From positions 62,001-126,000 of the forward strand of contig NZ_JAXIVS010000017.1 in assembly GCF_034259325.1 (NCBI RefSeq): 64,000 nucleotides of DNA, given 5' to 3'. Origin of the DNA: Hyalangium ruber. Lineage in GTDB: Bacteria > Myxococcota > Myxococcia > Myxococcales > Myxococcaceae. The notes beneath the pieces were generated by a model that was given only the letters and a program-made list of their open reading frames with translations, ran no database searches and was not told where the DNA came from. A program made the position numbers and the translations under genes. Every line of letters starts with the position of its first letter. Positions within the stretch are counted from its first letter, which is position 1. Shown in pieces: positions 1 through 64,000 of the stretch.

Positions 1-53
1 GAGCCCACGCTTCGAGCGCTGTTCGGGTAGGGAGCATCTGTAAGCTGCCATGG

Positions 54-950
54 ATGACACTCCGTCCTGCGGCTGGCCCCTTCCGCCTCGTGAGTCTTGT
101 GGTCACGCTCCTCGCCACGCTGCTCGGGTGTTCCCATGCGCCCAAAACAGAGTCGCTCGAGAACCCCTTCGGTGCCTTCAACTTCACGCTCGAGTCACGG
201 CCGGCCAGTGAGCAGATCGGGCTGCTCGACGAGGTCGGCTACAAGGGCGTGGCGTTGACCTGGCCTGGCGTCGAGACCTTCGAGGCGTTCGCCACTGCGC
301 CCGCGGTGCGCGAGGGCAGGTTCCGGCTGTTCGCGGTGCTGTACGACTTCCGGTTCGACACGCCGTGGAGCCGCGAAGAGGTCGACACGATGCTCTCCAC
401 CCTCGCGCCTCAACGAACCGACCTGTGGCTGATGCTGAGCGGGCCTCACGGGCCCAATGAGTCCATGGTCACGGCGGTCCGCGAGCTCGTCGCCATGGCC
501 ACGGCGCGAGGGGTCCGCGTCGTGCTGTATCCGCATGACGACAACGCGATCGAGAACGTCGAGGAAGCCGTCGCCCTGCTCCAGGCAGTCGGCCGCCCGG
601 AGCTGAAGGTGTCCCTGCACCTCTGCCACGAACTCAAGGCGGGCAACCGCGACCGGCTCGCCGAGGTCATCGCCGCCGCCGCTCCCCACCTCGTGCTGGC
701 GAGCATCCACGGCGCGGCGCGGGAGACGGTCACTCCCGGCTGGTCCACGACCATCCAGCCCCTGGACCGCGGCGACCTCGATGTGCGCAGCGCGTACCTG
801 CTGCCGCTCATCCGCGCTGGCTACACCGGCCCCGTGCTCCTGCACACCTTCGGGCTCGTGGATCCCCCAGAGGAGCACCTCCGTCGCTCCTATGAGGCCT
901 GGAAGCAGATGGCCGGCGAGGTCGCCGCCACCCTCGCGAGCGAGCGCTGA
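54..950 (+). CDS. TIM-barrel (sugar isomerase/endonuclease IV-like) lipoprotein
   Basis: 298 aa. A hydrophobic leader runs to a lipobox (LLGC, about residues 23-26), so an outer-envelope lipoprotein is expected. The remainder resembles the xylose isomerase-like TIM-barrel fold: alternating strands and helices, with segments such as VVLYPHDDN and LKVSLHLCHELKAG where acidic and His residues would line a metal site. Proteins of this type are usually sugar phosphate isomerases/epimerases, but secreted members are mostly uncharacterised, so the substrate is unknown. A second ATG lies 4 bases upstream in another frame; this start gives the clean signal peptide. The gene converges on the esterase gene with only 3 bases between the stops. 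Confidence 0.75.
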   Translation: MTLRPAAGPFRLVSLVVTLLATLLGCSHAPKTESLENPFGAFNFTLESRPASEQIGLLDEVGYKGVALTWPGVETFEAFATAPAVREGRFRLFAVLYDFRFDTPWSREEVDTMLSTLAPQRTDLWLMLSGPHGPNESMVTAVRELVAMATARGVRVVLYPHDDNAIENVEEAVALLQAVGRPELKVSLHLCHELKAGNRDRLAEVIAAAAPHLVLASIHGAARETVTPGWSTTIQPLDRGDLDVRSAYLLPLIRAGYTGPVLLHTFGLVDPPEEHLRRSYEAWKQMAGEVAATLASER

Positions 951-953
951 GCG

Positions 954-2015
954 CTATTCGGTGGCGCGGCCGCCCGAGCTCTCCCAAGGGAACAGGTAGC
1001 TCAAGGGCCGATGCACCCGCTCTGCCCAGGAGGACTCGTGGTGCTGTCCCCCCTTGTGCTCGTAGTAGGACAAGTCCTTGCCCTGCACGTAGCCCCGCGA
1101 CTCCAGCGCCTCCTTCATGTGCTGCGTCGGCGTCAGCGGATCCCTCCGGGTGCCCGCATCGATATAGAACTTCACCGGCACCCGCTCGGGCGATGTCGCC
1201 ACCTCGCGGATGAGCTCCGAGCCGTTCCACATGAACGAGCTGGAGAGGCAGGCCACCTTCGAGAAGACATCGGGGCGGCGCCTCCCCAGGTAGAAGGAGA
1301 CCAGTCCGCCCAGCGACGAGCCCATCAGCGCGGTGTCCTCCCGGCCCGGCAGGGTGCGGTAGTTCCCATCTACCCACGGCTTGACGGTCTCGATGAGGAA
1401 GCGCCCGTAGAGATCCGCGCCTCCCATCCTGCCGTTGGGAGGCCCCGGCGTGTACTCGAACACGCGCGCGTTGCCCGTGTTGTAGACGCCCACGATGATG
1501 ACCTCGTCCATGCGCCCCTGCGCGACGAGCGAGTGGCTCGTCCGGTCCGCGCCCCACGACACCCCAGTGAAGGAGGTGGCGTCCTCGAAGGCGTTCTGGC
1601 CGTCGTGCATGTAGAGCACGGGGTAGCGCTTGAGCGGGTTCTCCTCGTAGCTCGGCGGCAGCGAGATGACGAGGGTGCGCCGGTTGTCGAGCTGCGGCGA
1701 GTGGAAGTCATGCACCTTGTGCAGGGTCCCCACCGGTGGACCGAAGAACGGGTACACGTCCACCGTGGAGCCCGCCCGGAGGTGGTAGTTGCCACCGACG
1801 GACCAGGCCCGGTCATCCAGGAGCGGCTTGAACTCCAGTACCCCCGAGGACTTCGGCCACACGTAGGTCCAGACGTGGCCTTGCGTCCACGTGGCCTCCA
1901 GCCCCGTGCTCCAGGCCAGGGGCGGCTTGCTGCCACGCAGGGTGATGCGGCGGCCCCAGCCCGCGTCGTAGTGGACCCGGATGACCGAGTCGCCGTTGCC
2001 ACTTCGTTTCGGCAT
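954..2015 (-). CDS. Esterase D/Fes-type alpha/beta hydrolase with N-terminal CBM48-like domain
   Basis: 353 aa. The C-terminal two thirds is a putative esterase of the PF00756 type (Fes, esterase D, antigen 85-like): YPVLYMHDGQNAF, the nucleophile elbow GSSLGG, an Asp candidate in FYIDAGTRRD and His in GGQHHESSW. The first 110 or so residues, with ITLRGS near the start and WTYVWP further on, look like the carbohydrate-binding/immunoglobulin-like domain often placed before such esterases. The ATG at 2015 is chosen because longer versions of the frame run into queG coding sequence and look like shadow translation. No signal peptide is seen, so a cytoplasmic enzyme is likely. It lies 14 bases after queG and is probably cotranscribed with it. 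Substrate unknown. Confidence 0.82.
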   Translation of the reverse strand: MPKRSGNGDSVIRVHYDAGWGRRITLRGSKPPLAWSTGLEATWTQGHVWTYVWPKSSGVLEFKPLLDDRAWSVGGNYHLRAGSTVDVYPFFGPPVGTLHKVHDFHSPQLDNRRTLVISLPPSYEENPLKRYPVLYMHDGQNAFEDATSFTGVSWGADRTSHSLVAQGRMDEVIIVGVYNTGNARVFEYTPGPPNGRMGGADLYGRFLIETVKPWVDGNYRTLPGREDTALMGSSLGGLVSFYLGRRRPDVFSKVACLSSSFMWNGSELIREVATSPERVPVKFYIDAGTRRDPLTPTQHMKEALESRGYVQGKDLSYYEHKGGQHHESSWAERVHRPLSYLFPWESSGGRATE

Positions 2016-2029
2016 GGAGAAATCCTTGG

Positions 2030-3049
2030 TTACTGCGCGAGCTGCCGGAGCGCCCAGTGCGCGGCGCTGCGTACCAGATCGCTCGTGTCCCCGCTGAGTT
2101 TCTCCAGCAGGGGCCGGGCGCTCGCGTCCCGGGCGGCGCCCATCGCGTAGATGGCGTTGCGGCGCAGCCCATCGTAGTGCGCGCGCGCCAGCGCCGTGCC
2201 GGGGATGAACTTCCTGTACTGCTCGGGGGTGAGCCCCGCCAGCTCCATCACCCCCAGGCCCGCGACGGCCCGAGGCGCGAAGCGCGGGTGCTCGGCGAAG
2301 ACGGGCTTGCGGTTGAGGGGACACACGTCCTGGCAGATGTCACAGCCGAAGACGAGGTTGTCCATCTCCACGCGGAAGGACTCGGGCACCTCGCGCTCGC
2401 GGTTCTCGATCGTCTGGTACGAGAGACACGCCCGCGCATCCACGCGCCCATTGCCCACCAGCGCCCCCGTGGGGCAGGACAGCAGGCACTTGCGACAGGG
2501 CCCACACCGGTCCGTCGCGGGCCCGCCGGCGTACGCGTCCACCTCCGCGTCGAGCACCACGGTGGACAGCAGCACCCACGAGCCGAAGCGCTCGGTGATG
2601 AAGCAGCCGTTCTTGCCCACGTAGCCCAGGCCCGCCCGCGCCGCCCATACCTTCTCCATCAACGGGCCACTGTCCACGCTGCCGTACGTTCCAATGCCCG
2701 GGTAGGTCTCCTTGAGCGCCTTGCGGAAGGCCTTCATCCGGTCGCGCAGCGTGGAGTGGTAGTCGCGCCCGCGCGCGTACCGGGCAATGGGCGAGTCGCT
2801 CGTCTCCGCGTCGTTCCGGTAGTAGTTGTTGGCGAAGACCACCACCGTCTTTGCCCCGGGCAGCAGTTGGGCGACGTCGAGGCGCTCGGCTGCCCGCTCC
2901 TTCATCCAGTCCATGTCCGCCGCGTAGCCGGCCTCGATCCACGAGTAGAGCGACTCGGGAGGAATGGGCTCGGCGCGAGCGAAGCCCACGAGGTCGAATC
3001 CGACGGCCTCGGAGAGCTGGCGCAGATAGGCGGTGGGCAGCACGTTCAC
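2030..3049 (-). CDS. queG: Epoxyqueuosine reductase QueG
   Basis: 339 aa. QueG reduces epoxyqueuosine to queuosine in the wobble position of GUN-anticodon tRNAs, using cobalamin and two [4Fe-4S] clusters. The N-terminal cobalamin-binding region contains VDSGPLMEK (Asp126 is the expected catalytic acid). The ferredoxin-like part has CGPCRKCLLSCP (Cys182, 185, 188, 192) and CDICQDVCP (Cys236, 239, 243), with Cys208 available as another ligand. The C terminus is a HEAT-like tail (SDLVRSAAHWALRQL). Length matches the family. The preceding gene on the same strand encodes a cobalamin adenosyltransferase, which fits the cofactor need. Confidence 0.95.
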   Translation of the reverse strand: MNVLPTAYLRQLSEAVGFDLVGFARAEPIPPESLYSWIEAGYAADMDWMKERAAERLDVAQLLPGAKTVVVFANNYYRNDAETSDSPIARYARGRDYHSTLRDRMKAFRKALKETYPGIGTYGSVDSGPLMEKVWAARAGLGYVGKNGCFITERFGSWVLLSTVVLDAEVDAYAGGPATDRCGPCRKCLLSCPTGALVGNGRVDARACLSYQTIENREREVPESFRVEMDNLVFGCDICQDVCPLNRKPVFAEHPRFAPRAVAGLGVMELAGLTPEQYRKFIPGTALARAHYDGLRRNAIYAMGAARDASARPLLEKLSGDTSDLVRSAAHWALRQLAQ

Positions 3050-3086
3050 GGCACTTCTCTTCTAGCGCTCCCCACGCCTCGGGGAG

Positions 3087-3647
3087 CTACTTTCCTGGCT
3101 TCTCCGGTATCCACTTCACATCTGCGACGCCCGCCCGGTGGTTGGCCACCCGGGCCATGACGAAGAGCAGATCCGAGAGTCGATTGAGGAAAACTCCCAC
3201 CTCCCCCGGGACCTTCCCCTCGCGCAGCAGCGAGACGACGCGCCGCTCGGCCCTCCGACACACCGTGCGCGCCAGGTGCAGCGCGCTGGAGGCCTGACTG
3301 CCCCCGGGGAGGATGAAGTGTGTCATCTTGGGCAGTTCGCCCTCGAACGCGTCGATGGCCTTCTCCATGGCCTCGGACCACTCGGGCTTGAGCTGGGGGA
3401 TGTGCGCGGCGGCCTTGGTGTCCAGCGGCGTGGCCATCACCGCACCCACGGTGAACAACTGGTCCTGCAACCGCTGGAGCAGCCCGTCGAGCTCCTGGGG
3501 CAGCCCGAAGCTGCGCGCCAGGCCCAGCGTCGCGTTCAGCTCGTCCACCTCGCCGTATGCGTCGACGCGTTCGTCGTCTTTTGGAACCCGCCCGCCGCCA
3601 AACAATCCTGTCTCACCGGCGTCGCCGGTCTTCGTGTAGATCTTCAT
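3087..3647 (-). CDS. PduO-type cob(I)alamin adenosyltransferase
   Basis: 186 aa. Transfers the adenosyl group of ATP to cob(I)alamin, giving adenosylcobalamin. Family marks are the N-terminal ATP-binding [19 protein letters not shown], the acidic [19 protein letters not shown], and [13 protein letters not shown], which carries the conserved Arg/Glu of the active site. Translation starts at the ATG at 3647, placing MKIYTKTGD at the N terminus as in characterised members; longer versions read back through thyA. The start is only 9 bases from the divergent thyA start, so both promoters must overlap the neighbouring coding sequence. It is followed by queG after 37 bases, a likely operon of cobalamin-related functions. 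Confidence 0.93.
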
Positions 3648-3656
3648 TCGAGCCCC

Positions 3657-4451
3657 ATGAAACCCTACCTCGCGCTGCTCGAACACGTTCTGAAGAATGG
3701 AACGAAGAAAAGTGACCGGACCGGCACCGGCACGCTCAGCCTCTTCGGCCACCAGCTTCGGTTCGACCTCACCCAGGGCTTCCCGCTGGTGACGACCAAG
3801 AAGCTCCACCTCAAGTCCATCATCCACGAGCTGCTGTGGATGCTACGGGGCGACACCAGCGTGTACTCGCTCCAGGCCCAGGGCGTCACCATCTGGGACG
3901 AGTGGGCCGACGCGCAAGGCAACCTGGGGCCTGTCTACGGCCACCAGTGGCGCTCGTGGAGCGCGCCCAACGGCGAGTCCATCGACCAGATGCGCCAGCT
4001 CGTCGAGGGCCTGCGCAAGAACCCCGACTCGCGGCGCCACATCATCAGCGCGTGGAACGTGGCGGACCTGCCCGCCATGAAGCTGCCGCCCTGCCACGTG
4101 CTCTTCCAGTTCTACGTGGCCGACGGGCGCCTGTCCTGCCAGCTCTACCAGCGCAGCGCGGACATCTTCCTGGGCCTGCCCTTCAACATCGCCTCCTACT
4201 CGCTGCTGACGATGATGGTGGCGCAGGTGACGGGGCTCACCCCGCACGAGTTCATCCACACCCTGGGTGACGCGCACCTCTACTTGAACCACGTGGAGCA
4301 GGCGCAGACACAGCTCGCCCGCGAGCCCCGCCCCCTGCCCCGCATGAAGCTCAACCCGGACGTGAAGGACCTGTTCTCCTTCCGCTACGAGGACTTCACG
4401 CTGGAGGCCTACGAGCCGCACCCCGCCATCAAGGCGCCCGTGGCCGTATGA
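3657..4451 (+). CDS. thyA: Thymidylate synthase
   Basis: 264 aa, the same length as the E. coli enzyme. Methylates dUMP to dTMP with methylenetetrahydrofolate. Visible signatures are RTGTGT near residue 21, [12 protein letters not shown] (phosphate-binding Arg pair), the active-site Cys146 in [10 protein letters not shown], and the substrate-binding [17 protein letters not shown]. The start at 3657 gives the standard [13 protein letters not shown] terminus. The stop overlaps the folA start in an ATGA arrangement, so the two are translationally coupled, which makes functional sense because folA regenerates the tetrahydrofolate that ThyA oxidises. Confidence 0.97.
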
Positions 4452-4930
4452 GGCTGTCGGCCATCGTCGCCATGGCGGCCAACCGGGTGATTGGCGCCAA
4501 CAACCAGCTGCCCTGGCGCCTGCCCGCGGACCTCGCCCGCTTCAAGCGGCTGACCATGGGGCACACCCTGGTGATGGGCCGCAAGACGTACGAGTCCATC
4601 GGCCGTCCGCTGCCGGGCCGCGCCTTCATCGTGGTGACGCGCCAGCGCGACTTCGCGCCTCCGGGCGTGAAGGTGGCTCACTCGGTGGACGAGGCGCTCG
4701 CGCTGGCTCCGGCCGACGACGAGGTCTTCATCGCCGGAGGCGCCGAGCTCTACGCGCAGACGCTGGGGCGGCTGGACCGGCTCTATCTCACCCGCATCGA
4801 GCGCGACTTTCCGGGCGACACCTACTTCCCCGAGGTGGATCTGTCCCAATGGACACTCCTCGAGCAGGAGCACCACCCCGCCTCGGGCCCGGAAGCCCTG
4901 CCCTACGCCTTCCTCACCTACCAGCGGTGA
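4448..4930 (+). CDS. folA: Dihydrofolate reductase
   Basis: 160 aa. NADPH-dependent reduction of dihydrofolate to tetrahydrofolate. The N terminus [21 protein letters not shown] is the typical DHFR opening, with Asp28 (LPADLARFK) as the catalytic acid. The NADPH-binding part follows as [21 protein letters not shown] and [13 protein letters not shown]. Overlaps the thyA stop by 4 bases, the classic thyA-folA arrangement. Confidence 0.96.
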
Positions 4931-4946
4931 GGGCCGGGCGATTTTG

Positions 4947-4962
4947 TTGACTTTGATTCTCA
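4947..4962 (+). promoter_or_regulatory. Fur-box-like operator before the iron permease gene
   Basis: TGACTTTGATTCTCA at 4948-4962 matches the 15-bp Fur core TGAGAATGATTCTCA at 12 of 15 positions. The right half (ATTCTCA) is exact; the left half has three differences. The site sits in the only AT-rich stretch here, 40 bases before the GTG of a gene for an FTR1-type iron permease. TTGAC at 4947 could also serve as a -35 element. Assignment is by resemblance and context only. Confidence 0.5.
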
Positions 4963-5001
4963 AAATTGAAACGCCCCGCCAAGGCTGTTAGAACCTCCGG
5001 T

Positions 5002-6855
5002 GTGAACCGCACCGGTGTCGTCCTGTTGTCCCTGCTCCTCGCGCTGCCGCTGGCGGCTCGGGCCGATGAGTCCGCGTCCGAGGGGCGCACCTGGCACCGG
5101 CTGGTGGGCATCCTCCAATACCTGCAAGCCGACTACCCGGCCGCGGTCGAGTCCCAGTCCGAGTTCGAGCTGACGGAGCAGAAGAGCTTCATCGCCGAGG
5201 CGGTGGTGGCGGCCAACGAGCTGGGCTCGGCGGGCCAGGGCTTCCTGCCTCGCATCCAGGCGGTGAAGGCCCGGGTGGATGAGGGCAAGGACCCCGAGGG
5301 CGTCAGCCGCGACTGTGGCGCGCTCGTGGAGGACCTGGTGCTCGCCGGGGGCCTGTCGCGCAGCCCGCGCCAGCCGCCCAACCTCACCCGGGGCGAGGAG
5401 CTCTATAAGGTGTCCTGCACCGCCTGCCACGGCGCCGATGGCCGCGCCCAGGTGACCATCGCCCAGACGATGGAGCCCCAGCCGGCCAACTTCCATGATC
5501 CGGACATCATGGCCGGGCTCACGCCGTACAAGGCCTTCAACACCACCAGCTTCGGGGTGCCGGGCACTGCGATGCCGGGCTTCCCCACGCTCTCCGAGGA
5601 TGAGCGCTGGTCGCTGGCCTTCTTCCTCTTCACCCTGCGCCAGCCCGCGTGCGAGGGCACCCCACCGCGCGTGTCGCTGGAGCGCCTGGCCACCGCCACG
5701 GACCCGGAATTGGCCGCCGAGTACGGCGAGCAGAACATCGCGTGCCTGCGCCGCAAGTTGCCGGACGTGGACGAGGAGCGCGCGTTGATGGCGGCGCGCA
5801 CCCGGGTGGAGGAGGCGCTGCGGCTGGGCGGCTCGGGCGACATGCTGGGCGCTCGCAACGCGTTGCTGGACGCGTACCTCACGGGCCTGGAGCCGGTGGA
5901 GGTGAAGCTGCGCGCGAGGGATCCGCAGCTGGTGACGAAGCTGGAGCAGTCGTTCCTCCAGTCGCGGCTGGCGGCCGAGCGCAACAGCCCGCACCTGCAG
6001 GACGAGGGGCGCGAGCTGCTGTCGCTGCTGGACCAGGCGCGGCGGGGCAGCGGCAACACGGCGAGCATGCTGTCCGTCATCTGGCTCACCTTCCTCATCC
6101 TCCTGCGCGAGGGCTTCGAGGCCACCGTCATCGTCGCGGCGCTGCTGGCGGCGCTCAAGAAGATGGAGGCCACCCAGCAGGTGCGCGTGGTGCACGCCGG
6201 GTGGATCTCCGCGCTGGTGGTGGGCGCGCTGGCGTTCTTCTTCGGGAGGCACCTGCTGGCCGGCGCCAACCGCGAGGTGATGGAGGGCGTGGTGGCCCTG
6301 GTGGCGGTGGCGATGCTGCTGTACGCGGCGCTGTGGCTGAATGCGCGCGCCAACATGAGCCGCTTCATGGGCGAGCTGCGCCAGAAGATGCAGGGCGCGC
6401 TGGGCAGCGGCAGCACGCTGGGCCTGTTCGCCATCGCCTTCACCGCGGTGCTGCGCGAGAGCTTCGAGACGGCGGTGTTCCTCCAGGGCCTGGCGCTCGA
6501 CTCGGCCTCGGGCGTGGCGTGGGGCTCGCTGGCGGGCGGCGTGGCGCTGGTGGCGATGGTCCTCTTCGTGCGCCGCGTGGGCTACAAGCTGCCCATGAAG
6601 ACGCTCTTCCAGGCGTCCACGGTGCTGCTGGTGGCCACCGCCGTCATGCTGCTGGGCAAGGGGCTGCACGCGCTCCAAGAGGTGGCCCTGCTGCCGCTGA
6701 TGCCCATCCCCTTCGTCACCGTGGAGATGCTGGGCGTCTACCCGGACGCGGTGTCGCTCACGCCGCAGCTGGTGCTCGCGCTGGCGCCACTGGCCTTCCT
6801 CGCCTTCCGCAAGGGTCGCACGGCGCGGCTGGCCGGAGCCTCCTCGCAGGGCTGA
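5002..6855 (+). CDS. Cytochrome c-FTR1 iron permease fusion
   Basis: 617 aa from the GTG at 5002, which gives a compact signal peptide (MNRTGVVLLSLLLALPLAARA); a TTG at 4966 would add 12 residues. Domains: signal peptide; periplasmic helical region; cytochrome c with heme motif CTACH at 139-143 and a likely Met ligand in PGTAMPGF; another periplasmic helical stretch; then about seven membrane segments from residue 355. The membrane part carries the two FTR1/EfeU iron-transport motifs REGFE (369-373) and RESFE (485-489). FTR1 permeases import iron coupled to oxidation of Fe(II), and the heme domain may take up that electron. A Fur-box-like site precedes the gene. A hairpin 19 bases past the stop may end the transcript. 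Confidence 0.9.
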   Translation: MNRTGVVLLSLLLALPLAARADESASEGRTWHRLVGILQYLQADYPAAVESQSEFELTEQKSFIAEAVVAANELGSAGQGFLPRIQAVKARVDEGKDPEGVSRDCGALVEDLVLAGGLSRSPRQPPNLTRGEELYKVSCTACHGADGRAQVTIAQTMEPQPANFHDPDIMAGLTPYKAFNTTSFGVPGTAMPGFPTLSEDERWSLAFFLFTLRQPACEGTPPRVSLERLATATDPELAAEYGEQNIACLRRKLPDVDEERALMAARTRVEEALRLGGSGDMLGARNALLDAYLTGLEPVEVKLRARDPQLVTKLEQSFLQSRLAAERNSPHLQDEGRELLSLLDQARRGSGNTASMLSVIWLTFLILLREGFEATVIVAALLAALKKMEATQQVRVVHAGWISALVVGALAFFFGRHLLAGANREVMEGVVALVAVAMLLYAALWLNARANMSRFMGELRQKMQGALGSGSTLGLFAIAFTAVLRESFETAVFLQGLALDSASGVAWGSLAGGVALVAMVLFVRRVGYKLPMKTLFQASTVLLVATAVMLLGKGLHALQEVALLPLMPIPFVTVEMLGVYPDAVSLTPQLVLALAPLAFLAFRKGRTARLAGASSQG

Positions 6856-6873
6856 GCCCGTAGGCGCACCGCT

Positions 6874-6900
6874 CCCAGGTCCTCCGCGCGCGGGCCTGGG
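6874..6900 (+). terminator. GC-rich hairpin after the iron permease gene
   Basis: CCCAGGTCC at 6874-6882 pairs with GGGCCTGGG at 6892-6900 at 8 of 9 positions, around a 9-base loop. It lies 18 bases after the stop codon. There is no T-tract, so intrinsic termination is only possible, not shown. Confidence 0.35.
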
Positions 6901-6940
6901 CCCTCCACCTCGCCTCGGGGAAGCCGCTAGGCTGCCGCGC

Positions 6941-7630
6941 ATGCTCCTGACACGTATCGTGCTGTGCCTCGCCCTGCTTGCGCCATGCGTGGGACTCGCC
7001 CAGGCGCCCGAGGGTGAGCCCTCCCCGGCACCCACCGAGGCGCTCCCGCCTCCTCCCTTGCTGCCAGCCCCGGAGCAACCCGAGGAGAGCCCGCCCGAGG
7101 GAGAGCTGATTCCTCGGGAGTACGAACTCAATGGGCCACTGAAACAGAGCTTCTCCGCCTCGCGCGCCATGCTCGAGCTCATCGGCGGCGGCGCGGTGGG
7201 CGCTGGCATGGCGATCGCGGGAGGAATCTTTGGAGGCCTCGTCTTCTCGGCGTCCTGCGAGGACCTGGACTGCCTCGGTGTCGTTTTCGTCTCGGGGCTC
7301 GTGGGCGCCACCTTCGGCGTACCGCTGGGCGTCTATGGCGCCGGCAGGCTCATGGACGGCCGGGGTCAGTACTGGCCCACGTTCCTCGGCACGCTCGTGG
7401 GAGCGGGGCTGGGGCTCGCGGGAGGGCTGGCCAGCCAGAACGAGGCCGCACTGGTGGTCGGCCTGACCTTCGGGCCGGTGTTGGGCGCCATGGTCGGCTA
7501 CGAGCTCTCCCACGCCTACCAGCAGCCCGCGCCGAGGCCCGCGCGCTTCGAGACAGGGTTCCAGCTCCACCCCGCCGTCGGCTTCACCCCGGGCGGTGGC
7601 CTCCTCGGCTCCCTCTCGGGCAGGTTCTGA
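6941..7630 (+). CDS. Secreted/envelope glycine-zipper protein, unknown function
   Basis: 229 aa. Signal peptide (LCLALLAPCVGLAQA), then a Pro/Glu-rich linker of about 45 residues. The core carries alternating Gly/Ala patterns (LIGGGAVGAGMAIAGGIFGG, LVGAGLGLAGGLA) typical of glycine-zipper membrane hairpins. Two Cys in SCEDLDCLG could form a disulfide, which would fit periplasmic exposure. The final LGSLSGRF ends in Phe, a feature of some outer-membrane proteins, but no barrel is obvious. Function not recognised. The next gene, also an envelope protein, starts 44 bases downstream. Confidence 0.7.
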   Translation: MLLTRIVLCLALLAPCVGLAQAPEGEPSPAPTEALPPPPLLPAPEQPEESPPEGELIPREYELNGPLKQSFSASRAMLELIGGGAVGAGMAIAGGIFGGLVFSASCEDLDCLGVVFVSGLVGATFGVPLGVYGAGRLMDGRGQYWPTFLGTLVGAGLGLAGGLASQNEAALVVGLTFGPVLGAMVGYELSHAYQQPAPRPARFETGFQLHPAVGFTPGGGLLGSLSGRF

Positions 7631-7674
7631 AGTCGGATTGTTTGAGGTCAAAACAAAAGCTAGACTTCGCGCCC

Positions 7675-8493
7675 ATGAGCGCTTCTCGATTCTTGCTGGT
7701 GAGCCTGTGTGCCTCGCTGGGTGCGTGCGCGGCGAGGCAGGCGGCTTCCCTTCAGAGCTATTCCCTGGGCATGGCGCGCGCCGAGTACCGGGACTACGTG
7801 GGCGCCCGCGTCCCCCTGTGTGACACGGAGCCGCGCTGGCTGTCGGATGAGCTGAGCTCGGTCAACGGGCTGCTGGCGCGGTTCCTCTCCGGCACGGAGC
7901 AGGCGGCGAACCCCGAGGCGCTCCAGCACTCCCAGCACCTCGGGCTGCTCCAGGAGGCCACCCGGACCCTGGAGCCGGTGATGAAGATCCACCGCCAGAA
8001 CTTGAAGGCCCTGGGCGAGTGCGGCTTCCACCGCACGGGAGCCTTCCCGGAACTCACCCGTCGAGGCACGGAGCTGCTGGAGCAGGTGAAGGCCCGGATG
8101 AGCGAGGCGCCCTCGGCGCTGGCCGCGGCCGAGCTGCGAAGGGCCCAGCGCCGGTGGGTGGAGGAGGCCCCCGCGCGCGAGGCCTCCGCGCGGCAGACGT
8201 GGTGTACGCCCCTTCCCACGGTGGGCAACGCGGACCTGTACTTCGCGCGCGAGACGAACGACGGCCGCACCGAGTGGCTCTTCTGTGATGGGCTCAGGGT
8301 GGCGGCCCCCGCCGAGGGTGAGCCGCAGCTCATCACCCCCGAGGGGCTCAGCAAGCGGGACCGCCGGCGCATCCAGCCCCAGCGCTATCTGGACGCGGCG
8401 AAGGCCTACCCCGCCAGTGAGATCGACCGACTGCCGGATGCCGCCGCGAGTTCGGGTGGCGCGTCGGCGGGGCAGGCAGTCCACGCGGACTGA
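7675..8493 (+). CDS. Hypothetical lipoprotein
   Basis: 272 aa from the ATG at 7675, which gives a proper lipoprotein signal (LLVSLCASLGAC, lipidated Cys near residue 17). An upstream in-frame extension would bury the signal. The mature protein is helical and charged, with four further Cys including CDTEPRW, ECGFHR and the pair TWCTPLP / LFCDGLR. No domain recognised. An AT-rich stretch (7634-7664) lies just before it and may contain its own promoter. Confidence 0.7.
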   Translation: MSASRFLLVSLCASLGACAARQAASLQSYSLGMARAEYRDYVGARVPLCDTEPRWLSDELSSVNGLLARFLSGTEQAANPEALQHSQHLGLLQEATRTLEPVMKIHRQNLKALGECGFHRTGAFPELTRRGTELLEQVKARMSEAPSALAAAELRRAQRRWVEEAPAREASARQTWCTPLPTVGNADLYFARETNDGRTEWLFCDGLRVAAPAEGEPQLITPEGLSKRDRRRIQPQRYLDAAKAYPASEIDRLPDAAASSGGASAGQAVHAD

Positions 8494-8514
8494 GGCTTCC
8501 GCGCCCCTTCACTC

Positions 8515-8623
8515 TTTGCGAGGGGTGCAAAGTTTGCGAAGCACGGGTTGCGAGGAGTCCGACTCCCACATTTCGTGGTTCCGCTGAGTTGCGCGGGCCT
8601 CGCGTGGGGCCGGGGTTTGCACT
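8515..8623 (+). promoter_or_regulatory. Upstream region of pilin operon: direct repeats, palindrome, sigma-54-like element
   Basis: Three direct repeats, TTTGCGAGG (8515-8523), TTTGCGAAG (8533-8541) and GTTGCGAGG (8547-8555), are followed by the palindrome GGAGTCCGACTCC (8554-8566). Downstream, GG at 8607-8608 and GC at 8619-8620 are 10 bases apart, with TTTGCA around the GC, resembling a -24/-12 sigma-54 promoter. The match is poor in the GGCAC part. The element sits 31 bases before the start of the pilin-like operon. Confidence 0.35.
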
Positions 8624-8650
8624 CTTGGGGAGCATCGCAGGAGGTTCCGC

Positions 8651-9406
8651 GTGCTCCCCCACTCTTCCCTTCGTCGAGGCTTCACGCTCATCGAGCTGAT
8701 GAGCGCCGTGGTCATCCTCACCGTGCTGGCCACGCTGGCCCTCACTGTCAGGGTCTACGGCCTGGGTCGTGCCCGAGTGAACAACGCCGTGTTCGACGTG
8801 GCGGCCCTGTTCTCCACCGCGCAGCTCCAAGCCCTGCGCAGCGGCGTCCCCCACTATCTCGTCCTGCAGCAGCCCGCTGATGGGCGCGTCCGCATCACCC
8901 TGCTGGAGCGCCCCGATGCACAGCCAGCGATCGCGTGGGACGCGCTGGACCTGAGCCAAGGCCCCGAGGCGGCGCTGGCCTTCCAGCGCACTCGACCGGA
9001 CGGCACCTCCGAGCTCTCGCCTGCGACCGTGCGAGACCGGCTGACGCTGGGAGGCAGCGCGGGCATGGACGCGGGAGGCCTCGCCTTCCTGGACCTCGAC
9101 TCTCCCCGTCTCCGGAGGCCGCTGCCTCCTCCGTTCCACACCACGCCGCTCACCACGCCGTCCTTCACTCCAGTGGATCTCCACCTGCCCACGCGCGAGC
9201 TGCTGGGTGGCTGCTCCTTCTGTGTCGGCGGCGCGCAACCCTACGGCGTCATCCGCTTCAACCCCGACGGCACCGTGCGCCTCGAGACAGGAGGCGTGGA
9301 GACCGGCGGCACCCTCGCCCTCATGCCCAACACCCCCGAGGAGTCCCGCTTCGCTCCTCGACTGCTGACCATCGCCGCGCCCGCCGGAGCGGTGCGCGTC
9401 TTCTAG
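8651..9406 (+). CDS. GspH/FimT-type minor pilin (pseudopilin)
   Basis: 251 aa, GTG start with a perfect AGGAGG at 8639-8644. The prepilin signature RRGFTLIELMSAVVILTVLATLAL has the cleavage site after Gly, the conserved Glu at +5 and a long hydrophobic N-terminal helix. PilD/GspO peptidase would process it and the protein would prime or cap a type IV pilus or type II secretion pseudopilus. The remainder is a variable globular domain with two Cys (GGCSFCVGG). First gene of a four-gene run of prepilin-like proteins. Confidence 0.88.
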   Translation: MLPHSSLRRGFTLIELMSAVVILTVLATLALTVRVYGLGRARVNNAVFDVAALFSTAQLQALRSGVPHYLVLQQPADGRVRITLLERPDAQPAIAWDALDLSQGPEAALAFQRTRPDGTSELSPATVRDRLTLGGSAGMDAGGLAFLDLDSPRLRRPLPPPFHTTPLTTPSFTPVDLHLPTRELLGGCSFCVGGAQPYGVIRFNPDGTVRLETGGVETGGTLALMPNTPEESRFAPRLLTIAAPAGAVRVF

Positions 9407-9420
9407 GAGGCCCTCACATC

Positions 9421-9978
9421 ATGAGCCCTTCCCATCACTCCCCTCGCGGCTTCAGCATCATCGAGGCCATGGCCGCCATGGCGGTCTTCGTCATCGGCGT
9501 CGTCGGCGTCATGCAGATGAATGTGCTGGCCAGCCAGCAGAACAACCTGGCCCGCCACCAGACCCTCGCGAGCAAGATCGCCCGCGACGTGGCCGACTCC
9601 TTCGAGCGACTGCCCTACAACCACCCGATCTTCCTCCCCACGACGTCCCTGCAGCCCACCGACGCGGACTTCAGTAACCCCACCGTCCCCGACGGGCTGT
9701 GGAGACTGGAGGACGCCATCGCCCTCGCGGGAGTGCGCCCGATGCTGGGGGCGGCCGACGCCATCATCCAGTCCGAGGGCGGCGGCGACTTCTTCGAGGT
9801 CACCTGGCGCTCCCAGCGCGTGGAGAACCCCAGCCAGGCGGGCGTCTTCGACTCGCGCCGCATCGCCATCATGGTGCGCTACCCCACGCCGGGAGGCTTC
9901 CGCCAGGTCACCGTGTGGACCGTGAAGTACGACCCGGCCGCCGTCACCCTCGACCCCGATGCAGTCCTGGAGATCTGA
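9421..9978 (+). CDS. PilV-like minor pilin
   Basis: 185 aa. Prepilin leader SPRGFSIIEAMAAMAVFVIGVVGVMQMN, with Gly before the cleavage point and Glu at +5. Length and the long amphipathic helix after the leader resemble PilV/PulI-type minor pilins. Start at ATG 9421, 14 bases after the previous stop; longer in-frame versions read through the preceding gene. Expected to assemble with the neighbouring minor pilins in the inner membrane. Confidence 0.87.
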   Translation: MSPSHHSPRGFSIIEAMAAMAVFVIGVVGVMQMNVLASQQNNLARHQTLASKIARDVADSFERLPYNHPIFLPTTSLQPTDADFSNPTVPDGLWRLEDAIALAGVRPMLGAADAIIQSEGGGDFFEVTWRSQRVENPSQAGVFDSRRIAIMVRYPTPGGFRQVTVWTVKYDPAAVTLDPDAVLEI

Positions 9979-9981
9979 GCC

Positions 9982-11268
9982 ATGCGTCCCTCTCTCCGTT
10001 CTCGAGGCTTCACCCTGGTCGAGTTGCTCATCGGTGCCGCCGTGGGCGCCGTGGTGCTGCTGGGCATCAGCCTGACGTTCATCTCCCAGGCCCGGCAGTA
10101 CCAGGCGCACGCCAGCCGCCGCGCCATCCAGGCCAACGCGCGCCAGGCCCTGGCCTTCGTGGGCCGCATCGTTCGCACCGCCGGCTATGGCGTCAATCCG
10201 GACCGCGCCGTGCTCGCCTACGACTCCTATGACGTAGCGAGCGACAGCGCCGCGCCCGGCTTCCCGGACGCGGTGGTGGTGCATTGGAGAGACCCGCTCT
10301 TCCGTCGCCCGGTGCAGTCGGCCAACTCCACCCAGCTCACCCTGCCAGCCACCCAGCCGCTGAGCGAGCCGCTGCGGCAGGGGCAGATCCTGCTGGTGCT
10401 CTGCCCGCTGGCGCGCAACCACGCCTTCGTCACCGTGGCGACCTACCGGAACGAAGGTGAGTTCACCATCCCGTTGGATTCGACGCTCCCCGCCGCCGCG
10501 CCCAACTCCCCCATCCACGGACCGGGCCGGCTGTTCCACGAGCAGGACAAGCTGGACAGCGACACCTGCTTCAGCGCTCCCGGTGCTCAGGTGGTGAAGG
10601 TGCGGCGCGCCGCCTTCTACGTGGCGACGTTCGACTCCGACGGAGACCCGGCCACTCCCGAGAAGACGCCCTATCTGATGATGAACCAGGGGCTGGACAT
10701 GCCCACCGACACCCAGGTGCAGGGCGACACGGTCATCGACGAGAACGACTCCGTTCCGGTGGCCGAGGGCATCGAGCAGTTCCAGGTGGCGTACCTGCTC
10801 AACTCCAACAACGACAACCCGCCGCTCATCCGGGGGGTGAATGAGTCGCCCATGCTGCCGCCCACCTACTACGGCGAGCAGTGGGAACGCATCGACCCCG
10901 TCACGCTGGGGGCCAACTGGTTCTTCGACCCGTCCATTCGCTTCACCGATGCGCGGCGCACGGCCGATCACCCCGCCAACCTCCGCCAGGTACGCCTGAC
11001 CGTGGTGGCGCGCAGCACCGTGGCCGACCCGGACATCCGGGGCGACAACCTGCTGACGGCCACGGAGGGAGCTCCGCTGCCGGATGGCACGGTGCCCTGG
11101 CGCCAGCTGGAGAACCTGGGCACGCCCGGCTCACCCGACTTCACGCCCTCGGGCGGCCACTTCTACCGAGTGCTGCTGCGCGAGTCGATCACCTCCAAGA
11201 ACCTGATGATGAACGCGCAGTTCCCCCCGGTCTCGTTCCTCTCCAGCACACCCGTAGGCGGAGGTTGA
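9982..11268 (+). CDS. PilW-like minor pilin
   Basis: 428 aa. Prepilin leader SRGFTLVELLIGAAVGAVVLLGISLTF with Gly/Phe cleavage and Glu+5, followed by ARQALAFVGRIVRTAGYGVNPD, a typical PilW feature (helix, then the RxAGYG-type turn). PilW proteins in other bacteria are often shorter; the extra length here is a beta-rich globular part with inserts. Begins 3 bases after the previous stop, so coupled translation is likely. Confidence 0.87.
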   Translation: MRPSLRSRGFTLVELLIGAAVGAVVLLGISLTFISQARQYQAHASRRAIQANARQALAFVGRIVRTAGYGVNPDRAVLAYDSYDVASDSAAPGFPDAVVVHWRDPLFRRPVQSANSTQLTLPATQPLSEPLRQGQILLVLCPLARNHAFVTVATYRNEGEFTIPLDSTLPAAAPNSPIHGPGRLFHEQDKLDSDTCFSAPGAQVVKVRRAAFYVATFDSDGDPATPEKTPYLMMNQGLDMPTDTQVQGDTVIDENDSVPVAEGIEQFQVAYLLNSNNDNPPLIRGVNESPMLPPTYYGEQWERIDPVTLGANWFFDPSIRFTDARRTADHPANLRQVRLTVVARSTVADPDIRGDNLLTATEGAPLPDGTVPWRQLENLGTPGSPDFTPSGGHFYRVLLRESITSKNLMMNAQFPPVSFLSSTPVGGG

Positions 11269-11273
11269 ACCCC

Positions 11274-11750
11274 ATGAAACGCCTCACTCCCCACCCCCGA
11301 GGCATGGCGCTGGTGTTGGCCATGGTCGTCGTGGTGCTCATCACCCTGCTGGTGGCGGGCGCCATCTCCTTCACCGGCACCGAGCGGGCCGCCTCCCTCA
11401 TGCAGACGCAGGAGGACCAGATGTCCTCGTGCATCCAGGCGGCGCGCAACCTCTTCATCTCCCGCATGCGCATGATTCCGGCCACCAGCGTGGAGACGGT
11501 CACCTTCGATGAGCAGATGAACGGCGCCCGCGTGGCGACCGGTCACTTCGGCCGCGTGACGGTCAACTCCGTCACCGACACGACCAGCTCCGTGCAGGAC
11601 GCCAACATCAACGTCATGGCCATCGACCAGACGCCCGGTAACCCTCAGCCCGTGAAGTTCTACGCCGTCACCGCCGTGTGCCAGGAAGTCGCCGACGACC
11701 CGAGCAGCCCGGAGCGCGAGGTCGAGTTCCTCGTCAAGGTGGGCCTGTAG
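11274..11750 (+). CDS. PilX-like minor pilin
   Basis: 158 aa. Hydrophobic N-terminal segment HPRGMALVLAMVVVVLITLLVAGAISFT with Gly before Met and, like other PilX/GspK-type proteins, no Glu at +5. Next comes SFTGTERAASLMQTQEDQ, the usual PilX continuation. It completes the run FimT-PilV-PilW-PilX; no pilY1 or pilE-like gene follows, since the next gene converges after 4 bases. Confidence 0.82.
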   Translation: MKRLTPHPRGMALVLAMVVVVLITLLVAGAISFTGTERAASLMQTQEDQMSSCIQAARNLFISRMRMIPATSVETVTFDEQMNGARVATGHFGRVTVNSVTDTTSSVQDANINVMAIDQTPGNPQPVKFYAVTAVCQEVADDPSSPEREVEFLVKVGL

Positions 11751-11754
11751 CGCG

Positions 11755-12288
11755 TCACGCGTGGTACGAGGTGGCGCACGGCCCCGCGTACTCGACGCCC
11801 TTCTGCTCGAAGATGGTGCGTGTCACCCGATCGACATTCCCACCGTAGATGTGGATGGAGACGGTGGGCTTGCCCTCGGGACAGGCCCCCTCGATGCGGT
11901 GAACGTCCCGGGGAGGAATGACCACGGCCGTGTCCCCGGGCGCATTGAAGCGCGACTCCAGCTCCTGCAGCCCGCCAGTGTCCGAGCGGCGGAAGCGCAC
12001 CTCCCGCTCACGGCCGGTGACGACACCGATGACGCCCCACGTCGTGTGGTTGTGGATGGGCGTCGACTGCCCAGGCCTCAACACGATGCTGACGATGCAG
12101 AAGCGCTCCAGCGGATCACAGTGGATGACGTGCCGGGCGTAACAGCCCTCGGCGGGCTGGACATAGGTATCGGGGAGTCCCTGGGCCAGCCAGGGTGTGA
12201 GGGCCTCGCGCACCCGTTGAGTGACGAACTCTGGCTCTCCTGTTGCCAGGGCAGCACTCGCGATCTCGTCGATGAACGTGTCCAGCAT
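11755..12288 (-). CDS. Cysteine dioxygenase family protein
   Basis: 177 aa cupin. Cysteine dioxygenases oxidise cysteine to cysteine sulfinate with a mononuclear iron held by three His. The expected ligands are visible: His79 and His81 in TPIHNHTTWG and His130 in PRDVHRIEG. Bacterial enzymes of this type may prefer cysteine or 3-mercaptopropionate, and the sequence alone does not decide. The start at 12288 has GGAGG 7 bases upstream; a longer GTG/ATG version lacks this. Divergent from a YeiH-type exporter gene 58 bases away, which suggests a sulfur-oxidation/export pair. Confidence 0.85.
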   Translation of the reverse strand: MLDTFIDEIASAALATGEPEFVTQRVREALTPWLAQGLPDTYVQPAEGCYARHVIHCDPLERFCIVSIVLRPGQSTPIHNHTTWGVIGVVTGREREVRFRRSDTGGLQELESRFNAPGDTAVVIPPRDVHRIEGACPEGKPTVSIHIYGGNVDRVTRTIFEQKGVEYAGPCATSYHA

Positions 12289-12346
12289 GGGGTGTCCTCC
12301 GCTCGGGTAGGCTCCAGCACCCTCTCCGATCAAGGAAGGTTGGTAG

Positions 12347-13537
12347 GTGTCCCCCGTCCCCACTCACTCCTCCGAGCCTGCAGCCTGGGAGAAGGTAGTG
12401 CTGGGAGTCTGCTGGTCACAGGTCCCCTCCCTCATTCCCGGAGTCCTGGCCGCGGCGTGTGTCAGCCTGCTGGCACATGGCGCATCGCGGCTGCTCGGTG
12501 CTCAGCTCTTGCAGTGGCAGGGACTCGCCCCCGAGGGCCGCGCCAGTCCTGTGTCCGCCATTGCACTGTCGGTCATCCTGGGGCTGCTCCTGTCCGGACT
12601 GGCTCGCGCCCCCTGGCTCTGCCCCGGGTTGACCTTCGCGATGAAGAAGCTGCTGCGGCTGGGAATCATCCTGCTCGGGCTGAAGCTGGCGATTGGCGAT
12701 GTGCTCAAGGTGGGAGCCCTGGGCATTCCCGTGGTGGTGGCCGTGGTGAGCATTGGCATCGGCGCCAGCCTGTTGCTGGCCCGCGCCCTGAAGGTGAGTC
12801 GAACCCTGGGCCTGCTCGCCGCGGCGTCCACGGGCATCTGCGGAATCACGGCGACGCTGGCGGTGGCGCCCGTGCTTCAAGCGGATGATCAAGAGGTCGC
12901 CTACACGGTGGCCAATGTCACGCTGTTCGGCCTGGTGGGCATGCTCCTGTACCCGTTCGTGGCGCACGCGCTGTTCGCGGCACACCCCGGCGCGGCGGGA
13001 GCGTTCCTGGGCACCGCCATCCACGACACCTCTCAGGTGATGGGGGCGGCGCTCTCCTATCAGGAGATGTTCGGCCAACCGGGCGCGGCGCAGATCGCCA
13101 CCGTGACCAAGCTCACCCGCAACGCGCTGCTCGTCGCGGTGGTGCCCATGCTGGGGCTGCTCCACCGGCGGATGAGCGCGAAGGAGTGCGGCAGGGCCGC
13201 CCCCCTCTCGGAGCTGTTTCCCCTCTTCGTGCTGGGGTTCCTCGCCGCCGCGCTCGTCCGCTCCGTGGGAGAGGCGGGGCTGGCCTCCCAGGGGCTCGCC
13301 TTTGGCTCCATGACCCCGGATGTCTGGAGGGGCCTCATCCATCAACTGGGCGAGCAGACCTCTGGGATGCTGCTGGCGACGGCCCTGGCGGCGGTGGGCC
13401 TCTCCACGCGGCTGTCCGTGTTCCGGGTGCTCGGTGTGGCGCCCTTCCTGTTGGGCCTGGCGGCGGCGGTGGCGGTCAGCCTCAGCTCTCTGGGGCTCGC
13501 GGCCCTCGTGGGCCCACTGCTGGACCCGACCCGCTGA
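12347..13537 (+). CDS. YeiH/UPF0324 family putative sulfate exporter
   Basis: 396 aa with about ten membrane segments. Matches the UPF0324 (PF03601) family: FAMKKLLRLGIILLGLKL, ASTGICGITATLAVAPVLQA, GTAIHDTSQVMGAA and TKLTRNALLVAVVPML are all typical blocks. Family members encoded beside sulfonate-degradation genes are proposed sulfate/sulfite exporters. GTG start with AAGGAAGG upstream. The N-terminal 20 residues before the first helix are hydrophilic. The divergent cysteine dioxygenase supports a role in removing the sulfur oxyanion formed from cysteine, an inference from context. Confidence 0.85.
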   Translation: MSPVPTHSSEPAAWEKVVLGVCWSQVPSLIPGVLAAACVSLLAHGASRLLGAQLLQWQGLAPEGRASPVSAIALSVILGLLLSGLARAPWLCPGLTFAMKKLLRLGIILLGLKLAIGDVLKVGALGIPVVVAVVSIGIGASLLLARALKVSRTLGLLAAASTGICGITATLAVAPVLQADDQEVAYTVANVTLFGLVGMLLYPFVAHALFAAHPGAAGAFLGTAIHDTSQVMGAALSYQEMFGQPGAAQIATVTKLTRNALLVAVVPMLGLLHRRMSAKECGRAAPLSELFPLFVLGFLAAALVRSVGEAGLASQGLAFGSMTPDVWRGLIHQLGEQTSGMLLATALAAVGLSTRLSVFRVLGVAPFLLGLAAAVAVSLSSLGLAALVGPLLDPTR

Positions 13538-13556
13538 CCGCCGCCTGCCGTTCCCT

Positions 13557-14612
13557 TCAGCTCCGCTCGTCGAACACGCCGCGCTTGGCCTGGTCCCGCT
13601 CGATGGAGCGGAAGAGCGCGCCGAAGTTCCCCTCGCCGAACGAGAGGTGGTTCTTGCGCTGGATGATCTCGATGAAGATGGGACCGATGAGGTTGCGGGT
13701 GAAGATCTGCAGCAGGTAGCCCTCCTCGTCCCCGTCCACCAGCACGTTGCGGCGGCGGATCTCCTCGCGGTCCTCCGTCACTCCGGGCACACGCTCGAAG
13801 ACCTCGCGGTAGTACTCGTCATCCATGTCCAGCATCTGGATGTCGGTGCCCTCCAGGGCGCGCAGCGAGCCGAGGATGTCGGTGGTGACGAACGCCAGGT
13901 GCTGGACGCCCGGGCCCTTGTACTCCTCGAGGTACTCGTTGATCTGGCTCTTCTTCTCGGTCGCCTCGTTGATGGGGATGCAAAACGTGCCGCAAGGCGA
14001 GCGCAGCGCGTAGGAGGTCAGCCCCGTCTTCACGCCGCGGATGTCGAAGTAGCGCACCTCGGTGAAGCCGAAGATGTCCTTGTAGAAGGCCGACCAGCGC
14101 CCCATCGTCCCCTTCTCCACGTTGTTGGTGAGGTGGTCGATGGCGGTAAATCCCTTGGAGGGCACGCGCGCGGGCTCGGGGTGCGTCACGAAGCCCAGCT
14201 TCTCCCAGCGCTGAGCGTCGTTCGCCCCGTCCACCAGGTAGATGAGGCTCTCGCCGATGCCGTAGACGGCGGGAACCGGCTGGCCGTCTCGGAAGAAGAG
14301 GTCACCTTCGCCGCGCGAGCGGGCCCCTCGGGCCACCGCGGCCTCCTTGGCCTTCACGCCATCGAGCACGCGCCAGCCCATGGAGCAGATGCTGGGGCCG
14401 TGCAGGGCGGAGAACCCCTCGGCGAAGGAGGTGCGCCCCCGGTTGAGCAGCAGCCGGATGTCGCCCTGCTCGTACAGGTCGATGCGCCGGACGGGGTGGT
14501 GCATCGTCCGGGAGAAGCCGAACGCGAGGAAGAGGCGGTCGAGCCGCTCGGGCTCGGGGGAGACGAATTCGATGAAGTCGATGCCTTGCAGGCCGACCGG
14601 GTTGAGGATCAT
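13557..14612 (-). CDS. hppD: 4-Hydroxyphenylpyruvate dioxygenase
   Basis: 351 aa. Converts 4-hydroxyphenylpyruvate to homogentisate in tyrosine degradation. Two vicinal-oxygen-chelate domains are present, with iron ligands in the second: His160 (AIDHLTNNV), His238 (GVQHLAFVT) and Glu315 (FIEIIQRK). The C-terminal GEGNFGALFRSIERDQ is the usual HPPD gate helix. Start at ATG 14612, giving MILNPVGLQGIDFIEF; no strong ribosome site is seen. A LysR regulator is divergent across 82 bases that contain two overlapping inverted repeats, so it is probably the local regulator. Confidence 0.96.
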   Translation of the reverse strand: MILNPVGLQGIDFIEFVSPEPERLDRLFLAFGFSRTMHHPVRRIDLYEQGDIRLLLNRGRTSFAEGFSALHGPSICSMGWRVLDGVKAKEAAVARGARSRGEGDLFFRDGQPVPAVYGIGESLIYLVDGANDAQRWEKLGFVTHPEPARVPSKGFTAIDHLTNNVEKGTMGRWSAFYKDIFGFTEVRYFDIRGVKTGLTSYALRSPCGTFCIPINEATEKKSQINEYLEEYKGPGVQHLAFVTTDILGSLRALEGTDIQMLDMDDEYYREVFERVPGVTEDREEIRRRNVLVDGDEEGYLLQIFTRNLIGPIFIEIIQRKNHLSFGEGNFGALFRSIERDQAKRGVFDERS

Positions 14613-14654
14613 GCGCGCAAAGTAGGGACGACCCTGGGTGGAAGAAAGCACAAA

Positions 14655-14687
14655 GGACTGCCAGACATTGTCAGTCCGTTGCACAAT
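14655..14687. promoter_or_regulatory. LysR-type operator candidate between hppD and lysR
   Basis: Two interlocked inverted repeats, each with an 11-base spacer: GGACTG (14655-14660) / CAGTCC (14672-14677), and ATTGT (14667-14671) / ACAAT (14683-14687). The second contains the T-N11-A core expected of LysR-family binding sites. The repeats lie 8 bases before the lysR start and 43 bases before the hppD start, so a bound regulator could cover its own promoter while activating hppD. Confidence 0.65.
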
Positions 14688-14694
14688 CCTCCCC

Positions 14695-15579
14695 ATGAAC
14701 CTCACCCTGGAGCAGGCCCGTGCGCTGGATGCCCTCGCCCGCCATGGCACCTTCGCGGCCGCGGCCCAGGCGCTCCACAAGCGACACACCGCGGTGCTGT
14801 ACGCGCTGCGCACCCTGGAGGAGCAGACCGACCTGGTGCTCCTGGACCGGCGCGGATACCGCACCCGGCTGACGGCGGCGGGGGAGCGGGTGCTCGAGCA
14901 CTGCCGCAAGCTGCTGGCGGCAGAGCGTGAGCTGGAAGCGGCGTGCGCGGAGATCCGCACCGGCTGGGAACCCACCCTGCGAGTCATCTTCGACGGCATT
15001 TTCCCCGCCGAGCCGGTGCTACGCGCAGTGAAGCAGCTCCGCACCGAGGGCGCGGGGACACGCTTTCACGTCTCGGCCGAGTTCCTCACCGGGGTGGAGG
15101 CGGCATTCGTGCGCGAGGAGGCGGACTTGATGGTGTCGCTGCTACCGCCCACCCTGCCGGGCCTTCGCTCCTATCGGCTGACGGAGCTGAAGGCCGTGCT
15201 GGTGGCCCACCGCTCTCATCCCCTGGCGCGGATGCGGGGCCCGCTGAAGGATGAGGAGCTGGCCCAGCACCTGCTACTCACCGTGCGGGGCTCGGATCCG
15301 CGCCTGCAGCTGAGCACCGGTGCGCTGGAGGACCGCTCCACGGTGCATCTCAACGACTTCGCCTCCAAGAAGGCCGCCATCCTCGAGGGGCTGGGCTACG
15401 GCTGGCTCCCGGAGCACCTGATGGCGCGGGAGCGCCGGGGAGAGTTCAAGGCGCTGAAGCTCGTTCGGGGCGCCACGCACCTCTTCCACCCCTCCCTGCA
15501 TCACCGAGCGGGAGTTCGGCTGGGGCGGGCGGCCAGCCGTGTGGTGCAAGCACTCACCGGGGTGGACCCCTCGCCATGA
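14695..15579 (+). CDS. LysR-family transcriptional regulator, divergent from hppD
   Basis: 294 aa. N-terminal winged helix (LTLEQARALDALARHGTFAAAAQALHKRHTAV..LRTLEEQTDLVLLDR, shown in part) and a C-terminal effector domain with DLMVSLLP and the LTELKAVLVAHRSHPLA region. Start at ATG 14695 gives the normal LysR N terminus. The intergenic operator candidate and the divergent layout argue for control of hppD; the effector may be a tyrosine-pathway metabolite, but that is inference. Confidence 0.9.
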   Translation: MNLTLEQARALDALARHGTFAAAAQALHKRHTAVLYALRTLEEQTDLVLLDRRGYRTRLTAAGERVLEHCRKLLAAERELEAACAEIRTGWEPTLRVIFDGIFPAEPVLRAVKQLRTEGAGTRFHVSAEFLTGVEAAFVREEADLMVSLLPPTLPGLRSYRLTELKAVLVAHRSHPLARMRGPLKDEELAQHLLLTVRGSDPRLQLSTGALEDRSTVHLNDFASKKAAILEGLGYGWLPEHLMARERRGEFKALKLVRGATHLFHPSLHHRAGVRLGRAASRVVQALTGVDPSP

Positions 15580-15631
15580 ACCCTCACATGAAAAGCTTGC
15601 ACGCCTGCTAAGCCTTTCACCAGACGACTTT

Positions 15632-15704
15632 CATGGCCTCTTGGCCATGGCCCGAAAACACAAGCCCTGTGCAGAATGGAGCGGACGACCTGCCCATGCA
15701 GGTC
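15632..15704 (+). promoter_or_regulatory. Two 7-bp hairpins in the leader of the crp-like gene
   Basis: CATGGCC (15632-15638) / GGCCATG (15643-15649), loop TCTT. GACCTGC (15687-15693) / GCAGGTC (15698-15704), loop CCAT. Both stems are perfect. The second ends 2 bases before the ribosome binding site GGAGGT (15707-15712) of the Crp-family gene. They could be RNA hairpins that tune translation, or the second (18-bp palindrome) could be an autoregulatory operator. Confidence 0.5.
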
Positions 15705-15718
15705 ATGGAGGTCGAATC

Positions 15719-16399
15719 GTGTCGTATGGGCAGCTTCTGACGCAGATCCCCATCTTCGCGCACCTGCAGGGCGAGGATCTGGAGCACCTGTCCGCCCTGC
15801 TCCGCCCGCGTCGCTATGACAAGGGCGAGGTCATCTTCCACCAGGGAGACATTGGCACCGCCCTCTTCATCATCCGCAAGGGGCAGGTGGCCATCCGCCT
15901 CAGCTCGGATGATGGCAAGGAGGTCACCCTGACGATGCTCGACCGGGGCGACTTCTTCGGCGAGCTGGCGCTGCTGGACGGAGAGCCCCGCTCGACGGAC
16001 GCCGTCGCGCGCGAGGAGTCCGACCTGCTCAGCCTCCAGCGCGAGGACTTCCAGCGCTTCCTGGACGCGCGGCCCCAGGTGACCAAGGGCCTGCTGGCCG
16101 CCCTGAGCCATCTGGTCCGGCGCGTCACCCAGCTGGTGCATGACCGGACCTTCCTCGACGCTCGCACGCGCCTGGTCCGCGTCCTGCTCGAGCTGGCCGA
16201 GCACCAGGGCAAGCCCAGCGGCGAGGGCGTGGTCATCCCCCACAAGATTACCCAGTCCGAGCTGGCCAACCTCTGCGGCCTCACCCGCGAGAGCGCCAAC
16301 AAGTGGCTGCGCTTCTATGTCCGCGAGGGACTTCTCTCCTACGAAGGAGGGCAGATCACCCTCGTACAGCCCGAAAAGCTCGGGCGGGAAGCGGAGTAG
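15719..16399 (+). CDS. Crp/Fnr-family transcriptional regulator
   Basis: 226 aa from the GTG at 15719, with GGAGGT 6 bases upstream. An N-terminal cyclic-nucleotide-binding beta-roll carries the phosphate-binding cassette FFGELALLDGEPRS; Glu82 and the Arg91-Ser92 pair match the cAMP-contacting residues of E. coli CRP. A dimerisation helix follows, then a C-terminal winged helix (ITQSELANLCGLTRESANKWLRFY). Nearby, two perfect CRP-consensus sites lie at 17735-17773, a plausible target. Converges with the TPR/double-CNB gene. Confidence 0.9.
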   Translation: MSYGQLLTQIPIFAHLQGEDLEHLSALLRPRRYDKGEVIFHQGDIGTALFIIRKGQVAIRLSSDDGKEVTLTMLDRGDFFGELALLDGEPRSTDAVAREESDLLSLQREDFQRFLDARPQVTKGLLAALSHLVRRVTQLVHDRTFLDARTRLVRVLLELAEHQGKPSGEGVVIPHKITQSELANLCGLTRESANKWLRFYVREGLLSYEGGQITLVQPEKLGREAE

Positions 16400-16435
16400 C
16401 CCGCTCCCCGCCCCGAGTTCCGGCTCGACGTTGCC

Positions 16436-17665
16436 TCAGATGCGGAGGTCCCCCTCGTCGAGCCAGAATCCACTGGTCATCTCCACGGTGCGCTGGAGGC
16501 GCTCCTGGCTCATGCGCGAGAGCGCCTCGCGCAGCCCGGGCTGGTGGAGGATGTGCCGCTCGCAGGCCTCCCGGTCCAGCCGCAACAGCGTGCAGCGCTC
16601 GGCGGTGGTGACGGTGGCGGTGGCGGTCACCCCCAGCATCAGGGAGATCTCCCCGAACACGTCCCCCTCGCGCAGCGGCCGGTAGTCACTCTCCCGGCCA
16701 TCCTCGTGCTCGTGCAGCACCCGGCAGGTGCCCCGCAGCAGCAGGTAGAGCGCCGAGGCCGACTGGCCCTGCATGGTGAGCGGCTTGCCCGCGGGCACGG
16801 AGCAGAGCTGGAAGTCGCGGGCCAGGGCCTCGCGCTGCAGGGGCGTGAGGGCGCGGAAGAGCGGGTTGCTGCGCAGCATGTTGATCAGCAGCCGCTCACG
16901 GTGGAAGGTCTGCAGCACCTGCCCCACCGAGGGGTGACGGGTGACGAGCTGCTCCACCCGCTCCCGCGGAAGCTCCAGCACCATCGTGCGCTCGCTCGCC
17001 CGGACGCTGGCCAGGCGAGGCCCCGCCGACAGCAGCGCCATCTCGCCGAACAGATCCCCTTCTCCCATGAAGGCCAGCGTGCGCTCCCCGCCCGTCTCCA
17101 ACTTGCGGACGACCTCCACGCTGCCCTCCACGATGGCGAACATGGAGCCCCCCAACTGCCCCTCCTGGATGATGGTCTCCTTCGGCTGGAAGACGCGCAG
17201 CTCCAGGCGCTCCATCACCGACAGCAGTTCCTCTCCGCTGAGCTGCGAGAAGATGGGGATGCGCGGCAGGGTCCCTCCGCTGATGTTGCCCGTGGCGGGA
17301 GCGTTCTCGACCGGCTTGGGAGCCGGGGCGAGCCGCGGCGACGACTCGAGCCGCTTGGCGTGGAGCTCCGCCAGCAGCCGCTGCGTCCGGTTATGGCGCG
17401 GCTCGATCTGGAGGATGACCTTGCAGAGGGCGATGGCGCGCAGCAGCCAGCCCTGCCGCGCCCACGCCTCGGCCAGCGCCTCGTAGGTGGCGATGGACTC
17501 CTTCTTGCGGCCCAGGCGCTGGAGCAACTCGGCCACCTTCTGCCGGCTGGAGAGGTCTTCCGGCGCCTCCTGGACGACCTTCTGGTACTCGGAGAGGGCC
17601 GACTCCAGCGCCCCCTTGGCGAAGAATTCGGCGGCCTTGTTCTTGTGCTCGCGCAGTGCGTCCAT
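16436..17665 (-). CDS. TPR protein with two cyclic-nucleotide-binding domains
   Basis: 409 aa. Residues 1 to about 110 are TPR-like helices (SALSEYQKVVQEAPEDL, SIATYEALAEAWARQG, LCKVILQIEPRH). Two CNB domains follow, at about 143-260 and 270-385. The first has FGEMALLSAGPRLASV with the phosphate-binding Arg; the second reads FGEISLMLGVTATATV and lacks that Arg, so it probably does not bind cAMP in the usual way. No kinase, channel or DNA-binding domain is present, so it may be an adaptor. The ATG at 17665 is preceded by GAGGAG. It faces two CRP-consensus sites 70-108 bases upstream. Confidence 0.85.
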   Translation of the reverse strand: MDALREHKNKAAEFFAKGALESALSEYQKVVQEAPEDLSSRQKVAELLQRLGRKKESIATYEALAEAWARQGWLLRAIALCKVILQIEPRHNRTQRLLAELHAKRLESSPRLAPAPKPVENAPATGNISGGTLPRIPIFSQLSGEELLSVMERLELRVFQPKETIIQEGQLGGSMFAIVEGSVEVVRKLETGGERTLAFMGEGDLFGEMALLSAGPRLASVRASERTMVLELPRERVEQLVTRHPSVGQVLQTFHRERLLINMLRSNPLFRALTPLQREALARDFQLCSVPAGKPLTMQGQSASALYLLLRGTCRVLHEHEDGRESDYRPLREGDVFGEISLMLGVTATATVTTAERCTLLRLDREACERHILHQPGLREALSRMSQERLQRTVEMTSGFWLDEGDLRI

Positions 17666-17734
17666 GGTCGTTCTCCTCGCGGCCCCTCTCGGGCCTGTCT
17701 GGAATGCACTGTGCCTGTTCGATGCAATGGGGGC

Positions 17735-17773
17735 TGTGAGGGTCGTCACACCGCGGGTGTGAAGCCGTTCACA
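17735..17773. promoter_or_regulatory. Two tandem CRP-consensus sites
   Basis: TGTGAGGGTCGTCACA (17735-17750) and TGTGAAGCCGTTCACA (17758-17773) both match TGTGA-N6-TCACA exactly. Their centres are 23 bases apart, about two helical turns. They lie between the divergent TPR/double-CNB gene (start 17665) and the small basic protein gene (start 17862), and 1.3 kb from a Crp-family gene whose cAMP-contact residues look intact. Confidence 0.7.
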
Positions 17774-17861
17774 TGGCGGATCCGGCGCTCGCTCCTCCCT
17801 CTGCCCTCCGAGGCTTGAAAGCGCCCCGCGAATGCAGACCTTTCTTCCAAGGGAGGGCTGC

Positions 17862-18218
17862 ATGCCTCGCGGAGACAAGAGCAAATACACGGACAAGCAG
17901 AAGCGGCGCGCCGAGCACATCGCCGACAGCTACATGGAGCACGGCAAGAGCGAGAAGGAGGCGAAACGCCGCGCCTGGGCCACGGTGAACGCCGAGTCGC
18001 ACGGGGGTGAGAAGCCCGGAGGCTCGGGGTACGGCAAACCGGAGACCCACCAGGCGTCGCGGCGCGGCGGCCAGCGCAGCATGGCCTCTCGGACGACGGC
18101 TCAGCGCTCGCGCGCGGCGAAGAAGGCCGCGGTGACACGCAAGCGCAAGTCCGTGCAGCGCAGCGTGGCGGCCAAACGGGCCGCTGCGAGCCGCAAGCGC
18201 AAGACGAGCAAACGTTAG
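17862..18218 (+). CDS. Small basic protein with histone H1-like tail
   Basis: 118 aa from the ATG at 17862, with GGGAGGG just upstream. The first 65 residues (PRGDKSKYTDKQKRRAEHI, then RRAWATVNAES and GGSGYGKPE) match a short conserved family often labelled plasmid stabilisation protein; the function is not established. The last 50 residues are Lys/Arg/Ala/Ser-rich (RAAKKAAVTRKRKSVQRSVA), like histone H1-type nucleoid proteins. It starts a run of three tiny basic genes that read away from the CRP-like sites. Confidence 0.75.
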   Translation: MPRGDKSKYTDKQKRRAEHIADSYMEHGKSEKEAKRRAWATVNAESHGGEKPGGSGYGKPETHQASRRGGQRSMASRTTAQRSRAAKKAAVTRKRKSVQRSVAAKRAAASRKRKTSKR

Positions 18219-18269
18219 CCCTTCCTTCGTTCCCGTTGTCCCACCACCCACGATCCAGGAGCCCTGATC

Positions 18270-18452
18270 ATGTCCAGCAAGCGAGAACTCATCGAGCCGA
18301 CCCCGGGTGACAAGCGGTACGTGCGCCGGGATGACCAGGGGCGCTTCAAGGAAGTGGACGACGTGGGCCGCTCGCTCTCGCAAGACCAGAAGCGCAAGGC
18401 CGAGCACGACGCCGGCAAGGGCCAGGGCGATCGCGGCGACCACAAGGAGTAG
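18270..18452 (+). CDS. Small charged protein, unknown function
   Basis: 60 aa. Highly charged: KRELIEPTPGDKRYVRRDD then GRFKEVDDVGRSLSQDQKR and a Gly/Asp/Lys tail. The core (ELIEP..GDKRYVRRD..G.F.E.DDVGRSLS) is a recurring short protein in soil bacteria, with no known activity. Likely cotranscribed with its two neighbours. Confidence 0.7.
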   Translation: MSSKRELIEPTPGDKRYVRRDDQGRFKEVDDVGRSLSQDQKRKAEHDAGKGQGDRGDHKE

Positions 18453-18458
18453 CGCCGC

Positions 18459-18650
18459 ATGGCCACCGCGAAACGGAGTACGGGCAAGCGCAAGAACAGC
18501 CTCGTGGAGAACATCAACCGCCGCAAGCGAGCGGGGACTTCCCGCTCGAAGCGCAAGTCCACGGTGTCGAAGAAGGCCTACCGGAACATGCAGCGCGGCT
18601 GGCCCAAGACGGCGCGAAAGAAGAGCACCCGCTCGCGAAAGTCGAGCTGA
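18459..18650 (+). CDS. Small Lys/Arg-rich protein, possibly nucleoid-associated
   Basis: 63 aa, more than a third Lys or Arg. Contains GKRKNSLVENINRRKRAGTS, then SKRKSTVSKKAYRNMQRGWP and a basic tail. The composition suggests nucleic-acid binding, though no fold is recognised. Begins 6 bases after the preceding stop, so the two are probably translated together. Confidence 0.7.
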   Translation: MATAKRSTGKRKNSLVENINRRKRAGTSRSKRKSTVSKKAYRNMQRGWPKTARKKSTRSRKSS

Positions 18651-18665
18651 CGCGAGCGTCGCGGC

Positions 18666-20180
18666 TCAGGTGAGGAAGTAGCGGCCGTGCTCCACCCGAG
18701 CGCGGCCCTCTTCCACCAGCTTCTCCAGCGTGGCCAGGGCGCTGCGCTCGGCCACCGGGTGCAGGAAGGCCGGGGTGTCCGCATAGGCCACCTCCACCAC
18801 CTGGGCCACCGTCGCGCCCTCGGTGGGCAGCGCCTCCATGATGCGTGCTTCGCGCGCGGCCCGGTGCTGGATGTACTCCTGGAGCTTGCCCGGGCCATCC
18901 GGGATGGCGCCCCCGTGAGCCGGGTAGATCGTGGTCACGGGCAAGTCCCGCAGCCGCGCGAGCTGCGTCAGGTAGTCGCGCATGTTGCCCTCGGGCGGGT
19001 CGATGACGATGGTGCCCACGCCCGCCACCATGTCCCCCACCACCGCCGCGTGGCTGCGCTCGTCCACCAGACAGACGTGTCCCCGCGCGTGCCCCGGCGT
19101 GTGCAACACCCGCCAGCGCTGAGGCGGAGTCCCCGCCAGCTCCAGCACGTCGCCATCCTCCAGGATTCGCTCGGCGGGCACGTCCAGCCGATCCGCCGTG
19201 CGCGCATGGCACCACAGCGGAAGCCCCAGCCGATCCTTCAGCAGCTTCGCCCCGCCGATGTGGTCTCCGTGGTGGTGGGTGAGAAGGACCGCCACCGGGC
19301 GCCGTCCCTCCGCCTTCAGGATGTCCAGCACCTCGAACAGCCGCTCGCACTCGAGGGAGTCCTCCGCGCCCGGGTCGATGATGAGCAGTTCGCCGTTGCC
19401 CAGCACATACGTGTTCGTGTGCGTGGCGGGGGGCAGCGTGGGCGTCGCCATCGGCACCAGCCGCACGCCCTGCTGGAACTCGATGATCGTCGCGAGGAAG
19501 TCCGGGCAGTGGGGCGGCGCACACAGCCGCTCCAGCACCTGCCCCCGCGTGTCGAATCGCCCGAGCACCTGGAGCGCATGCAGGTTGGGCGGGTGCAGCA
19601 GCGCCGTGCCCTGCTCCCAGCGCGCCAGCGCCTCCGCCGGCACCACCCACGTCGCCTCCGCCAGCTCGCCCGGCAAGAACTCCGCCTGAGCGTGGGGCGG
19701 CACCTCCACCAGGTAGAAGTACGTGTCGAAGCGCACCGGCATATACGGAGGGGTGATCCACCGCCCCGCCTCGTGGAAGTCCTCCGCCCGCAGCGACAGC
19801 CCTGCCTCGTCCAGCAGCGCCTTCCACCCCCGCTGCCCCGACAGCAGCGCCCGGCGCAGTTCCTTCACCCGCTCGGGCCCGAGCGCCTCGGCGCCCTCGG
19901 CCACCAGCACCCCGGCCTCCTCGAAGAGTTCGCGCGCTGCGGCCACGCGCAGCGCGGCCTGTTCACCCTCCGCCCCGCGCATCGGCACCTGCGCATCCGC
20001 CTTGTCCACCTTGCCGCCCGGAAAGGCGTAGAAGCCGCCGGCGAAGGCCAGCGCCTTCTCCCGCTTCACCCAGAACACCTCCACGTTCGGGCCCACCCGC
20101 CGGTACAGCACCACCACCGACGCCAACCGGGGCACGGCCGGAGGCGGCGCGGGCGGCATCCCTGGAAGCGCCTCGCTCAT
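18666..20180 (-). CDS. Nudix hydrolase-metallo-beta-lactamase fusion
   Basis: 504 aa. Residues 20-215 form a Nudix domain of the NUDT19/CoA-type: AFPGGK at 52-57 and RELFEEAG at 83-90. The box is stretched by an insertion between its Gly and the REXXEE part, as in peroxisomal-type CoA diphosphatases. Residues 235-504 are a metallo-beta-lactamase hydrolase like LACTB2: THHHGDHIGG at 301-310, then TPGHARGHVCL and VGDMVAG for the metal site, and a C-terminal helical domain. The two activities may act in series on a nucleotide-linked or thioester substrate; the target is unknown. The start overlaps the stop of the HD gene by 4 bases, so they form an operon. Confidence 0.88.
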   Translation of the reverse strand: MSEALPGMPPAPPPAVPRLASVVVLYRRVGPNVEVFWVKREKALAFAGGFYAFPGGKVDKADAQVPMRGAEGEQAALRVAAARELFEEAGVLVAEGAEALGPERVKELRRALLSGQRGWKALLDEAGLSLRAEDFHEAGRWITPPYMPVRFDTYFYLVEVPPHAQAEFLPGELAEATWVVPAEALARWEQGTALLHPPNLHALQVLGRFDTRGQVLERLCAPPHCPDFLATIIEFQQGVRLVPMATPTLPPATHTNTYVLGNGELLIIDPGAEDSLECERLFEVLDILKAEGRRPVAVLLTHHHGDHIGGAKLLKDRLGLPLWCHARTADRLDVPAERILEDGDVLELAGTPPQRWRVLHTPGHARGHVCLVDERSHAAVVGDMVAGVGTIVIDPPEGNMRDYLTQLARLRDLPVTTIYPAHGGAIPDGPGKLQEYIQHRAAREARIMEALPTEGATVAQVVEVAYADTPAFLHPVAERSALATLEKLVEEGRARVEHGRYFLT

Positions 20181-21469
20181 GACTCCACCGCCTGTCCCAG
20201 CAGCTTCGTCATGAGGGCCCGCGCCGCTTCGCTCTGATCGGGCCGCACGTACACCCGCGTCAGATGCACCGCCCCGCTGTAGCGCTGGTACAGCGGGGTG
20301 TAGCGCGCCACCTCGGTGAGCCGGCCGGTGGACACGTCGAGGATGAAGAGGCTGGGGCCTGTCTCGCCCTCCTTGACGTACTTGGAGAGCACCCCTTCCG
20401 ACTCGACGACGTAGTGCTCGAACTGGCCAGCCACCAGCGCGCTGCGCAGCACGTCCAGGTCATAGCCCGCGTCGCGCTCGGTGAACTGGGCCACCAGCTT
20501 GAAGCCCTTGCGCTGGGAGATGCGCTGCGCCCACCGGTTCTTCGAGCGGCGCAGCGTGTACCAGAGCGCCGCGTCGTCGCAGAGCAGGAACGCCTCGGGG
20601 TCGGCGGGGATCTCGAACTCGCCGGGCGCCTCCTCATAGTAGCGCCGCAGCATGTGGTCGAAGTTCACCGAGGTGTGGTGGTAATAGACCGAGACGAACA
20701 TGTGGTAGCGGCTGAGCAGGAAGTCCTCGAAGGCGAACGCCGCCGCCCGGCTCAGCGCCAGGTAGGCCCGCCCATCCTTCACCGCCGGGTTCAGGTTCGA
20801 GACGATCCAGTCGAAGTCGTACCGGCCATAGTTCACGCCCGTATAGAAGGAGTCGCGCAGCAGGTAGTCCATCCGGTCCGCGTCCAGCTCTCCGGAGACG
20901 ATGGCGCGCAACAGCGGCGACCAGTCCACGCCCTGGTACGTGAAGCCCGGGTCATTCGGCGGGCGGGCGCCGGTAATCAGCCCCACCACCGCGTCTCCCC
21001 GAATTCCTAGCGGCCCAAAGTGTTTTTCGATGAGCGGCGCCAGCGAGCTGTCCAGGAGGATCTTCGCGGTGAAGTCCTCATGCGTGGCCTGGGCCCCCTC
21101 GGCCGTGGAGTCCAGCCAGGCAGGCAGCTTCAGGGACGCGCGCGACGGGGCGATGCGCTCGGAGGCGTGGGACAGGGGCATGTGGCCCAGGTCGTGGCAC
21201 AGCACCGCCAGCCGGACCGCCGCACAGAAGCGGGACTGGACATCGTCGGGCAGCACCGTGCGAGAGGCCACCGCGCCAAACAACCGAGAGGCCACATGCA
21301 TGGCCCCCAGCGAGTGGGCGTGGCGCGTGTGGGTCGCTCCCGGAAAGGCCAGGTCCCCGAAGCCCAGTTGCCGCACATGGCGCAGCCGTTGGTACTGCGG
21401 GCTGTCAATGATCGCCTTCTCTGGGTCGCTAACGGGGATGGTGCCGTGGATGGGGTCGCGAATCCGCAT
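20177..21469 (-). CDS. HD-domain phosphohydrolase (SAMHD1/dGTPase-like)
   Basis: 430 aa. Opens with IRDPIHGTIPVSDPEKAIID, the signature of SAMHD1-like and YdhJ-type HD proteins. Metal ligands are visible in THTRHAHSLG (47-55), CHDLGHMPLSH (His92-Asp93) and the distant Asp in ELDADRMDYLLRD. Members hydrolyse dNTPs or related phosphoesters. Start at ATG 21469; a longer version reads into the divergent ligase promoter region. Its stop overlaps the start of the Nudix-MBL gene (ATGA). Confidence 0.9.
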   Translation of the reverse strand: MRIRDPIHGTIPVSDPEKAIIDSPQYQRLRHVRQLGFGDLAFPGATHTRHAHSLGAMHVASRLFGAVASRTVLPDDVQSRFCAAVRLAVLCHDLGHMPLSHASERIAPSRASLKLPAWLDSTAEGAQATHEDFTAKILLDSSLAPLIEKHFGPLGIRGDAVVGLITGARPPNDPGFTYQGVDWSPLLRAIVSGELDADRMDYLLRDSFYTGVNYGRYDFDWIVSNLNPAVKDGRAYLALSRAAAFAFEDFLLSRYHMFVSVYYHHTSVNFDHMLRRYYEEAPGEFEIPADPEAFLLCDDAALWYTLRRSKNRWAQRISQRKGFKLVAQFTERDAGYDLDVLRSALVAGQFEHYVVESEGVLSKYVKEGETGPSLFILDVSTGRLTEVARYTPLYQRYSGAVHLTRVYVRPDQSEAARALMTKLLGQAVES

Positions 21470-21574
21470 GGTTCCCTTTCCATACTCCTGGATACCCCCC
21501 AGCGAGCAGCCAATCGCACTTGGGTTGGGCTGGGATCGGCCCGGGGGACGTGCTAACCCTTCTCCCCAATACGA

Positions 21575-22699
21575 ATGCACATCGTCATCCTGCACAACCG
21601 CGATCACGACCTCCTTGAAGACGATCCGGGAAGGGAGGCCCGCGAGGATGTGATGCGAGTCGCCTCCGCGCTCTCCGAGGCCCTCACCCGGGGAGACACC
21701 CACGCCGAGCCGCTGGCCGTCGAGGGAGAGCAGCTGGACTTCGTGGACACGCTGCGGCGGATGCAGCCCGACCTCGTCATCAACCTCTGTGAGTCGCTGG
21801 CCGCCGACAGCCGCGGGGAGATGGTGATTCCCTGCCTGCTGGACATGCTGGGGCTGCCCTACACGGGCTCGCCCGCCCTCTCGCTGGGCTTGGCGCTACA
21901 CAAGCCCCGAGCCAAGGAGCTGCTGCGCGCCCGAGGCGTCTCCACGCCGCCCTTCGCCGTCGTGGAGAAGCTCGAGGACGTGATGGCGGTGGACCTGCCC
22001 TACCCCCTCATCGTCAAGCCCGCGCGCGAGGACGCCAGCGTCGGCGTGGACTTCGACTCGGTGGTGCATGACCGGGCCGGGCTGGCGCGCGCCGCCGAGG
22101 CCGTGCTGCGCACCTTCCACCAGCCCGCCCTCGTCGAGCAGTTCATCCCCGGTCGGGAGATCTACGTCCCGCTGCTGGGTAACGCGCCGCGCAACGCGCT
22201 GCCGCTCACGGAGATTCGCTTTGGCCCGGCGTTCGAGAACCGGCCGAACATCGTCTCGTACAAGGCCAAGTGGGAGGAGGACTCTCCCGAGTGCCGAGAC
22301 AGCACCTCGGTGGCCTGCCAGTTGGAGGACTCCGCCCTGGAGGCCAGGCTGGTGAGCACGGCACTCGCCGCGTTCTCCGCGCTGGACTGCCTGGACTACG
22401 GGCGCGTAGACCTGCGCGTGTCGCCCGAGGGCATACCTTACGTCATAGACATCAACCCCAACTGCGACCTCCACCCGGGCGCGGGGTTCGCCAAGGCCGC
22501 GGCCGCGGCCGGCATCGACTACCCCGCCCTGGCCAATCGACTCGTGGAGATTGCCCTCGAAAGAGCCCATGGAAATCCGTCTCATCGAAAAAAAGGACCG
22601 GGAGCCGCTCGCCGGACTGATTCGCCGAATCGAAACGTTCTCGCCGGAAGAGGTGGAGTGCGCCATCGAGCTGGTGGATCTCGCGCTCACGCCGAATAA
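21575..22699 (+). CDS. D-Ala-D-Ala ligase-like ATP-grasp enzyme
   Basis: 374 aa. ATP-grasp fold: LPYTGSPALSLGLALHKPRAKELL, YPLIVKPAREDASVGVD (ATP-binding Lys), VEQFIPGREIYV, and the Mg-binding end DINPNCDLHPGAGF. It resembles D-alanine-D-alanine ligases but is divergent, so other amino acid ligations are possible. The ATP-grasp domain is complete by about residue 325. The last 45 residues are low-complexity and lie over the start of the GNAT gene (131-nt overlap), so they may be non-functional translation. Confidence 0.82.
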   Translation: MHIVILHNRDHDLLEDDPGREAREDVMRVASALSEALTRGDTHAEPLAVEGEQLDFVDTLRRMQPDLVINLCESLAADSRGEMVIPCLLDMLGLPYTGSPALSLGLALHKPRAKELLRARGVSTPPFAVVEKLEDVMAVDLPYPLIVKPAREDASVGVDFDSVVHDRAGLARAAEAVLRTFHQPALVEQFIPGREIYVPLLGNAPRNALPLTEIRFGPAFENRPNIVSYKAKWEEDSPECRDSTSVACQLEDSALEARLVSTALAAFSALDCLDYGRVDLRVSPEGIPYVIDINPNCDLHPGAGFAKAAAAAGIDYPALANRLVEIALERAHGNPSHRKKGPGAARRTDSPNRNVLAGRGGVRHRAGGSRAHAE

Positions 22700-23036
22700 C
22701 AAGGACTACACCATCCTCGTCGCCGATCGCGGCGGCACCCTCGTGGGCTACATCTGCTACGGCCCCACGCCGATGACGGAGGGCACCTACGACTTGTACT
22801 GGATCGCCTCGGACCCGGCGGTGCGCGGGCAGGGCGTGGGCGCCTCGCTCATCGCCGGCATGGAGGGAGACCTTCGGCGGCGCACCGCGCGGGCCATCCG
22901 CGTGGAGACGAGCGCCACGGAGGCCTACGGCCCCACCCGCGGCTTCTACGCCTCGATGAAGTACACCGAGGAGTCCCGGTTCCGGGATTTCTACAAGGTC
23001 GGGGATGACCTCATCGTCCTGGCCAAGCGGCTCTAA
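22569..23036 (+). CDS. GNAT-family N-acetyltransferase
   Basis: 155 aa. The acetyl-CoA-binding motif A is visible as IASDPAVRGQGVGASLIAGM, followed by ARAIRVETSATEAYGPTRGFY and a C-terminal Tyr-rich strand. The substrate is not known; family members acetylate amines of small molecules or proteins. Start at ATG 22569 gives MEIRLIEKKDREPLAGLI. It is in the +1 frame relative to the ligase gene and overlaps it by 131 nt, including a run of seven A at 22588-22594. Confidence 0.85.
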   Translation: MEIRLIEKKDREPLAGLIRRIETFSPEEVECAIELVDLALTPNNKDYTILVADRGGTLVGYICYGPTPMTEGTYDLYWIASDPAVRGQGVGASLIAGMEGDLRRRTARAIRVETSATEAYGPTRGFYASMKYTEESRFRDFYKVGDDLIVLAKRL

Positions 23037-23077
23037 TCCGCGAACAAAACGCCGCTACATCCGTTAAGAGGGGGGAG

Positions 23078-24601
23078 ATGACCCGCACACGTCCCCTGCT
23101 CCCCCTGTTGGGCCTGGCCGTGGCGCTGCTGAGCGCGGCGCCGGTGCTGGCCCAGGCCCCTGCGGGGGCTCCCCGCCCGGCCGCCAAAGCCGCCACCGTC
23201 TCCGACGCCCTCAAGGTCCCTCGCCCCAAGGGAGGCGAGTGGCTGGGGCTGTACTTGATGGACAAGAAGGTCGGCTACTTCTTCACGGACCTGGCCCTGG
23301 TGCCCGGGCGCACCGACCAGGTGAAGAGCATCAATGAGCTGGTCTTCAAGGCCACCGTGGGCACCCGGGTCTCCGAGCGCGTCCACCGCGAGGAGCGCAT
23401 CTACGAGGCCAAGCCCAACGGCCGGCTGCTGTCCTTCGTGGTGGAGCAGCGCGGCGATGGCGGCGACCAGCGCATGGAGGGCACCAACACGCCCCAGGGC
23501 CTTCGCGTGGTGCGCAAGCGCCCGGGCCTGCCGGATGAGCTGCGCACCCTGCCCGCGAGCCCCGAGAAGGTGGAGGACGCGGACCAGGCGCGCGTGGCCG
23601 TCTTCCGCAAGGCCACGGTGGAGGGCACCATCACCGACGGCACGGACCTGACGAGCTACAAGGTCACCACCACGGTGGAGCCGGCCGAGGAGCGCATGGT
23701 GCGCGGGGTGAAGGTGCGGCTGGGCAAGGCGCAGACGATCTCCGAGAAGGAGAAGGTGCCGGTGCTGGCCTACGTGACCGAGCAGGGCGAGATGGTGGAG
23801 GTGGACTTCGGCCAGACGATGAAGGCGCGCTCGGAGTCGGAGGCCGTCGCCAAGCGGCTGGACGTGGTGGAGGTGTTCGGGCTCACACGCATCGTCCTGC
23901 CCCGGCAGTTGCCCACCGAGGCGCGGGCCATTCCGGGCCGGGCGGTGATGGTGATGACGGGGCTGCCGGAGAAGTTCCAGAAGGACAACTACCGGCAGAA
24001 GTACGTGCGCATGCCGAACGGGCAGGTGGAGGTGACACTGTCGGCGGACTTCCCCAAGCCGACCCACCTCAAGCCGCTGCCGCTGGCGGATCCCGAGGGC
24101 GGCGACAACCTCAAGGCGACCATCATCGTCGAGAGCGACAACGCGGACATCATCAAGCTGTCCAAGCAGCTGGTGGGCAAGGAGAAGGACGCGCACGCGG
24201 CGGCCCGGAAGATCAACGAGTGGGTCGCCAAGAACCTGGTGAAGGACTACGGGGCGAGCGCGGACCGGGCCTCAGACGTGCTGCGGCAGATGAAGGGCGA
24301 CTGCACCGAGCACTCGCTGCTGGCGGTGGCGCTGCTGCGCGCCGCGGGCATCCCCGCCCGGCGGGTGGACGGCGTCGTCTACATGGTGAACGAGGACAAG
24401 GTGCCCGCCTTCTACTGGCACGAGTGGGTGGAGGCCTACGTGGGCGAGTGGACCCAGATGGACCCCACCTTCAACCAGCCGGTGGCGGACGCCACGCACT
24501 TCGCCGTGGGCCAGGAGGGCAACGCGGAGATCACCCCGCTCATCGGCCAGCTCAAGGTGGTGGAGGTGAAGGACAAGCCCTCGGCCACGCCGGGGCGCTG
24601 A
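23078..24601 (+). CDS. Exported transglutaminase-like protein
   Basis: 507 aa. Signal peptide (LGLAVALLSAAPVLAQA), a long beta-rich middle region, then a transglutaminase-like domain at about 370-480. The Cys-His-Asp triad is visible as GDCTEHSLL, FYWHEWVEAYVG and WTQMDPTFNQ. Such periplasmic domains act as peptidases or amidases; the partner is unknown. The ATG follows a GGGGGGAG-type ribosome site. Converges on the DUF4241/HEAT gene. Confidence 0.87.
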   Translation: MTRTRPLLPLLGLAVALLSAAPVLAQAPAGAPRPAAKAATVSDALKVPRPKGGEWLGLYLMDKKVGYFFTDLALVPGRTDQVKSINELVFKATVGTRVSERVHREERIYEAKPNGRLLSFVVEQRGDGGDQRMEGTNTPQGLRVVRKRPGLPDELRTLPASPEKVEDADQARVAVFRKATVEGTITDGTDLTSYKVTTTVEPAEERMVRGVKVRLGKAQTISEKEKVPVLAYVTEQGEMVEVDFGQTMKARSESEAVAKRLDVVEVFGLTRIVLPRQLPTEARAIPGRAVMVMTGLPEKFQKDNYRQKYVRMPNGQVEVTLSADFPKPTHLKPLPLADPEGGDNLKATIIVESDNADIIKLSKQLVGKEKDAHAAARKINEWVAKNLVKDYGASADRASDVLRQMKGDCTEHSLLAVALLRAAGIPARRVDGVVYMVNEDKVPAFYWHEWVEAYVGEWTQMDPTFNQPVADATHFAVGQEGNAEITPLIGQLKVVEVKDKPSATPGR

Positions 24602-24634
24602 GCCGTCACCTCGGGGCACGCCCCGCGCTGGCGC

Positions 24635-26107
24635 TCACTTGCGCTGGCGCAGCATGTCCCGGGCGTACCAGGCCAGCAGCGGCTGCTTGCTGGAGGCCGC
24701 GTTCCACAGCGCCGTGCGCGCCGATACCGAGAGCCTCGGGAAGGCGCGCAGGGAGCTGGCGGCCGCCACGCGCAGTTCCAGCTCCAACAGCTCGTCCATG
24801 ATGACGGTGGCCAGCGCATCGAGCGCGGCCTCGTGGTGCGTGGCGAACTCCGAGTGGCTCAGGCGCGATGCCGCCGCGACGCGCAGCTCCACGTCCGCGG
24901 TGGACAGCAGCCGCACGAGCAGATCCCAGGCCTCGGGCCGGTGCGCTCCCAGGTCCCAGACGAAGCTCTTGATGCCGCTCTGGATGTGCCGGTCTCCCTC
25001 GTCCAGCCGCTGGATGAGCACGGTAAGGACGCGCTCGGCGATGGGATGGAAGAAGCGCGCCTCCTGACGGCAGATGCCGATGCTGCCCACCGCGCGCAGC
25101 AGCGCGGCCAGCGCCTCGGTGCCCACGGGAGCGGCCAGCGCCCGCGCCAGCAATTCCACCTGCTCCGGGGCCTCGGCGCAGATGCGCGCGATGGCGGCGG
25201 CGGCGTACTCCCGCTCGGCCGCATCGCTCTCGGTGGAGAGGATGCGCTCGAGCACGCTCTCCACGGCCTCGGCTGCCTCGCCCCCGTAGTCGCCGATCTC
25301 CCGCAGCGCCCGGCCCCGCATCTCCGCGTCGCCGTAGCGCAGTTGCAGCACCAGGTCGCGGATGCGCCCCAGCCGCGCCTCGGCGTCATCCGGCAGCGCG
25401 GGCCGCGACAGGTCCAGGTCCAGGAAGTCCGTGACGAGGCAGACGGGCTGCCCGTCCTCGCCCAGGCCCCACCACGAGGTGGAGACGCCCTGCGCCCGGG
25501 ACTCGGCGCCGGGGGTGGGAGACGAGAAGGCGATGATGTTGGCGCCGGACCTGGGCTCCAGCGTCAGCGCGGTGCTCGACCACATGGGCGAGGAGTGCGC
25601 GGTGAAGGTGTCGACGAACTGGCGGCTCCGGTCCGGCACGCGCTCCACCACGTCCGCGTCGAGGAACGCGGTGATGTCCGGCTCGGCCCGATAGCCATGG
25701 CGCGGGTGGGGCGGCAGCACCCGGGCGGGCTCTCCGCGCGTGGCCCGCTCCCAGCGCACCGGCCGCGACTCCTCGAAGCGGACCATGGCCATGGCGATGG
25801 ACTCATGGGCGGCGGAGGAGCCCGTGCGCCGGGTGCGGATGACACTGAGGAGGACGGGGTAGCGCCCCGGAGGGACGGCGCGAGAGAACGGCTCCCGGTG
25901 GTTGAGGGTAAGCAGCACCAGCAGGTGGGCGCCGGGCAGCGGCCGGGGCGGCAAGGTGAGCGGGTTGCACACCACGATGCGGCCGCTGGTGAGCACCAGC
26001 GTCCCCGCATGGTGCGTGTACACAGCCACCGGCCGGCCCCGTGAGAGCAAGACCCGCTCGTTCTCGAACGCGGACAGCAGGTCTGGCCCGGTACTGCGCA
26101 CAGCCAT
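24635..26107 (-). CDS. DUF4241-type protein with C-terminal HEAT repeats
   Basis: 490 aa. Residues 1 to about 230 resemble DUF4241: VVCNPLTLPPRPLP near the start, GRYPVLLSVIRT, AMAMVRF and the closing ITDFLDLDL-like stretch (CLVTDFLDLDL). Residues 240-490 are Ala/Leu-rich helical repeats of the HEAT type (LRYGDAEMRGRALREIGDYG, VELRVAAASRLSHSEFA, LELRVAAASSLRAFP). Function unknown, perhaps a protein-interaction module. The ATG at 26107 is preferred over a GTG at 26116 because AGAGG lies 8 bases before it. Confidence 0.75.
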   Translation of the reverse strand: MAVRSTGPDLLSAFENERVLLSRGRPVAVYTHHAGTLVLTSGRIVVCNPLTLPPRPLPGAHLLVLLTLNHREPFSRAVPPGRYPVLLSVIRTRRTGSSAAHESIAMAMVRFEESRPVRWERATRGEPARVLPPHPRHGYRAEPDITAFLDADVVERVPDRSRQFVDTFTAHSSPMWSSTALTLEPRSGANIIAFSSPTPGAESRAQGVSTSWWGLGEDGQPVCLVTDFLDLDLSRPALPDDAEARLGRIRDLVLQLRYGDAEMRGRALREIGDYGGEAAEAVESVLERILSTESDAAEREYAAAAIARICAEAPEQVELLARALAAPVGTEALAALLRAVGSIGICRQEARFFHPIAERVLTVLIQRLDEGDRHIQSGIKSFVWDLGAHRPEAWDLLVRLLSTADVELRVAAASRLSHSEFATHHEAALDALATVIMDELLELELRVAAASSLRAFPRLSVSARTALWNAASSKQPLLAWYARDMLRQRK

Positions 26108-26142
26108 CGGAGGCACCTCTGCCGGGCCAGTCTACCCCTTTC

Positions 26143-27042
26143 CTACTTCGCGCGCTGGAAGACGCTCTCGGCCAGCGAATAGTTGTCACGCTGGTTGGGG
26201 TGGAAGCCCGGGCGGAAGTACTCCAGGAAGATGCCCAGTGAACGAAGCGCCATCCGGCTCGGGCCGAACAGCAGCGCCTTGAAGTCCCGCCACGTCCGCT
26301 TGCGCCACAGCTCCCCGTCCTGCCGCAGCAGCATCACCATGCCCGTGCCGATGAAGCCCAGCACCACCACGCCCCCCAGCAGCACCCCCGCCATCCGCAG
26401 CAGGTAGGAGCGGCTCGTGCGCCGCAGCAGCTCGAACGCCATCTCCTTGTGTTCGATCTCCTCGGCGGCGTGCCACTCCCAGAGCTCGGCCATGAAGGGC
26501 TCGGCCGGCTTCATCATCTGATCCGCCAGGACGATCTCCGCCAGCAGCGCCGTGAGGTGCTCGAAGCCGGCGATCATCGACATGCTCACCCGCTGCCCCA
26601 GCCCCTTCTCGAACCAGTGGGTGAAGATGCGCTCCGAGGCGCTCAGATAGCCTTCGATCTGGTAGCCCTGCTCTCTCAGGTTGTTCAGGAACTTCTCATG
26701 CACGTAGGAGTGGGTGGCCTCCTGGCCCATGAAGCCGCGCACCTGGCGGGAGAACTCGGTGTCCTCCTTCAGCTCGGGCAGGCGGTCGCGCATGACGCGC
26801 ACCATGAACTCCTCGAAGGACACCACGAAGAGGTTGATGGCATTGAAGAAGTGGGACTGGGTAGGACTGCCCGCCAGCCAGTGCTTTGGAATGGAGCTGG
26901 GGAAGGTGAAGGCCGTACGCCGGGGCCGTAGGTGGGATGGATCGAGCGCTCTGCGCTCGAAGCGAGACATCGGCTGCACGTAAACGGAGGACTGCGAACC
27001 AGCGACCGGGGCCTGCGGTGACGCGAAGCTTGAAGCCGTCAT
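26143..27042 (-). CDS. Predicted metal-dependent hydrolase (PF10118-like)
   Basis: 299 aa. A ferritin-like helical protein with repeated metal-ligand patterns: QEATHSYVHEKF, FEHLTALLAEIVLAD and WHAAEEIEHKEMAFE, which could bind a di-metal site. One or two membrane segments follow (LLRMAGVLLGGVVVLGFIGTGMVMLL), so it is probably membrane-attached. Matches the family annotated as predicted metal-dependent hydrolases, whose reaction is unproven. The ATG at 27042 follows GGGGGAAC. The 441-base gap upstream contains a strong inverted repeat. Confidence 0.82.
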   Translation of the reverse strand: MTASSFASPQAPVAGSQSSVYVQPMSRFERRALDPSHLRPRRTAFTFPSSIPKHWLAGSPTQSHFFNAINLFVVSFEEFMVRVMRDRLPELKEDTEFSRQVRGFMGQEATHSYVHEKFLNNLREQGYQIEGYLSASERIFTHWFEKGLGQRVSMSMIAGFEHLTALLAEIVLADQMMKPAEPFMAELWEWHAAEEIEHKEMAFELLRRTSRSYLLRMAGVLLGGVVVLGFIGTGMVMLLRQDGELWRKRTWRDFKALLFGPSRMALRSLGIFLEYFRPGFHPNQRDNYSLAESVFQRAK

Positions 27043-27483
27043 GATGTGTTCCCCCTCACCCGTAGCGTTCTCAGCGACGCGGCCAGAATACGAGGATGGT
27101 TGGGGGTGCCACCATCTACGCCACGAACGATTCAATGTTGCCTTGAAATCAACAATGATCAGCGTGTCTCGAGGTCGGCGCTGGCGAGACGATAGGCACT
27201 GCGCCGACAGAGGGAAGTGGGCTCGCGAAGGGTGTGTCCGGCCCCGGTTGAGTACTCTGGCAGTGAAGGAAAAGAGAGCCTCTCTCGGCGGCGGAACGCC
27301 CGGAGGCGCTCAACCAGGATGCCGGCGCGATCACGAATCGTGCCGCCGCCGAGAGCTGCTCTTGCAGCGGGGGCCCCCCCAGGAACCCGCTGCGTAAGCG
27401 AGGCCAGGATAGGGTCCGGATTCCAGCACCGGCACCCCCTCAAACTTCGACAGAGTGTTGAAGCTGCGTTAACAATCCCGGGC
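27043..27483. other. 441-base intergenic region with long inverted repeat
   Basis: No convincing gene. The best structure is CTCTCGGCGGCGG (27282-27294) pairing perfectly with CCGCCGCCGAGAG (27343-27355). After one mismatch the stem extends by three pairs. Inside the loop, CACG (27332-27335) and CGTG (27339-27342) can form a competing small hairpin. The region separates the divergent ferritin-like hydrolase (leftward) from a LysR regulator (rightward) and probably holds both promoters. An AT-richer stretch at 27125-27165 is the likeliest promoter area. Confidence 0.6.
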
Positions 27484-28398
27484 GTGCTGAGCAAACTGGA
27501 CGATGTGGTCGTCTTCGTCGCGGTGGCGGACGCGGGGGGTTTCACGGCCGCGGCGCGTCGGCTGGGACTCACCACGGCGGCGGTGAGCAAGGCCATCACC
27601 CGGCTCGAGCAGCGGCTGTCCACGCGCTTGTTCACGCGGACCACCCGCGCGGTACACATGACGGACGCGGGCTCGCGCTACTACACCCGCTGCCGGCCCG
27701 CGCTGGAGGAGCTGGCCCGTGGGGAGGACGAGGCCCTGGAAGAGGCGGGCTCGATGCGGGGCCGCATCCGCGTGGAGCTGCCGACTTCCTTTGGCCGCAC
27801 CATCGTCATCCCGCTGCTGGCGGAGTTCCAGCGCACCTACCCGGACATCGCGCTCGATATCCGGTTGAACGACCGGTACGTGGACCTCGTGGAGCAGAGC
27901 GTCGACGTGGCGGTCCGCTTCGGCACGCTCAAGGACTCCACCCTCAACGTCCACCGGCTGGGCATGTCGCGCACCTGCACGTGCGCCTCGCCCGCCTACC
28001 TGGAGCAGTATGGCGCCCCGCGCTCCATCGCCGAGTTGGAGCAGCACCGCCTCATCACCTACCTGTCCCAGCAGACGCGGCGCCCCTACCCGTGGTTCTT
28101 CCGGGTGAATGGCGAGGTGCAGACCCAGCTGCAGAAGTCGCGAATCGAGATCGACGACAGCGGCGCGAACCGGGCCCTCGCGGTGGCGGGCGCGGGCATC
28201 ATCCAGGACCTGAGCTGCCACCTCTGGGAGGATCTCCTCACCGGCCGGCTCGTGGAGATCCTCTCCGAGTTCTCGGCTCCCGCCCTGGAGGTCTCCCTCG
28301 TCTTCCCCTCCGGGCGGGACATGCCCTCGCGCGTGCGCGCCGTGGTGAAGTTCCTGCGCACGCGGCTCACGGCGAATGTGATCGACCCGCTGAGGTAA
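27484..28398 (+). CDS. LysR-family regulator (CrgA-like)
   Basis: 304 aa from the GTG at 27484. The winged helix reads FVAVADAGGFTAAARRLGLTT and RLEQRLSTRLFTRTTR, followed by a substrate-binding-protein-like effector domain with LNDRYVDLVEQSVDVAVRFG, a pattern common in the CrgA/AaeR branch of LysR regulators. Extended in-frame translation upstream lacks coding character. A divergent ferritin-like hydrolase is the most likely target, by arrangement only. The stop lies 2 bases from the convergent DUF255 gene stop. Confidence 0.88.
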   Translation: MLSKLDDVVVFVAVADAGGFTAAARRLGLTTAAVSKAITRLEQRLSTRLFTRTTRAVHMTDAGSRYYTRCRPALEELARGEDEALEEAGSMRGRIRVELPTSFGRTIVIPLLAEFQRTYPDIALDIRLNDRYVDLVEQSVDVAVRFGTLKDSTLNVHRLGMSRTCTCASPAYLEQYGAPRSIAELEQHRLITYLSQQTRRPYPWFFRVNGEVQTQLQKSRIEIDDSGANRALAVAGAGIIQDLSCHLWEDLLTGRLVEILSEFSAPALEVSLVFPSGRDMPSRVRAVVKFLRTRLTANVIDPLR

Positions 28399-28400
28399 GC

Positions 28401-30491
28401 TCAGCCGCGCGAGGGGGCCTGGAGCCTTCGCGCCAGCTCCTCCGCGTCCGTCAGGGGACGCTCGCAGGCGAAGCCTCGGCAGACGTAGGCCGTGCCCTGG
28501 CCTCCCACCGGCTCCCGGCCCTCGAAGAGCTCCTGGAGGAGCGGAGGCGGCGCCACGCCCGACTCCTTCCACCCGAAGCTGAAGGTGGGTGCGAAGACAC
28601 GATTGGCGGAGGCAAGCAGCGGGGTCACCTGTGCGCGCGTACCCGCGAAGGTGACGCCGGCGGCCCCATCGAGGAGCGAGTCCGCGACGAGGGCCAGGTA
28701 GCCGTAGCCCATGGGGTTCTCCTCGATGGGCCGCCGCATGCGCGCCAGGTAGCGCTCGGCCAGCTCCAGGTGGGACTTGTCCCCGGTGAGCGCGGCGAGC
28801 GCCACCTGCGCCTCGGTGAGCGTGGAGGCTCCCGAGGGGTAGGCGTTGTCGAAGAGGGAGTAGGTGGCCACCACCAGGTCCTTCTGCCCCTTGGGCGCGG
28901 AGAGGTAGGCCTGCTTCTCCGCGTCCCAGAAGAGCGTCACCGCGCGCTCCACCAGCGCGGCGGCGGCCTTCAGGTACTTCACCTCGAAGGTGGCCTGGTA
29001 GAGCGCGGTGAGCCCGGAGGCCAGGTCCCCGTAGTCCTCCAGGAAGCCGTCGATGCGCCCGCCGCTCTCCTCATAGGAGCGCACCAGCCGCGTCCCGTCC
29101 CACATGCGGGAGAGCACGAAGTCCGCCGCGCCCGCCGCGAGCTGGGCCCACTCCGGACGCCCGAAGACCCGCGAGGCGAGCGAGAGCCCGCGAATCATCA
29201 GCCCGTTCCAGCCCGCGAGCAGCTTGTCGTCCCGCCCCGGCTTCACGCGCTTGTCCCGCGCCTCGAAGAGCGTCTTGCGAGCGGCGGCCAGCTGGCCCTC
29301 CACCGCCTCCACCGTGAGCCCACGCTCCTGGGCGAGCTGCGCCGAGGGGATGGCCACCTCCAGCACCGTGGTGCCGTGCTCGAAGTTCCCCTGCGGGGTG
29401 ATGCGGAAGTGGCGCAGCACCAGCTCGGCCTGCTCCGGCGGGAGCAGCGCGCTCACCTCCTCCGGGCGCCAGACGAAGAACTTGCCCTCCTCTCCTTCGC
29501 TGTCGGCGTCCTGGGCGGCGTAGAAGCCCCCGCGCGCGTCCGTCATCTCGCGCCGCACGTACTCCACCGTCTCCTCCACCACCTTGCGCCACAGCGGCCG
29601 GGACTCCACCTGCTCGGCCTCCGCGTACAGGTGCAGGAGCTGGGCGTTGTCGTAGAGCATCTTCTCGAAGTGCGGCACCAGCCACCGCTCATCCACCGAG
29701 TAGCGGTGGAAGCCGCCTCCGAGCTGGTCGTAGATGCCGCCCAGCGCCATCTTCTCCAGGGTCTTCGTCACCGCGTCCTTGAGCGCCACGGGGCCGCCGC
29801 GCCGCCACGCACGCAGCATGAAGGACACGTCCATGGGGTTGGGGAACTTGGGGGCGCCACCGAAACCCCCGTGGATCGTGTCCACGTTGCGCAGCATCCC
29901 CTCGCCCATCTTCACCATGTCCGCCGCCGTGAACGTCCCGGGCTGCGCGTCCAGCCCGTAGGCGGCCAGCTCCCCCAGTCCTTCGTGGAAGGACTCCGCC
30001 TGTTGCAGCACCTGCTCCCGCTGGTGGGTCCACGCGGCATGGAGCGCCTCCAGCAGCCGGGGGAAGCCGGGGCGGCCGTACTTGTCCGTCGGCGGGAAAT
30101 AGGTGCCCCCGTAGAAGGGCCGCAGGTCCGGCGTGAGGAACACCGTCAGGGGCCAGCCGCCGCCCTGACTCATGAGCTGCACCACGCCCTGGTAGATCTG
30201 ATCGAGGTCCGGCCGCTCCTCGCGGTCCACCTTGATGTTGATGAACCAGTCGTTCATCAACTTCGCGATGTCGGGGTTCTCGAAGGACTCGTGCGCCATC
30301 ACGTGGCACCAGTGGCACGCCGAATAGCCCACGGAGAGCAGGATGGGCTTGTCCTCGGCCCGGGCCCGCGCGAGGGCCTCGTCTCCCCAGGGGTACCAGT
30401 CCACGGGGTTGTGGGCGTGCTGCCGCAGGTAGGGCGAGGGCTCTTTGCCGAGGCGGTTGCTCGGACCAGACGGCGTCGAAGAGGAGGCCAT
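28401..30491 (-). CDS. DUF255 thioredoxin-like protein (YyaL/SPATA20 family)
   Basis: 696 aa, the usual length. The N-terminal domain has [21 protein letters not shown] and a thioredoxin-like fold with [13 protein letters not shown] (C-x-x-C) and DREERPDLD. The C-terminal two thirds is an alpha/alpha toroid like N-acylglucosamine epimerases ([36 protein letters not shown]). Members occur in all kingdoms and the exact activity is unresolved. Start at ATG 30491; no signal peptide. Confidence 0.92.
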
Positions 30492-30671
30492 GGAGTGCAG
30501 AGATAGAAAGACGCGGGCGGTGTGGGCAAGCAAGGACTGGGAGTTGCAATAAATCCCGGCGTGGAGCGTTCACGTGCAGTCACCCCGTGCGTTCAGGTTC
30601 CAAGGATTGACTCCCCCCGCCGGTTGCTGAATGAACGCGCGCCTTCACGCAGCCCCTGCCCCTCGACGCAC

Positions 30672-31706
30672 ATGCAAGCCACTCGATTCTCCTGGGTCCA
30701 CGCCCTTTCCCTCGCCGCGCTCCTGGCCGCCGTGCCCCTCTCCGTCCAGGCGCAGCCCTCGAGAGCGCCGCGCGTCTGCCAGCGCTACGACGTCCCCGTG
30801 TCCCTGGCCGCCGGACAGCCCGCCACCTCGCATGTCGCCGCATGGCTGTGCGCGCGCGGCGAGCTCACGGCGAACCGCACCGTGCAGGTGCTGCTCTCCG
30901 GCAACACCTACGGCAGCACCTACTGGGACTTCCCCTACCGCCCCGAGGTGTACTCCTACGTCCATTGGATGACCGACGCCGGCTACGTCACCCTCAGCGT
31001 GGACCGCATCGGCATCGGCAAGAGCAGCCGCCCCTCTTCCCTCTCCGTGACCATGGAGAGCAACGCCTGGACCATTCAGCAGGTCGTCGAGAAGCTCGCG
31101 GATGGCTCGCTGTCGGGCGTGGCCTTCTCGAAGATCGTCCTCGTCGGCCACTCGTATGGCTCGGCCGTCGGGATGCTCGTCGCCAGCCGCTCCAGCGCGG
31201 TGGATGGACTCATCGCCAGCGGCATGCTCCACGGCACGGGCTATGGCCTGATCTTCAACGCCGCCGCCATGTACCCCGCGCAGCTCGACCTGCGCTTCTT
31301 CGGCCAGCCCATTCCACTCGGCTACCTCACCACGAACCTCCTGGGCCGCGGCGTGTTCTACTGGACCCCAGGCGCCGAGGCCGCCGTCATCGCCGCCGAT
31401 GCCGAGACCAAGGAGACGATGACGCTGGAGGAGACGCTCACCCAGCAACAGGGGCTCAACGCCTCCGCCTCGCTGAGCGTGCCGGTGCTCTCGGTCGTCG
31501 GTGACTACGACGCCACGTTCTGCGGCGTGCCCACCTGCTCACAGCCCGGCAGCGCGGCCGCGAACGAGCCCAACTTCTTCCCGCCCGCGGCCCAGCTCGA
31601 GGTGCGGGTGATTCCCAGCGCTGGACACAACCTGAACCTGCACACCAACGCCCAGACGTGGTTCGCCGTGGCGCAAGAGTGGCTCGACCGGCGCTTCGGT
31701 CCTTGA
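30672..31706 (+). CDS. Exported alpha/beta hydrolase
   Basis: 344 aa from ATG 30672. Signal peptide with AQA cleavage near residue 28. Alpha/beta-hydrolase marks: nucleophile elbow VGHSYGSAVG, Asp in VVGDYDATF and His in IPSAGHNLNLH. The substrate is unknown; the fold is typical of secreted esterases and amidases. Four Cys (VCQRYD, LCARG, TFCGVPTCS) could make disulfides. The preceding 180 bases hold no gene and no clear element. Confidence 0.85.
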   Translation: MQATRFSWVHALSLAALLAAVPLSVQAQPSRAPRVCQRYDVPVSLAAGQPATSHVAAWLCARGELTANRTVQVLLSGNTYGSTYWDFPYRPEVYSYVHWMTDAGYVTLSVDRIGIGKSSRPSSLSVTMESNAWTIQQVVEKLADGSLSGVAFSKIVLVGHSYGSAVGMLVASRSSAVDGLIASGMLHGTGYGLIFNAAAMYPAQLDLRFFGQPIPLGYLTTNLLGRGVFYWTPGAEAAVIAADAETKETMTLEETLTQQQGLNASASLSVPVLSVVGDYDATFCGVPTCSQPGSAAANEPNFFPPAAQLEVRVIPSAGHNLNLHTNAQTWFAVAQEWLDRRFGP

Positions 31707-31757
31707 GCGCGCGGATGCGGCACCGCCGCTGAAACGGCGATTGCCAACGGGCTCCGG

Positions 31758-33134
31758 GTGCGCTTTGTCGGAGGCGTGGCCGTTCCCCTCTCTTCCCCTA
31801 CCCCTGGCCTGAAGCTCTGCCTCGTCCTGCTCGGGGCAGGGGTCGCGGCGCGGCTCGCGCTCGCGCTCGGCACGGACATCTACTTCGACGAGGCGTACTA
31901 CTGGCAGTGGTCGCGGCACCTCGACTGGGGCTACTACGACCACCCGCCGCTCATCGCCTGGCTCATCGCCGCGCTGGGCATCCGCCCCGTGGCGCTGCTG
32001 TGCGGCCTGGGCACCGTGGCCGCGGTGTGGGGACTCGCGAGGGATGTCCACGGCAGCCGCGAGGCCGCCTGGCGCGCGGCGGCGCTATGGAGCGTGGTGC
32101 CCGCCGCCGTTCTCTGCGGCGTGTGGGCCCTGCCGGACACGCCGCTGCTGCTCTTCTGGACGCTGGCGCTATGGGCGCTGTGGCGCGAGAAGTGGGTGCT
32201 GGCGGGCCTGGCCTCGGGGCTGGCGCTGCTGTCGAAGTACCCGGCCGTGCTGCTCGCGCTGGCCTTCCTCGCCACGGCGGTGCGCATGCGGCGGCTGCCC
32301 AAGGGCGCGTGGCTGACGGCGCTGCTGGGCGTCCTGCTCTTCCTACCGGTGGTGGTGTGGAACGCCCAGCGGGAGTGGGTGGGCTTCGCCTTCCAGCTCA
32401 AGCACGGCTTGGGAGGCACGGGCGGGCTGAAGTCCCTGGGAGAGTTCCTCGGAGGCCAGCTCGCGCTCGGTGGACCCGTGCTGCTGCCGCTGGCGCTGGT
32501 GTATGCGGTTCGGGGCCCGCGTGAGCAGTTCCTCCTGCGCGCGGCGGCGGTGGTGCCGCTGCTCTTCTTCGGGTACGCGGCGGTGCGCACGCGCGGCGAG
32601 GCCAACTGGCCCGCGGCGGCGTACGTGGCGGCCTGCGTGGGCGTGGCGGGGATGCGGCCCGCCTGGTTCCGGGCAGCGGCCTTCAGCGGATTGGCCGTGG
32701 TGCTGGCGGTGGGCTCGCACCTGCTCTTCCCGCTGCTGCGCTTCGAGCGGGACGTGCCGCTCTCGCGCACCCATGGCTGGTCCGCCCTCTCAGCGCTCGC
32801 GGATCCGCAGCGGCTCTTCCCCACCTTCGACTCGAGGGACCTCGCCATCGTCTACGCGCCCAACTACCAGCTCGCCTCGCAGGCGGCCCGTTACGCGGGA
32901 GTGGTGGTGGACACCGAGGGCCCTGGCCGCATGAGCCAATACGACTTGTGGCCCAAGCCCATCATCATTCCGGGGATGGATGCCCTCTGGTTCTCCGAGG
33001 GCCCGCCTCCGCCCGAGGAGCTGGCGTGGCGGTTCAAGGACGTGGAGGGCCCCGTGGAGCTGCCCGTGGACTTCCGAGGCCGGCGGGTCCACACCTTCCG
33101 CATCTGGAGACTTCGGGACGCGCTCTCCGAGTGA
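31758..33134 (+). CDS. Glycosyltransferase family 39 (ArnT/PMT-like) membrane protein
   Basis: 458 aa with about ten membrane helices. The first periplasmic loop has the conserved DIYFDEAYYWQWSRHLDWG and DHPPLIAWLIA, including the Asp-Glu pair of polyprenyl-phosphate-sugar-using GT39 enzymes such as ArnT. LLSKYPAVLL is another family block. Such enzymes transfer a sugar from undecaprenyl-phosphate to lipid A or protein. GTG start; an internal GTG at 31776 would be equally possible. Confidence 0.85.
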   Translation: MRFVGGVAVPLSSPTPGLKLCLVLLGAGVAARLALALGTDIYFDEAYYWQWSRHLDWGYYDHPPLIAWLIAALGIRPVALLCGLGTVAAVWGLARDVHGSREAAWRAAALWSVVPAAVLCGVWALPDTPLLLFWTLALWALWREKWVLAGLASGLALLSKYPAVLLALAFLATAVRMRRLPKGAWLTALLGVLLFLPVVVWNAQREWVGFAFQLKHGLGGTGGLKSLGEFLGGQLALGGPVLLPLALVYAVRGPREQFLLRAAAVVPLLFFGYAAVRTRGEANWPAAAYVAACVGVAGMRPAWFRAAAFSGLAVVLAVGSHLLFPLLRFERDVPLSRTHGWSALSALADPQRLFPTFDSRDLAIVYAPNYQLASQAARYAGVVVDTEGPGRMSQYDLWPKPIIIPGMDALWFSEGPPPPEELAWRFKDVEGPVELPVDFRGRRVHTFRIWRLRDALSE

Positions 33135-33160
33135 GTCGCCCTACCCGACCTCGTCGGGGT

Positions 33161-33619
33161 TCATGACTCGCTCCATTCGGTGACGAGGAAGGTCCCTTCC
33201 CGGGTGAGGCGGACGAAGTAGAGCGCGTCGAAGCCCTCGGCGAGGCTCGGCCACCGGAGCACCTTGCGCGTGGCGTAGATCCCCACCTCGGGCACCCGGG
33301 CCTTGCCGACGCGTAATGCATTGCGCGCGAGGCAGTCTTCCAGGCGCGACTCGAAGGCGTAGCCCACGACGCGAGCGCCCTTCTCCTTGCCGAGGGCGAT
33401 GAGCGGCGCACGGCTCTCAGGCGTGGGGTTGGTGTTGTCCACCGCCACCGAGCGGCCCGCCTCCAGCGCCTCGGAAATGTGCCGCTGCTGGCGGGCATCC
33501 CGCTTGCGCGCGTGGGGCCACAGGTCCTTGCTCACCAACACGTGCGTATCGGCGAAGCGCTCTCGATAGAAGCTGCTCTTGCCGGAGCCCTGCAGACCGA
33601 TGAAGAGGACGAGTTCCAT
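33161..33619 (-). CDS. P-loop kinase of the AAA_33/PNKP type
   Basis: 152 aa. Walker A GLQGSGKSSFYRERF at residues 8-22, then the catalytic Asp in HVLVSKDLWP, VAVDNTNPTPESR (lid-side motif of polynucleotide kinase-like enzymes) and YAFESRLEDCLARN. These small kinases phosphorylate nucleotides, sugars or RNA ends; which one is not clear. Start at ATG 33619, immediately before the P-loop strand. Confidence 0.85.
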   Translation of the reverse strand: MELVLFIGLQGSGKSSFYRERFADTHVLVSKDLWPHARKRDARQQRHISEALEAGRSVAVDNTNPTPESRAPLIALGKEKGARVVGYAFESRLEDCLARNALRVGKARVPEVGIYATRKVLRWPSLAEGFDALYFVRLTREGTFLVTEWSES

Positions 33620-33730
33620 GGTTGTTGGATGGCAGGCGCCAGAGCCCTCCTGCTGGGTAGGTAGCACCCCCACCTGCGACTGCCCACATTGCCGCGCCGT
33701 TTGAACGCGATCACAGAGGGGATCACGTCC

Positions 33731-36373
33731 ATGAAGCTCTCTCGGCTGGTGCTTCTGACGCTGCTATGGCCTCTGGAGAACGGACACACCCAGGGCGCTT
33801 CTCACCCTCCCGACAATCCGAAAGTCATCGAAGCAACACTGGTCCCTCCGAGTCTCCTATCTGACTCTCCCGCCACCTACCCCTCCGACTTGAAGGGCGA
33901 GAGCGGTGAAGTCTCCCTGGAGCTGCTGGTGGATGAGACCGGCCAGGTGGCTCAGGTCTCCGTCGTGGACGCGACGAATGAGCGCTTCGCTCAGGCTGCT
34001 CGGGAAGCGGCTCGGCACCTGTCCTTCAACCCCGCGACCCAGGGAGGACAACCCGTCGCGGTGCGCCTGCCGTTCGTCTATCGCTTCGAGCCTCCCGCCC
34101 CACCTCCAGAGCTCGTGCGACTGAGAGGATCGGTACGGACCCGAGGAACACGTCGGCCCTTGAGTACCGCGGCCCTGTTCGTCGATGGCGGCCCGTCGCC
34201 AACCCAGACGGACGCGGAGGGGCTCTTCACGCTGGAGCTCCCTCCGGGAGTACACGCCCTCGAGGTTCGCGCGGCCGGCCACGTGCCCCAGACCTTCCGA
34301 GAGACGCTCCAGACAGGGCAGGAGCTGGAAGTCATCTACCGCCTGGAGCCGCTCACGCTGAGCCCCTATGAGACGGTGGTGCGGGACGAACGCGAGCGCA
34401 CGGAAGTCTCTCGCATCACCCTGCGCGAGCAGGAGCTGCGCGAAGTCCCCGGCACCCAGGGCGATCCCTTTCGCGTGGTGATGTTGATGCCCGGGGTGGG
34501 CAGCCTGGCCTCGGGCGCCTCCTATCCGGTGGTGCGCGGCAGTCAGCCCGCGGCGACGGGCTTCTTCCTCGATGGCATTCGCGTCCCCATGCTCTACCAC
34601 CTGCTGGTGGGGTCCGCCGTGGTGCATCCGGACTTCATCGAGTCGCTCGACTTCCACCCGGGGATGCCCTCCGTCCGGTACGGGCGGCTGCTGGGGGGCG
34701 CAGTGGAAGGCCATGTCCGCCGTCCCCGCGAGCAACGGCTGCACGCCACCGCCTACGCGGATCTGATCAACAGCGGCGTCTTCGTCGAGCAACCCTTCCC
34801 ATCCACCGGCACCAGCGTCAGCGTGGCGGGGCGGATCAGCTACTCGGCGCTGTTGCTCTCGGCGGTCGCCAACACCCTCCAACAACCGGGAGCCGGCCGC
34901 GTACGGGCCAACTTCTGGGACTACCAGGCCCGGGTGGAGCAGAAGGTGGGGACAGCCCGCGTACGCCTGTTCGCCCTGGGCAGCTCCGATGGGTTGGGAG
35001 TCCGCCCGGATGCGAGCACGCCTTCCAGCGAGGGAGGCGGCCTCGCTACCCGCTTCCATCGGGTGGACCTGCGCGGCCAGTCTCCGCTGGGCGGCGGTGA
35101 GGCGGAGCTGGGCCTGACCCTGGGCCTGGACGACATGGGCCTGCTGGGCGAGCAAGGCCCCCAGCGCGTCGGCGAGTTCGCGCTGCGACAGGCGAGTGTC
35201 TCGGCCCGGGCCCGGTGGACACGCCAGCTTACCCCCGAGCTGGGCCTCACCCTCGGAGCCGATGCGGAACACCGCCGGGCGGCGCTGAGCATCCTCGGCA
35301 CCGCGCTGCCGCCGGGCGCCCGGGAGATGGACCCGAGCAATCCGCTCCAGCGTCCCTCGACGATCGCGCTGATGAGCGGCGCCCATGTCGAGTTCCACTG
35401 GCGCCCGAGCCCCCGCTGGTCGGTGGTGCCAGGCCTTCGCGCGGACGCCTACCACCTGGTGCCCGGCCTCACCCACTGGGCCGTAGAGCCACGGCTGGCG
35501 GTGCGCCACGCGCTCACAGAGGCGCTCACCCTCAAGGCGGGCGCCGGGCTGTTCCATCAGCCGCCCACCGTGCTGCTGCATGTGCCGGTGATGGACACCC
35601 TCGCGCTGCGCTACGGACTGCAAGCGGGAGCGCAGGTGGCTGGGGGCGTCGAGTGGAAGGTGTCGGACGTGCTGGAGCTGAGCACGGAGGCGTTCTTCAA
35701 CCCTCTGTGGCGCACGGTGGAGCTCGACCTGGGTCAGGTGGCGGAGAACTACCGCCGCCGAGGCGTGGGGCTCCCCGACCCGAGCGCCCGAGGCCTGGCC
35801 TATGGCTTCGAGCTGATGGCGCGCCGCACGCTGGGTCGCCAGTGGTTCGGCTGGGTCTCCTATAGCTTCCTGCGAAGCCGGCGCTGGGTGCGAATCAACC
35901 GCCACGACGACATGAACCGGGTGGTGGACCAGATAGAGGCCAGTGTCCCCTTCGCCTTCGAGCAGGCCCACGTCCTCAACACCGCGCTCAGCTTCCGCTT
36001 CGCCAACAACTACACGCTGGGCACGGTGGTGCATTTCAACACGGGCCGTCCGGAGTCAGGGGAGATCACCTCGCGCTCCCACCGTCAGGGCCGGGACGCG
36101 CAAGGACAGCCCATCTGGGTTCGAGAGGACCGCGACCGCGTCACCCGTCTGGCCCCCTTCGTCCGCGTCGACCTGCGCGCCGCCAAGAGCTGGACCTTGG
36201 AAGACTTCACGCTCGACGCCTACCTGGACGTCCTCAACGTCTCGCTCCAACAGGAAGTCCTCGCCTACGACTATCAGCGGAACGTACTGGCGGATGGCAC
36301 CACGCAGCTGGAGCGCAAGCCGCTGCGGCTGCCGGTCATCCTTCCCATGCTCGGCGTAAAGGCCTCTTACTAA
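33731..36373 (+). CDS. TonB-dependent receptor with N-terminal TonB_C domain
   Basis: 880 aa from ATG 33731. Order: signal peptide; TonB C-terminal-like domain at about 45-115 (GEVSLELLVDETGQVAQVSV, AREAARHLSFNPA); carboxypeptidase-regulatory-like beta domain at about 130-200 (GSVRTRGTRRPLSTAALFVDGG); plug domain at about 215-330 (VPGTQGDPFRVVMLMPGVGS, VRGSQPAATGFFLDGI); then a beta-barrel to the C terminus. It imports or exports an unknown ligand across the outer membrane. The built-in TonB_C domain is unusual for a receptor. A lipoprotein gene follows after 10 bases with a good ribosome site. Confidence 0.88.
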   Translation: MKLSRLVLLTLLWPLENGHTQGASHPPDNPKVIEATLVPPSLLSDSPATYPSDLKGESGEVSLELLVDETGQVAQVSVVDATNERFAQAAREAARHLSFNPATQGGQPVAVRLPFVYRFEPPAPPPELVRLRGSVRTRGTRRPLSTAALFVDGGPSPTQTDAEGLFTLELPPGVHALEVRAAGHVPQTFRETLQTGQELEVIYRLEPLTLSPYETVVRDERERTEVSRITLREQELREVPGTQGDPFRVVMLMPGVGSLASGASYPVVRGSQPAATGFFLDGIRVPMLYHLLVGSAVVHPDFIESLDFHPGMPSVRYGRLLGGAVEGHVRRPREQRLHATAYADLINSGVFVEQPFPSTGTSVSVAGRISYSALLLSAVANTLQQPGAGRVRANFWDYQARVEQKVGTARVRLFALGSSDGLGVRPDASTPSSEGGGLATRFHRVDLRGQSPLGGGEAELGLTLGLDDMGLLGEQGPQRVGEFALRQASVSARARWTRQLTPELGLTLGADAEHRRAALSILGTALPPGAREMDPSNPLQRPSTIALMSGAHVEFHWRPSPRWSVVPGLRADAYHLVPGLTHWAVEPRLAVRHALTEALTLKAGAGLFHQPPTVLLHVPVMDTLALRYGLQAGAQVAGGVEWKVSDVLELSTEAFFNPLWRTVELDLGQVAENYRRRGVGLPDPSARGLAYGFELMARRTLGRQWFGWVSYSFLRSRRWVRINRHDDMNRVVDQIEASVPFAFEQAHVLNTALSFRFANNYTLGTVVHFNTGRPESGEITSRSHRQGRDAQGQPIWVREDRDRVTRLAPFVRVDLRAAKSWTLEDFTLDAYLDVLNVSLQQEVLAYDYQRNVLADGTTQLERKPLRLPVILPMLGVKASY

Positions 36374-36383
36374 GGAGAACGCC

Positions 36384-37664
36384 ATGACACCGCTCACGCG
36401 TTGCTGGCCCTTGCTGCCTGCCCTTCTGGTCGCCGGATGCGAGCAGTACCCCGAGCAGCCCGTCTTCGTGTACGGGCAGGCGCTGCACGTGGATGGCTCA
36501 CCGCTGTCCGATGCGTCCCTGCACTTCGATCGCCGGCCAAACCTGGAGGGCCCCAGCGCCGCCGAGGAGGCCCCCTCTCCCTTCATGCCGTACCGGACCG
36601 TCTCCACGACGGCCGATGGCACGTTCACGCTGGAGCTGCTGGCGCGCGACGTCGAGGAGCAGGTGTCGACGGACTTCCGCACCTACCGGTTTCGGGTCTG
36701 CTCCTCCTCGAATGATGGTCAGCTGGCCCTGGCCTCCTTCACCTTCAGCGCCCAGGACGTGGAACTGCCCGTCCTGAGGCACTGGGATGCGAAGCTCGCC
36801 GTGGCCAGCGGCAGCAAGGGCCCGGTGGTCACCTTCGCCCCTCCACCTCCCGCGACTCCCAAGCCGCCCAGCGCGAAGCTCCCTGTCTTGTTCGATTCGA
36901 CGGGGAACTCCCAACTGACAGAGCCCACCGCGCCCGAGCCTGTCCTACAGCTCCTCAGTAGCGGGGCCGTGCTCTGGCAGGAGCTGGGAGTGCGCGACTC
37001 CTGGACACCCTCCCCGTGGCTGCTCGAAGACTTCACCGCCCCCGAGGTGCAGCTGCGCGCCGTCTCCCTGGGGGAGTGGAGATTCGAGCCCCTGTGGGGT
37101 GGAACCAGCCAGGTCAACTTCCGGCTGGAGTGGCGCAGCGCACGACTCCCCCTCCCGGGCGGCACGCGCTCCGCCCGCAGCCGTGGCGCCACCTGCCAAC
37201 AATGGTGGAAGACCGGCCCCTGTCCCTGGACCGATGGCCAGCTCACTCCCACCCGCCTGAACGAAGCGGAGCAGGCGTCCACCGAGCTCGGTCTTCTGCT
37301 CTCCACGCCGACCCGGCTCTCACGCGCCGTCATCCGGGGACTTCAGACCGACGGGGCGTCCTCTCCTCAGCAAACACTCATCATCGAGGGCAGCACGAAT
37401 GGAAGCGCCTGGAGCAGGCTGGCCAGCGTCCCCGTCCCTCGCTCGGGGATTCTGCAGCCCCTGGCCCCCTTCGCCTTCCAGGGCCTGCTGTGGGCCGCGG
37501 ACAGTCCTGTGGATGGTCCGCTCGTCCTGAACGGAGCGCCGCTCTTCCTCGACGTCCCCCTGTCACCCACCGCGCCGGTACGCCAGGTGCGCCTGTATGT
37601 CCTGGACGCGGAGGGCAGGCGCAAGCCGCTGCACTCCCTCGCGGAGCTCTCCCTGTTCGAGTGA
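36384..37664 (+). CDS. Lipoprotein with C-terminal discoidin-like domain
   Basis: 426 aa. Lipobox LLVAGC at residues 14-19. Residues 25-110 look like a carboxypeptidase-regulatory-type beta domain (VYGQALHVDGSPLSDASLHF, TTADGTFTLELLA). The last 90 residues resemble F5/8 type C (discoidin) domains: LIIEGSTNGSAWSRLASVPV then VRQVRLYVLDAEG and SLAELSLFE. This suggests carbohydrate or surface binding. Cotranscribed with the TonB-dependent receptor (AAGGAG between them), so it probably forms a surface partner. Confidence 0.7.
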   Translation: MTPLTRCWPLLPALLVAGCEQYPEQPVFVYGQALHVDGSPLSDASLHFDRRPNLEGPSAAEEAPSPFMPYRTVSTTADGTFTLELLARDVEEQVSTDFRTYRFRVCSSSNDGQLALASFTFSAQDVELPVLRHWDAKLAVASGSKGPVVTFAPPPPATPKPPSAKLPVLFDSTGNSQLTEPTAPEPVLQLLSSGAVLWQELGVRDSWTPSPWLLEDFTAPEVQLRAVSLGEWRFEPLWGGTSQVNFRLEWRSARLPLPGGTRSARSRGATCQQWWKTGPCPWTDGQLTPTRLNEAEQASTELGLLLSTPTRLSRAVIRGLQTDGASSPQQTLIIEGSTNGSAWSRLASVPVPRSGILQPLAPFAFQGLLWAADSPVDGPLVLNGAPLFLDVPLSPTAPVRQVRLYVLDAEGRRKPLHSLAELSLFE

Positions 37665-37792
37665 GCGCGCTTCACCCTCGGGGCGGAGCAAGCGTCACTC
37701 CGAGGAACGACGTGCTGGACGCCCGGCACAGGTGCCCCAACACCTACTGGATTCCATGTTGCCTCACGCGTGCGGAGCGCAAGGAGGCACAT

Positions 37793-38953
37793 ATGAAGCA
37801 GCGATGGCTGGGAAGTCTCGCGGCAGGAGTCCTGGCGGTGTCTTGCGGTCGAGAGGAGTCCACGGCGCCTCCTGCCGCTGCGTCCTCCCGTGAAGCGCTG
37901 AACGCTGACGCGGCCTCCAACGCCTACCGGGAGCTGGGGCGCACCCTCGCCCAATCCCTGCGAGACCCCTCGCTCCGGGCGTTGATCCACCAGGAGATGG
38001 CGCGCTCGGACGTGAAGGAGGGCAAGTTGCACCTCCAGAACTTCCTGCGGGGCGCGGGAGCCTCCTTGATGAGAGGCATGGCGCTCGCCACGCGCGGGAG
38101 TGAACAAGACCTCTCGCGCCTGCTCCACCAGCTCGGCCCGGCGGAGCTCTACATGCCCGTGGCCGCGCACCGGGAGCGCTGGGATGGCGGACCGGGGCTG
38201 ATCATCGCCACACAGCGGGAGGAGCACGAGACTCCCCTCGGGGTCGATCTGGAAGGCCGCCCCGTGGCCTTGTCCCTGAAGGCGCCTCCCGAGGTGCCCA
38301 CGCTCGTCATCGTCCCCGCGGAGAGCTTCGACGAGAACGGCCTGGCCTATGGGTCGCGCTCGGAGGTCACCACTTCGGGCTCCTGGACCGGCATGTGGAT
38401 CAACTCCCTGCACACGAACGCGGGCCAGTACGAGCCCTGGACCAAGGGCAGCCCGGAGTTCGAGCTCCACGTCGAGCGGGCGAACAGCAACCCCCGTGTC
38501 TCCATCGTCTGCGCCGACGAGGACCGCGCCATCGAGCCCTACCGCTGGAACATGGACGGCGACAATTACTCCGCGCCGTTCCTGGCCGCGGAGCAGGCGC
38601 AGTTGCCCGTGGGCGCCGGCCACGTCGTCTCCCTCTGGGAGGACGATGACGGCCGCTGCAGCATCCGGGCGGACAAGGACTACGTGAAGCTGACCGTGGA
38701 CGCCTTCACCAACGCCTATGGCGCCTTCAAGCTCATCCAGAGCAAGGAGTACGAGAACGGGCAGATCATCGTGAAGGTCTACAACGCCTTCATCGCGGCC
38801 CGGAGCCTCATCGAGGGCGGCGATGACTACGTGGGCACCTCGGCGGGCGAGGTGAACCTCACCTCCGGGCCCCAGCAGTTCACCTTCATGAGCGAGAACA
38901 TGAGCCCCTCGGGTTGGGTCATCCTCGAGTGGAAGACGGACACCGCGCACTGA
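37793..38953 (+). CDS. Hypothetical lipoprotein (possibly DUF3103)
   Basis: 386 aa. AAGGAGG precedes ATG 37793, and a lipobox lies at LAVSC (about residues 14-18). The N-terminal half is helical (AYRELGRTLAQSLRDPSLRA); the C-terminal half is beta-rich with many acidic residues (EDDDGRCSIRADKDYVKL). The layout reminds me of DUF3103 proteins, but I cannot confirm this from sequence alone. Function unknown. Confidence 0.65.
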   Translation: MKQRWLGSLAAGVLAVSCGREESTAPPAAASSREALNADAASNAYRELGRTLAQSLRDPSLRALIHQEMARSDVKEGKLHLQNFLRGAGASLMRGMALATRGSEQDLSRLLHQLGPAELYMPVAAHRERWDGGPGLIIATQREEHETPLGVDLEGRPVALSLKAPPEVPTLVIVPAESFDENGLAYGSRSEVTTSGSWTGMWINSLHTNAGQYEPWTKGSPEFELHVERANSNPRVSIVCADEDRAIEPYRWNMDGDNYSAPFLAAEQAQLPVGAGHVVSLWEDDDGRCSIRADKDYVKLTVDAFTNAYGAFKLIQSKEYENGQIIVKVYNAFIAARSLIEGGDDYVGTSAGEVNLTSGPQQFTFMSENMSPSGWVILEWKTDTAH

Positions 38954-39015
38954 GCGTGTGCGCGGGGCCACGCGGTTCAAGCGTGCCACGGGCATGTCTG
39001 GCATAACCTGCCACC

Positions 39016-40929
39016 ATGCCTCGTGACGTCTCCTTCTTCGACCAGCTGGGCCGGCTCATGTCCCTGGAGCGCGACGCCGAGCGCGCCCGCTCCTCCGCGC
39101 TGGCCCAGAGCCTCACCCTGAAAGAGCGCGCCGAGCAGGGGCTCTCCGTCCTCGACCTGGAGAGCGTCGAGGAGGAGGTCGGCCTGGGCGGGCGCATCCT
39201 CGTCACCCTCGCCCGCGCCGACCGGGCCCCCTTCCCCGTACCCCTCCACAACGGCGACCAGGTGGCGGTGATGCCTCGCCGCGCCGAGGTGAAGGAGCCC
39301 TCCCGCGCCCTCATCTCCCGCGCCACCCGGACCCGGCTCCAGCTCGCCTTCGATCGCTCCCCGCCGCCGTTCCTCAATGAGGGCCTGCTGCGCCTGGATG
39401 TCGTCCCCAACGACGTGACGTACGAGCGCGTGCGCGCCGGGCTCGAGCGCGTGAAGGCCCTCGACAAGGGCGCCGAGCGCCGCAAGCGCGAGGTGCTGCT
39501 CGGCAACGAGCCGCCCCGCTTCGACAAGCCCAAGGAGCTCGAGCCCACCCGCCCGCTCAACCCCGAGCAGGCCGACGCGGTGGCCCGCGCGCTGGCCGCC
39601 GAGGACTTCTTCCTCGTCCACGGCCCCCCTGGCACCGGCAAGAGCACCGTGCTTGCGGAGATCGCCGCCCAGGCCGTGGCACGCGGGGAGCGCCTGCTGT
39701 GTACCGCCGCCAGCAACGCCGCCGTGGACCACCTGCTGGAGCTGTGTCTGAACCAGGGCCTGCGCGCCATCCGCGTGGGCCACCCGGCGCGCGTGGCCGC
39801 TCGGCTGCAACAGCACACGCTGGACATCGTGGTGGAGGAGCACCCCGACCGCATCCTCTCGCGCGACCTCTTCGACGAGGCCTTCGACCTGTTCGGCTAC
39901 GCGCGGCGCCAGCGCACCCAGGGCCGCAGCCGCGAGCGCTTCTCCAATGCCCGCGCCTCCACCACCGAGGCCAAGGGGCTCATGGACGAGGCGCGCAAGC
40001 TGGAGCGCAAGGCCGTGCGCGCCGTGCTCGAGCGCGCCCAGGTGGTCTGCGTCACCCTGGCGAGCCTCGAGTCCGGCGTGCTCCACGGAGAGACGTTCGA
40101 CCTGGCCCTCCTCGACGAGGCCACCCAGGCCACCGAGCCCCTCACGCTGCTGGGCTTCCTGCGCGCGCCCAAGGTGGTGCTCGCCGGAGACCCCAAGCAG
40201 CTGCCGCCCACCATCCTCTCCCAGGAGGCGGCCAAGGCGGGCCTGGCGGTGAGCCTCTTCGAGCGGCTGCTCCAGGACCACGGCGAGGGCGTGAAACGGA
40301 TGCTGCGCGAGCAGTACCGGATGAACACCCGCATCATGGAGTTCCCCTCGCGGGAGATGTACGGCGGCGAGCTGCGCGCCCACCCCAGCGTGGCCGACCG
40401 CACCCTGGCCGAGGTGCTCACCCCCGGCGCGGAGGTGGATGCCCCGCCCGTGCTCTTCCTGGACACCGCGGGCAAGGGCTTCGAGGAGCAGGTGGAGGAG
40501 CACTCCCGGAGTCTCTTCAACACCGGCGAGGCGGACCTGATCCTCGCCCGGGTGAAGGCGCTGCTCGCCGCGGGCCTCTCTCCGCGCGAGCTGGCCGTCA
40601 TCACTCCTTATAGTGCGCAGGCCTTCCACCTGCGCGAGCGCGTGGAGGCGCTCTCTCCCGAGGTGGAGGTGGACACCGTGGACGCCTTCCAGGGCCGCGA
40701 GAAGGACGCCATCCTCGTCACCCTCACCCGCTCCAACAGCGAGGGACAGCTCGGCTTCCTCACCGACCTGCGCCGCATGAACGTGGCCCTCACCCGTGCC
40801 CGGCGGCACCTCTTCGTCGTCGGCGACTCGGCCACCTTGAGCGGAAACCCCTTCTACTCGCGCTTCATCGAGGGCTCGCAGGCCGACGGCGGCTACCGCT
40901 CCGCCTGGGAGTGGCCCGACGCCACCTGA
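39016..40929 (+). CDS. SF1 superfamily (UPF1/IGHMBP2-like) DNA/RNA helicase
   Basis: 637 aa. Helicase motifs in order: Q motif region LNPEQADAVARAL, Walker A VHGPPGTGKSTVL, motif Ia CTAASNAAVDHLLE, Walker B LALLDEATQATEP, motif III VVLAGDPKQLPPT, motif IV LREQYRMN, motif V VDTVDAFQGREKDAIL and motif VI NVALTRARRHLFVVGD. The N-terminal 180 residues form the usual OB-like insertion of this group. These helicases unwind nucleic acid 5'-3' with ATP. Followed after 42 bases by an alpha/beta hydrolase. Confidence 0.93.
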   Translation: MPRDVSFFDQLGRLMSLERDAERARSSALAQSLTLKERAEQGLSVLDLESVEEEVGLGGRILVTLARADRAPFPVPLHNGDQVAVMPRRAEVKEPSRALISRATRTRLQLAFDRSPPPFLNEGLLRLDVVPNDVTYERVRAGLERVKALDKGAERRKREVLLGNEPPRFDKPKELEPTRPLNPEQADAVARALAAEDFFLVHGPPGTGKSTVLAEIAAQAVARGERLLCTAASNAAVDHLLELCLNQGLRAIRVGHPARVAARLQQHTLDIVVEEHPDRILSRDLFDEAFDLFGYARRQRTQGRSRERFSNARASTTEAKGLMDEARKLERKAVRAVLERAQVVCVTLASLESGVLHGETFDLALLDEATQATEPLTLLGFLRAPKVVLAGDPKQLPPTILSQEAAKAGLAVSLFERLLQDHGEGVKRMLREQYRMNTRIMEFPSREMYGGELRAHPSVADRTLAEVLTPGAEVDAPPVLFLDTAGKGFEEQVEEHSRSLFNTGEADLILARVKALLAAGLSPRELAVITPYSAQAFHLRERVEALSPEVEVDTVDAFQGREKDAILVTLTRSNSEGQLGFLTDLRRMNVALTRARRHLFVVGDSATLSGNPFYSRFIEGSQADGGYRSAWEWPDAT

Positions 40930-40971
40930 CACGGCGTGCCGAACAGGGTAAGCGGGGGCCCAGGAGACCTT

Positions 40972-41820
40972 GTGCCCCCATCTTTCGAGCCCCTCATCGT
41001 CCTCTCCCAAGGTATCGAGCTGCACGTTCGCCAGCGCCACCCGTCCGGCACTCCCGCCGTCCTGTTCCTGCACGGTTGGCTGGACAACTCGCACACCTTC
41101 GACTGGGTGCTGGAGCACCTGCCGGACACCTGGCGCATCGTGCTCATCGACTTTCGCGGCATGGGCCGCAGCGCCCATGTGCCCTTCGGCGGCAACTACA
41201 CCTTCGCCGACTACCTGCTGGACGTGGAGTCCACGCTGGACACGCTCGGCCTGAGCGAGGCGCACCTGGTCGGCCACTCGCTGGGCGGCAATGTCGCCAC
41301 CGCCTACGCCGCCGCACGCCCCGCGCGGATCAAGAGCGTCACCCTCATCGAGAGCTTGGGGCCCACCGGCGGCTCCCCGGACGGCGCGCTGGATCGCCTG
41401 CGCGGCTTCCTCGACGATGCGCAGCGTCCGCCCCGCCGCAAGTCCTACCCCAGCGTGGAGGAGGCCGCGGCACGTCTTCGAGAGAACAACTCCTCCCTCA
41501 CAGAGGCCGCCTCGCTCCACCTGGCCCGCTACGGCACCGAGCCCGCCGAGGGCGGCTACGTCTTCCGGTTTGATCCGCTGCACCGCCGCCGCTTCGGCCA
41601 CGGCTTCGATGAGGCCCAGTGGCTGGCCATCCTCTCCGCCATCACCAGCCCGGTGCAGCTGCTCTCCGGCAGCAACGGCCTGACCGCGGACGACGCGCGG
41701 GTCCGCGCCCGGCTGGCCGCCATGCGCCCCGCGAAGACCCTCACTCTGTCCGGTGGTCACCATGTCCACATGGAGCAGCCCGAGGCCGTGGCGCGTGCCC
41801 TGGAGCACTTCATCCGCTGA
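40972..41820 (+). CDS. Alpha/beta hydrolase
   Basis: 282 aa from the GTG at 40972, with AGGAG 5 bases before it; a GTG at 40936 lacks this. Fold marks: VLFLHGWLDNSHTFDWV (oxyanion strand), DFRGMGRSAH, nucleophile elbow VGHSLGGNVA, and His in LSGGHHVHMEQPE. The substrate is unknown; serine hydrolases of this group are esterases or lipases. Likely cotranscribed with the helicase gene. Confidence 0.88.
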   Translation: MPPSFEPLIVLSQGIELHVRQRHPSGTPAVLFLHGWLDNSHTFDWVLEHLPDTWRIVLIDFRGMGRSAHVPFGGNYTFADYLLDVESTLDTLGLSEAHLVGHSLGGNVATAYAAARPARIKSVTLIESLGPTGGSPDGALDRLRGFLDDAQRPPRRKSYPSVEEAAARLRENNSSLTEAASLHLARYGTEPAEGGYVFRFDPLHRRRFGHGFDEAQWLAILSAITSPVQLLSGSNGLTADDARVRARLAAMRPAKTLTLSGGHHVHMEQPEAVARALEHFIR

Positions 41821-41900
41821 GCCGAAACGTTCGGATCACCCCCACGGGTGGGGAAAAGACTTCCTCCCCGCTGGGCAAGATCGTTCCGTCTCGGGCTACC

Positions 41901-41919
41901 GTGGGTGACAGTTACCCAC
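41901..41919. promoter_or_regulatory. 19-bp palindrome upstream of the HYDIN-type lipoprotein
   Basis: GTGGGTGACAGTTACCCAC: eight Watson-Crick pairs and one G-T pair around a central A. It lies 118 bases before the ATG at 42037. A smaller hairpin GGCGT-TGGT-ACGCC follows at 41960-41973. The size and symmetry suit a transcription-factor operator; no known consensus was matched. Confidence 0.4.
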
Positions 41920-42036
41920 ATCTTCGTCCTCTGATTCCCTGCGATCCCCCCCAGGGCCAGGCGTTGGTACGCCCTTTGATAGGGAACGGGCCGGGAGAGC
42001 CCGCGTCGCCTGACGCGGGTACGAACAAGGGCGGGA

Positions 42037-45000
42037 ATGACGATGAGTCAGGGGCGGGTCTGGGGGCGTGTGCTCGGTCTGGCAGTGCTGGCCGCCATGG
42101 TGGCGGCCTGTCATGAGCCAGGAAACACCCGTGCGGTGGCCGCGGCCGCGATGGTCGACACCGGGGAGCTCGACTTCGGCGAGGTACCCGTGGGTGAGTG
42201 GCGTGAGCGGGAGGTACACATCCGCAACGTCGGCTATGTGCCCTTCTTCGCGCTGGATGCGCTGAGCCTGGGTGACAACCCCTCGTACCAGGTGGAGCTG
42301 GTGGAGGGTGAGAGCCGGGTGATGCCGGGCGAGTCCAAGCAGGTGAAGGTGCGCTTCCACCCGCTGCGCGAGGGGCTCATCGAAGAGCAGGTGCGCATGC
42401 GCACGGACGCCAACTCCGGCGCCGTGCAGCAGGTGGTGGTGCGGGGCACAGGCGCGCCGACGCCGGTGGGCATCTACCCGCCGGTGCTGGACTTCGAGAC
42501 GCTGGAGGTGGAGAGCGATCGCACGCTGACGCTCACCATCACCAACCCGGTGGACCTGCCCCTCACGGTGGCGGTGGGCGGCGATCAGGCCGAGCCCTTC
42601 ACCACGGACGTCGTCACCGTTCCGCCCTTCAGCACCCAGCAGGTGAATACGAAGTACCTGCCGAAGGACCTGGGGCGCATGGGGGCGCGCGTGGAGGTGC
42701 GCTCCTGCCAGGACTGCACCCCGTCCACGGCGGAGCTGGCGGGTAACTCGGTGGCGAGCGCCTTCGTGTTCGAGCCGACGCCGGTGCCCTTCGAGCCCAT
42801 CCCCGTCCACGAGAAGAGCGCCACGCAGGCGTGGGCGCGCAACATCACCTGGCGGCCGGTGACCATCGCCAACCTCATCACCTCGGATCCCCAGTCGTTC
42901 TACAGCCTCAACAGCGTGGACGGGCGGACCGTGGGGCCGGGCGAGGCGGTGGAGCTGGACCTGGAGTTCGCAGCGCGCCAGGCGGACCGCACCACCGCGC
43001 AGCTGACGCTGAACTACGCCTCGGACCGGACGCGCCAGTCGGAGGTCATGCTGGACGCGCGGGGCGGTCAGCCCACGCTCGCGGTGACGCCCCTGTCGCT
43101 GGACTTCGGCGAGGTGCCCGTGGGCGGCAAGCTGGCCAAGGTCATCCGCATCTCCAACGCCGGCACCACCGGGCAGCTGCACCTGCTGGGCTTGCGCGCC
43201 GACGGAGCCCAGGACCAGTTCGCCGTGAACGTGCCCACCCGAGGCACGCAGACCTATCCGTGGACGAGCGGCACCTGGCCCCAGCTCGAAGCGGGCAGCA
43301 TCGCCATCGCTCCGGGCGGGGACTCGCTCGAGCTGACGATCTACTTCGAGCCCAAGGCGGAGGGCAGCCACCAGGTCCAGCTCCGGCTGCGCTCGGATGC
43401 GCCGTTCTCCGCGGAGCGCACCATCCTCCTCACCGGCCGGGCGCGCGCCAGCGGTCCCTGCGTCTACGAGCTGCGGCCGCAGCCGGCGCTGGACTTCGGC
43501 AACGTGGCGCCGGGCCGGGGCGCGGTGCTGGGCTTCTACATGCGCAACCCGGGGCGCGCCGAGTGCGCCGTGAAGGACATCCACATCTCCAATGACGCGG
43601 GCGGGGCCTTCTTCATGCCCGGTGGCCGCATCACCGGCGGCGTGCTGCCCTACGACACGGCCTTCAGCGCCATGGTGGCCTTCCGCCCGCCGACCGCGGG
43701 TACCTACGCGGGCGAGCTGAAGCTCACGGTGAACAACCCGGACAACCCCACGGTGACGCTGCCGCTCACGGGCGTGTCCCAGGCGAGCTGCCTCGTCGCC
43801 GCGCCCTCCTTCGTGGACTTCGGCGCCATCCGGTACGACTGCGCCGCCACGCCGCGCCGCACGCTCATCTCCAACCAGTGCCCGCACCCGGTCACCGTGA
43901 CCCAGGCGAGCATCGGCGCGGGCACGAGCAACCAGTTCACGCTGACCCGACCGCTGGACCAGCCGCGCACGCTGGCGCCCGGCGAGGGCTTCGAGCTGGA
44001 GCTGACCTACGCGCGTGACGTGCTCGGCCAGCACTTCAGCCCGCTGTTCGTGAAGGCCGACACCGAGCCCACGCCGCTGCTGGTGCCCCTGCTGGCGGAG
44101 ACCAACCACGAGGGCATCCAGCTCGACAACTTCACCCAGGGCACCGACAGCCAGCTCGACGTGCTCTTCGTCATCTCCAACACCACCACCATGAACACCT
44201 ACCAGCAGCGGCTGCGCTCGGCGATTCCCGGCTGGCTGGAGCACGCCCGGACCGAGGGCGTGGACGTCCGCGTGGGTGTCACCAGCACGGCCCTCAGTCC
44301 GCGCGCGGTGGAGGGGTGTGACGCGCAGAACGGGGATGCCGGGCGCCTGCTGCCCTTGGATGGCAGCCGCCAGCGCGTGGTGAGCGGCACCACGGCCGAC
44401 GCGGCCCAGACGCTCCAGTCCAATGTGGAGGTGGGCCTGTGCCACAACCTGGTGCAGGGCCTGGAGACGACCCGGCAGGCGCTCTCCTCGCCCCTGGTGG
44501 ACAGCCAGGACGACCCGCGCACCCCGCAGCCCAACGACGGCAACCTGGGCCTGGTCCGCACTCCGGCGCGCCTGGCGGTGGTGGTGGTGGCCGACGAGGA
44601 CGACAACTCGGGCTTCCCCGCCGACAGCTACACCCAGTTCCTCCAGGCCATGAAGGGGCCCGGCATGTCCCACCGCACCCAGCTCTACGCCCTGGTGCCT
44701 ACCGACAACCGGTGCGCCACGGCCGGCACGGGGACGCGCTTCTCGGAGGTGGCCCGGGCCACGGGCGGCGCGGTGGACTCGGTGTGCCGCGGCGACTACC
44801 GGCCCTTCCTGGACCAGCTGATCCGCCGCGCGGGGGAGCCGCAGGCCGACTTCCCCCTCACCGCCACGCCCTCCACCAGCTCGGAGATGTCGGTGCGTGT
44901 CCAGGGACGCACGGTGGATCCTTCCCTCTGGCGGTACGACGCTTCGCGTAACGCCATCCTCTTCCAGGCCAACGCGGTGCCCGCCACGGGCCAGAACATC

Positions 45001-45045
45001 CAGATCCGCTACCGCAGCGTCTGTGGCAACCCGCCTGCCCCCTGA
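42037..45045 (+). CDS. Large lipoprotein with HYDIN/choice-of-anchor D repeats and VWA-like domain
   Basis: 1002 aa. Lipobox AMVAAC near residues 20-25. Repeated beta-sandwich domains of the ASPM/SPD-2/Hydin kind carry the repeated phrase LDFGEVPVG (first about residue 45, again about 350) and related LDFGNVAPG and VDFGAIRYD. From about 700 there is a von Willebrand A-like domain (QLDVLFVISNTTTM); the usual DxSxS metal site is replaced by S-N-T-T, so it may not bind Mg. A strong hairpin follows the stop. A surface adhesion or scaffold role is likely. Confidence 0.85.
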   Translation: MTMSQGRVWGRVLGLAVLAAMVAACHEPGNTRAVAAAAMVDTGELDFGEVPVGEWREREVHIRNVGYVPFFALDALSLGDNPSYQVELVEGESRVMPGESKQVKVRFHPLREGLIEEQVRMRTDANSGAVQQVVVRGTGAPTPVGIYPPVLDFETLEVESDRTLTLTITNPVDLPLTVAVGGDQAEPFTTDVVTVPPFSTQQVNTKYLPKDLGRMGARVEVRSCQDCTPSTAELAGNSVASAFVFEPTPVPFEPIPVHEKSATQAWARNITWRPVTIANLITSDPQSFYSLNSVDGRTVGPGEAVELDLEFAARQADRTTAQLTLNYASDRTRQSEVMLDARGGQPTLAVTPLSLDFGEVPVGGKLAKVIRISNAGTTGQLHLLGLRADGAQDQFAVNVPTRGTQTYPWTSGTWPQLEAGSIAIAPGGDSLELTIYFEPKAEGSHQVQLRLRSDAPFSAERTILLTGRARASGPCVYELRPQPALDFGNVAPGRGAVLGFYMRNPGRAECAVKDIHISNDAGGAFFMPGGRITGGVLPYDTAFSAMVAFRPPTAGTYAGELKLTVNNPDNPTVTLPLTGVSQASCLVAAPSFVDFGAIRYDCAATPRRTLISNQCPHPVTVTQASIGAGTSNQFTLTRPLDQPRTLAPGEGFELELTYARDVLGQHFSPLFVKADTEPTPLLVPLLAETNHEGIQLDNFTQGTDSQLDVLFVISNTTTMNTYQQRLRSAIPGWLEHARTEGVDVRVGVTSTALSPRAVEGCDAQNGDAGRLLPLDGSRQRVVSGTTADAAQTLQSNVEVGLCHNLVQGLETTRQALSSPLVDSQDDPRTPQPNDGNLGLVRTPARLAVVVVADEDDNSGFPADSYTQFLQAMKGPGMSHRTQLYALVPTDNRCATAGTGTRFSEVARATGGAVDSVCRGDYRPFLDQLIRRAGEPQADFPLTATPSTSSEMSVRVQGRTVDPSLWRYDASRNAILFQANAVPATGQNIQIRYRSVCGNPPAP

Positions 45046-45051
45046 GGGGCG

Positions 45052-45101
45052 GAGGCCCAGGGCTGGAAATCCCGTCAGACGGGCTTCCGCCCCTGGGCCT
45101 C
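45052..45101. terminator. Long hairpin between HYDIN-type lipoprotein and kinase genes
   Basis: GAGGCCCAGGG (45052-45062) and CCCTGGGCCTC (45091-45101) are perfect complements. Inside them, GGAA/TTCC and CCCGT/ACGGG extend the stem almost to the CAG loop, about 20 pairs in total. It starts 7 bases after the stop of the lipoprotein gene and ends 22 before the kinase start. No T-tract follows, so it may act as an RNA-stability or translation-control element rather than a classical terminator. Confidence 0.5.
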
Positions 45102-45123
45102 ACGCGGCTATCGTCCGGGGGAC

Positions 45124-46311
45124 GTGGAGACCTTCGGGCGTTATGAGCTGCTGAAGAAGCTCGCTGCAGGCGGGATGGGCCAGGTCTATCTCGCCCGGCA
45201 GAAGGGGCCCGTGGGCTTCCAGAAGCTGCTGGTCGTCAAGCGGCTGCTGCCCCACCTGTCCGAGGATGATGAGTTCATCCAGATGTTCCTGGACGAGGCG
45301 CGCATCGCCGCGCTCCTCAACCACCCGAACATCGCCCAGATCTACGACCTGGGAGAGGTGGACGGCACCTACTACATCGCCATGGAGTACGTACACGGCG
45401 AGGCGATCGCCGACGTGAACAAGCGGGCCATCCAACGCAAGGGGGCGATGCCGCTGGCGTTCAAGTGCCGCGTCATCGCCGACGCCGCCGCCGGGCTGGA
45501 CGCCGCGCACCACGCGCGCAGCCCCTCCGGGCGCAAGCTGGCGCTGATCCACCGGGACGTGTCTCCGCAGAACGTGCTGGTGGGCTTCAACGGCAGCGTG
45601 AAAATTATCGACTTCGGCGTGGCCAAGGCCGCCAACAAGTTCAGCCAGACGACGGTGGGCCAGATCAAGGGCAAGCACGCGTACATGTCCCCGGAGCAGG
45701 CCAAGGGCGAGCCCCTGGACCACCGCTCGGACGTGTTCGGCCTGGGCACGGTGTTCTACGAGCTGCTGACCAACACGCGCCTCTTCAAGCGCGAGACGGA
45801 GCTGGCCACGCTCAAGGCGGTGGTGGCCGCCAAGGTGACTCCGCCCTCCGAGGTGGTGCAGAGCATCCCCAAGGCGATGGACGCGGTGATTCTCAAGGCG
45901 CTGGCGAAGAACCGGGACGAGCGCTTCGCCACCGCGGGCGACCTGCAGCTGGCCATCGAGGACTTCCTCTTCAAGCAGCAGCTGCCCGGCACCACGGCGC
46001 ACCTGGCGGCCTTCATGCGCGAGCTGTACGCCGAGGAGCTGGAGGAGGAGTTCTCCAACGAGCCCACGGTCATCGCGTACGACCCGCGCCACATGAGCCG
46101 CCCCGGCAAGACGAAGGAGCCGCCTCCGCTGCTGGACGACCTGCCGCCGACGGCGCTGGTGCCCGCGCAAAAGCAGCAGACGCTCCCGCCCGCCGCCCCG
46201 AAGGTGGCCGGGGTGATTCCCAAGGCGCCCAAGGTCGCCCCCTCCTCGGACTCCTCCAAGGACACCAGCGGGTCTCGGAAGAGCTCCCGGAGCGGCAAGG
46301 GCGAAAAGTAG
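45124..46311 (+). CDS. Eukaryotic-like Ser/Thr protein kinase
   Basis: 395 aa from a GTG. Kinase domain at 7-280: Gly-rich loop LAAGGMGQVYLA, Lys39 (LVVKR), Glu58, catalytic HRDVSPQNVLV (Asp145), DFG at 163-165 and the activation region GKHAYMSPEQAKG. A Pro/Lys/Ser-rich tail of about 100 residues follows; no membrane helix is seen, so a soluble kinase. HRDVSPQN is the usual variant in myxobacterial kinases. Converges on a chemoreceptor gene. Confidence 0.94.
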   Translation: METFGRYELLKKLAAGGMGQVYLARQKGPVGFQKLLVVKRLLPHLSEDDEFIQMFLDEARIAALLNHPNIAQIYDLGEVDGTYYIAMEYVHGEAIADVNKRAIQRKGAMPLAFKCRVIADAAAGLDAAHHARSPSGRKLALIHRDVSPQNVLVGFNGSVKIIDFGVAKAANKFSQTTVGQIKGKHAYMSPEQAKGEPLDHRSDVFGLGTVFYELLTNTRLFKRETELATLKAVVAAKVTPPSEVVQSIPKAMDAVILKALAKNRDERFATAGDLQLAIEDFLFKQQLPGTTAHLAAFMRELYAEELEEEFSNEPTVIAYDPRHMSRPGKTKEPPPLLDDLPPTALVPAQKQQTLPPAAPKVAGVIPKAPKVAPSSDSSKDTSGSRKSSRSGKGEK

Positions 46312-46330
46312 CCCCACCCGCGAGCGCGAC

Positions 46331-47914
46331 TCAGGCCGCCAGCAACCGGGGCGCCTGCGTCGAGGCTTCCTCCTCCGCGAGCGCGAAGAAGGCGATGGCC
46401 TGCCGGAGCGACTCCGCCTGCTGGGCCAGCTCCTCGGCCGTGGCCGCCAGCTCCTCGGCGCCCGCGGAGTTGCGCTGGGTGACCGTGTCCACGCTCGTCA
46501 TCGCCCGGGTGATGTACTCCACGCTCCCCTTCTGCTCCCGCGAGGAGGTGCTCACCTGCTGGACCAGCTCGACGGTCCGCCGGATGGAGGGCAGCAGCGC
46601 CGTGAGGGCCTTCCCGGACCGCTCCGCCACCCGCATGCTCACTCCGGCCTCCGAGACGATCTCCCGGGCCGCGCCCCGGGCACGCTCGGAGAGCTTGCGC
46701 ACCTCCCCGGCCACGACCGCGAACCCCCGGCCCTGCTCCCCCGCCCGGGCCGCCTCGATGGAGGCGTTCAGGGAGAGCAGGTTCGTCTGGTAGGCCAGCT
46801 CCTCGATGATGGCGATGCGCTCGACGATGCGCTGCATGGCCGAGACCGTCTCCTGCACCGCCCGGCCGCCCTCCTCCACCTCGCGCGCGGTCCTCAGCGC
46901 GACCTCCTCGGTCTGCTGGCTGAGGTCCGCGTTGCGCAGCAAGGTGGCGCTCATCTCCTGGAGGTAGGCGCTCGTCTCCTCCACCGAGGCGGCCTGCTCG
47001 CTGGTGCCTTGCGAGAGCGCCTGCGAGGCGAAGGAGACCTGCTCGCTGCCCGTCGAGAGGGTATTGGCTCCCGCGCGCACCTCGGCGAGCACACCCGACA
47101 GGCGCTCGGACATCTCCCGCATGGCGCGCTGCAACTGGCCGGTCTCATCGCCATGGGTGACGAGGATGCGCTCGCGCAGGTTGCCGGCGGCGATCTGCCG
47201 GGCGTGTCCCACCACGCGCGCGATGGGGACCGTCACGCCTCGGGTGGTGACCAGCGCCACCAGGACCGCCACCAGCACGGCGAAGCCTATGACGCCGAGG
47301 ATGGTGCCCCGTGCCTCGGCGTGCAGCGCCTCGCTCTCCGCGGCGGTGGCCTTCATCCTGTCGTGCTCGAAGGCGATGAGCTCCTTCCAGGCAAGCCGGT
47401 ACTCCGAAAGGCGCGGCAGCGTCTCCCGGGTCAGCAGGGCCATGGCCTCGGCGACGTTGCCCTGGGCCAGGAGGGCCCCCACCTGCTGCCGGCTCTCCAG
47501 GTACGGCGTGCGCCGCGCCGCGACGATGGCGAACAGGGCACGCTCCTGCTCGGAGACCATCCGCGCCTCGAGCTCCGTCAGCATCTCGGCGAACCGCTTG
47601 CTGTTCTCGCTCATGCGCTCGCGCAGGGCGCGCATGTCCTCCGCGCCGCTGCCGAGCGGCCCCATCATGGCCAGCTGGAGCAGGAGCCGCGCGTTCTCAT
47701 CGTGGACGTGGATGGCCTCGTTGACGAGCTCGATGGTCCGGTAGCGCTCGGCGACGAGCGCTCCCAGCGCGGTGTTGAGCCGGGCGAGCCCATCGAGCGA
47801 GTAGAGCCCGAGGCCCGCCAGCATGGCGACGAGCATCGCGAACGCCAGGCCCAGCCTGGCGCCGATGGGACGGTGGGACAGGAACGCTGGGGGAGAGGGA
47901 GAGACCGTGTTCAT
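46331..47914 (-). CDS. Methyl-accepting chemotaxis protein
   Basis: 527 aa. A membrane segment at about 20-40, a periplasmic four-helix-type sensor of about 165 residues, a second segment at about 205-228, HAMP, then the signalling domain with hairpin tip [20 protein letters not shown] and [20 protein letters not shown]. Senses an unknown periplasmic signal and controls CheA. No che genes are near, so it feeds a remote array. Start at ATG 47914. Confidence 0.94.
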
Positions 47915-48046
47915 GCGCGAGCCACCGTCCGCGCTTGCAGCGCCGAGCTGGCGCCCAGCCGCGTACGCATCGACTCTACGGCAACGGCGCGCGGGCTGGG
48001 AGCAAACGGCCCGCCCTTCCCGTGAGCGGCGGGCTCCCGGGAGGGC

Positions 48047-48871
48047 TTAGAGGCTGGCCAGCGCCACGCGGTAGAGGGCGCGGTAGCCCATGCGCGGCGC
48101 GGGCTCGAAGCGATCGGCGCTGAACACGTCCTTGAGCAGCGCCTGCCCCTCGGGCGAGGACTCCAGCTCGAGGAACGTGGACTCCAGCACCTTGGCCACT
48201 GGCGGCGCCACGTTCATCGACACCGGCACGCCGTCGTTGGGGGCCTCCTCGGTGTAGGCGATGAGATCGAACTTGTCGCCCGCTCCCTTGCCCAACACCT
48301 TCTCCACGCCCGCGGTGTAGGTGAGGCCCGTGGAGGCCGGAGGGCAGAACACGCCCGCCACGTCCGCCGTGCCATCGAGCACCGCCTCCAGCGCGCCCCG
48401 GTACGAGCCGGTGAAGTGCTGGGCGGTGAAGGCGCGCGGGGGCTCCACGCCCTGGGCCTTCAGGTACGCCACGGGCAGCAGGTAGCCCGCCACGGCGTCC
48501 CGGTCCACCCAGGCGGCGGTGACGCCCTTGAGGCGCTCCAGCGTCAGCCCCTTGCCGGAGCGGCACACCAGCGCGGCCCGGTAGGAGGACATGCCCAGGC
48601 GCACGCCGCGTACCAGCACCCGCACGCCCATGGCCTCGGTGCGCGCGCACACGAAGGGAGGCGCCCAGGCCGCGTCCGCCTTGCCGGACAGCAGCTCCTT
48701 GGCGAGCACCTCGTAGCTGGAGGCCACGGACACCTCCACGGGCTTGCCCAGCGCGTTCTGCAGGAAGGCGCCGAGCTGCTCGGCGCGCTCCCGCGCACGC
48801 TCACTGCCCAGCGAGGGCGGCAGGGCGAAGCGGAAGACCGCGCGCGTCGGGTTGGGGGAGTTCACGGACAT
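48047..48871 (-). CDS. PhnD-like phosphate/phosphonate-type binding protein without signal peptide
   Basis: 274 aa. Substrate-binding fold of the PhnD type: FRFALPPSLGSERARERAEQ, SSYEVLAKELLSGKADAAWA, VVWVDRDAVAGYLLPV-like (TAAWVDRDAVAGYLLPVAYL) and HFTGSYRGALEAVLDGTADV. No signal peptide or lipobox, and no ABC genes nearby, so it may act in the cytoplasm rather than in import. It follows the TerB-like gene after 9 bases and is probably in the ttcA operon. Confidence 0.78.
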   Translation of the reverse strand: MSVNSPNPTRAVFRFALPPSLGSERARERAEQLGAFLQNALGKPVEVSVASSYEVLAKELLSGKADAAWAPPFVCARTEAMGVRVLVRGVRLGMSSYRAALVCRSGKGLTLERLKGVTAAWVDRDAVAGYLLPVAYLKAQGVEPPRAFTAQHFTGSYRGALEAVLDGTADVAGVFCPPASTGLTYTAGVEKVLGKGAGDKFDLIAYTEEAPNDGVPVSMNVAPPVAKVLESTFLELESSPEGQALLKDVFSADRFEPAPRMGYRALYRVALASL

Positions 48872-48880
48872 AGCGCCCGC

Positions 48881-49711
48881 CTAGGCTCCCGCGCCCCGAT
48901 CGAGGCGCGACACCTCGTCGTCCGCCAGGCCGAAAGTCGCCTGCAACAGGTCCAGGATGCGCTGCTCGGCGACGCTCGCCTGGCCAGAGGCATGGGCAAT
49001 CTTGGTGGCCAGCCGGTAGGCCTTCACCCGGTGCGCGTGCGTGGTCAGCCCGTGCGCCAGCACCTGGAGCCGCTGCGGCAGCCCCTCGGTCGCCAGCGCC
49101 GCCACCGACTCGCTCACGAAGCTCTGGGCCCGCTCCGGGCTCACGTTCTCGAAGAGCGGGTCGGCCGCGAAGCTCTCCACCAGCGCCCGCGCCTCGGCCT
49201 CCTTCAGCTTGCCGTCCGCCGCGCTCACCAGCACCATCACCTCGGCGTACAGGCGCTCCAGCGGCTCGCCCAGCGCCTCGGACAGGCTGCCGCCCATCTC
49301 GATGATGTCGATGATCTGCGCCACCTCGTCCTCGGAGATGCCGAGCGCGGCCTGGATCGTCTTGAGCAGCCCCAGCTCCGCGCGCGTGGCGCGCTGGTCC
49401 GCGAAGGCCACCGCCGCCGCCAGCCCGAAGGCCAACATGCGGTTCTTGTGGTTGGGCAGCCGCGTGCGCAGCGAGGAGAGGATCTCCTGGAGGTTCTTCG
49501 CCTCGGACAGGTGCCGGGCGCAGGACTCCACCAGGGCGTTGAGCTCGTCGGGCTTGGTGCCCTCGAACTCCGGGCGCTCGATGACACGGCGCAAGAGCGT
49601 CTGCATCTCCAGCTCGGACACGGAGCCGTCGGCCATGGCGGCCAGGAGCATCGTCTCCACCAGTGCGGCGTTGCGCTGCTTGCGGGCGTTTACTGCCTGC
49701 TCTCGAGCCAT
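48881..49711 (-). CDS. TerB-like protein (two TerB domains)
   Basis: 276 aa, all-helical. Two repeats of the TerB tellurite-resistance/stress fold: [20 protein letters not shown] at about 19-38 and [20 protein letters not shown] at about 157-176, each with the acidic metal-binding AADG/AMADG turn. TerB proteins are stress-linked metal-binding scaffolds. Start at 49711 overlaps the end of ttcA by 22 bases. No other ter genes seen. Confidence 0.82.
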
Positions 49712-50532
49712 GCGCGTGCGCTCCCTTCAGGGGGTTGAGGGGTGGGGGTTGCGGCCTCTTCCTTCGCATCCGGAGACAAGAAGTCGAAGAGATTTCGATC
49801 CAGCAGGTGGCTGGGCCTCACGTTGCCCATGGCCGACAGCAGGCTCTGGCGCACGTTCGGAATTTCCTTGCCCAGGTCCTCCACCAGCTTCTGCATGCGC
49901 TTGCGCTGCAGGTTCTCCTGCGAGCCGCACAAGTCGCAGGGGATGATGGGGAACTGCTTGAGCTCGGCGAACTGGGCGATGTCCTTCTCCGGCGCGTAGC
50001 ACAGCGGCCGGATGACGGTGTTGCGCCCATCGTCGCTGCGCAACAGCGGCGGCATCGCCTTGATGGAGCCGGCGAAGAAGAGGTTGAGCAGCAGGGTGTG
50101 GATGAGGTCGTCGCGGTGGTGGCCCAGGGCAATCTTGGTGCAGCCCAGCTCCACCGCGGCCGTATAGAGGATGCCCCGGCGCATGCGCGAGCAGACCGCG
50201 CACTGCGTCTTCCCCGGCGGCGTCTTCTCCAGGACGATGCTGTAGGTGTCCTCCTTCAGCATCTTGTAGGCGTAGCCCTCCTTCTGGAAGTAGCCCTCCA
50301 GCTTGTCGGCGGGGAAGCCGGGGTGACCCTGGTCCAGGTTCACCGCCAGCAGCTCGAAGCGCACCGGGGCACGCCGCTGCAGCTCCCGCAGCAGGTGCAG
50401 CATGGTGTAGGAGTCCTTGCCACCTGACACCCCGACCATGATGCGGTCGCCCTCCTGGATGAGCCCGTAGTCCGCGATGGCCCTCCCCATATGACCAAGC
50501 AGGTTTTTTTCCAGCCGTTGGATGTCGCTCAT
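49690..50532 (-). CDS. ttcA: tRNA 2-thiocytidine(32) synthetase TtcA
   Basis: 280 aa. Thiolates C32 of certain tRNAs using ATP and a [4Fe-4S] cluster. PP-loop VSGGKDSY at 35-42, cluster Cys in [11 protein letters not shown] (Cys111 and Cys114), and ALGHHRDD plus a later CDLCGSQ. Closely matches TtcA, although the C-terminal tail ([13 protein letters not shown]) is a local extension. Divergent from an RNase D-like gene, 78 bases away. Confidence 0.92.
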
Positions 50533-50610
50533 GGCGTGCCCATCCTACCGACGGCCGGGGAAAAAACACGTCACACGTAACCTCCCTGGTCCGCTAGCTT
50601 GCCTGACCCG

Positions 50611-51777
50611 ATGCCGACCTTTCCCCAGGGTGCCGTGGATGTGGTGGATGCCCCAGGCGCCCAGGCCGCCGCCCGGACGCTGGAGGCGACCCGTGAAGTG
50701 GCCGTGGACCTGGAGGCGGATGCCATGCACGCCTTCCGGGCGCGGCTGTGCTTCCTCCAGCTGGGCACCGACTCGGAAGTGTTCCTCTTCGACACCCTGG
50801 CCCCCGGGGTGGACGCTCGCCTGCTCGCTCCCTTGATGGTCGACCCGGAGCGGACCAAGTACTTCCACGCCGCCCAGGGAGACCTTCAGTACCTGGCGGA
50901 GGCGGGGGTGCGGGTGCAGGGCCTCTTCGACACCCACCGGGCGGCGACGCTGCTCGGCTGGCCCAAGGTGGGCCTGGCGGACATCGCCCGGGAGCGTCTG
51001 GGGGTGGAGCTGCCCAAGGAGCACCAGCAGTCGGACTTCTCGCTGCGCCCGCTGCCCCCAGGCATGCGCGACTACATCGCCAATGACGTGCGCTACCTCT
51101 GCGAGCTGGGGCGGCAGGTGCGCGAGGAGTGCCGCAAGGCCGACATCCTCGAGGAGGTGCTGCTGGACTGCGCGCGCATGTGCGAGGAGGCCGCTGTCCG
51201 GCCGGACGTGGGCGCGGACTTCAAGCCCAAGCTGCCGCGCTCGGGCCTCTCGCCGGCGCAGGTGACGCTGGCGACGGCGGTGGCGCACGCGCTGCACCGC
51301 AAGCGCCTGGAGTGGGCCGAGAAGGCCAATGTGCCCATGGGGCGGATGTTGTCGGCCATGGCCATCGCGGACATCGCGGTGAAGCTGCCCACCAACCCCA
51401 AGGAGCTGGCGCGCGCCGCGGGTGTGCGGGGCTCCTTCGTGCGGGAGCACGGCGACGAGGTGCTCGCCATCGTCCGCGAGTGGGTGGAGAAGGGCCGCCG
51501 GGGCGAGCTGAAGCCCGAGCGCGAGTCCAAGGACGGGCGGGACCCCAACCGGCGCAAGCGCGAGGAGGCGCTGAAGACGTTCCGCTCGGCGAAGGCGGCC
51601 GAGCGCAAGGTGACGCCCTCGGTGGTGCTGACCAACCCGCTCATGGACGCGCTGGCCTCCACACCGCCGCGCACCCTGGAGGAGTTCTCCCAGGTGCCCT
51701 GGTTCGGAGAGAAGCGGGTGCGCCTCTATGGGGCGGAGCTCCTGACGCTGCTCGCGCAGTACCCTGTAAGCGTTTGA
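50611..51777 (+). CDS. rnd: Ribonuclease D-like 3'-5' exonuclease
   Basis: 388 aa from ATG 50611. DEDDy exonuclease: VDLEADAMHAFRARLCFLQL (Asp33, Glu35), HAAQGDLQYLAEAG and YIANDVRYL (the Tyr-Asp end). HRDC-like helical regions follow at about 205-295 and 355-388. Trims RNA 3' ends. A hairpin with a short T-tract lies 9 bases after the stop. Confidence 0.92.
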   Translation: MPTFPQGAVDVVDAPGAQAAARTLEATREVAVDLEADAMHAFRARLCFLQLGTDSEVFLFDTLAPGVDARLLAPLMVDPERTKYFHAAQGDLQYLAEAGVRVQGLFDTHRAATLLGWPKVGLADIARERLGVELPKEHQQSDFSLRPLPPGMRDYIANDVRYLCELGRQVREECRKADILEEVLLDCARMCEEAAVRPDVGADFKPKLPRSGLSPAQVTLATAVAHALHRKRLEWAEKANVPMGRMLSAMAIADIAVKLPTNPKELARAAGVRGSFVREHGDEVLAIVREWVEKGRRGELKPERESKDGRDPNRRKREEALKTFRSAKAAERKVTPSVVLTNPLMDALASTPPRTLEEFSQVPWFGEKRVRLYGAELLTLLAQYPVSV

Positions 51778-51785
51778 GGGTCCGC

Positions 51786-51815
51786 ATCCCTCGCGGGCCC
51801 CGCGCGGGGATTTCT
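51786..51815 (+). terminator. Probable intrinsic terminator after rnd
   Basis: Stem ATCCC (51786-51790) with GGGAT (51807-51811), and inner CGCGG (51792-51796) with CCGCG (51800-51804), separated by small internal loops. Followed by TTTCT. It sits 9 bases past the rnd stop, in the right position for transcript termination. Confidence 0.5.
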
Positions 51816-52060
51816 GATCGATATCTCACGGGATGCGCGCGTCATTGCCCGAGGGCCCTTCCGCCCTCCGCAATGCGGAATACCCTGTGACGTACCCAGT
51901 TCGAGCACGCGCTGATCGGCCCGCCCGTTTTGCCGGAGTTCCTCGAAGAGCGGTCCAGGGGGTTCGGTGTGAGCCTGCGCGTACTCTTCAACCACGGGTG
52001 GGACGAGGGTCGACGCGTCGGACATGTGCGGGCGCCTGACAGGGGCCGGAGGCAGTTGCG
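51816..52060. other. 245-base spacer before the Cys-rich protein
   Basis: No gene, repeat or clear promoter was found between the terminator-like hairpin and the Cys-rich protein gene, apart from GGAGG at 52048-52052 which serves that gene. Frames here lack coding character. Confidence 0.5.
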
Positions 52061-52462
52061 ATGGGGGACACCGTGCATAGCTTTGGGTCCGCTGTGGAGG
52101 TGGCCGGCATGATGGGTGTGAGAACGGGCGTGGCGAGGTCGGACATTTCTCAGTGCATCACCGCCAGCCTGAAGTGCCAGGCCGCGTGTGAAGCAGGAAT
52201 GACGCGGCTGGTATCCGAGGGGCACGCGGCTGACAGCGACAACGTCCGGTTGCTGCGGCAGTGTGCGGAGCTGTGCGAGCTGAACGCCCGCGCGCTTCAG
52301 AAGGACAGCAGCCTGGCGCGGCGCACGGCGAGCATCTGCTTCGAGCTGAGCAGCCAGGTGGCGCGCGTGGCGTGGCTGGACTCGAACGCGACGAGCGCGG
52401 CGCTGGCGCGCGATGCGCTGATCCTGGCGCGGGCCTGCAAGCTGCTGCTGTTCGCGAACTGA
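52061..52462 (+). CDS. Small Cys-rich four-helix protein (DUF326/Csp-like)
   Basis: 133 aa, no signal peptide. Predicted helices carry seven Cys at 32, 39, 43, 68, 72, 93 and 126, in patterns CITASLKCQAAC, QCAELCEL, ICFE and ARACK. Spacing along one helix face resembles copper-storage (Csp) and DUF326 four-helix bundles, which fill the core with Cu(I)-thiolate sites. The match is by pattern only; these usually have more Cys. Converges on the M32 carboxypeptidase with one base between stops. Confidence 0.65.
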   Translation: MGDTVHSFGSAVEVAGMMGVRTGVARSDISQCITASLKCQAACEAGMTRLVSEGHAADSDNVRLLRQCAELCELNARALQKDSSLARRTASICFELSSQVARVAWLDSNATSAALARDALILARACKLLLFAN

Positions 52463-52463
52463 C

Positions 52464-53966
52464 CTACAGCGAGACGCCGTACAGCGCGCCGTACTTACCC
52501 TTGAGGTAGCTCAGGAAGTCCGCGTCGGTGAGGCCCTGGCCCGTCACCTTGCGGATGAGCTCCTCCGCGGGCACGCGATAGCCCTCGCGGTGGATGTTGT
52601 CGCGCAGCCAGTCGCGCAGCGGCAGCAGCTCGCCTCTGCGGATGTGCCCCGTCAGCTCCGGGATGGCGCGCTCGGCGGCCCGATAGAGGGACGCGGAGTA
52701 GAGGTTTCCGAGCGCGTACGTGGGGAAGTAGCCGAACTCGCCCCAGGACCAGTGGATGTCCTGGAGGACGCCCAGCACATCATCCGGCGGCGTCACGCCG
52801 AGGTAGCGGCGCATGCGCTCGTTCCACGCGGCGGGCACATCCTCCAGCGGCAGCTCGTCGTGGATGAGCAGCAACTCCAGCTCATAGCGAAGGACGATGT
52901 GGAGGTTGTACGTCACCTCGTCCGCCTCGGTGCGAATGAGCGAGGGGCTCACGCGGTTGACCGCCCCCAGGAACGTGTCCAGCCCCACGCCGGAGAGCGC
53001 CTCGGGGAAGGACTCGCCAAGGGCCGGGAAGAAGTGCTCCCAGAAGGCGCGGCTGCGCCCCACCACGTTCTCCCAGAGGCGCGACTGCGACTCGTGCAGG
53101 CCCATGGAGGGCGATGCGGCCAGCGGCGTGCGGTAGTGGGCCTCATCGAAGCCCTGCTCATAGAGCCCGTGGCCCGCCTCGTGGATGGTGCTGAACAGGG
53201 CGTTGAGGGGGTTCGCCTCGTCGATGCGCGTGGTGAGGCGCACATCGCGCGGGTGCGTGCCGCCGGTGAAGGGATGGATGCTCCGGTCCTGCCGACCCGC
53301 CTCCAGGTCGAAGCCCGTGGCCTCCAGCAGCTTCAGGCTGAAGCGCCACTGCGCCTCCGCGTCGAAGCGACGGCCCTCGGGCAGGTCCGCGACCTTCCGA
53401 GGCGCGGAGCCGATGGCGGCCACCATGGGGATGAGCGCATCCCTCAGCGCGGTGAGCACGGGGGTGAGGCGGGAGACGCGCATCCCGGGCTCGTACCCCT
53501 CGAGGAGCGCGTCATAGCGCTCGCCGTCATGGCCGTAGGCATCCGCCTGCTCGCGTCGCAGCTGCAGCAGGCGCGCGAGGGCGGGCTGGAACAGGGCGAA
53601 GCGCTTCTCCTTGCGTGCCTGGCGCCAGGCATTCAGCGCGCGGCTCTGCGCCTCGGCGAGCGCCTTCACCAGCGCCTGAGGAACGCGCACCGCCCGGTCC
53701 CGCTCGTGGGTGAGCACCCGCACCATGGCGCGCTGGTCCGCGTCGAGCTCGGAGCGCGAGGCGGCCCAGGCGAGCACCTCGCCCAGGCGGGGGTCCACCA
53801 GCCGCTCGTGGTAGAGGCCCTGCAGGGTGGAGAGCTGGTGGGCCCGCGCGTCGGAGGCCTTGGCGGGCAAGTACGTCTCCTGGTCCCAGGTGGCCAGGCC
53901 GATGACGCCGTTGAGGTCCTTCAGTTCCTGCATCCGAGCCAGCAGCGCGGGGAAGGTGCGGTCCAT
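52464..53966 (-). CDS. M32-family carboxypeptidase (Taq type)
   Basis: 500 aa. Zinc metallopeptidase of family M32: HEAGH at 262-266, third ligand Glu292 in HESQSRLWEN, and DRSIHPFTGG / TTRIDEANPLNALFSTIHE around them. All-helical fold, cytoplasmic. Removes C-terminal residues from peptides. The length is as expected. The start at 53966 gives MDRTFPALLARMQEL. Confidence 0.94.
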   Translation of the reverse strand: MDRTFPALLARMQELKDLNGVIGLATWDQETYLPAKASDARAHQLSTLQGLYHERLVDPRLGEVLAWAASRSELDADQRAMVRVLTHERDRAVRVPQALVKALAEAQSRALNAWRQARKEKRFALFQPALARLLQLRREQADAYGHDGERYDALLEGYEPGMRVSRLTPVLTALRDALIPMVAAIGSAPRKVADLPEGRRFDAEAQWRFSLKLLEATGFDLEAGRQDRSIHPFTGGTHPRDVRLTTRIDEANPLNALFSTIHEAGHGLYEQGFDEAHYRTPLAASPSMGLHESQSRLWENVVGRSRAFWEHFFPALGESFPEALSGVGLDTFLGAVNRVSPSLIRTEADEVTYNLHIVLRYELELLLIHDELPLEDVPAAWNERMRRYLGVTPPDDVLGVLQDIHWSWGEFGYFPTYALGNLYSASLYRAAERAIPELTGHIRRGELLPLRDWLRDNIHREGYRVPAEELIRKVTGQGLTDADFLSYLKGKYGALYGVSL

Positions 53967-54022
53967 ATCCCCACGTTCTAGGCCATCCCGGGCCGCGCGG
54001 GCAGTGCTACCTTGCCGCCACC

Positions 54023-54565
54023 ATGGCCAACGTGCAGAAGTTCTTCATGGCGCCCGAGGACGAGGTCGCCTTCTTCCGCTTCCTCGAGCGCTTCGTGCTG
54101 GAGGTGTACCCCCGGCGCGTGCCTCCGGATTGGGAGGGGTTCCGGGCCAGCGAGGAGAACCACCCTCAGCTGCCCGAGGAAGACCTCTATCTGGTAGCCA
54201 GCGACATCGGCCCCGCCATCGTCGACAAGGTCAAGCGCGGCCCGGACAAGGGCTCCTGGCGCATCGACGAGGTGCGCTCGCCGGTCATCTTCATGGAGCG
54301 CTGCCGGAAGAATGAGGAAGGCGAGCTGCTCAGCGGGCAGCTCTGGGCGGAGCTGGAAGTCACCCCACAGACGGGCCGGAAGGACGCGGCCTCGGACCAC
54401 TTCCGGCGCCTGTACCTCGATGTCATGGAGTACCTGAAGAAGACCTACCGCAAGGGAGACCCGAAGGACTTCCTCGTCGGCCCCAAGGCCGCACGCCTCT
54501 TCAAGGAGGGACTGGTGCTGCGCGACTCGGCGCACCGGGGAGGCACCGTGGTGCCCCACAAGTAG
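54023..54565 (+). CDS. Hypothetical cytoplasmic protein
   Basis: 180 aa. No signal peptide or membrane segment. The N-terminal part has FFMAPEDEVAFFRFLERFVLEVYPRR (shown in part) and the middle has WRIDEVRSPVIFMERCRKNE. The C-terminal region is basic and helical (RLYLDVMEYLKKTYRKGDPK). It looks like a conserved protein of unknown role. Converges with the Ser/Thr kinase gene 9 bases downstream. Confidence 0.7.
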   Translation: MANVQKFFMAPEDEVAFFRFLERFVLEVYPRRVPPDWEGFRASEENHPQLPEEDLYLVASDIGPAIVDKVKRGPDKGSWRIDEVRSPVIFMERCRKNEEGELLSGQLWAELEVTPQTGRKDAASDHFRRLYLDVMEYLKKTYRKGDPKDFLVGPKAARLFKEGLVLRDSAHRGGTVVPHK

Positions 54566-54574
54566 CCACCGGGA

Positions 54575-55546
54575 CTACGGCATGTCCTCGGTGGTGATGA
54601 GATCCGGAGGCCGGACGACGACCTTCTCCTCCAGCCCCGGGCTCGCCGGAGTCAGCACGGCCTGGAGCTCCTCGTGCAGCTGCTGCCCGCTCTGCGGCCG
54701 GTCCTCGGGGCGCTTTTCGAGCAGCCGCATGACCAGATCGCTCACGGCCACGGGCACCCGCGCGTCATAGGCCAGCGGAGGAGGAGGATCCTTCCACTCG
54801 ATCTCCGCGTTGAGGACCTCCCGGGGGAGCTGCGGTGAGAACGGCGGCCGCCCGGTCAGCACCTCGTAGAGCGCCACGCCCAGCGCATACAGCTCGTCGG
54901 TCGCGCGGAAGGCATAGCGCACCCCGGGAGCCCGCATGTACTCGCGCTGGAATCGGAGCGCCTCCGGAGAGCGGTAGTGCGGCGTCCCCGGGGGCAGCGG
55001 TCCTTCCGTGATGGGCTTGCCCTGCGTGTGGTCCCCCGAGCCGAAGTCCACCAGCACCGGCTCTTCATCCCGTGTACGCACGAGGATGTTCGCCGACTTC
55101 AGGTCACGGTGGCTCACCCCGGCGCGGTGGATGGCCTCCAGCGTCAGCGCGAGCTTGTCGAAGACCTGGAGCACCCGCCGGATGGAGGGCACCTCATCCC
55201 GGGCCCATCGGGCCAGCGGCTTTCCCGCCACATAGTCCATCAACAGGTAGCGGTAGCCCTTGGTCGGATGCGGCCAGCAGCCGAAGGCGTGCAGGCGCAC
55301 CACGTTGGGGTGCTGGATGCGCAGCAGACATGCCAGCTCCTTGCGGAGCCTCGCGTCGGTCTGGTTGAGGTCGTCCTCGCCGCTCTCCTGCCGACGCAGG
55401 GAGAACTTGAGCGCGAACGCCTCCCCCTCGCACTCCACCTTGTAGACGGCGCCGAAGGAGCCCGAGCCCAGCTTCCCAACGATCTGCCAGGCCCCCACCC
55501 ACTCCCCAGGAACCAACGTACTGGGATGCACCACCCTCTCCGCCAT
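54575..55546 (-). CDS. Eukaryotic-like Ser/Thr protein kinase
   Basis: 323 aa. Kinase domain at about 20-295: LGSGSFGAVYKVE, Lys47 (FALKFSL), Glu70, HRDLKSANILV (Asp148), DFGSGDHTQ (Asp167) and YRSPEAL. Close to the HRDLK type rather than the HRDVS type of the other kinase here. No membrane helix. The C-terminal tail is short (VVVRPPDLITTEDMP). Lies downstream of prfC, separated by a terminator. Confidence 0.93.
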   Translation of the reverse strand: MAERVVHPSTLVPGEWVGAWQIVGKLGSGSFGAVYKVECEGEAFALKFSLRRQESGEDDLNQTDARLRKELACLLRIQHPNVVRLHAFGCWPHPTKGYRYLLMDYVAGKPLARWARDEVPSIRRVLQVFDKLALTLEAIHRAGVSHRDLKSANILVRTRDEEPVLVDFGSGDHTQGKPITEGPLPPGTPHYRSPEALRFQREYMRAPGVRYAFRATDELYALGVALYEVLTGRPPFSPQLPREVLNAEIEWKDPPPPLAYDARVPVAVSDLVMRLLEKRPEDRPQSGQQLHEELQAVLTPASPGLEEKVVVRPPDLITTEDMP

Positions 55547-55629
55547 GCCTTGCTCCCTTCCCGTCAGGTAGGACGCCAGACATATAACCTCCCAGGTTGC
55601 CTCCTGGCCAGCACTATCCCCATACGAAA

Positions 55630-55665
55630 GCGCCCCGCCCTCATATGGAGGACGGGGCGCCGTTT
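55630..55665 (-). terminator. Intrinsic terminator between prfC and the kinase gene
   Basis: Stem GCGCCCCGCCCTC (55630-55642) with GAGGACGGGGCGC (55648-55660), 12 of 13 pairs around a 5-base loop. On the minus strand it is followed by TTTCG; on the plus strand by CGTTTCC. It ends 31 bases after the prfC stop, fitting termination of prfC before the downstream kinase gene. Confidence 0.7.
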
Positions 55666-55696
55666 CCTACCTGGAAGGTTGGAGCGTCGAGGCGGC

Positions 55697-57322
55697 TCAG
55701 GTGCCGGTGGCCGCGGGAGTGGCCTGGCGGAGCTGAGGCGCCTCATTGAGGAACTTCAGGTCCGGGTGCTTCTCCTCGGCGTGCTGCAGCGCCCAGTCGT
55801 CGCGGAAGAGGACCAGCGGCAGCCCGTCCCGGTCCTGCACCGTCTGCCGGTTGCCCTCCCAGTCGAACGCCTTCGGTTCGAAGTTGGCGCCCACCACCCA
55901 GCGCGCGTGGCTGAAGGGCAGTCGGTCCAGGGCGATCTTCGCGCCGTACTCGTGCTCGAGCCGGTACTGGAGCACCTCGAACTGGAGCGCGCCCACCACG
56001 CCCACGATGGGGTCCTTCATGCCCATCTGGAGCTGCTGGAAGATCTGCACCGTGCCCTCCTCGGAGAGCTGCTCCAACCCCTTCTCCATCTGCTTGCGGC
56101 GCAGCGGATCCTTGCTGCGCACCACGGCGAAGTACTCGGGGCTGAAGCGCGGCACCGTCTCGAACACCGTGCCCTCGTCCTCCGCCAGCGAGTCGCCGAT
56201 GCGGTACTGCCCCGGGTCGAACAGGCCGATGACGTCCCCAGGCCACGCGTCCTCGATGGAGGTGCGCTCGGCGGCCATGAACTGGCTGGGCTTGGCCAGA
56301 CGCACTTCCTTGCCCAGGCGCGAGTGGTGCGCGCTCATGCCCTTCACGTAGCGGCCGGACACCACGCGCACAAAGGCGATGCGGTCTCGGTGCGCCGGGT
56401 CCATGTTCGCCTGGATCTTGAAGACGAAGCCGGAGAACTTCGGGTAGGTGGGCTCTCGCTCCCCGTCCGTCGTCGGGCGCGCCGTGGGCGGAGGCGCCAG
56501 CTCCAGGAAGGCGTCCAAGAACGGGCGCACGCCGAAGTTGGTCATCGCCGAGCCGAAGAACATGGGCGTCAGCTGCCCCGCATCGCTCTTCTCGCGGGTG
56601 AACACGTCACCGCCCACGTCCAACAGCTCGATGTCCTCCTGGAGCTGCGCCAGCTCGCGCTCGGTGAGCACGGAACTCACCTCGGGCGAGTCGATGGAGA
56701 CCGAGCGCTCGGCCACCTCCTTCTCGCCGTGGTTGCCCTCGGCGCTGAAGACGTGGATGACGCGCGCCTTGCGGTCATACACGCCCCGGAAGTCCGGCCC
56801 CATGCCGATGGGCCAGTTCATCGGGTAGGAGCGGATGCCCAGCACCTGCTCCAGCTCGTCCATCAGGTCGAGCGGCGCGCGGCCATAGCGGTCCAGCTTG
56901 TTGACGAAGGTGAAGATGGGGATGCCGCGCATGCGGCAGACCTTGAAGAGCTTCTTGGTCTGCGGCTCGACGCCCTTGGCCGCGTCGATGAGCATCACCG
57001 CCGCGTCCGCCGCCGCCAGGGTGCGGTAGGTGTCCTCGGAGAAGTCCTGGTGGCCCGGGGTGTCCAGCAGGTTCACTGCGTGGCCCCGGTAGACGAACTG
57101 GAGCACCGACGAGGTGACGGAGATGCCGCGCTCCTTCTCCAGCTCCATCCAGTCGGAGGTGGCGTGGCGGCGCGCGCGCTTGGCCTTCACACTGCCAGCC
57201 AGGTGGATGGCGCCGCCGTAGAGCAGCAGCTTCTCGGTGAGGGTCGTTTTACCCGCGTCGGGGTGGGAGATGATCGCGAAGGTGCGCCGCCGGGCGACCT
57301 CCTGCTCGAGTTCGGATGCCAT
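55697..57322 (-). CDS. prfC: Peptide chain release factor 3
   Basis: 541 aa. GTPase that recycles RF1/RF2 from the ribosome. G motifs: [26 protein letters not shown] (switch), DTPGHQDF and VNKLDR. Further family blocks: [34 protein letters not shown] and [16 protein letters not shown]. Full length. The start at 57322 gives [20 protein letters not shown]. Divergent from a RidA-family gene. Confidence 0.96.
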
Positions 57323-57364
57323 ATCGAGAGGGAACTATCACGGGGCGTATGTTTTTTCGTGGGG

Positions 57365-57406
57365 TTCGAAGCCTGGCCTTGCCACCTCGGAGGCCAGCGG
57401 CTCGAA
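57365..57406. promoter_or_regulatory. Bulged hairpin upstream of the RidA-family gene
   Basis: TTCGA (57365-57369) pairs with TCGAA (57402-57406), GCC (57371-57373) with GGC (57399-57401), and TGGCC (57374-57378) with GGCCA (57392-57396): 13 pairs with two small bulges. It ends 32 bases before the ATG at 57439. It may be a leader RNA structure; no known riboswitch core was recognised. Confidence 0.35.
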
Positions 57407-57438
57407 TTCGCCCCCTTCCCCTCCTCCGAGGAGCAGCC

Positions 57439-57837
57439 ATGCAGCGGACCCAGCACTCGACCGGTACCCCCTGGGAGCCCCGTGTGGGCTACTCCCGCGC
57501 CGTGCGTGTGGGTCCCTTCATCTCCGTGTCCGGCACCACGGCTACGGACGCGGCGGGCAACCTGGTGGGCGAGGGAGACGCCTACGCCCAGGCGGCTCAG
57601 GCGCTGAGGAACATCCGCTCGGCGCTGGAGGCCTTGGGCGCACGGCTGGAGGACGTGGTGCGCACCCGCATGTACGTGACGGACATCTCCCGGTGGCAGG
57701 AGGTGGGCCGCGCGCATGGCGAGGTCTTCGGCGCCATCCGGCCCGCCACCTCCATGGTCGAGGTGAGCCGGCTCATCGACCCCGCGATGCTCGTCGAGAT
57801 CGAAGCCGACGCCATCGTGGCAACGCCCGAGCGGTAA
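57439..57837 (+). CDS. RidA/YjgF-family protein, non-canonical active site
   Basis: 132 aa from ATG 57439, GAGGAG upstream. RidA fold: [32 protein letters not shown] and VEIEADAIV. The family's catalytic Arg (PARSxVEV in E. coli RidA) is Thr here ([12 protein letters not shown]), so it is probably not a standard enamine deaminase. Length and trimer-type C terminus are normal. Function beyond that is unknown. Confidence 0.85.
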
Positions 57838-57853
57838 CCCCCTAGGGGCGGGA

Positions 57854-58975
57854 CTACAGCTCCGCCGTCACATCCCCCGGCACCGGCTCCGGCTCGACCG
57901 GGGCGTCGGGCTCCTGGGTCCCGTCGTTCGGGTCGCCAGCGGGAGGCGCGTCCTCGCCGCGCATGTCCGCCGGGCAAGCCGCCCGCGTCCCCAGCTCGGA
58001 GCCCTCCACCACCACGCAGCTCGTCATCGGCTGGCCCTTGGTGCACTGGCGCAGGATGCGGAACTTCTCCATCTCCTGCCGGTCCCAGCACGCGCTGCCG
58101 ACGAAGTACTTGTCCGCCGCGATGTCGCCGCCGGCGGCGTACACGTCCGCCCGTCCGCCGAGGCCCGGAACGTGGCGCAGGGTGGCGAACACGTTCTCCT
58201 TCGCCGTCGTCGCCGTGTTCTTCAGGCTGTACTTGCCGAACACGCGCACGCGGGTGATTCCAGAGGGCTGGCGGCGGTGCCCCACGAAGGCACCCGTGAC
58301 AGCCTCGTGGTTGGCCGGGTTGGGCGTGAAGTTCGACAGCCGGTAGGCCAGCGTCTTGTCATTGCCCGCGGTGTGCGCGAACGAGGCCATCAGCTTGCCC
58401 TGGCCGGTGGTGTTGGGCGCCACCGCCTTGAGGTTGTCCAGGTTGATGCCGATGGTGCCCCGGCCCCGGTGCGAGAGCGGGCCCTTGGTCAGCCCACCCG
58501 CAGCGACGACCTTGTACGCCGCGTCATCCGTGCTGCCCAGCGGCCGTGCCTCCAGCTTCCACACGAAGCGCGCGGCGGTCGCCTTCTTGATGGTGAAGCG
58601 GAAGGTGGCGTTGGCGCGATCCTCTGGGCCGTAGACCCGCACGTCGCCCGGCTGGGCCTCGGCACCACCGGCGTTCACCAGCTCCACGATGGGGGTGATG
58701 GCCTCCTTGAGCGCGCTGTTGAGCGCCTTGACCTGTACGCGCGCACTCTCGAGGAACTCCGGTCCTTGCCCGTTGAGCTCGCCCTGATTCACGCCAAAGC
58801 CCTCGGCGATGAGCGCCGCGCCCTCCTCGGCGGCCGCCTCGCCGTTGATCTCCAGGACAGTGCCCGCGAGGTCCGGCGTGGCCTCCACGTACTCGGCATC
58901 CTCCACCGCATCCTTGCCACCGCACGCAGCCAGCACCAGCGCAGCACCCAGCATCATCGACTTGCCGATACGCAT
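57854..58975 (-). CDS. Hypothetical lipoprotein
   Basis: 373 aa. Lipobox LVLAAC at residues 13-18, followed by an acidic stretch. The middle is beta-rich (VFGKYSLKNTATTAKENVFA). Cys pairs lie at the end (SACWDRQE, RQCTKGQ, TSCVVVEG, AACPADM), and the tail is Pro/Glu/Asp-rich (PDAPVEPEPVPGD). No domain recognised. It lies after the lipase/foldase genes on the same strand, with 150 bases between, so it may have its own promoter. Confidence 0.7.
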   Translation of the reverse strand: MRIGKSMMLGAALVLAACGGKDAVEDAEYVEATPDLAGTVLEINGEAAAEEGAALIAEGFGVNQGELNGQGPEFLESARVQVKALNSALKEAITPIVELVNAGGAEAQPGDVRVYGPEDRANATFRFTIKKATAARFVWKLEARPLGSTDDAAYKVVAAGGLTKGPLSHRGRGTIGINLDNLKAVAPNTTGQGKLMASFAHTAGNDKTLAYRLSNFTPNPANHEAVTGAFVGHRRQPSGITRVRVFGKYSLKNTATTAKENVFATLRHVPGLGGRADVYAAGGDIAADKYFVGSACWDRQEMEKFRILRQCTKGQPMTSCVVVEGSELGTRAACPADMRGEDAPPAGDPNDGTQEPDAPVEPEPVPGDVTAEL

Positions 58976-59125
58976 GACTTCTCTCCTGAATGTTCGAGGG
59001 GTTTGTGACGGTCTCGAGCGCGCCGTTGCATCGCGCTCACGACCTCTCGAACCCAGGAGGCGCTGGTTGGTTGCGGGGGGATTTTCCGCCCGATTTTTCC
59101 CGAGCGAGGACGGAGACTTACGGCC

Positions 59126-60220
59126 CTAGTTTCGGCCCCACTGCCGCGGCCGGTCATAGCGGAAGAAGCCGCTCGCCTCTTCCTGGCCGATGACCTCCGC
59201 CTCGGCGCCGAAGAAGCGGGCGCGCAGCTCCTGGAGCTTCGCCTCCAACGCGGGGCCGGAGAGCTGCTTCGCCAGGGACTCGCGCTCCGCCATATAGGCG
59301 GCGCCGGACTGCCAGCGCATGTCCCGCGTCTGGTCCAGCGCGTCCCAGCGCTTCAGCGCCTCTTCGTCCAACCCCATCCCCTGGCGGATGGCGCGCAGGC
59401 TCTGGGAACGCGCCTCGGGCGACATCCCCGTCAACTCGCGCTGGACGGAGGACAGGTCCAGGAAGCGGTTCATCGTCTCCTGCCGGTGCCGCTCCAGATA
59501 CGCCTCGGTCTGCTCGCCGTGGATTTCATGGAGGCGCTGCTTGTACGTCTCGAGCTTCTGCTGGAGGTTGGCGTCCTGCTTCGCGTCGAGGGCGGCCAGC
59601 GTGTCCGCGATGGCGTGATTCTTCAGCTCGGAGGCCCAGATGCGCTCGGCGGCCTCCTTCCCGAAGAGGCGATTGCGCGTGTCCCAGATGGCGGCGCGGC
59701 GCTCTCGATCATTCAGGCCGCGCAGGTAGGCGTCGTTGTCCTTCACCCACTTCTCGTAGTCCACCCGGTTGCGGAGCATGGTGGCCAGCTCCTCATACCG
59801 CTCCGGGAAGGCCTTCTTCAGGAACGCCAGCAATTCCTCCTGCCAACGGTCCGGGGAGCGCTTCTGGAAGTAGCGCATGAGCTCTTCCAGCAGCTTGACC
59901 TGGATATAGGGCTCGTGGAGCCGCGTGCCGTAGCGGCTGCGTACGGCGGCGGCGAGCTTGTCGAGGTCCTGCTCCGGGTCTCCCGACAGCTCCTCCGTCC
60001 CGGCGGGTGGCTCCTCGGTGGCGACGGGAGCGGTGCCCACGGCGGAAGCCGGAGCAACGGGTGGCGGCGAAGGGCTCGCGCGCACGCTCGGGGCCGCCGA
60101 CACCGGGGCGGAGGCCACCGGAGCCTCGGGCGCTGGACTCCGGGAGAAGAGAAACACACCGGCGAGCAGCCCCAGCACCGCCGCCGCGCCTCCCAGCATC
60201 ATCTTGGTCCGCGACTCCAT
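59126..60220 (-). CDS. Lipase-specific foldase (chaperone)
   Basis: 364 aa. An N-terminal membrane anchor (MMLGGAAAVLGLLAGVFLF), a Pro/Ala/Ser linker of about 60 residues, then the helical foldase domain. Family marks are NDRERRAAIWDTRNRLFGKEA (shown in part), YKQRLHEIHGEQTEAYLERH and GMSPEARSQSLRAIRQ. LifO-type foldases activate family I lipases in the periplasm before type II secretion. Directly downstream of the lipase gene, with GGAGAGGG before the ATG. Confidence 0.88.
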   Translation of the reverse strand: MESRTKMMLGGAAAVLGLLAGVFLFSRSPAPEAPVASAPVSAAPSVRASPSPPPVAPASAVGTAPVATEEPPAGTEELSGDPEQDLDKLAAAVRSRYGTRLHEPYIQVKLLEELMRYFQKRSPDRWQEELLAFLKKAFPERYEELATMLRNRVDYEKWVKDNDAYLRGLNDRERRAAIWDTRNRLFGKEAAERIWASELKNHAIADTLAALDAKQDANLQQKLETYKQRLHEIHGEQTEAYLERHRQETMNRFLDLSSVQRELTGMSPEARSQSLRAIRQGMGLDEEALKRWDALDQTRDMRWQSGAAYMAERESLAKQLSGPALEAKLQELRARFFGAEAEVIGQEEASGFFRYDRPRQWGRN

Positions 60221-60315
60221 GCGGCCCTCTCCTTGCCATAAAGGGAGGCAATGTGGCGAGGAGACCCGGAAGGCCCGCCTGCTTGGACCCTCCGGGCACT
60301 CCGTCGGTACGGCGA

Positions 60316-61431
<1,116 letters not shown>

Positions 61432-61510
61432 ATGCACTCCCACTGTGGTGATGAGGTGAACTCGCTCAGCAGGGCCCGCTCTTCAGAGGAGGACGGTTCA
61501 AAGCAGCGCG

Positions 61511-61604
61511 GCGTGCCCGGTTGATTGTAAAATCAGTTCCCGGGCACGCTTATCGCGGACCTCGGGAAAAAGTTGCGATGGGTATTTTTTTACACCCGAA
61601 CAAC
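61511..61604. promoter_or_regulatory. Inverted repeats between lipase and phosphoesterase genes
   Basis: First: GCGTGCCCGG (61511-61520) with CCGGGCACGC (61540-61549), enclosing TGATT/AATCA (61522-61526 / 61531-61535) around a GTAA loop. Second: GTTG/CAAC (61572-61575 / 61601-61604) with GGGT/ACCC (61580-61583 / 61594-61597) around an AT-rich loop. They sit about midway between the divergent starts at 61431 and 61628, suggesting a shared operator or paired promoter structure. Confidence 0.45.
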
Positions 61605-61627
61605 CTGAGTTTTTCCAGAAGGATACC

Positions 61628-62437
61628 ATGTTGACCAGAAGACAGATGGGCCGCCGGGTTCTTCGCGTCGTGCTGGTCCTGGCTCTCTTGGGAGGATTGG
61701 CGCTGCTGTATGCCGCCCTCATCGAGCCGGCGTGGATCGAGGTGACGCACCACCGGGTCACGCTGGCGGGGCTCAGCAAGGAGCTGAAGATCGCCCACCT
61801 CACGGATCTGCACATCCGCGAGTGGGGGCGTCGCGAGCAGAAGCTGCTGCGGCTCCTGGAGGCGGAGCAGCCGGATCTGATCGTCATCACCGGCGACACG
61901 GCTTCCCCCGGGGTGACGGACGCGGTGCGCGCCCAGCTCCTCTCGAAGCTGCGAGCCCCGCTGGGGGTGTACGCCACCCGTGGGAACTGGGAGTTCTGGG
62001 CACCCATGGAGGATGAGGAGAGCCTGTACCGCAACGCCGGCATCCAGGTGCTTCTCAACGGCAGCCACAAGGTGGCCGACGCCGTGTGGCTCGTCGGACT
62101 GGATGACGCCCTGGCGGGAACGCCCGACCTCGCCCAGGCATTTACCGGGCTCCCTCCGGGAGCTCCCTGCGTGACGCTCTTCCACTCTCCTTCCATCGCG
62201 AGCGAAATCGGCGGCAAGTGCCCCTTGGCGCTGACGGGACACACCCACGGCGGACAGGTGCGCCTGCCCGGGCTGGGAGCGCTGTGGCTGCCTCCGGGCT
62301 CCGGCCCCTACGAGGCCGGGTGGTACGACGTTCAGGGGACGCGGATGTACGTGAGCCGAGGGCTGGGCAACTCCCTCCTGGACCTGCGCTTCCTGTGCCG
62401 GCCGGAGCTGGCCATCATCACCCTCTCGGGTCGCTAG
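61628..62437 (+). CDS. Membrane-anchored metallophosphoesterase (YkuE-like)
   Basis: 269 aa. One N-terminal membrane helix (VVLVLALLGGLALLYAAL). Metal ligands: HLTDLHIREWG (DxH), ITGDT (GD), GNWEFW in place of the usual GNHE, FHSPS and GHTHGGQ. The change at GN-H means one metal contact may be altered, although GNWE-type variants occur in this branch. Probably acts on phospholipid or nucleotide phosphoesters outside the membrane. Its stop shares bases (CTAG) with the opposing gene. Confidence 0.88.
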   Translation: MLTRRQMGRRVLRVVLVLALLGGLALLYAALIEPAWIEVTHHRVTLAGLSKELKIAHLTDLHIREWGRREQKLLRLLEAEQPDLIVITGDTASPGVTDAVRAQLLSKLRAPLGVYATRGNWEFWAPMEDEESLYRNAGIQVLLNGSHKVADAVWLVGLDDALAGTPDLAQAFTGLPPGAPCVTLFHSPSIASEIGGKCPLALTGHTHGGQVRLPGLGALWLPPGSGPYEAGWYDVQGTRMYVSRGLGNSLLDLRFLCRPELAIITLSGR

Positions 62438-63225
62438 CTGCTCGCGGAGGTGTAGTGGCCGATGGAGCGCAGCCACACGCGCCGCGAGACGAAGGCGAAC
62501 ACGCAGGAGCCCACCACGGCGGCCACCAGGGACTTCAACGGCAGGCGCCCAAGCATCGCCTCCGCCGGAAAGGTGGTCATCAGCGCCAGCGGGATGATGA
62601 AGGTGAAGACGAAGGCCAGCGCTCCCTTGAAGATGGGAGCGGGCCAGCGCGCGGCGTCGAAGATGGACTGGAAGAAGTAGGTGAGGTTGTCCACGCGCAC
62701 CACGAAGAAGGCCGCGCTCACCGTGAGGATCCACAGCGAGTAGAGCAGGAGCGTGCTGGTGGCCAGCAGCACCAGCGCGGCGAAGAGCCCGGGGATGGAG
62801 GGCCCTCGCCCCAGCAGGTGGAAGGCGTAGATGAAGATGCCGATGCCGGTGAGGACGTTGGTGGCCCGCCACGGCAGGAAGCGCGTGGTGGACACCAGGA
62901 ACTGCGCATCCGCGGGCTTGAGCAGCACGAAGTCCAGCGTGCCCTTGCGGATGTGCTCCACCACGCCGTTGAGGCTGGGTGTAATCGCCCCCTCCAGCAC
63001 GCCCTGCAACAAGGTGAACCAGCCCACCACCAGCAGCGCCTCGCCGAAGCTCCACCCGGCGATGCTGCCTCGGTCCCCGTAGACGACGAACAGCGGCGCC
63101 AACGCCGTGCCCGTCCAGAAGAGGGAGATGAGCCCCTCCAGCAGGAAGTCCCCTCGGTACTGCATGGCCAGCAGGCTCGAGGCTCTCAGCTGTACGCCCA
63201 GCAAGCGCAGGTAGCGGCTCAGCAT
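62434..63225 (-). CDS. ABC-2 family permease (DUF990-like)
   Basis: 263 aa with six membrane segments. Matches the ABC2_membrane_6 family: LLAMQYRGDFLLEGLISLFWTGTA (shown in part), VVEHIRKGTLDFVLLKPAD and FPAEAMLGRLP. Forms a permease with the upstream homologous gene; the substrate is unknown. It begins 4 bases after the stop of the neighbouring permease gene. Confidence 0.87.
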   Translation of the reverse strand: MLSRYLRLLGVQLRASSLLAMQYRGDFLLEGLISLFWTGTALAPLFVVYGDRGSIAGWSFGEALLVVGWFTLLQGVLEGAITPSLNGVVEHIRKGTLDFVLLKPADAQFLVSTTRFLPWRATNVLTGIGIFIYAFHLLGRGPSIPGLFAALVLLATSTLLLYSLWILTVSAAFFVVRVDNLTYFFQSIFDAARWPAPIFKGALAFVFTFIIPLALMTTFPAEAMLGRLPLKSLVAAVVGSCVFAFVSRRVWLRSIGHYTSASS

Positions 63226-63229
63226 GCGC

Positions 63230-64000
63230 CTATCCTCCGAACGCCGCGAAGCGCCGCAGGCCCCGCCGCCAGAGGGTAATGGCGAAGACGCCCATGACCA
63301 GCACCCACAGCCACTGGCGGCCCAGCATCAGCAGCGCCTCCTGGAGGCCGTGCTTGTTCGTCATCAACTCCACGGGCAGGCCGATCTGGTTGCGGAAGGG
63401 CAGCCAGTCGGCGATGGAGCGCAACAGGGGCGGGAACAGCTCCACCGGGTACATGTACCCGGAGAAGACGAAGAAGAGCACCAGCCACACGTCCATCAGC
63501 TTCTGGCTGCTCTCCATGAAGAGCGCCATGGTGCCGATGGCCACGTTGGCCAGGAAGGTGATGAGCCACCCGCCGAGAATCGCCACCAGCAGCATCGGCC
63601 AGCCCCACCAGTGCTGGGGCACCGCCTGGCCTCCTACGATGGAGAGCGAGAGCAGCGTCACCGGCACGGCGATGAGGAGGCGCATGGGGAACGCCCCGAG
63701 GTTCTCCGCCGCGTAGGACCAGAGCGGCGAGATGGGGCGCAGCAGGCGCATGGCCAGCGTGCCCTGGCGCACCTCGAAGTTGATCTGCCAGGCGGCCCAG
63801 GCGCCGGTGAGCTGGCGCACCACGAAGGTGGCCAGGAAGTAGCCCACGAAGTCCGGGGCGCCGTAGCGGCCGATGGGCGCTTCCCGGGCCACCGCCGTCC
63901 ACAGCGCCATCATGATGAGGGGCATGGTGGTGGACAGCACCCAGACGATCAGCTCGGCCCGATAGGCGAGGGCTTCGGAGACGCCGACGCGCAGGAGCGT
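63230..64000 (-). CDS. ABC-2 family permease, cut by the right edge
   Basis: At least 257 aa; the reading frame stays open to the window end, so the true start is beyond it. Family marks: NFEVRQGTLAMRLLRPISPLW, VFSGYMYPVELFPPLLRSIADWLP (shown in part) and LPVELM. It pairs with the downstream permease gene. The ATP-binding subunit gene, not seen here, is probably just beyond the edge on the same strand. Confidence 0.82.
   Translation of the reverse strand, partial: TLLRVGVSEALAYRAELIVWVLSTTMPLIMMALWTAVAREAPIGRYGAPDFVGYFLATFVVRQLTGAWAAWQINFEVRQGTLAMRLLRPISPLWSYAAENLGAFPMRLLIAVPVTLLSLSIVGGQAVPQHWWGWPMLLVAILGGWLITFLANVAIGTMALFMESSQKLMDVWLVLFFVFSGYMYPVELFPPLLRSIADWLPFRNQIGLPVELMTNKHGLQEALLMLGRQWLWVLVMGVFAITLWRRGLRRFAAFGG

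Follow-up and report, generated by a model that had tools for sequence, protein, structure and literature searches.

The window analysed here is the whole 64-kb stretch of DNA, G000:C17:62001-126000, and comes from a genome of 10.77 Mb (G000) whose relatives resemble cystobacterial myxobacteria. In an intergenic region between divergent genes it carries two exact copies of TGTGA-N6-TCACA, the pattern of a CRP-type operator in a promoter region, and together these form a 39-bp tandem element with a centre-to-centre distance of 23 bp. An earlier reading of the letters (the sequence-only reading) had placed two exact matches at 17735-17773 with their centres 23 bases apart, and both the coordinates and the spacing were reproduced. 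Its description of the surroundings was also right, with a gene for a cyclic-nucleotide-binding (cNMP-binding) protein on one side and small basic open reading frames (ORFs) on the other. The features of the locus are the following:

17735..17750, no strand: Crp-type palindrome 1, TGTGAGGGTCGTCACA, exact TGTGA-N6-TCACA, the nearer of the two to the TPR-cNMP gene
17758..17773, no strand: Crp-type palindrome 2, TGTGAAGCCGTTCACA, exact TGTGA-N6-TCACA
15719..16399, plus strand: Crp/Fnr-family regulator of 226 aa, with a GTG start and GGAGG upstream; the proposed binder, from Pfam, PDB similarity and orthologue co-occurrence
16436..17665, minus strand: TPR protein of 409 aa with two cyclic-nucleotide-binding domains (Pfam), here TPR-cNMP; start codon 69 bp from the double site; the most likely target
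17862..18218, plus strand: small basic protein of 118 aa; divergent neighbour, 88 bp from the double site; a possible lineage-specific second target
18270..18452, plus strand: ORF for a small charged protein of 60 aa, downstream of the 118-aa gene; a passenger or part of a second-side operon
18459..18650, plus strand: ORF for a small basic protein of 63 aa in the same cluster; a relative adjoins the 118-aa orthologue in G011

A scan for sigma-70-like promoters near the double site found none; such a scan is uninformative in a GC-rich genome.

Rarity, spacing and recurrence of the double site

Exact TGTGA-N6-TCACA palindromes were observed twice in the 64 kb, against 0.03 expected from dinucleotide shuffles, and two palindromes anywhere in the window occurred in 1 of 100 window shuffles. 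A genome-wide count, which the sequence-only reading had suggested as a check, showed that the motif is not common, with 6 exact sites in 10.77 Mb and 1 for the reversed control pattern. Since the window shuffles predict about 5 sites for the whole genome, against the 6 counted, a lone exact site says little. Among 6 random sites, the chance of two lying within 40 bp is about 1e-4 by simple arithmetic, and the exact 23-bp pair at 17735-17773 is the only one in the genome. The earlier claim that two such close exact matches are improbable by chance holds for the pair; single sites occur near chance frequency.

When up to 3 mismatches were allowed, the genome of the window gave 6 pairs at 23 bp and the reversed pattern gave 0. 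Four of the 6 exact palindromes fall in 23-bp pairs once as many as 2 mismatches are tolerated in the partner (C17 twice, C30:54339 and C8:185231). Exact single palindromes with no 23-bp partner lie at G000:C10:18780-18795 and at G000:C11:151070-151085; the latter precedes, by approximately 95 bp, a gene identified by eye as one for a predicted serine/threonine protein kinase. The exact pair was found in only 113 stretches across 257 Gb of other prokaryote genomes, from which records of close relatives were possibly excluded. These comparisons support the pair at its fixed 23-bp spacing, and not the single site, as the putative functional unit.

When the relaxed pattern was searched with the spacing left free, the distances peaked sharply at 23 bp. 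Among the matches listed, 36 of the 49 GTGA-N6-TCAC pairs are spaced by 23 bp (P about 1e-43 versus 31 possible spacings); the 49 are those listed for eight genomes after removal of a GTGAC-N4-GTCAC class, and many of them are orthologous. The safer count is that obtained by coarse clustering of look-alikes, again among the matches listed, where 9 of 19 groups are found at 23 bp (P about 3e-9). This spacing places successive half-sites at steps of 11, 12 and 11 bp, which is roughly one per helical turn. To our knowledge, a fixed tandem spacing over a whole regulon is unusual in the Crp family.

Two other tandem arrangements were encountered. The GTGAC-N4-GTCAC class, present in the same genomes, is often found as tandem sites 20 bp apart with CC..GG or CCACCTGG-like spacers (for example G061:C1:13360511-13360544 and G063:C1:5069854-5069887), and is probably the operator of another regulator. 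Genomes of the Stigmatella-like genus g15 (the labels g8, g12 and so on below also denote genera) contain exact TGTGA-N6-TCACA pairs and triples at 33-34 bp (L019 5710-5822, L020 5672-5784 and L021 5670-5719), which are a different spacing class; one such set neighbours a gene whose product was identified by eye as a topoisomerase/RecQ-like fusion protein.

The 23-bp pair, with at most 2 mismatches, is present in 39 of the 96 genomes of the family, with up to 11 per genome; the genomes are related to one another, so that many of the pair counts are not independent. The reversed control pattern at the same threshold gave 0 in all 96. Genes around 58 pairs were called with our own codon-usage script, and no pair (0/58) lies inside a called gene: 19 have divergent genes on their two sides, 33 are flanked by genes running in one direction, and the neighbours of the other 6 converge. 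Of the start codons facing a pair, 53 of 66 are at a distance of 30-180 bp. In the profile of 54 distinct pairs only the half-sites are conserved, TGTGA and TCACA, together with inner adjoining positions that mildly favour A/T, while the spacer and the central bases vary freely. Half-sites that are kept while spacer and centre are free resemble a protein operator, unlike a transposed repeat.

A chance match, or a REP-like repeat with no regulatory role, is a highly improbable explanation of the pair. The near-chance number of single exact sites and the few pairs between convergent genes would fit such an explanation, but the fixed spacing, the variable spacer, the zero control counts, the intergenic placement and the tie to one regulator gene (see below) argue against it. 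Chance was rejected by the control patterns and the comparative counts, and a mobile repeat by the constancy of the half-sites while the spacer and central bases vary. The 6 of 58 pairs between convergent genes have no obvious promoter role and count against an operator. Where genes converge, strong tandem pairs lie between their 3' ends (L018 5747-5785, L017 5941-5979 and L345 1935-1973), at which a promoter would not be expected; such pairs possibly mark a small RNA or small gene missing from the annotation.

The Crp/Fnr-family regulator and its link to the double site

The assignment of the protein encoded at 15719-16399 to the Crp family, already made in the sequence-only reading, agrees with its Pfam matches to cNMP_binding (PF00027, 3e-28) and HTH_Crp_2 (PF13545, 1e-13), both over the cut-off. 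The protein has the domain order of the Crp/Fnr family, with an N-terminal cNMP beta-barrel and a C-terminal Crp-type helix-turn-helix, and its similarity to solved members of the family is full-length (3d0s, residues 5-225, E 3e-33). It missed the NCBIfam cut-off for the CRP equivalog, with 96 bits versus 266. The closest full-length solved relatives by sequence are CRP of Mycobacterium tuberculosis (Rv3676, PDB 3d0s) and actinobacterial CRP/GlxR structures, which come from a different phylum.

Comparison with E. coli CRP (reference sequence identical over its full length to PDB 1g6n) showed that, among the cAMP-contact positions, Glu72, Arg82 and Ser83 are kept, while Thr127 is replaced by Val and Ser128 by Thr. 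The position of Thr127 is Val in the regulator of the window and Thr in genus g26. In the recognition helix, the equivalents of Arg180 and Glu181 are kept and Arg185 is replaced by Lys. E. coli CRP reads TGTGA with its Arg180-Glu181 pair. Among the Crp-type regulators found in G000 by HTH_Crp_2, a search that a protein with a diverged helix-turn-helix could escape, this pair occurs in the window protein only. Because of the Lys at Arg185 and the Val at Thr127, the ligand and the fine DNA preference may differ from those of E. coli CRP. The two systems are thus alike in the palindrome, in the Arg180 and Glu181 equivalents and in the Gly-Glu and Arg-Ser phosphate-cassette residues of the cNMP domain; they are unlike in the three replacements and in that the sites here come in fixed 23-bp pairs, with few pairs per genome. 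M. tuberculosis CRP and actinobacterial CRP/GlxR are not known to have a fixed tandem operator.

Orthologues of the regulator (E < 1e-45) are present in 49 of the 96 genomes. Pair and regulator occur together in 36 genomes, the pair only in 3, the regulator only in 13 and neither in 44 (Fisher P 4e-12). The position of the pair relative to the regulator gene is a stronger argument for the proposed assignment than this co-occurrence. In genus g26, the pair is located 81-82 bp upstream of the regulator start in 16 of 16 genomes and is the sole pair of each genome. In g15 a pair lies upstream of the regulator gene in 7 of 7 genomes (up to 3 mismatches), and in g23 a decayed pair lies upstream in 7 of the 9 regulator orthologues tested (up to 5 mismatches, a level reached by 1 of 2000 shuffled upstream regions). 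In g8 (6/6) and g12 (4/4) the pair is found 246-354 bp downstream of one regulator copy, and in two g8 genomes this downstream pair precedes a histidine kinase gene (Pfam-checked in one); in G007 and G027 a pair precedes the second regulator copy. Co-occurrence and position of the orthologues both support the suggestion of the sequence-only reading that these CRP-type sites have the 15719 protein as candidate binder.

Some cases do not fit. The regulator's own promoter shows no recognisable pair in the window and in G003. Thirteen g23 genomes have the regulator and, with up to 2 mismatches allowed, no pair, though most of their regulator promoters examined contain degraded pairs; three genomes have a pair and no close regulator orthologue. 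These misfits, together with the pairs between convergent genes, may be due to drift, to small genes missing from the annotation or to other binders.

Another Crp-family regulator of the genome could be the binder, with the 15719 protein being a mere neighbour; the foremost candidate would be the orthologue of MrpC, which regulates development in Myxococcus xanthus. Indeed, a second Crp-type protein is present at C11:306594, and MrpC is a myxobacterial CRP-like dimer with a CRP-like palindrome as its recognition sequence and with several sites in the promoter of its own gene (PMC4320627). However, the MrpC consensus TGTY-N8-RAC (PMC4320627) is matched by neither window site, both having G at Y and C at R. 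Moreover, the C11:306594 protein has Arg-Ser at the TGTGA-reading positions, where the Arg is missing from the C1:520140 protein. Both in the genomes that have them and in where they lie, the pairs follow the orthologues of the window regulator, and most g23 genomes lack pairs. MrpC was rejected as the binder, with neither the site consensus nor the recognition helix fitting, and we consider binding by any such other regulator to be improbable.

Genes beside the double site

The divergent TPR-cNMP gene is the neighbour at which the sites recur. Its orthologues in G007, G027, G083 and G029 have a pair upstream, and those in G014 and G085 have one exact palindrome left at the same place; overall, in several genera a pair or a single strong site precedes the orthologue by about 70-120 bp. 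In G086, one pair lies between a TPR-cNMP gene and the regulator gene and is common to both. Five distant TPR-cNMP paralogues (one in G000, three in G007 and one in G011) have no pair, which indicates that only the closer TPR-cNMP genes belong to the set; the paralogues were rejected as a general target class.

An alignment of eight TPR-cNMP proteins revealed the phosphate-cassette Pro-Arg in the first cNMP domain of 7 of the 8, and the phosphate-binding Arg to be missing from the second domain in 8 of 8. At most one of the two domains is therefore likely to bind ligand, and the second cNMP domain of the 16436-17665 protein is probably non-binding. The protein is comparable by description to CbpB of M. 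xanthus, named as a PKA regulatory-subunit homologue in the title of ref. 130 in PMC11139211, and likewise has two cNMP domains. It is unlike CbpB in its N-terminal TPR region and in its second cNMP domain without the phosphate-binding Arg.

The small basic and charged proteins of 17862-18650 have no Pfam or NCBIfam matches. The 118-aa basic protein has relatives in several myxobacteria, and its orthologues in G014 and G011 are 79-80% identical, have different neighbours and have no double site upstream. It is unlikely that the double site serves these plus-strand genes rather than the TPR-cNMP gene: its distance of 88 bp from the start of the first basic gene is a normal one, but the TPR-cNMP orthologues in several genera retain the sites and the 118-aa orthologues do not. 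The basic-protein genes were rejected as a conserved target and, from these comparisons, look like passengers. The sequence-only reading had placed the operators near genes on both sides; the TPR-cNMP side of this setting is conserved, while the orthologues of the basic cluster elsewhere are without sites. By this comparison, the likely conserved target is the TPR-cNMP gene on the divergent side and not the cluster of basic-protein genes.

Pairs elsewhere adjoin genes for an ALO-type FAD oxidase (G000 and G083), ADYC-domain proteins (G000 and G063), S41 peptidases, SnoaL-like proteins and a cytochrome P450. The genes adjoining pairs point to no single obvious pathway.

Proposed control by the double site

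The sites, the spacing rule, the intergenic placement, the conservation and the tie to the regulator gene are read directly from the DNA. We interpret the 39-bp element as a tandem operator of the Crp/Fnr protein of 15719-16399, occupied by two dimers and controlling the TPR-cNMP gene and possibly the basic genes, with a probability of roughly 0.8 on the evidence of sequence comparison. Each TGTGA-N6-TCACA palindrome would bind one dimer, and the two dimers would lie side by side at 23 bp, probably in a cooperative manner. A cyclic nucleotide would control the regulator. In the window, the double site would act on the TPR-cNMP gene at 16436-17665 and possibly on the basic-protein genes opposite. 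In each genome the double site appears to mark a small set of promoters, which in several genera includes that of the regulator itself. With the double site shared by these promoters, the regulator would control itself, the cNMP-binding partner and other genes that vary with the lineage.

A more far-reaching idea, which we put forward tentatively and hold to be rather doubtful, is that the rigid 23-bp paired sites are a regulon-wide code read by a dimer of dimers, in a loop where the TPR/dual-cNMP protein buffers or relays the same nucleotide signal.

No report of such a regulon was found in the open-access literature searched. What is new is the rule of a fixed double site, together with its connection to the regulator and TPR-cNMP genes. 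Across many species, a short DNA rule, two TGTGA-N6-TCACA sites at 23 bp, singles out a regulator together with its probable targets and a partner protein that binds cNMP, and the double sites point to an undescribed gene-control network in myxobacteria.

Follow-up and report, generated by a model that had tools for sequence, protein, structure and literature searches.

A cysteine-depleted form of the copper-storage protein fold in myxobacteria

The myxobacterium Hyalangium ruber encodes a seven-cysteine protein that is a new, Cys-depleted form of the copper-storage protein (Csp) fold and not a Csp3 as that family is defined. The bundles of described Csps are packed with 13 to 20 Cu(I). The gene lies in a 64,000-nucleotide stretch of contig NZ_JAXIVS010000017.1 (positions 62,001 to 126,000; this whole stretch is called the window and its numbering is used throughout), and its product is, rather probably in our judgement, a cytosolic, low-capacity Csp derivative with one small predicted Cu(I)-thiolate cluster.

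Results

Gene and start codon

The open reading frame from 52061 to 52462 on the forward strand, which the sequence-only reading had described as a seven-cysteine helical protein, is present and encodes 133 amino acids with seven Cys; the start of the gene, however, is almost certainly the ATG at 52109 and not position 52061.

52109..52462, forward strand: seven-Cys Csp-fold protein, corrected frame, 117 amino acids plus stop
52096..52101, forward strand: ribosome-binding site GGAGGT, seven bases before ATG 52109

Besides the GGAGGT just upstream, this choice is supported by an ATG at the equivalent place in 64 of the 64 other loci, where it is the first Met common to all, and by in-frame stops a few codons before that ATG in two of them (L012 and L026). 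Substitutions counted by codon position show no bias ahead of ATG 52109 (4, 3, 4 and 2, 2, 2), the corresponding counts in the body of the gene being 16, 7, 29 and 13, 7, 24, and the first 16 codons of the frame opened at 52061 overlap a conserved promoter-like element. With dN/dS values of 0.21-0.45 between the window copy and 10 orthologues, the sequences indicate that the gene is under purifying selection. No signal peptide could be recognised by eye in the protein.

Fold and relationship to copper-storage proteins

The AlphaFold2 model, computed as a single chain from 27 orthologues, consists of four helices (residues 10-36, 44-64, 70-89 and 94-114 of the 117-residue form) with a mean pLDDT of 91.2 and a pTM of 0.84. 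When the model was compared with the PDB by VIA-align, the best 25 rows all had the Csp fold (Z 15.5-18.0), the next, unrelated fold following at Z 11.9; besides Csps, these 25 entries comprise the Csp-like PA2107 and fusion proteins whose names mention 3KAW (PA2107). The best Foldseek match is Cu(I)-BsCsp3 (TM 0.80/0.88), and in the structural alignment the register does not shift between the two ends, model residues 12 to 115 lying on residues 4 to 108 of 5fig_A.

A single-sequence query already reaches BsCsp3 at E 0.0027, while the orthologue profile finds 3lmf (NmCsp3) at 5e-6 and 5fig (BsCsp3) at 1e-5 in the PDB; in the reverse direction, the Cys-rich Csp3 of a relative used as query returns the window gene as the best match in its own genome (E 1.2e-7), and hhalign of the seven-Cys profile with a Csp3 profile gives E 2e-9. 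A four-helix bundle, sequence homology and, by alignment, Cys on the core columns are all found in the protein, so that the likeness to copper-storage proteins proposed by the sequence-only reading is borne out by two-way homology, by the fold and by the placement of 7/7 Cys on Csp core-Cys columns. The protein has no match to Pfam DUF326 (PF03860), for which nothing in the genome lies above the curated cut-off; this cut-off is passed by Cys-rich paralogues from two other loci (L067 and L070). It also stays under every NCBIfam cut-off, TIGR04401 included. In an unrooted tree, 60 distinct seven-Cys rows and 12 Csp3 rows are split by a 100/100 branch at which long branches meet; the seven-Cys proteins may form a branch apart from the Cys-rich Csps, an origin inside Csp3 being possible.

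The seven cysteines

Conservation was assessed on 65 proteins, 60 of them distinct, that comprise the window protein and those of 64 fetched loci. The seven Cys are C16, C23, C27, C52, C56, C77 and C110 in the 117-residue numbering and, as the sequence-only reading had stated, their number is lower than in copper-storage proteins, where 13 to 19 are usual.

52154..52156, forward strand: Cys16 codon, helix 1, closed end; equivalent to BsCsp3 Cys8 and MtCsp3 Cys24; Cys in 64/65
52175..52189, forward strand: Cys23-x3-Cys27, CXXXC of helix 1; equivalent to BsCsp3 Cys15 and Cys19; 65/65, and 12/12 Csp3s
52262..52276, forward strand: Cys52-x3-Cys56, CXXXC of helix 2; equivalent to BsCsp3 Cys45 and Cys49; 65/65, and 12/12 Csp3s
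52337..52339, forward strand: Cys77 codon, helix 3; equivalent to BsCsp3 Cys70; 65/65, and 12/12 Csp3s
52436..52438, forward strand: Cys110 codon, helix 4, closed end; equivalent to BsCsp3 Cys103; 64/65, and 12/12 Csp3s

The full set is kept in 64 of the 65 myxobacterial proteins: C23, C27, C52, C56 and C77 are Cys in every one, C16 and C110 in all but one. Sixty proteins have exactly seven Cys in total, the others having eight (n = 2), nine (n = 1) or ten (n = 2). All seven Cys belong to the 40 positions out of 117 that are conserved above 97%, an outcome with a chance probability of about 4e-4. The one exception (L071, from genome G011) has Ser for C16 and Ala for C110 and has gained Cys at 81 and 107, so that its total is still seven; its C81 falls on a Csp3 Cys column and creates a third CXXXC, the CXXXC pairs of helices 1 and 2 being retained. 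Hardly any variation is seen in helix 2 and at the beginning of helix 3, where R50, Q51, E54, R61, K65 and R71, with charged residues among them, are kept as well, and the sole His of the protein, H39, occupies a variable position.

Cysteines kept and lost relative to Csp3

The seven-Cys proteins were aligned with 12 Cys-rich Csps, eight from Myxococcota and four from plasmids of Paenibacillus and cyanobacteria. This alignment holds 16 majority-Cys columns, of which the seven Cys fill seven (columns with Cys in 11-12 of the 12 Csps); the hypergeometric probability of 7/7 is 1.7e-6, an optimistic value given that the aligner partly rewards Cys matches. The nine other majority-Cys columns hold S20, L34, A74, S81, V84, A88, L99, A103 and L106, and S20, V84, L99 and A103 are fixed in 60/60 distinct proteins where Csp3 has Cys.

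In BsCsp3 numbering, counted on the printed alignments and in agreement with D42, H84, H86, H88 and C67 of PMC10155185 and PMC5171941, the kept Cys are C8, C15, C19, C45, C49, C70 and C103. Counting along the helices from the pairs Cys24/Cys11, Asn58/Asp42/Met46, Leu87/Cys67 and Ala128/Met108 given in the same two papers, they would correspond to MtCsp3 C24, C31, C35, C61, C65, C90 and C125, and Cys97, 101, 114 and 118, as well as Cys38, 54 and 111 and the mouth His, would be lost relative to MtCsp3. In MtCsp3, Cu(I) is bound by CXXXC motifs, Cu4 thiolate clusters make up the core and the cluster of Cys97, 101, 114 and 118 fills first (PMC5519932), while C24 is a bridge between Cu1 and Cu2 in the hydrophobic closed end (PMC10155185). 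Such a hydrophobic closed end is typical of Csp3s (PMC5171941, PMC10155185), and that of the seven-Cys protein is hydrophobic too (L63, A74, L113). By alignment, the closed half of the bundle is where the retained Cys fall, and neither the mouth ligands nor the cluster that loads first in MtCsp3 appear to be left; no His or Met mouth ligand was recognised in the seven-Cys protein.

The sequence-only reading had further placed the Cys on the inner face of the bundle. This is supported for helices 2-4, where a hydropathy helical wheel sets C52, C56, C77 and C110 on the hydrophobic face and where these Cys lie on Csp3 Cys columns. On helix 1, however, the wheel puts C16, C23 and C27 at 60-100 degrees off that face, so that for this helix the core-facing orientation depends on the Csp3 alignment (the wheel overall gives p 0.0055 against random positions).

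Comparison with described Csps

Among the non-classical Csp3s, RkCsp3 (6zif) and NmCsp3 (3lmf) are four-helix bundles like the seven-Cys protein (Z 17.7 and 17.5), 3lmf being also the best sequence match of its profile, and all three lack the His motif of helix 3-loop-helix 4 and have a hydrophobic closed end. RkCsp3 differs in that its three core Cu4 clusters all retain their Cys and in that it binds about 17 Cu(I) (PMC10155185), whereas the seven-Cys protein has lost nine majority-Cys columns, among them all those with Cys in the mouth half of helices 3 and 4. The classical Csp3s BsCsp3, MtCsp3 and SlCsp3 share with it the fold (Z 17.0-18.0), the CXXXC pairs of helices 1 and 2 and, judged by eye, the lack of a recognisable signal peptide, but they have 18-19 Cys and three mouth His where it has seven Cys and zero mouth His (PMC10155185, PMC5171941), and the Asn58/Asp42-type ligand described in these papers is replaced by Leu49. 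Neither the 13-19 core Cys of Csp3 nor the His motif of helices 3-4, or mouth His of the RkCsp3 type, was found in the seven-Cys protein. Csp1 (MtCsp1, TIGR04401) is alike in fold (Z 15.5-16.1) and differs by its 13 Cys, Tat export and mouth Met (PMC5171941, PMC5519932); TIGR04401, unmatched by the window protein, is weakly matched by two Cys-rich paralogues from relatives.

PA2107 of Pseudomonas aeruginosa, compared by structure alone, is alike by fold (3kav, Z 17.1; 3kaw, Z 16.9; 21% identity) and is described as uncharacterized in its entries; literature text searches for PA2107 as a known low-Cys relative gave nothing relevant. Among open-licence papers of PubMed Central, judged by title and start of abstract and with supplementary Csp alignments outside the search, none deals with a myxobacterial or seven-Cys Csp.

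Distribution

Scanning the contigs of species genomes yielded 26 relatives; apart from one, their records bear myxobacterial titles (Myxococcus, Corallococcus, Pyxidicoccus, Archangium, Hyalangium, Citreicoccus and unplaced Myxococcaceae). The 27-row profile matches 66 of 145 genomes of the window's class, and a search of the phylum gives 66/195; 65 of these 66 genomes belong to the window's own family (E 7e-33 or better), the other (G093) having a Cys-rich Csp instead. The seven-Cys gene is thus present in all 65 genomes of its group. Matches to the Csp3 profile occur in 88 of the 195 Myxococcota genomes, and a Cys-rich Csp is also found in 32 of the 65 seven-Cys genomes, its absence from the other 33 being provisional, as scoring was restricted to the best first-look candidates. 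In the window's own genome, neither the Csp3 profile nor a Cys-rich query gave a further Csp match.

Cys numbers in the 55 further distinct Csp copies that were inspected range from 12 to 19, in most cases with the count limited to the matched part (30 copies with 15-16, 20 with 12-18, and L065 together with four plasmid proteins with 15-19); the matches of G003, G008, G021, G057 and G081, as well as the third one of G114, do not enter this count. No form intermediate between the seven-Cys branch and the Cys-rich Csps was seen among these sequences (7-10 Cys in the 65 proteins versus 12-19 in the 55 copies). Outside Myxococcota, the sampling consists of one species-genome scan and plasmids. 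One contig, BNCN01000001.1 (L024), is titled Comamonas sp. KCTC 72670, and its locus is Myxococcus-like, which points to a mislabelled strain or assembly: its seven-Cys gene is about 62% identical to that of the window and nearly the same as those of the Myxococcus loci L022 and L023, with RNase D in the same place.

Gene neighbourhood and upstream element

50599..51777, forward strand: ribonuclease D-like protein (3'-5' exonuclease plus HRDC), upstream neighbour; 26/29 loci
51726..52025, reverse strand: divergent O-methyltransferase remnant, only the gene start left; recognised by tblastn to the copies of relatives
52055..52085, forward strand: promoter-like element GTTGC-N13-GTGCATAGCTTTG; footprint over 65 upstream regions
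52464..53966, reverse strand: M32 carboxypeptidase, convergent downstream neighbour; 24/29 loci

The neighbours in the window recur in most of the 29 loci compared, and no copper gene is among them; two Archangium loci with another setting have no obvious copper gene either (ORF starts set by eye), and no CueR- or CsoR-like operator was seen by eye near the seven-Cys gene. The O-methyltransferase is intact in several relatives (L004, L025; the L025 copy is a Methyltransf_3 at E 7.5e-68) and leaves no trace between RNase D and the seven-Cys gene in L001; its remnant is probably not part of the function of the seven-Cys protein.

The upstream element, readable in the window as TTGCGA, 16 nt and TAGCTT, has the conserved form GTTGC-N13-GTGC-TA--TTTG before the ATG, and its TTGC lies 51-61 bases upstream in 64 of 65 regions. 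The element is also present in Corallococcus loci in which RNase D is the immediate upstream neighbour and a methyltransferase could not be found, so its assignment to the seven-Cys gene is the most likely one. A sigma-70 scan gave nothing at threshold over the element, so that its designation as a promoter depends on conservation only. One perfect match and two with 3 mismatches occur in the genome, the same number as for the reversed-pattern control, and there are hence no further copies beyond chance. For CorE, an AAC within the -35 and a G within the -10 region are described (PMC3107203); since the element carries GTTGC on the sense strand, we do not claim control of the seven-Cys gene by CorE.

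Discussion

Cu(I) binding by the seven-Cys protein is likely in the light of its kinship and of its aligned Cys, and a small cluster rather than a full store would be expected because only seven Cys, those of the closed half, are kept. The putative cluster would sit in this closed half, formed by the CXXXC pairs C23/C27 and C52/C56 and closed below by C16, C77 and C110. At about one Cu per Cys, as in Csps, a monomer might take up to about seven Cu(I), the simplest arrangement being one Cu4 cluster plus some two-coordinate sites. In helices 3 and 4, the mouth half would have been rebuilt with Val, Ala and Leu, by which both the first-loading sites of MtCsp3 and the His/Cys mouth sites would be absent; the protein would then not be a bulk store but would keep a buffered reserve or donate to a single partner. 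A hydrophobic mouth half suggests that Cu is delivered or removed with the help of a partner, or as the bundle breathes. Against this reading speak the number of Cys, a hallmark of the family, which is under half, the want of a copper gene or operator nearby and of recognised His or Met at the mouth, the missed DUF326 and NCBIfam cut-offs and the helix-1 Cys that the hydropathy wheel sets off the core. It is tempting to go further and to imagine, doubtful as this still is, a clade-wide Csp branch that gave up bulk storage, in which a half-empty bundle would bury just one Cu(I)-thiolate cluster, have it loaded by a partner protein and not via an open mouth, and serve regulation or the metallation of one enzyme, unlike every described Csp.

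With exactly one Cys left on each of helices 3 and 4, every mouth copper ligand gone and copper genes absent nearby, one could also suppose that copper is no longer the ligand and that the closed-end C16, C77 and C110 make with C56 a tetrahedral Zn(II) site or an Fe-S cluster. We consider this unlikely: the Cys found in 65/65 proteins are the two CXXXC pairs and C77, not the closed-end set, and the L071 protein drops two closed-end Cys while it keeps the CXXXC pairs and gains a third, an exchange that, in this single sequence, would fit a flexible thiolate cluster better than a Zn site of four fixed Cys. Ranked below it in our estimate, and improbable, is a copper sensor, chaperone or redox switch handling one to two Cu(I) or reversible disulfides, whose helix 2 and start of helix 3 would offer the surface that docks a partner. 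The near-invariance of precisely this surface, with charged residues unneeded for a Cys core, and the universality of the gene in the clade would fit this; yet known Csps form no disulfides and their fold is a storage fold (PMC10155185), and no suggestive partner gene is linked in the 29 loci compared.

Seven Cys left of the 18-19 of classical Csp3 might also be taken for a decaying Csp3 copy that sheds Cys without any new function. This explanation is largely refuted, and we give it hardly any credence: dN/dS is 0.21-0.45, the remaining Cys are nearly invariant, several of the replaced positions are fixed and the gene is present in all 65 genomes of the group as against 32 in which a Cys-rich Csp was found.

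Returning to a low-capacity Csp derivative with one small cluster, the universality of the seven-Cys gene in the clade, next to the patchy occurrence of Cys-rich Csps, points to the small-cluster role as the more essential of the two for these bacteria. A natural seven-Cys Csp shows which thiolates evolution retains once bulk capacity is lost, and the protein offers a small test object for the formation of a Cu4-thiolate cluster without mouth and first-loading sites.

It is worth adding that thirteen loci from other genera of the family and phylum (L149-L156 and L158-L162) encode a Csp-like protein in whose matched part 12-14 Cys were counted. Aligned helices 1 and 2 carry few of these Cys and helices 3 and 4 carry many, and an N-terminal segment resembles a signal or a linker. 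From their Cys distribution, these proteins would represent a second, differently depleted Csp branch, almost the mirror image of the window protein.
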